DNA of 14,423 bases from Desulfurococcales archaeon (lineage in GTDB: Archaea; Thermoproteota; Thermoprotei_A; Sulfolobales; Desulfurococcaceae), in contig JALSQP010000056.1 of assembly GCA_026985375.1 (NCBI GenBank), forward strand, positions 1-14,423, given 5' to 3'. Each line of letters opens with the position of its first letter. Position 1 is the first letter of the stretch. Both the position numbers and the translations under genes were made by a program. Shown piece by piece: positions 1-14,423 of this stretch. Under the pieces are notes generated by a model, which saw only the letters and a list, made by a program, of their open reading frames with translations, did no database searches and had not been told where the DNA came from.

Positions 1-874
1 TTAGCCTTGCCCCTCCGTAACTTATTGCTTCGAGATACATGTAGGCTACCTTAGTATTTCCCAGAAATTCAACATAGCCACTAGGCCCAGCATAGATATA
101 TTTCTTTATCGCGTCTGGATCAGGCTGAGTTGAAGCTACCGCCATTGTCTTACTTATTTTCTTAGAGGTTAAACGCGATGGATCCAGCATGTTTAGAAAA
201 TCTGTATTTCCACCCACATTTAATTGGTAGGTCTTGACTAGTTTGCATCCTCTCATGGCTAGTAGTGATGCAATAGTCCTGTGTAGAATAGTTGCACCCA
301 ACTGTCCCTTGATATCATCGCCGAGCACTAGTGTGTTGTTATCCTTAAAGATGGACACGTATTCTTTGTCGCTGGCGATAAACTCTGGTATACAATTAAT
401 GAAGGAAACACCAGCCTTTGCGGCGACCTTGGCATAGAATCTAGTGGCTTCGCTACTTCCTACGGGCAAAAGATTTACTAGGACGTCAACATTATTCTCT
501 TCCAGCTCCTTGACAATTTCATCTGCAGTTGGTTCGGGTTGTGATGATGGTTTGAATACATTGACCATATGTGGGGCGACTCCATCAAGTACTTTACCCA
601 TTCTTACAATGACGTTTTTACACCTTAACTCGTCTGGATCAATAATTTTCGGCACAACATTCGGGTATTCATATATAGCCCGATGAAGTGGTTTTCCTAC
701 CTTATTTTCTGATATATCTATTGCGTATACGATGTTGATATCATCGATCCGCGTTCCGTCGATTACTGTGTGCATTACACCAGTGTCCTCATTTAACTTT
801 CTATAGTATTCTATTGATTGTATGAGCATCGAGGCTATGTTACCTACTCCGATAATTCCAACGTTTACAGTCAT
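1..874 (-). CDS. Inositol-1-phosphate synthase, 3' part cut off by window edge
   Basis: About 291 codons are present from ATG at 874 to the window edge, so the C-terminal part is missing (family members run about 360-390 residues). The N-terminus has an NAD-binding Rossmann start (GIIGVGN, residues 6-12). Around residue 220 it has GGNTDFLNM, a hallmark of the inositol-1-phosphate synthase type found in crenarchaea and Thermotoga. The family converts glucose-6-phosphate to inositol-1-phosphate with NAD. In hyperthermophilic archaea this feeds inositol phospholipids and the thermoprotectant di-myo-inositol phosphate. The gene diverges from the PadR-like gene and the two share an 86-nt AT-rich gap. 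The start is the first ATG of the frame and fits the usual distance to the Rossmann motif. No frame damage is seen. The family call is firm; the exact branch of the pathway is inferred. Confidence 0.88.
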   Translation of the reverse strand, partial: MTVNVGIIGVGNIASMLIQSIEYYRKLNEDTGVMHTVIDGTRIDDINIVYAIDISENKVGKPLHRAIYEYPNVVPKIIDPDELRCKNVIVRMGKVLDGVAPHMVNVFKPSSQPEPTADEIVKELEENNVDVLVNLLPVGSSEATRFYAKVAAKAGVSFINCIPEFIASDKEYVSIFKDNNTLVLGDDIKGQLGATILHRTIASLLAMRGCKLVKTYQLNVGGNTDFLNMLDPSRLTSKKISKTMAVASTQPDPDAIKKYIYAGPSGYVEFLGNTKVAYMYLEAISYGGARL

Positions 875-960
875 CTTTTATCTCCATTAATATTTATGTT
901 TAAAAATATAGGGTTTAAAACTATAAAACCTTTATGAAGAGAACTAATGTTGTGACCACA
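875..960. promoter_or_regulatory. Divergent promoter region between inositol-phosphate synthase and PadR-like gene
   Basis: This short AT-rich gap carries TATA-like stretches TTTAAAAATATA (899-910) and TTTAAAACTATAAAA (914-928). Either could serve either direction. If the second is the plus-strand TATA box, transcription would begin near 943, favouring ATG 961 for the PadR-like gene. If the first is used, ATG 934 would be nearly leaderless. A PadR-like regulator beside its divergent partner often binds the shared gap, but no clear operator palindrome is visible. Confidence 0.4.
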
Positions 961-1293
961 ATGAGCGATGATACTCCGAAACCGTTCAAAAGACTTGTTA
1001 AGAAGCTAACTATCGAGAACTTATGGCTTTATGTGCTAAAATACATGATTACTAGGAATGAGCCTATTAAGGCATATGAGGTTGTACGTTATATTAGGAA
1101 AATACTTCCATATAAACCCGCAACAGTTACCGTTTACACCGTTATATATAGACTTGTACGTGAAGGTTTATTGGATCAGGTAAAAGTGGGTGGGGAAACA
1201 CTTTATAAAATAAGCGATAAGGGAAGGAAAACTTTTATGAATGCTATAAATTTCATAAAAGACCTTCTAGATCTACTTGAGAAAAACGTTTAG
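961..1293 (+). CDS. PadR-like winged-helix transcriptional regulator
   Basis: A protein of about 110 residues that is almost entirely one winged-helix DNA-binding domain. The stretch from LTIENLWLYVLKYM onward gives helix 1, then an EVVRYIRK helix. A recognition helix follows (ATVTVYTVIYRLVREGLL, the PadR-type pattern of a variable tip and YxxxxRLxxxGLL). Next come a beta wing (KVGGETLYKISDKG) and a C-terminal helix (INFIKDLLDLLE) that could be the dimerisation helix. ATG 961 was chosen because GTGA sits 5 nt upstream and the likely TATA box lies at 914-928; ATG 934 in the same frame would add nine residues. The stop is 2 nt before the next ATG, so the two genes are probably co-transcribed. 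The target is unknown; the divergent lipid/solute gene is a candidate. Confidence 0.7.
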   Translation: MSDDTPKPFKRLVKKLTIENLWLYVLKYMITRNEPIKAYEVVRYIRKILPYKPATVTVYTVIYRLVREGLLDQVKVGGETLYKISDKGRKTFMNAINFIKDLLDLLEKNV

Positions 1294-1295
1294 CT

Positions 1296-1880
1296 ATGCT
1301 ACACTATACTGTTTTCTCTGGAGAAATGAGGCGATACAATACATTGAAGTTGAAAATATTCGGTGGAAGAACTAAAGAAAAAGAAGAATTACCCGAAAAC
1401 ATACGTGTGCTCATTAAAAAATACGCCGAAAAACACCATGTTAGTTACCTCCAGGCATTAAAAGAACTCATACAAAAAGGACTAAGATATGATGAGCTTG
1501 AAAGACAATATGGCAAAGACGTTGATAGCAGGGAATTATGGGATAAGAGATTTTATTATCTAAAGATCGAGTCCGGCTACCTATACTATAGACTTAGGTT
1601 AAAAGAAGTAATCGATGAACTCAAGACGCTCGCCATAAGATTTGCAGGAGTACTAGGAAATCTTGAAACATGTTATAAACAATGCGTGAACTCTAAAGCG
1701 CTCGAAGTAGAGCTGAAGAGGCTGGAAGACTTAAAAGAATTCATTCGATACTATCTCGACACGTACGTCATTACAGTCAATAGGGAACTTGAAGAAAAGA
1801 AATACGCGGATGATGAAGACGTAATAAAATTTGTTGAAGAAACGCTAAAAAAATACAAGAAATACTTTATGAAAGAGTAA
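1296..1880 (+). CDS. Hypothetical helical protein, possible ribbon-helix-helix N-terminus
   Basis: Not recognised as a named family. Residues about 14-65 read like a ribbon-helix-helix fold: a short strand (TLKLKIFG), then two helices (ENIRVLIKKYAEKHHVS and YLQALKELIQKGL). The remainder is highly charged, strongly helical and likely coiled coil (YLYYRLRLKEVIDEL, KALEVELKRLEDLKEF). There are no membrane segments and no signal peptide. The Cys pair in CYKQC is unexplained. It begins 2 nt after the PadR-like gene stops, implying one transcript. ATG 1326 is an alternative start, but neither start has a well-spaced Shine-Dalgarno site. The context suggests a DNA-binding or scaffold partner of the PadR-like protein; this is inference only. 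Confidence 0.6.
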   Translation: MLHYTVFSGEMRRYNTLKLKIFGGRTKEKEELPENIRVLIKKYAEKHHVSYLQALKELIQKGLRYDELERQYGKDVDSRELWDKRFYYLKIESGYLYYRLRLKEVIDELKTLAIRFAGVLGNLETCYKQCVNSKALEVELKRLEDLKEFIRYYLDTYVITVNRELEEKKYADDEDVIKFVEETLKKYKKYFMKE

Positions 1881-1940
1881 TTTGGCAAGTAAAACAAAAT
1901 ACATTTGTTTACATCAATTGAAAGTATACACCATTATATG

Positions 1941-1948
1941 TTAAATAT
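1941..1948 (+). promoter_or_regulatory. TATA-like box for the FUN14-like gene
   Basis: TTAAATAT lies about 52-59 nt before the GTG at 2000, predicting a start of transcription near 1970 and a leader of roughly 30 nt carrying the AGGTGA site at 1989-1994. It is the best TATA-like match in the 119-nt gap after the previous gene. Confidence 0.35.
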
Positions 1949-1999
1949 ACTAGGTAAACTAATAAACGATACTAACCATCTAGTACTAAGGTGAGACGT

Positions 2000-2395
2000 G
2001 TGTTCTCGCTACTAGCCATATATGCATATGGATTAAATTCAACGGGAAATGTGACCACGGCAGTACTATCAGATTTTATACATGCCGCACTATCAAACCC
2101 GCATGTTGCAATAGCAATTATCATCGAGATTATCATGGGAATAGCGCTGGGCTACGTAATGGCCAAGATGGCGAAATACATTATCGCGTTTATTGTTATC
2201 TTGATAATCGGTGCTGTACTCAATGTATGGAGTCTGGGGGGAAGCATACAGGATTTCTTAACGAAACTTGGAATAACTGCTCTCGAATTTAAGAAGATCA
2301 TACTCGGATTCTTGGGAACACTAGGCTTACTAATGGTGGGACCCGTAACACTAGGGTTCTTAATAGGCATAATAATCGGATTAATGAAGAAATAA
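2000..2395 (+). CDS. Small membrane protein, FUN14-like
   Basis: 131 residues, mostly hydrophobic. After a short N-terminal part there are four likely membrane segments. The first two are HVAIAIIIEIIMGIALGYVM and IIAFIVILIIGAVLNV. A short amphipathic linker follows (SIQDFLTKLGITALEFKK), then IILGFLGTLGLLMVG and LGFLIGIIIGLMKK. The glycine-spaced GxxxGY in segment 1 and the C-terminal GFLIGIIIGLMKK resemble the FUN14 family pattern (GFxxGxxxGxxKK). This was judged by eye and is tentative. GTG 2000 was chosen because AGGTGA (1989-1994) sits 5 nt upstream; GTG 1991 in the same frame overlaps that site and would add three residues. Function in archaea is unknown. The gene appears monocistronic. 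Confidence 0.6.
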   Translation: MFSLLAIYAYGLNSTGNVTTAVLSDFIHAALSNPHVAIAIIIEIIMGIALGYVMAKMAKYIIAFIVILIIGAVLNVWSLGGSIQDFLTKLGITALEFKKIILGFLGTLGLLMVGPVTLGFLIGIIIGLMKK

Positions 2396-2438
2396 ATCTA
2401 CTCCGAAAAATTTTCCTTACCCATATAATTATTTATCT

Positions 2439-2467
2439 TTATAAAAATTATTTTTCAATACGGGTGA
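2439..2467 (+). promoter_or_regulatory. TATA box and Shine-Dalgarno site of archease
   Basis: TTATAAAAA at 2439-2447 is a good archaeal TATA box upstream of ATG 2475. GGGTGA at 2462-2467 is a Shine-Dalgarno match 7 nt before that ATG. The TATA-to-ATG distance is short, so the leader would be very short unless transcription begins from the more upstream AT-rich stretch at 2422-2434. Confidence 0.4.
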
Positions 2468-2474
2468 ATAAGGT

Positions 2475-2927
2475 ATGGCTGCTAAAAAAAGATTTAAATT
2501 CCTTGACCATCCAGCCGATGTTTATATAAAAGCATATGGCGCGAGTCTACCAGAACTCTACGAGAACGCGGGGCTGGCCTTGTTCGAGACAATGACCAAT
2601 ACTGCTTCGGTAGCACCATCGAAAAACTTCAGCGTAGAAGCTGATGGCTTTGATCTTGAGAGCCTACTATATAGATGGCTAGAGGAGTTACTCTATATAT
2701 ATTACAGCTATAATGTAATGTGTAGCCAAATAGTAGTGAAAAGGATGGAGATCACAAGGCAAGAGAATAATGTTTTCAAATATGTTATTAAGGGAATCTG
2801 CTATGGTGAAGAGTTCAATCCAGAGAAGCACGAAGGACGCGTGGAAGTTAAAGCGGTAACATATCATCTAATGAGAATAATCAAAGATGATGAAGGCTGG
2901 AAAGCATATTTTGTCCTTGATATATAA
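2475..2927 (+). CDS. Archease, RtcB tRNA-ligase cofactor protein
   Basis: 150 residues, the usual archease length. The N-terminal FKFLDHPADVYIKAYG (residues 8-23), the central YRWLEELLYI, the GEEFNPEKHEG loop followed by VKAVTYH, and the terminal VLDI are all family signatures. The acidic residues at D11, D15 and the C-terminal D149 are the metal-binding type. Archease speeds guanylylation and turnover of the RtcB RNA ligase, which joins tRNA exons after splicing. This fits a genome whose nearby tRNA-Phe and cbf5 transcripts need splicing. ATG 2475 has GGGTGA 7 nt upstream. The gene ends 2 nt from the convergent archaemetzincin stop. Confidence 0.93.
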   Translation: MAAKKRFKFLDHPADVYIKAYGASLPELYENAGLALFETMTNTASVAPSKNFSVEADGFDLESLLYRWLEELLYIYYSYNVMCSQIVVKRMEITRQENNVFKYVIKGICYGEEFNPEKHEGRVEVKAVTYHLMRIIKDDEGWKAYFVLDI

Positions 2928-2929
2928 TG

Positions 2930-3514
2930 TTACATCAAACTAAAGGCTTCGGCTATTTTAGTAGAGCATCGTTCACAATAATACATTGTCTTAGAATCAA
3001 CTTCAAAGACGGAGTTGCTGAAGCTCATAACACATTTAGGATTACTACAGTGCCTGAGTCCAAGCAAATGCCCTAATTCATGAAGAATTTCTTTCGATAC
3101 CCGCTCGACGTAGAGATCATATCTTTTGCCAGCATATTTACTAGTAGAATAGAGCGCTGGATCGAGTCTTTGAGTAGATACAAAAGCTATACCTCTAGAT
3201 GGGGAGGCTTCGCCAAACACGAAGTTAAGGCCTTCATCGTAAGCATCTATGTATCCGACACCAATAACGAAAACACTGCCATCCCTAAGATCCCGAAATA
3301 TGTTCGCGAGATAATCCAGTATGCATGGTCCAACATATTGTTTCCTAGACCAATCAAAACAAGACATCGGAAGCTTTAGGATCTCGGGCCATACCTCTAC
3401 ATCAATGTACGGCGTGATACTGCTCAAAACCCCGTATATGTTCCTACGCCAATCCTCAATAAAATCAAAGACAAAACATCTAGTCAACGGTACAATTAAC
3501 ACCTTATTCTTCAT
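2930..3514 (-). CDS. amzA: Archaemetzincin (archaelysin) zinc metalloprotease
   Basis: 194 residues from ATG 3514. Residues 145-155 are HELGHLLGLRH, the metzincin catalytic zinc site with the general-base Glu146. The third His is followed at once by Cys156, then Cys161, Cys180 and Cys183, giving the second, structural zinc site typical of archaemetzincins. The Met of CVM just after Cys161 is the Met-turn equivalent. The N-terminus KVLIVPL matches family starts. There is no signal peptide, so it is likely cytoplasmic; the physiological substrate is unknown. ATG 3514 is preferred because GGTGG lies about 6 nt upstream, though GTG 3526 and 3523 are in frame. A TATA-like CTATACTATAC stretch near 3538-3549, just after tRNA-Phe, probably gives it its own promoter. 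Confidence 0.93.
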   Translation of the reverse strand: MKNKVLIVPLTRCFVFDFIEDWRRNIYGVLSSITPYIDVEVWPEILKLPMSCFDWSRKQYVGPCILDYLANIFRDLRDGSVFVIGVGYIDAYDEGLNFVFGEASPSRGIAFVSTQRLDPALYSTSKYAGKRYDLYVERVSKEILHELGHLLGLRHCSNPKCVMSFSNSVFEVDSKTMYYCERCSTKIAEAFSLM

Positions 3515-3593
3515 TCCAGCCACCACTTCATATACCTTTGTATAGTATAGAATAGTGCCGCCGCGGGGATTTGAACCCCGGACAACCCGGTCT

Positions 3594-4153
3594 TCAGCTT
3601 CGCCGGACCGCCCGTGCTAGGAGCCATGATTTTCTTTTATGGCTACTACTAATAAACTTTATCCATTTAGCTATTTCTTCTCTTCGATATATTGCTAGCT
3701 TATAGGCCTTATCCGTTCTCTGTATATGTGAAATTATACTATATCTTTGTTTTAGTACGGTTTTTATCTGCTCTAATAAAATAAGGCTTTTATTAGTAAT
3801 TTCTATTGTAGGCTATTCTGCTATTCCTGGCTTACGGCTAAAGAATATTGTTCCATCCGTATCAAATATTCCCGTATCAGCCAGATTAATGTATTTACTC
3901 TTCTGTAATTTTAATGGAATTGAAATACTTGAGCTCTTTTCCCAATGGAAAACCTAGACCAGTTATTACATCAAATAGATGTTTTGACTTGAATTCAATC
4001 CGATAAGCTTTTGAACGAAATTCTAGCCTAGTTCTTTTCCAATTAAAGTCTTGAATAGGTTGGCTATATGGGATGCATATTCCTTATCTCCTTCAGCTAT
4101 TGTAAAGAAGTACTTGCAATTGGGCCACTATATAATGTCCCATCCCCGATCAT
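3594..4153 (-). pseudogene. Decayed LAGLIDADG homing endonuclease inside the tRNA-Phe intron
   Basis: Four collinear pieces in changing frames match a two-motif LAGLIDADG enzyme of about 185 residues. Piece 1 from 4153 reads MIGDGTLYSGP (first motif core). Piece 2 from 4118 reads KYFFTIAEGDKEYASHIANL and then FKTLIGKE. Piece 3 from about 4040 to 3898 includes AYRIEFKSKHLFDVITGLG and LGKELKYFNSIKI. Piece 4 from about 3893 contains NLADTGIFDTDGTIF (second motif, GIFDTDG at 3872-3852), an in-frame TAG at 3815-3813, then IEITNKSLILLEQIK and a KAYKLAIYRREEIAKWIKF tail. Each change of frame and the amber stop would kill the protein. The last frame stays open through the intron stem and stops at TGA 3596-3594, inside the tRNA anticodon loop. 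Related enzymes spread introns by cutting intronless alleles; this copy is inferred to be inactive. Confidence 0.85.
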
Positions 4154-4268
4154 TATGTCTTAGAACTCGTTAAATTCCTTTATTTATATTAGTTATTTTA
4201 TTTTATGATGTAAGTTATTATAGTAAATAGGGTTATGGAGGAAAAACTGCTCCTAGCACGGGCGTCCA
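3599..4268 (-). other. Archaeal bulge-helix-bulge intron of tRNA-Phe
   Basis: Both splice sites form a bulge-helix-bulge. The first bulge is C4270 G4269 ^ T4268. The 4-bp central helix is CGCC (4274-4271) with GGCG (3604-3601). The second bulge is A3600 A3599 ^ G3598. The inner helix is GGAC (4267-4264) with GTCC (3608-3605), then one unpaired G (3609), then a perfect 15-bp stem. Cutting after the second base of each bulge gives exactly the exon ends needed for tRNA-Phe. The outer helix is weak (about 2 bp), as expected from an unusual position that crenarchaeal splicing endonucleases tolerate. The body is AT-rich compared with the exons and holds the endonuclease remnant. Confidence 0.85.
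3610..4263 (-). repeat. 15-bp perfect inverted repeat closing the intron stem
   Basis: GCCCGTGCTAGGAGC at 4263-4249 on the minus strand is exactly complementary to the stretch at 3624-3610. In RNA it clamps the two ends of the intron together beside the splice motif, so the roughly 620-nt interior can vary without harming splicing. Its perfect state contrasts with the ruined coding interior. Confidence 0.85.
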
Positions 4269-4331
4269 CGGGCGCTCTCCCGGGCTGAGCTACGGCGGCG
4301 CTGTCCGGGATATTATTTTATTTTCTCGGTG

Positions 4332-4339
4332 TTTATAAA
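4332..4339. promoter_or_regulatory. Palindromic TATA box, possibly shared by tRNA-Phe and the nucleotidyltransferase
   Basis: TTTATAAA reads the same on both strands. It lies about 36 nt from the tRNA-Phe 5' end on the minus strand and about 41 nt from ATG 4377 on the plus strand. Those spacings fit transcription starts near 4309 and 4362, the latter leaving the AGGTGAT site at 4365-4371 in the leader. Other AT-rich stretches at 4311-4325 could serve the tRNA instead. Confidence 0.4.
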
Positions 4340-4376
4340 AGTTAATACTGGAAAAAGCTATTCTAGGTGATTAAAC

Positions 4377-5084
4377 ATGATGGCCGTAATCCTTGCTGGT
4401 GGTTTCGGCAAAAGACTGAGACCTTATACAGAAGAACTACCGAAGCCTCTGGTTAGGGTAGCCGATAAGCCTATCTTGGAGCACCAGATAGAGTGGCTTA
4501 AACAGTATGGCTTCAACGAGTTTGTCCTCCTAGTAGGCTATAGGAAAGAGAAGATAATCGAGCACATTGGTAGTGGTAGTAGATTGGGTGTTAAGGTAAC
4601 CTATGTTGTGGAGGATGAACCTCTAGGAACCGGGGGCGCGATAAAAAACGCTGAACACATACTCTCCAAAGACGACAAGTTCCTAGTGATAAACGGAGAT
4701 ATATTAACAAACCTCAACCCTCTAAACCTATTCGAAAAACTAGAGAATGAGCCGAGGCTCGTAGGTGTCATAGCAAGCATACCACTACCAAGCCCATACG
4801 GAGTACTGGAGATCAAGGACGGAAAGGTTATAGGCTTCGTCGAGAAACCCAGGCTCCAAGACTACTGGATCAACGCAGGAGTATATGCCCTCAGACCAGA
4901 AGCACTAAAATACTTCCCGGAACGCGGCGACCTAGAACGAACAGCTTTCCCAGCAATGGCTAGAGACGGCGTCTTAGGAGCAGTAAAATACACCGAGATA
5001 TTTTGGAAGAGCATAGATACCTACAAAGATCTAGAAGAAGCAACCAAGATAATAATCAAGATGGGCGGTAAAATACAAGGATGA
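4377..5084 (+). CDS. Nucleotide-sugar pyrophosphorylase (sugar-1-phosphate nucleotidyltransferase)
   Basis: 235 residues, a single GT-A type nucleotidyltransferase domain without the C-terminal left-handed beta-helix of bifunctional relatives. The nucleotide-binding signature LAGGFGKRLRPYT with following LPKPL spans residues 6-25. LGTGGA lies at 83-88, the metal-binding NGD at 106-108, FVEKP at 154-158, NAGVY at 166-170 and the WKSIDTYKDLE end motif near 210-220. The family joins an NTP to a sugar-1-phosphate, releasing pyrophosphate, and supplies activated sugars for glycans of S-layer proteins or lipids. The sugar and base cannot be told apart here; mannose-1-phosphate guanylyltransferase and glucose-1-phosphate thymidylyltransferase are both possible. 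AGGTGAT (4365-4371) lies 5 nt before ATG 4377; ATG 4380 is the next codon. Confidence 0.9.
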   Translation: MMAVILAGGFGKRLRPYTEELPKPLVRVADKPILEHQIEWLKQYGFNEFVLLVGYRKEKIIEHIGSGSRLGVKVTYVVEDEPLGTGGAIKNAEHILSKDDKFLVINGDILTNLNPLNLFEKLENEPRLVGVIASIPLPSPYGVLEIKDGKVIGFVEKPRLQDYWINAGVYALRPEALKYFPERGDLERTAFPAMARDGVLGAVKYTEIFWKSIDTYKDLEEATKIIIKMGGKIQG

Positions 5085-5088
5085 TTTT

Positions 5089-5148
5089 TCAGATTTTCCG
5101 GCTATCATCACCGCCCGCCTCGGGCTCAAGAGACCCTCTTATCATCAT
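5089..5148 (-). ncRNA. C/D-box guide sRNA candidate
   Basis: On the minus strand the order is box C ATGATGA (5148-5142), a 12-nt guide TAAGAGGGTCTC (5141-5130), D'-like TTGA (5129-5126), a spacer that folds as GCCCG-AGG-CGGGC, box C' GTGATGA (5111-5105), a second 12-nt guide TAGCCGGAAAAT (5104-5093) and box D CTGA (5092-5089). Total size is 60 nt and both guides have the 12-nt spacing archaeal 2'-O-methylation guides require. By the N+5 rule the modified bases would be the U of AUUUU in target AUUUUCCGGCUA and the C of GAGAC in GAGACCCUCUUA. Which RNA carries these targets is not known here. The D' box is imperfect and the terminal stem is weak. Confidence 0.75.
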
Positions 5149-5173
5149 CAATGATAATACATGGGTAAGTAAA

Positions 5174-5183
5174 CCTAAAAACC
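5174..5183. promoter_or_regulatory. Possible shared TATA region for the C/D sRNA and tRNA-Gly
   Basis: CCTAAAAACC lies about 33 nt before the 5' end of tRNA-Gly on the plus strand and about 27 nt before the sRNA box C region on the minus strand. It is the most central AT-rich element between the two divergent RNA genes. The match to a TATA consensus is modest. Confidence 0.3.
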
Positions 5184-5211
5184 CCGCCTATAATCCATAA
5201 AACATGGATAC

Positions 5212-5290
5212 GCGGCGGTCGTCTAGCCTGGACTAGGACGCCGGCCCCCCAAGCCGGAGATCCCGGGTTCAAATCCCGGCCGCCGCACCA
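5212..5290 (+). tRNA. tRNA-Gly (CCC) with C33
   Basis: The cloverleaf is complete. The acceptor stem is GCGGCGG/CCGCCGC (7 pairs), the D stem GTCT/GGAC, the anticodon stem CCGGC/GCCGG and the variable loop AGATC. The T stem is CCGGG/CCCGG with loop TTCAAAT, the discriminator is A at 5287, and CCA is encoded at 5288-5290. The seven-base anticodon loop (5246-5252) is CCCCCAA, giving anticodon CCC and a C where nearly all tRNAs have U33. C35 and C36 are glycine identity bases. No intron is present. Confidence 0.93.
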
Positions 5291-5425
5291 CTTCTCAACA
5301 GCAATTGTAGATCTTGTTATGATTATATGAAATCACTATCCATTGTCACATAACATACAATTCTCATTAGTATATGGCTTCTTAAAAGAACCTTATGAAA
5401 AGCATTGATACATTATGGAAAGAGA
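5291..5425. other. Intergenic stretch between two tRNA genes, no gene seen
   Basis: 135 nt of AT-rich sequence between the 3' ends of convergent tRNA-Gly and tRNA-Ser. There is no box C/D pair, no cloverleaf, no coding frame with family similarity and no strong hairpin. Confidence 0.5.
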
Positions 5426-5514
5426 TGGCGCCGGGGGCGGGATTCGAACCCGCGCGGGCCCCATGGCCCACTGGCTCTCAAGGCCAGCCCCTTAGGCCGC
5501 TCGGGCACCCCGGC
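5426..5514 (-). tRNA. tRNA-Ser (TGA)
   Basis: A class II tRNA with a long variable arm. The acceptor stem GCCGGGG (5514-5508) pairs fully with CCCCGGC. The anticodon stem is CTGGC/GCCAG and the loop CTTGAGA gives anticodon TGA, reading UCA serine codons. The variable arm folds as GGGCC-ATG-GGCCC. The T stem is GCGGG/CCCGC with loop TTCGAAT. The discriminator is G, the serine identity base, and CCA is encoded at 5428-5426. A TATA-like GCAAATATAAG (5554-5544 on the minus strand) overlaps the stop of the upstream methyltransferase gene and is correctly spaced. Confidence 0.96.
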
Positions 5515-5553
5515 ACCCATTTATTATGGATTTGCTCTCTAGGCTTATATTTG

Positions 5554-6150
5554 CTATTTTCGTCGGAATATTAGTATTGTGTAGCCTTTCCGAGAGATGT
5601 TCTCGATTATTTCTATGTCCTTTCTTGTGTCTAGTTTGCTGATATAATAGTTTGCCCCCCTTGCTAAGACGAATTCGGCATATCCTCCTTTCTTTAGGTG
5701 TTTTATGCTTCCGATAATAATTTCTTCGACAATCCCTTTACCAGCTGATATTGGAGGATTGCTTATTATCATGTCGAATACCATGCCCTTAACAGGCTCG
5801 TACGTATTACCTTGGAGAACCTTGACTCGTTCCTCAACGCCATTTAGCCTTGCATTATATTTCGCTATTTTAACAGCGATAGGATTTATATCTACCATGT
5901 ATATCCGCAGCTTAGGATAGGCCTTAGCAAGACTTATTCCTATGGCTCCGTACCCACATCCAATATCTAGTGCTGTGCCCTCCTCAACGATTATGGCGTA
6001 TTCGAGCAACAGTTTCGTGCCTAGGTCTACCTTGTTGCCTGAGAATAAGCTAGAATAAGTGACAAATTCTAGTGTAACCCCTTTATAGACGAACGAGATA
6101 ACCTGTTTCTTTCCCAGCCTATATTTATTGGGCCTAAAATAATGCGTCAT
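5554..6150 (-). CDS. RsmC-like class I SAM-dependent methyltransferase
   Basis: 198 residues with one Rossmann methyltransferase domain. Residues 36-50 (FSGNKVDLGTKLLLE) match the RsmC/RlmG-type lead-in. The SAM-binding motif I is LDIGCGYGAIG (61-71), an acidic strand end is MVDINP (85-90), and SNPP (130-133) is the catalytic motif of N-methyltransferases acting on guanine, adenine or glutamine amides. Bacterial RsmC makes m2G in 16S rRNA; the archaeal substrate here is inferred to be rRNA or tRNA. Its ATG overlaps the cbf5 stop as ATGA (6147-6150), a sign of translational coupling, so it is co-expressed with the pseudouridine synthase. No extra RNA-binding domain is visible. Confidence 0.85.
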   Translation of the reverse strand: MTHYFRPNKYRLGKKQVISFVYKGVTLEFVTYSSLFSGNKVDLGTKLLLEYAIIVEEGTALDIGCGYGAIGISLAKAYPKLRIYMVDINPIAVKIAKYNARLNGVEERVKVLQGNTYEPVKGMVFDMIISNPPISAGKGIVEEIIIGSIKHLKKGGYAEFVLARGANYYISKLDTRKDIEIIENISRKGYTILIFRRK

Positions 6151-7209
6151 TTATTCTTCCTCCAGATAGGCGGATACACGTCCGTCTTCATGTAAACCCG
6201 TTTAGTTTTCACTACTATCCCTTTCTTCATCCGAGCAATTTCTTCTGCGTTTTTGAGGGCCTGACCTAACGCGACAAGTTCTCCCTTGAGCGTGAGGATC
6301 GCCGCGAGCTTTCCAGGCTGTACATCCCTGGTCAGTCTCACTATGCCGGGGACAGCGAGGTTTGCACCGTGAGCTATTGCGTCTACAGCCGTATCGCGTA
6401 TCATTATCTTTGGTATATGGACTATTGCTGTTTCCACAGGTAACACTACTCTACGTAGATACCTTTCATCTCCCTCATTTTTCCAGAGATACAATGCTTC
6501 GCTTACCTCCTGCATTCTGACAAGTGTCTCGTCTTCCCGGTAGGGCCCTGTTCTCGTTCTGCGGAGCTCCCTCATATGAGCTCCCACACCCAACAATAGG
6601 CCTAGATCATGGGCTAGCTTACGCATATATGTGCCAGCCTCGCAGAGGACTCTCAACAGGACATATCGCCCATTATGTTCGAGTAGTTCAAGTTCGAGGA
6701 TCGTTCTCTTACGTATAGTTCTCTTAACACTCGATCTGAGAGGCGGCTTCTGATATATTGTTCCTTTGAAATTCTCTAGTGCTTCAGCGAGCTCCTTATC
6801 TCCGACATCGCCGTGAAGCTGAACAGCCATTACATATTCTTTAACGGTATGTATTACATTACCTATTACTTTGGTAGCATTGGCTAGAGCCACAGGTAGT
6901 ACGCCGGTCACCTTGGGGTTTCCCCGCCCCAGCCCCTCAAGGCCAGGGCTCTAGGGTACCCCCGTGACCGGCACGTTCTAGCCCGAACATTTTCTTAATC
7001 CAAGCCACTACTTCATGACTTGTAGGTCCCGGTGGTTTATCGAGATTGATAACCCCATTCCTTATATGGTCTTCGATCTTCCTCTCATATGGGAGAACAC
7101 CGTAATCAGGCGATGTATCATCTTCTCTAAGCACTATCCATTCATTCTTGAATCCAGCATGTATTGTTATCTTGTCTATGAAGATAAGACCTTTTTCAGC
7201 GAGACCCAT
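6147..7209 (-). CDS. cbf5: Cbf5, H/ACA RNP pseudouridine synthase, interrupted by a 31-nt intron
   Basis: Exon 1 is 7209-6951 and exon 2 is 6919-6147; joined they encode 343 residues, the normal archaeal Cbf5 length. Unspliced, the frame meets TGA at 6939-6937. The TruB-type catalytic domain begins with NLDKPPGPTSHEV. The catalytic loop GHGGTLDPKVTGVLP contains Asp87, whose codon is built across the splice junction. The motifs ELRRTRTGPYRED and RKLAHDLGLL follow. The C-terminus from about residue 260 (AHGANLAVPGIVRL, GELVALGQAL) is the PUA domain that binds ACA-box RNA. Cbf5 makes pseudouridine in rRNA with H/ACA guides. ATG 7209 has GGTGA 6 nt upstream. It is the last ribosomal-cluster gene before the methyltransferase. 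Confidence 0.94.
6920..6950 (-). other. 31-nt archaeal intron in cbf5
   Basis: Exons join as CTAG^ACCCCAAG, restoring the reading T-L-D-P-K-V-T. In RNA, CCCT (6956-6953) pairs with GGGG (6925-6922, one G-U pair) as the central helix. AG^A (6952-6950) and AA^A (6921-6919) are the two bulges. The inner hairpin is GCCCT with GGGGC plus an extra GCC/GGC. The outer helix GGGG/CCCC is offset by two or three unpaired bases on the 5' side, so this is a relaxed bulge-helix-bulge. Shifting both cuts by one base (intron 6949-6919) gives the same mRNA. Introns at this region of cbf5 are known in crenarchaea such as Aeropyrum and Sulfolobus. Confidence 0.88.
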
Positions 7210-7215
7210 ACATGT

Positions 7216-7236
7216 TCACCGTCCCTATCACGGTGA
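7216..7236 (-). promoter_or_regulatory. Hairpin over the cbf5 Shine-Dalgarno site, followed by ACA
   Basis: TCACCGT and ACGGTGA form a perfect 7-bp stem with a 7-nt loop just before cbf5. The 3' arm contains the GGTGA ribosome-binding site, and the next three bases on the transcript are ACA. It could restrict translation initiation or act as a DNA-level operator next to the TATA-like AATAAATAT (7246-7238). Whether it is transcribed depends on the unmapped transcription start. Confidence 0.45.
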
Positions 7237-7332
7237 CAATATTTATTGTTATAATACTAGATTTTCTACAGAATTATTACTATTGTCTCAGATAATAACT
7301 ATGTAATGTATTTAACCGGAGATAACAAATTG

Positions 7333-7349
7333 TTCTTGCTATACAAGAA
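7333..7349 (-). terminator. Possible hairpin after rpl14e
   Basis: TTCTTG-loop-CAAGAA (6-bp stem, 5-nt loop) starts about 23 nt after the rpl14e stop. It is followed on the minus strand by AT-rich sequence, without a long T-run. It may end or process the rpl14e transcript ahead of cbf5. Evidence is weak. The rest of the gap 7210-7371 holds only AT-rich promoter-like sequence. Confidence 0.25.
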
Positions 7350-7371
7350 GAATTAGAGACGGATAATGATT

Positions 7372-7662
7372 TTACACGGGGGAAAGCTTCGGCTTAACAA
7401 TTTCTTTCATGAAATCGGTGAGCCCTGTTGCTGCAATGGCTTTTAGTACTTCCTCATCCGACGCTCCACGCCTGATATCAATTACCTTGTCCAGGGGTTC
7501 GATGTGCTTGATGTTGACTCTTCTCCTTTTGACACCTGTTAGGCTCTTGGGCCCTGTTACTAGGACAAAATTATCATCTATTATATCGACTATTACGCAT
7601 TTCCTTCCTGCTTCTCTTCCAGCAACCTTTACACATATTCGTCCAATCTCTATTGCAGGCAT
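7372..7662 (-). CDS. rpl14e: Ribosomal protein eL14
   Basis: 96 residues from ATG 7662, the normal archaeal eL14 length. The N-terminus [18 protein letters not shown] opens the KOW/SH3-like fold. It continues with [33 protein letters not shown] and the helical C-terminus. The protein belongs to the large subunit and is shared with eukaryotes. GGTGA lies 5 nt before ATG 7662, which settles the start; upstream GTG codons at 7674 and 7671 fall in or before that site. The gene sits between cmk and cbf5, the common crenarchaeal order. Confidence 0.95.
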
Positions 7663-7694
7663 CCATCTCACCACTTAATCCTAACTAGCATTCC

Positions 7695-8240
7695 CTAATC
7701 TTTTCGCTTCCTCTTTAAAATTTTCTCTATAGCTGTCTTTACTATTTCGAATGTATCATCGATCCCGAGGTTCTCCGTATTGACAATTATGTCAAATATG
7801 CTTAGATCATCGATATCTATGCCATAGTATTTTCTGAACCTTATTTTCTGCAGATATTCCCGCATTACTGTCTCATGATACGCTTCCATAAATGATTTAC
7901 CATCCCTCAAGGCAATACGCTTAATCCTGGTTGGTATTGGAGCCGTTATAAGTACCCTTACATCAGCTATATCGGCAATTATCCAAGCAGTTAAGTGTCC
8001 ATCAATTACAATGTCTCCTTTCAATGCCTCCAAATATGTCCTCCTATCTATCTCTATATCTATCGATGGATCCTCAGTAGCAATTCTACTTAGCTCCTCT
8101 ATACTGATTCCACGTTCCTCAGCCATTTTTCTAAAGATCATACCTGCAGAATGATATCGTAGACCAAAATACCCAGCTATCTTCTTTGCCTGGGTAGTCT
8201 TGCCGCTGCCCGGTGGACCGCTGACGGCAATCACAACCAA
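7695..8240 (-). CDS. cmk: Cytidylate kinase
   Basis: 181 residues, the compact archaeal CMP kinase. The P-loop GPPGSGKTT is at residues 8-16, followed by FGLRYHSAGMIFRKMAEERG, which binds CMP. The DGHLTAW segment and a flexible lid with several Arg residues (IRFRKYYGIDIDD) also match the family. It phosphorylates CMP/dCMP with ATP. The start is TTG 8240, with GGGTG 7 nt upstream; GTG 8234 is an in-frame alternative. A 143-nt gap separates it from rpl34e, with AT-rich TATA-like sequence near 8295-8303, so it may have its own promoter. Its place in the ribosomal cluster is conserved in archaea. Confidence 0.95.
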   Translation of the reverse strand: MVVIAVSGPPGSGKTTQAKKIAGYFGLRYHSAGMIFRKMAEERGISIEELSRIATEDPSIDIEIDRRTYLEALKGDIVIDGHLTAWIIADIADVRVLITAPIPTRIKRIALRDGKSFMEAYHETVMREYLQKIRFRKYYGIDIDDLSIFDIIVNTENLGIDDTFEIVKTAIEKILKRKRKD

Positions 8241-8383
8241 TTGTCGACACCCTGATATGGCAGCAACTAGGTTTCTATGATCAATATGTCAAATAATAAA
8301 TACTCGCTGGAAACATGAAAAGCACTTACCAAGAACAAGATCAAAAGGAGCCCATTCATTATATGAATGATGCAATATTATTA
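8241..8383 (-). other. Gap between rpl34e and cmk with a 7-bp inverted repeat
   Basis: CATTCAT (8353-8359) and ATGAATG (8363-8369) form a perfect stem with a 3-nt loop, starting about 14 nt after the rpl34e stop. It may mark a 3' end or RNA-processing site. The rest is AT-rich with possible cmk promoter elements and no coding frame. Confidence 0.35.
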
Positions 8384-8659
8384 TTAGTGAATAGCGGCAC
8401 GCACTGCTTCGCGCAGGAGCCTTGAAAGGCACTTAGGACATATATAGCCTCCGTAAGGCCTTTCCGGCCTCTTCTCGGTCTTGGCGAGCTTCTTCAATAC
8501 ACTAGGGATTTCTTTCGGAACACCGTTTAATGGCTTGCCACAGATAGCACACTTGGCTGGCCCAGGCTTTCTCGGTTCATAGTGAATTGTTACTCTTCCG
8601 CCCGGGGTTCTCACAATCACTTTCCTCCTACACCTTGTCCTGTGGGCTGGTCTGGGCAT
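8384..8659 (-). CDS. rpl34e: Ribosomal protein eL34
   Basis: 91 residues from ATG 8659, typical of archaeal eL34. The N-terminus MPRPAHRTRCRRKV is family-like. A four-cysteine zinc ribbon is formed by CAIC (residues 37-40) and CPKC (74-77). The basic helical C-terminus binds rRNA. The ATG is preferred over the in-frame GTG at 8674 because residue 1 of the family aligns there and GGGTG lies 8 nt upstream. The gene follows the DUF106 gene after a 64-nt gap. Confidence 0.95.
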   Translation of the reverse strand: MPRPAHRTRCRRKVIVRTPGGRVTIHYEPRKPGPAKCAICGKPLNGVPKEIPSVLKKLAKTEKRPERPYGGYICPKCLSRLLREAVRAAIH

Positions 8660-8723
8660 TATCGTTACACCCACCTAATTCTATATCAGAGTGTCTATAT
8701 CCAAGTATTAGTAGCTCTTAAAC

Positions 8724-9167
8724 TTAACGCGTCGTAGGATATACCGCTCTCATAATCAAATAACTTGGGGCAAGATAACCGATCAGCGTGAGGAATAATA
8801 CATTAGTAACAAAATGGTTTGCGGAAAGCATGGATAGGAATGGAAGGTATATTGGTATTTCCACTATTTGTTCATGTGGAGGGATATACATATTAAGCAT
8901 ATAGATGTTGGCCGTGTAGGTGAACATAAATACGAGTATGTGAAGCATGAACATTAGGAAAATCCTTTTCTTAGCCCTGTCTATTAGTGGTTTATATTTC
9001 CTTATTTTTCGGAACTCGGATTTTGTTCTTGGTTTCTCAGGTAGTTTTATCTCAGATAATATGTGCACAGCCCAGAAAAAGTAGCTGGTTCTGCTAATCA
9101 ACTTCATTGTTAATGCGGCAAGAAGAGAAAAACCCGCACCAGTCAGGAGGGCTATTGTTATTAACAA
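8724..9167 (-). CDS. DUF106/EMC3-like membrane protein (YidC/Oxa1 superfamily)
   Basis: 147 residues with three likely membrane helices (about 3-24, 70-92 and 118-140) and a basic cytosolic loop between the first two (EFRKIRKYKPLIDRAKKR). Topology and location next to secY match the archaeal DUF106 proteins, which are related to EMC3/TMCO1 and to the YidC/Oxa1 insertases. The inferred role is helping membrane-protein insertion beside the Sec translocon. The start is TTG 9167, 6 nt after the secY stop, with GGTGA inside the last secY codons at a spacing of about 10. No ATG is in frame before residue 21. Many archaea carry adk between secY and this gene; here it is absent. Confidence 0.85.
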   Translation of the reverse strand: MLITIALLTGAGFSLLAALTMKLISRTSYFFWAVHILSEIKLPEKPRTKSEFRKIRKYKPLIDRAKKRIFLMFMLHILVFMFTYTANIYMLNMYIPPHEQIVEIPIYLPFLSMLSANHFVTNVLFLTLIGYLAPSYLIMRAVYPTTR

Positions 9168-9173
9168 CTGTCA

Positions 9174-10607
9174 TTACTCACCTATGAGCCTCTTAAGTAG
9201 CGGGTACGCCTCTAGTGTTCTTTCATAAGCTATCATAGTATAGTACTGCTGCACAATACCTACGGCCAGTAATAGCCCCGTTCCAGTACCGTAGGCACCG
9301 AGCAATGAGCCTAGAGCAGCTATTCCCGCAACTATTAGGCTACTAAGTACAGTTAACGGGAATATATAGCGGCTCAGTATTCTTTCCAGTATCTTCGGGT
9401 TACGCCTTATTCCTGGGATCTCCATCCCACTCTTTATCAATTGCTCGGCCTGCGCCGAGGCGCTTAGCCCTGATATTTCTACCCACATTATTCCGAAGAG
9501 AGTCGCTAATCCCATCAGGGTTATCGTATATACCAAGGCTCTGATAGGATCTGCCAGTGTCGCGTATAGGCTTCCGGGTGGTGATAGATAATATGCTAGA
9601 CCTCCTACTAGCCTGCCGTTTTCGTATTTAGCTAAAAAGTCTGCTATTCCTGACGGTACTACATTCTGCAAATACATTCTGGAGAGACTGGCAAACACAA
9701 GTATGTCCGAGTAAAGTATGCCGACAAGCAACACAGGTATGTTGGTGACATAGAGAAACTTTAACGGCACCTTAGATTTTATCGTACGTAGTCTCGGCGA
9801 TGTCACTGGTATTTCTACTTTTACACTCTGAAGATACACTAGTATCAATATTATGAATACTGTCACTATAAGACCTACAAGGTCTCTACCGCCCTGTCTA
9901 ACAATTATTTGATTGATATTACCTCCGGACATCAAGACTTGTACAGTGTAGGGAATGAAACCAACTATTTGCCCGCTAACGACGATTGGGCTGAGAAGAT
10001 TCCAAAACACATACTGCGCAACACCTGCCAGGATAAATAGTGAGACACCTGAGCCTAGTCCCCATCCCTTCTGTATCATCTCATCCAATAGTATAACTAT
10101 GTATGTCGCGAAGAATAACTGGAGCCCAACAATAACTCTCTGCAATGCTGTGGCACTACAGTCGGCGATCGGATTGGGGCCTGAAAGAGCCCAGTATCTA
10201 CAAGCGGACACATACATGGCTGCTTCGAAAGCAGCAAGTATTAGCGCGAATGACTTTTGTGCCGCAGTGAATTTCCTTCTATCTTCTGGATTAGACATAT
10301 CGAGATTAATGAGCTTCGCTCCAACAAGGATCTGCATGATCAGTCCAGCCGTTACTATAGGACCAATACCTAGCTCCATCAGCGTTCCTCTACGGGACGC
10401 GAATATTATCGATACTAGGAGCAATTGCTGGACATTCGAAGCGCCTGTGATCTGTATCCCGTATAAGGGGGTATTTGCCATAATAACGTAAACTACGAGG
10501 GCTATAGCAGTCCATAACAACCTCTCATATAGGCCGGGTTTAGCCTTAGGCTTTTCAACTGAGGGTATGTAGTACGCCACCTTCGCAAGCGCGTCCAATA
10601 TGCCCAT
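9174..10607 (-). CDS. secY: Protein translocase subunit SecY (Sec61 alpha)
   Basis: 477 residues from ATG 10607. About ten membrane helices are visible, including TPLYGI before the plug and the ASRRGTLMELGIGPIVTAGLIMQ stretch, which spans the plug and helix 2. GWGLGSGVSLFILAG follows, and VTSPRLRTIKSKVPLKFLY is the cytosolic loop that contacts the ribosome. It forms the protein-conducting channel with SecE and SecG/Sec61 beta. GTG 10616 is an in-frame alternative, but family proteins begin near MGILDALAKV. Unlike the ribosomal genes upstream it has a 124-nt gap before it, with a TATA-like box, so a separate promoter is likely. Confidence 0.97.
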   Translation of the reverse strand: MGILDALAKVAYYIPSVEKPKAKPGLYERLLWTAIALVVYVIMANTPLYGIQITGASNVQQLLLVSIIFASRRGTLMELGIGPIVTAGLIMQILVGAKLINLDMSNPEDRRKFTAAQKSFALILAAFEAAMYVSACRYWALSGPNPIADCSATALQRVIVGLQLFFATYIVILLDEMIQKGWGLGSGVSLFILAGVAQYVFWNLLSPIVVSGQIVGFIPYTVQVLMSGGNINQIIVRQGGRDLVGLIVTVFIILILVYLQSVKVEIPVTSPRLRTIKSKVPLKFLYVTNIPVLLVGILYSDILVFASLSRMYLQNVVPSGIADFLAKYENGRLVGGLAYYLSPPGSLYATLADPIRALVYTITLMGLATLFGIMWVEISGLSASAQAEQLIKSGMEIPGIRRNPKILERILSRYIFPLTVLSSLIVAGIAALGSLLGAYGTGTGLLLAVGIVQQYYTMIAYERTLEAYPLLKRLIGE

Positions 10608-10680
10608 TGAAACCACGCTCGTGTTTCCGGATCATAGTGACATTGCTTCTCTTGACCCTAAAAATACATGGTAACCGGGA

Positions 10681-10690
10681 TAAATATATT
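10681..10690 (-). promoter_or_regulatory. TATA-like box upstream of secY
   Basis: AATATATTTA on the minus strand lies about 75 nt before the secY ATG, predicting a transcript with a leader of roughly 50 nt. It sits in the only sizeable gap between rpl6 and secY. Confidence 0.4.
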
Positions 10691-10712
10691 CCTAAACGTA
10701 TTGAAAAGGATG

Positions 10713-10731
10713 CTTGGTAAATAAAACCAAG
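10713..10731 (-). terminator. Hairpin directly after rpl15
   Basis: ACCAAG and CTTGGT form a 6-bp stem with an AT-only 7-nt loop. It begins immediately after the rpl15 stop codon, before the secY promoter candidate. It could be a partial terminator or an RNA 3'-end stabiliser; there is no long T-run. Confidence 0.3.
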
Positions 10732-11184
10732 TTATTGCTCCTTGATGACAACTACTTCGCCGCCTGCTTCCTCTATTTTCTTCCTGGCCTTCTCGGTTAT
10801 CGATCTGGTGATTATCTTTAATGGTAACGTAACTTTGCCTGATCCGAGAACCTTACTGTATCCCATACTAGCAACATCTATCACTATCTTGTTATCTTCC
10901 CTATATGCAAGATTCTTTGATAATAGGAACTTGGCTAGCTCATCAAGTTCTCCCACATTAGTCGCCGCTATTTCCGGAACTAGTTCCGGTGGCCTGGTGA
11001 AGCCGTGTTTACCGTACCAGTTTCTCGCGTACTTTAGTACCCACATCCATTTATGCTTGTGCATCCCTACCGCGCCGAAGCCTCCTCTAGATCCGCTTTT
11101 CCTGTGCTGACCTATTCTCCCCCATCCCATTGTACGAGTTCTCCCACGGAGCTTGCGACTCTTCTTCCTTTTTCTAACGACCAC
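10732..11184 (-). CDS. rpl15: Ribosomal protein uL15
   Basis: 150 residues. The basic N-terminus [19 protein letters not shown] is followed by [22 protein letters not shown], the glycine-rich rRNA-binding arm of archaeal uL15. The globular C-terminal domain includes [22 protein letters not shown]. It sits in the large subunit near the exit-tunnel side. A near-perfect Shine-Dalgarno AAGGAGGTG (11199-11191) fixes the start as GTG 11184, 6 nt downstream; a GTG at 11193 lies inside that site. The gene follows rpl30 by 13 nt. Confidence 0.96.
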
Positions 11185-11197
11185 GAGTACCACCTCC

Positions 11198-11686
11198 TTA
11201 GAGCATTCTCTTTATAAGTTCATTTATTGCTTCGCCACGATATCCTAGCTCGCCGCCATCATTGTAGGGACGCCTAGTGCTTCTCTTAAATCCTCCTCTT
11301 GGTGGATGAAGCCTAAACACTGGCTTGATACCATCTAGCTTGTGTAGTTTGACTTTCCCATCAAGTAAAGCCTTGGCTAGGCCGGATATTCCACCATAGA
11401 TGCCTAAGTTCTTGAGCCTTGTTTCTACATACTCATCTGTCAATGGCTTATTACCTATTGTTCGTCCACGTTTTCTGAGCAGTTCTACGAGCGTGTCGTG
11501 GTTTATTTCTCCCCATGTAACCCAATCCTTAACCTTCTGCAACATCCCCTCTAGTCCAGGCTGGTCGGCCGGGTATATCACCATGTGGAACTTCTTATGA
11601 AGCCTTAGTAGTTTCAAAGTATACTTTATATCGGGTGGTACGTCGACTCTACCCCTGATCCTTATGATCGCGTAGAGTTTCACCAT
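11198..11686 (-). CDS. rpl30: Ribosomal protein uL30
   Basis: 162 residues, the long archaeal/eukaryotic form (L7-like) rather than the 60-residue bacterial one. The core [20 protein letters not shown] and [13 protein letters not shown] is followed by [11 protein letters not shown]. The C-terminal extension contains [18 protein letters not shown] and ends in [18 protein letters not shown] 11686 has GGTG about 7 nt upstream. The gene lies 15 nt after the rps5 stop in the operon. Confidence 0.96.
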
Positions 11687-11701
11687 TTCTCAACACCTTC
11701 A

Positions 11702-12346
11702 TTAAGCCTTCAACCAGTCAATGGGTGTTACGAACTTGTAGGTGTTACGTAACGCCTCGACAACTGCTTTAGCGAAGTTAAGCGTTGTTCTGGTTTCTCC
11801 AAGTGTTTCTGTCCACACATCTTTTATGCCAGCCATTCTAAGCACTGCTTTCGCAACATCTCCAGCGACTAGCCCTGTTCCTTTAGGCGCTGGTTTTAGT
11901 GTTACGACTACGCTTCCACTTTTACCTCTTACCACGAATGGAACACTATGGGGTTCTCCACAACGACACTCCCAGCTCCCGCACCCTCTTCTCACAGGCG
12001 TTATGTTGAGCTTTGCATTTCTCAACGCTTTTCTAAGCGCTACTAAGTATTGTCTGGCTTTTCCGGCACCTACGCCAACGAAGCCGTCACCGTTTCCAAT
12101 AACTACTACGACTCTGAACCTGCTTACTCTGCCTGCGTCGGTTACTTTCTGCACGATTCCTACATCAATCCTCTCGTATTTTAGATCGGGAAGCAGATAA
12201 TCCACTATTTCGGGTTCGAGCAGTGGGAGGTTATTGTCGAAGATGTCCTTAAGACTGGTGATCTTACCCTCAACGACCATTTTACCTACTCTTGTCCTTG
12301 GTACCCAGGACTCGAGGGCTTCTCTATCGACTGCATTCATGGGCAT
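11702..12346 (-). CDS. rps5: Ribosomal protein uS5
   Basis: 214 residues from ATG 12346. The S5 N-terminal domain has [24 protein letters not shown]. The archaeal insert [16 protein letters not shown] carries three cysteines, and the C-terminal domain [23 protein letters not shown] is intact. It is needed for decoding fidelity and mRNA entry. GGAGGTG (12360-12354), inside the end of rpl18, is 7 nt before ATG 12346. A TTG at 12352 is in frame but too close to the site. The rpl18 stop at 12351-12349 lies between the two. Confidence 0.96.
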
Positions 12347-12348
12347 GT

Positions 12349-12960
12349 TCAAACACCTCCTAAGCCAACACCATACTCGTTGAGGATCCTGGCCTTGACC
12401 TCATCAAAATGCGCGGGGAGCTGCGAGGGATCAAACCCTCTCGCAATATATTGGGAGAAGAACCTGTTGTAAGCCTCAGGATCTGCCTCCTGGAGCTTCT
12501 TGGCCCAGGAGGCTATGTGCTCCCCGCGGATACGCTCCTCGGAGGGAGCAACCCCATCGCCCATCGGGACTTCCAGCCCTACATCATTAGCCGCCTTAAT
12601 AGCCGCAAATACCTTGGCTCCTCTGGCGGGGGCGTGTAGCCCAATATCGGGGACAGCATACTTTATTCCGGCTTTAAGTGCTCTCAGAGCCGCCAGCATT
12701 CCAGTCAGATACGCAGCAGGGGTGTTTCCTAGCCCTCCCAGCCATCCATACTTTTTGGCAAGCTCACGCGAGTGCGCTGCAACGATTGTTACGTCTCCCT
12801 CAGGTTTTGCGATCACGACCTGAACTATTATGTGTTTGAGGGTCTTTCTGACTACAAAGCGCGGATGACCTGATAGTATCATTCTGTAGCGCTTGTTGTA
12901 GTTCGTCTTACCTTCTCTTCTCCTTCTCCTGGGTACTTTGTATCGTGGGCCCCTAGCCAT
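12349..12960 (-). CDS. rpl18: Ribosomal protein uL18
   Basis: 203 residues, the archaeal/eukaryotic L18 (eukaryotic L5) form that carries 5S rRNA. The N-terminus [18 protein letters not shown] and the core [15 protein letters not shown] match, as do [17 protein letters not shown] and [23 protein letters not shown] 12960 has AGGTGA 7 nt upstream, within the last codons of rpl19e. Its own tail holds the rps5 Shine-Dalgarno site. Confidence 0.97.
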
Positions 12961-12967
12961 GACTGGC

Positions 12968-13426
12968 TCACCTTACTTCTTTGAGAATACCTTTTTCTTT
13001 CATGTAATGTTTGAGTGAAGCAAGGCTATGGAATGTTCCACCTTTTGCTAACATATATAGTCTGCGATAAGTTCTACGATCAATAATACCATGGTCTCTC
13101 AGATATCTCAGATATCTCCTAATCTTTCTGATCTTATGCATCCATACCTCTTTCTTGTCTAGTCGTGCTGTTTTTGCTCCCTTTCTCTTACCATAGCCTC
13201 TTCTACGCCCCTTCTTTCTCTGTTCGTGTCTCTTCCTCCATCTACCTCTGCTATTCTTATGTACAGGTCTTACCTGAATAATACGGTCTTTGATCAGCTT
13301 TCTTATCTCCTGCCTCGTGATAACATCAGCTACTTCATCAATGTAATTTGGATCGATCCATATCCTGGATTCTCCGACCCCCAATACTTCCGCTGCTAAT
13401 CTCTTCTGTAGACTTAGATCTGTCAC
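12968..13426 (-). CDS. rpl19e: Ribosomal protein eL19
   Basis: 152 residues, the normal archaeal size. It begins [20 protein letters not shown], followed by the basic stretch [20 protein letters not shown] and a long arginine-rich helix ([14 protein letters not shown]). The protein has no bacterial counterpart and forms bridges to the small subunit. The start is GTG 13426, overlapping the rpl32e stop as GTGA (13423-13426), so translation is likely coupled. Confidence 0.96.
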
Positions 13427-13845
13427 TGCTCCTCAACCTCCAATCTACTGGTCGTTAGGGGTATGGGATTAGCGACTTTAAATCCCTTATTGATAGCATA
13501 TTTCATTATCTCGATCTTCTTCCTCAAACCAACAGTTCCACCAATATAGACTATGTACTTGTCGGGATCAAGCTGCTCAAGTTCTTTGACATTATGTATC
13601 ACTATAGGTATTTTTCCTGATGGATGCAGCCCTCTGACTAGCCTTGGCGACCTGTAGCCCACCTGTACCAGAGGCGGATACCCCTTCTTCTTCAACCTCA
13701 TCTTGTTATCGGTTCCCTTAGGCTTACGCCATTTCGGCTTGTTCTTGAACTTTGGCTTCTTCCACCATAGATGCCTGTAGAAGTTGGGCTTCTTTGATTT
13801 GAGCTTCTTCCTTAACTCTAGTAGTTTCTCTATATCATTGATCAT
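13423..13845 (-). CDS. rpl32e: Ribosomal protein eL32
   Basis: 140 residues. After a short helical N-terminus it has the typical FYRHLWWKKPKFKNKPKWRK basic segment, then GYRSPRLVRGLHPSG and the C-terminal domain ending in KGFKVANPIPLTT. ATG 13845 overlaps the rpl6 stop as ATGA (13842-13845). GGGTGA, inside the end of rpl6, is 6 nt upstream. It belongs to the large subunit and is specific to archaea and eukaryotes. Confidence 0.96.
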   Translation of the reverse strand: MINDIEKLLELRKKLKSKKPNFYRHLWWKKPKFKNKPKWRKPKGTDNKMRLKKKGYPPLVQVGYRSPRLVRGLHPSGKIPIVIHNVKELEQLDPDKYIVYIGGTVGLRKKIEIMKYAINKGFKVANPIPLTTSRLEVEEQ

Positions 13846-14399
13846 TCTTCGTCACCCCAATCATAAATGTATATTCCATCGGCGAAAACACGTCTGTCCT
13901 TATCCTTAACTTTAGTCGCGAGTTCGATATTAGCTGCAGTCTGGCCAACATGTTCGATATCAATGCCCTCAACGATCACGTCTTCTCCTTTAACGGTGAC
14001 CTTAACATCGTCTCCTATTATCTTTGCTACTCTATCAGATCTCTCGCCCAAGAAGTTCTTTATTCTAACTATTCTGTTAGAATTATCGACTTCAACAGTT
14101 ATTGGGAAGTGCGAATATATTATTTTAAGCCTGTACCTATATCCCTTAATAACGCCTTTAATCATGTTTTCGATATGAGAAGCTATTGTTCCTACTAATG
14201 CCTTCTTTTTCCTATTTGCAAAGAATGTCTCAACAATAACCTTGTTGTCCTTTTTTGATATTTTCACTCCTTTTGCATGTGAGAAGTCTCTTTCAAGCCT
14301 ACCCTTGGGTCCTTCTACAACTACTCGTAATCCATCTATCGTAACATTTACATTCTCCGGAATTTCTACTTCCTCAACCACATGGACTTCCTTAACCAT
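13842..14399 (-). CDS. rpl6: Ribosomal protein uL6
   Basis: 185 residues from ATG 14399 with two L6 domains. The first opens VEIPENVNVTIDGLRVVVEGPKG. The second contains HFPITVEVDNSNRIVRIKNFLGE and TAANIELATKVKDKDRRVFADG, the archaeal C-terminal signature. It lies at the base of the stalk near the elongation-factor site. GGAGGTG (14413-14407) is 6 nt before ATG 14399; GTG 14408 is in frame but inside that site. It is the most upstream complete gene of the cluster in this window. Confidence 0.96.
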   Translation of the reverse strand: MVKEVHVVEEVEIPENVNVTIDGLRVVVEGPKGRLERDFSHAKGVKISKKDNKVIVETFFANRKKKALVGTIASHIENMIKGVIKGYRYRLKIIYSHFPITVEVDNSNRIVRIKNFLGERSDRVAKIIGDDVKVTVKGEDVIVEGIDIEHVGQTAANIELATKVKDKDRRVFADGIYIYDWGDEE

Positions 14400-14413
14400 A
14401 CTGGCCACCTCCC

Positions 14414-14423
14414 CTAGTAGACG
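14414..14423 (-). CDS. rps8: Likely 3' end of rps8 (uS8), cut by the window edge
   Basis: The last bases read V-Y-stop (stop TAG at 14416-14414), which matches the usual archaeal uS8 ending in VY, and rps8 normally precedes rpl6 in this operon. Only two codons and the stop are visible, so the call rests mainly on gene order. Confidence 0.4.

Follow-up and report, generated by a model that had tools for sequence, protein, structure and literature searches.

A tRNA-Phe intron with a decayed LAGLIDADG endonuclease gene in a Desulfurococcales archaeon, and signs of homing among its relatives

The tRNA-Phe(GAA) gene in the window, the whole 14,423-nt stretch of Desulfurococcales DNA analysed here (genome G000; all other G labels are compared genomes), is interrupted by a long intron that keeps its splicing structure and carries the remains of a LAGLIDADG endonuclease gene. 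We read this element as a mobile archaeal BHB intron specific to position 30/31 of tRNA-Phe, dead in the window and intact-looking elsewhere. We give this reading a probability of about 0.85, and we infer homing, cutting and splicing from sequence. The initial annotation had proposed that a homing intron invaded the tRNA-Phe gene and later lost its enzyme to decay, with splicing retained, and that proposal is supported as the best reading of the locus. The gene and its intron comprise the following features:

4299-4269, minus strand: tRNA-Phe(GAA) 5' exon, 31 nt, ending at position 30
3599-4268, minus strand: intron of exactly 670 nt at position 30/31, a noncanonical site
3598-3557, minus strand: tRNA-Phe 3' exon, with the anticodon GAA at 3595-3593
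3556, minus strand: discriminator A of tRNA-Phe

The two tRNA-Phe halves, first described as lying 670 nt apart, are confirmed to the base. Their joined sequence (73 nt) is called by ARAGORN as tRNA-Phe with anticodon GAA; the program missed the gene in the unspliced window, and Rfam returned only sub-threshold, wrong-family matches for the 3' half. The intron has a G+C content of 34%, against 42.6% for the window. Gene copies were counted by matching a 17-base pattern from the 3' half without mismatch. The window's genome, which is 69.5% complete, contains one such match, and a second, intron-free tRNA-Phe gene, which would have spoken against the initial annotation, was not seen by this exact pattern. 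G001, G005 and G019 (99% complete each) likewise have a single match, located at the long-intron gene, and the window's 5' exon sequence is identical in these three genomes. The exact pattern was not found in G004, from the same genus.

A DNA search of 61 genomes provided 30 tRNA-Phe loci for comparison, the window's included. All introns lie at 30/31: five are long and complete (633-670 nt; G000, G001, G003, G005 and G019), one is cut by a contig edge (G027) and 13 are short (21-84 nt), while 11 loci are intron-free. Extending the search to the class (229 genomes) added G119, a member of another order with a 527-nt tRNA-Phe intron whose gene lacks motif 2. The long-intron genomes include MAGs, and G119 is 59% complete. 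The boundaries are common to all six complete long introns compared.

The intron ends contain a 16-nt perfect inverted repeat (4264-4249 / 3624-3609) and form, together with the exon, a candidate splicing substrate:

4249-4268, minus strand: 5' arm of the intron stem, making a BHB with exon CGCC (4274-4271); 5' cut CG^T at 4270-4268
3599-3624, minus strand: 3' stem arm of the intron, whose GGCG (3604-3601) pairs to exon CGCC; cut AA^G at 3600-3598

The resulting CG^U / CGCC-GGCG / AA^G element has the two 3-nt bulges, the 4-bp helix and the cut after the second bulge base that define a BHB. The best fold predicted for the joined ends contains it; the centroid fold differs, and the outer exon helix is weak (about 2 bp), corresponding to a relaxed form. 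With the loop shortened by hand to 13+10 nt, the joined ends fold with z = -5.5, and none of 200 shuffles was as stable. All 22 scored stem pairs, a set that leaves out the pair of C13 on account of a one-base shift in its partner, are standard in 6/6 long introns, even where they vary (one position is T-A or C-G, another G-C, G-T or A-T). In relatives, the 3' arm doubles as code for the last residues of the enzyme. Two PF01974 splicing-endonuclease genes were found per genome in all six genomes searched, and no group I family, hence no sign of a group I catalytic core, appeared among the Rfam matches at E<=1. From these features we would expect the host splicing endonuclease to process the window's tRNA-Phe precursor.

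Inside the intron, the endonuclease gene is broken across several frames:

4100-4159, minus strand: piece with motif 1 (MIGDGTL)
4127-4026 and 4083-3898, minus strand: middle pieces in two frames
3600-3953, minus strand: piece with motif 2 (GIFDTDGTIF) and the C-terminus, with a TAG inside at 3815-3813

The C-terminal piece matches PF14528 with E=1.8e-8 (one stop masked as X), and the whole read-through does so with E=6e-8; the two short middle pieces gave no relevant match when searched singly. The LAGLIDADG signal of the initial annotation is therefore not a chance match and includes both motifs, although the remnant spans about 4159-3600 rather than 3594-4153 as annotated. One relative aligns over 3600-4124, crossing three TAG and two TAA codons. 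SecY, also encoded in the window, has an uninterrupted frame, and cbf5 is the only split gene among nine neighbouring ORFs scanned; the remnant thus seems to reflect true decay of one gene and not poor sequence. Three other neighbours are listed here:

2475-2927, plus strand: Archease gene, at a distance of about 630 bp from tRNA-Phe
5087-5152, minus strand: sub-threshold Rfam match (E=0.084) to the C/D-box sRNA sR20
6937-7209 and 6147-6911 (whole 6147-7209), minus strand: cbf5 (dyskerin/TruB) in two ORFs

Archease is a partner of the RNA ligase RtcB, and its gene lies near a tRNA-Phe gene whose exons would need ligation. The split in cbf5 fits the short BHB intron described for crenarchaeal cbf5 (PMC2738675).

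Intact copies of the enzyme were sought at the same tRNA-Phe site in relatives. In G005 and G019 its frame is open, with both motifs present, and it is the sole long forward frame of the intron. The G001 copy has one stop, and that of G003 has a frameshift and an Asn replacing the Asp of motif 2; P0004, a database protein that is evidently the same enzyme as G003's, is open with both motifs, as are P0005 and P0006. A protein database of 5.8 billion entries yielded 36 enzyme matches, with seven clusters above 60% identity. The C-termini of P0002-P0007 read like the tRNA-Phe 3' exon, and the start of P0001 reads like the 5' exon. Matches to PF14528 came from five open relatives, at E values of 7e-11 to 3e-12. 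An AlphaFold2 model of the G019 protein (pLDDT 89.9) predicts two repeats of helix-two strands-helix-two strands-helix, which suggests two LAGLIDADG-like halves. A profile of six close enzymes matched no PDB chain. A profile of 28 relatives matched the 'putative homing endonuclease' 2dch (E=7e-12) and, over profile positions 20-94, I-DmoI (1b24, E=3e-8); its three best matches were V-ATPase chains (7qsu, 1e-16), which we take to be intein-bearing. Outside the tRNA-Phe set, further LAGLIDADG genes may also abut tRNA genes: the C-termini of P0008 and P0011 resemble a tRNA D-arm in translation and a tRNA end in antisense.

The open enzyme copies are under purifying selection, with Nei-Gojobori dN/dS values of 0.14 (G005-G001), 0.09 (G005-G019) and 0.07 (G001-G019), dS being near saturation in the latter two pairs and G001 carrying its stop. 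Ratios of about 0.1 would also suit domestication of the endonuclease, which would then be retained for a service to the host, for instance in splicing. We find this very improbable given the patchy presence of the gene and its broken state in the window, G003 and G119. The stem persists in the window and in G003, with one tRNA-Phe seen, and splicing therefore seems independent of the enzyme.

The codon across the splice junction is GTG in the linear precursor and ATG in the circularised intron in all six long introns, and in four of them the frame from this codon into motif 1 is open. G003 and G019 have no further ATG, GTG or TTG between the junction codon and motif 1, while an internal ATG occurs there as well in G001 and G119. 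The enzyme of G005 has its own ATG in a different frame, and the intron start of P0005, judged from the protein, seems different. As a general start rule the junction codon was dropped, the motif-1 frame being open in just 4/6.

Evidence for mobility comes from an empty site and from the relationships among the introns. G002, a member of the same genus, has an exactly intron-free tRNA-Phe gene with aligned flanks 89-97% identical to those of intron-carrying G003; the identity of the two SecY proteins rounds to 100%. The initial annotation had described the intron as fixed, which is too strong for the genus. The window's intron is closer to that of G119 (77.6% nucleotide identity) than to that of G005 (72.6%), whereas its SecY protein is 96% identical to that of G005 and 52% to that of G119. 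In a tree of the six introns, G000 joins G119 with support 97/95, and a single intron clade of the window's own genus is rejected (AU p=0.00096, in a test set up after the intron and SecY identities had been seen). Because this grouping reverses the SecY relation, the intron has probably moved horizontally between orders, a case built on six introns and one host marker. The G119 exons carry the variants of their own family (G120, G121), so the intron, not the gene, seems to have moved. An old, vertically inherited intron that is merely decaying, with no homing between lineages, would account for the several broken enzyme copies and for the locus adjoining the same nucleotidyltransferase gene in close relatives. 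It is nonetheless improbable in view of the reversed SecY relation, the empty site in G002 and the purifying selection on open copies.

Since tRNA genes are common integration sites (PMC4090602, in excerpt), the 670 nt could also be imagined as the remains of a virus or plasmid inserted by an integrase. This origin is extremely unlikely: no direct repeat was found in 3540-4330, the BHB and both tRNA halves are complete, and the insert is colinear with the endonuclease gene of the other long introns. A viral carrier of the enzyme was considered and rejected when IMG/VR gave 14 relatives of just 24-38% identity.

A homing intron that loses its enzyme gene might leave a short intron behind. We compared 17 short 30/31 tRNA-Phe introns with the long-intron ends, scoring 26 positions and omitting the last six bases, which are fixed by the exon. 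The 30-nt intron of G120, from the family of G119, matches at 21 of 26 positions, a value equalled by none of 20,000 random stems, and the 84-nt intron of G006, from the window's own family, matches at 19/26 (p=1e-4). On the basis of these matches, deletion of the enzyme gene probably left a short intron in two lineages. Placed in the window's exons, the G120 mini-intron keeps the stem in its best fold but not the exact BHB (z=-1.57; 14/200 shuffles as stable, not significant). The matches of G030 and G058 (p about 0.009) are borderline once the 17 tests are allowed for, and 13/17 short introns bear no resemblance to the long-intron ends; many short introns may therefore have another origin or have diverged. 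The enzyme is dead in the window, as the initial annotation held, yet the element is more than a local fossil, with open copies, an apparent crossing between orders and candidate remnants elsewhere.

In another class, a related enzyme is encoded beside the tRNA-Phe gene and not within its intron. A phylum search of a sample of 398 genomes found it in G375 and G385, directly upstream of a tRNA-Phe gene with a 30-nt 30/31 intron. Among the 90 genomes of their family, the enzyme occurs in four at E<=1e-20 (three open, one broken), each time adjoining tRNA-Phe:

L131, L141, L130 and L142 (four genomes of the other class): upstream enzyme loci, with a degenerate duplicated 5' half in L131 and L141

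Local alignment placed this degenerate duplicate upstream of the enzyme gene in G385 and G556, where it beats 200 shuffles; the same procedure did not find one in G375 and G558. A survey of the family by exact tRNA-Phe pattern, which saw the gene in 39/90 genomes and covers introns up to 30 nt, placed the mini-intron in 4/4 enzyme carriers versus one of 35 others, the remaining 34 being without intron (Fisher p=6e-5, kinship ignored). That one exception, G478 (L145), has the family's 30-nt tRNA-Phe intron and no endonuclease match at E<=1e-20. A protein tree separates the tRNA-Phe intron enzymes (94/100) from the three open upstream enzymes (100/100), each set forming a group of its own. Neither group takes in any of the five rRNA-intron enzymes in the tree, of which three have long branches.

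These observations can be arranged into a homing cycle. The two-motif LAGLIDADG endonuclease encoded by an intact intron would cut an intron-free tRNA-Phe gene at 30/31, and repair templated by the intron-bearing gene would copy the intron in by gene conversion. At the RNA level, cleavage by the host splicing endonuclease at CG^T and AA^G would let the exons join to a normal tRNA-Phe, so the cost to the host would be low. Once the site is filled, the enzyme would have no purpose and would decay; the states seen are open, one-stop, frameshifted, partly deleted and fully broken. In some lineages the enzyme gene would be deleted, leaving a mini-intron of 30-84 nt that would still block the cut site and confer immunity.

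Archaeal rRNA genes are known to contain BHB introns that carry a homing-endonuclease gene (PMC4496867, PMC6125680). Those of the I-DmoI type share with the tRNA-Phe intron the BHB motif, a large intron ORF and a two-motif enzyme, but their host gene is rRNA rather than tRNA; the rRNA-intron enzymes compared show 25-34% identity, with the five in the tree outside the tRNA-Phe group. PMC2738675 puts the length of archaeal tRNA introns at 11-175 nt. Many of these short introns occupy noncanonical sites and have the same kind of splicing signal; unlike the long intron, the 17 compared contain no gene. The crenarchaeal cbf5 mRNA intron (16-44 bp; same source) is likewise archaeal, outside rRNA and of BHB type, but is too short for an endonuclease gene. 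Group I introns with homing endonucleases, found in bacterial tRNA and other genes (PMC3984707, in extract), are also mobile and have tRNA among their hosts; they differ in being self-splicing ribozymes. Circular tRNA introns have been reported in Haloferax (extract of PMC7714728). Section 16 of PMC4090602 describes tRNA introns transposed in Thermoproteales, presumably at the DNA level and by a mechanism it calls unknown; the word 'homing' was not found in the text of that paper. Passages of a 2023 meeting report (PMC10714607) call some tRNA introns transposable and name homing endonucleases for bacterial rRNA introns only. Among the literature matches listed, in which subscription papers are little covered, no title or abstract opening names a homing endonuclease in an archaeal tRNA intron.

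Homing suggests one route by which archaeal tRNA genes may gain introns. As a tentative wider reading, short 30/31 tRNA-Phe introns in Thermoproteota could largely be products of homing after deletion of the enzyme gene, persisting in part by immunising an essential single-copy tRNA gene. The external enzyme of the other class, with its 30-nt intron and, in 2/4 genomes, a duplicated 5' half-gene, would then be a separate form of this strategy. For the long introns, the open junction frames could mean that their enzyme is translated from intron RNA in unspliced or circular form. A single tRNA site displays empty, open-frame, decaying, partly deleted and mini-intron states along with signs of order-to-order transfer, so that a direct test of the homing model would need just one enzyme and one short target. 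The model may explain the odd positions of some introns in tRNA genes.
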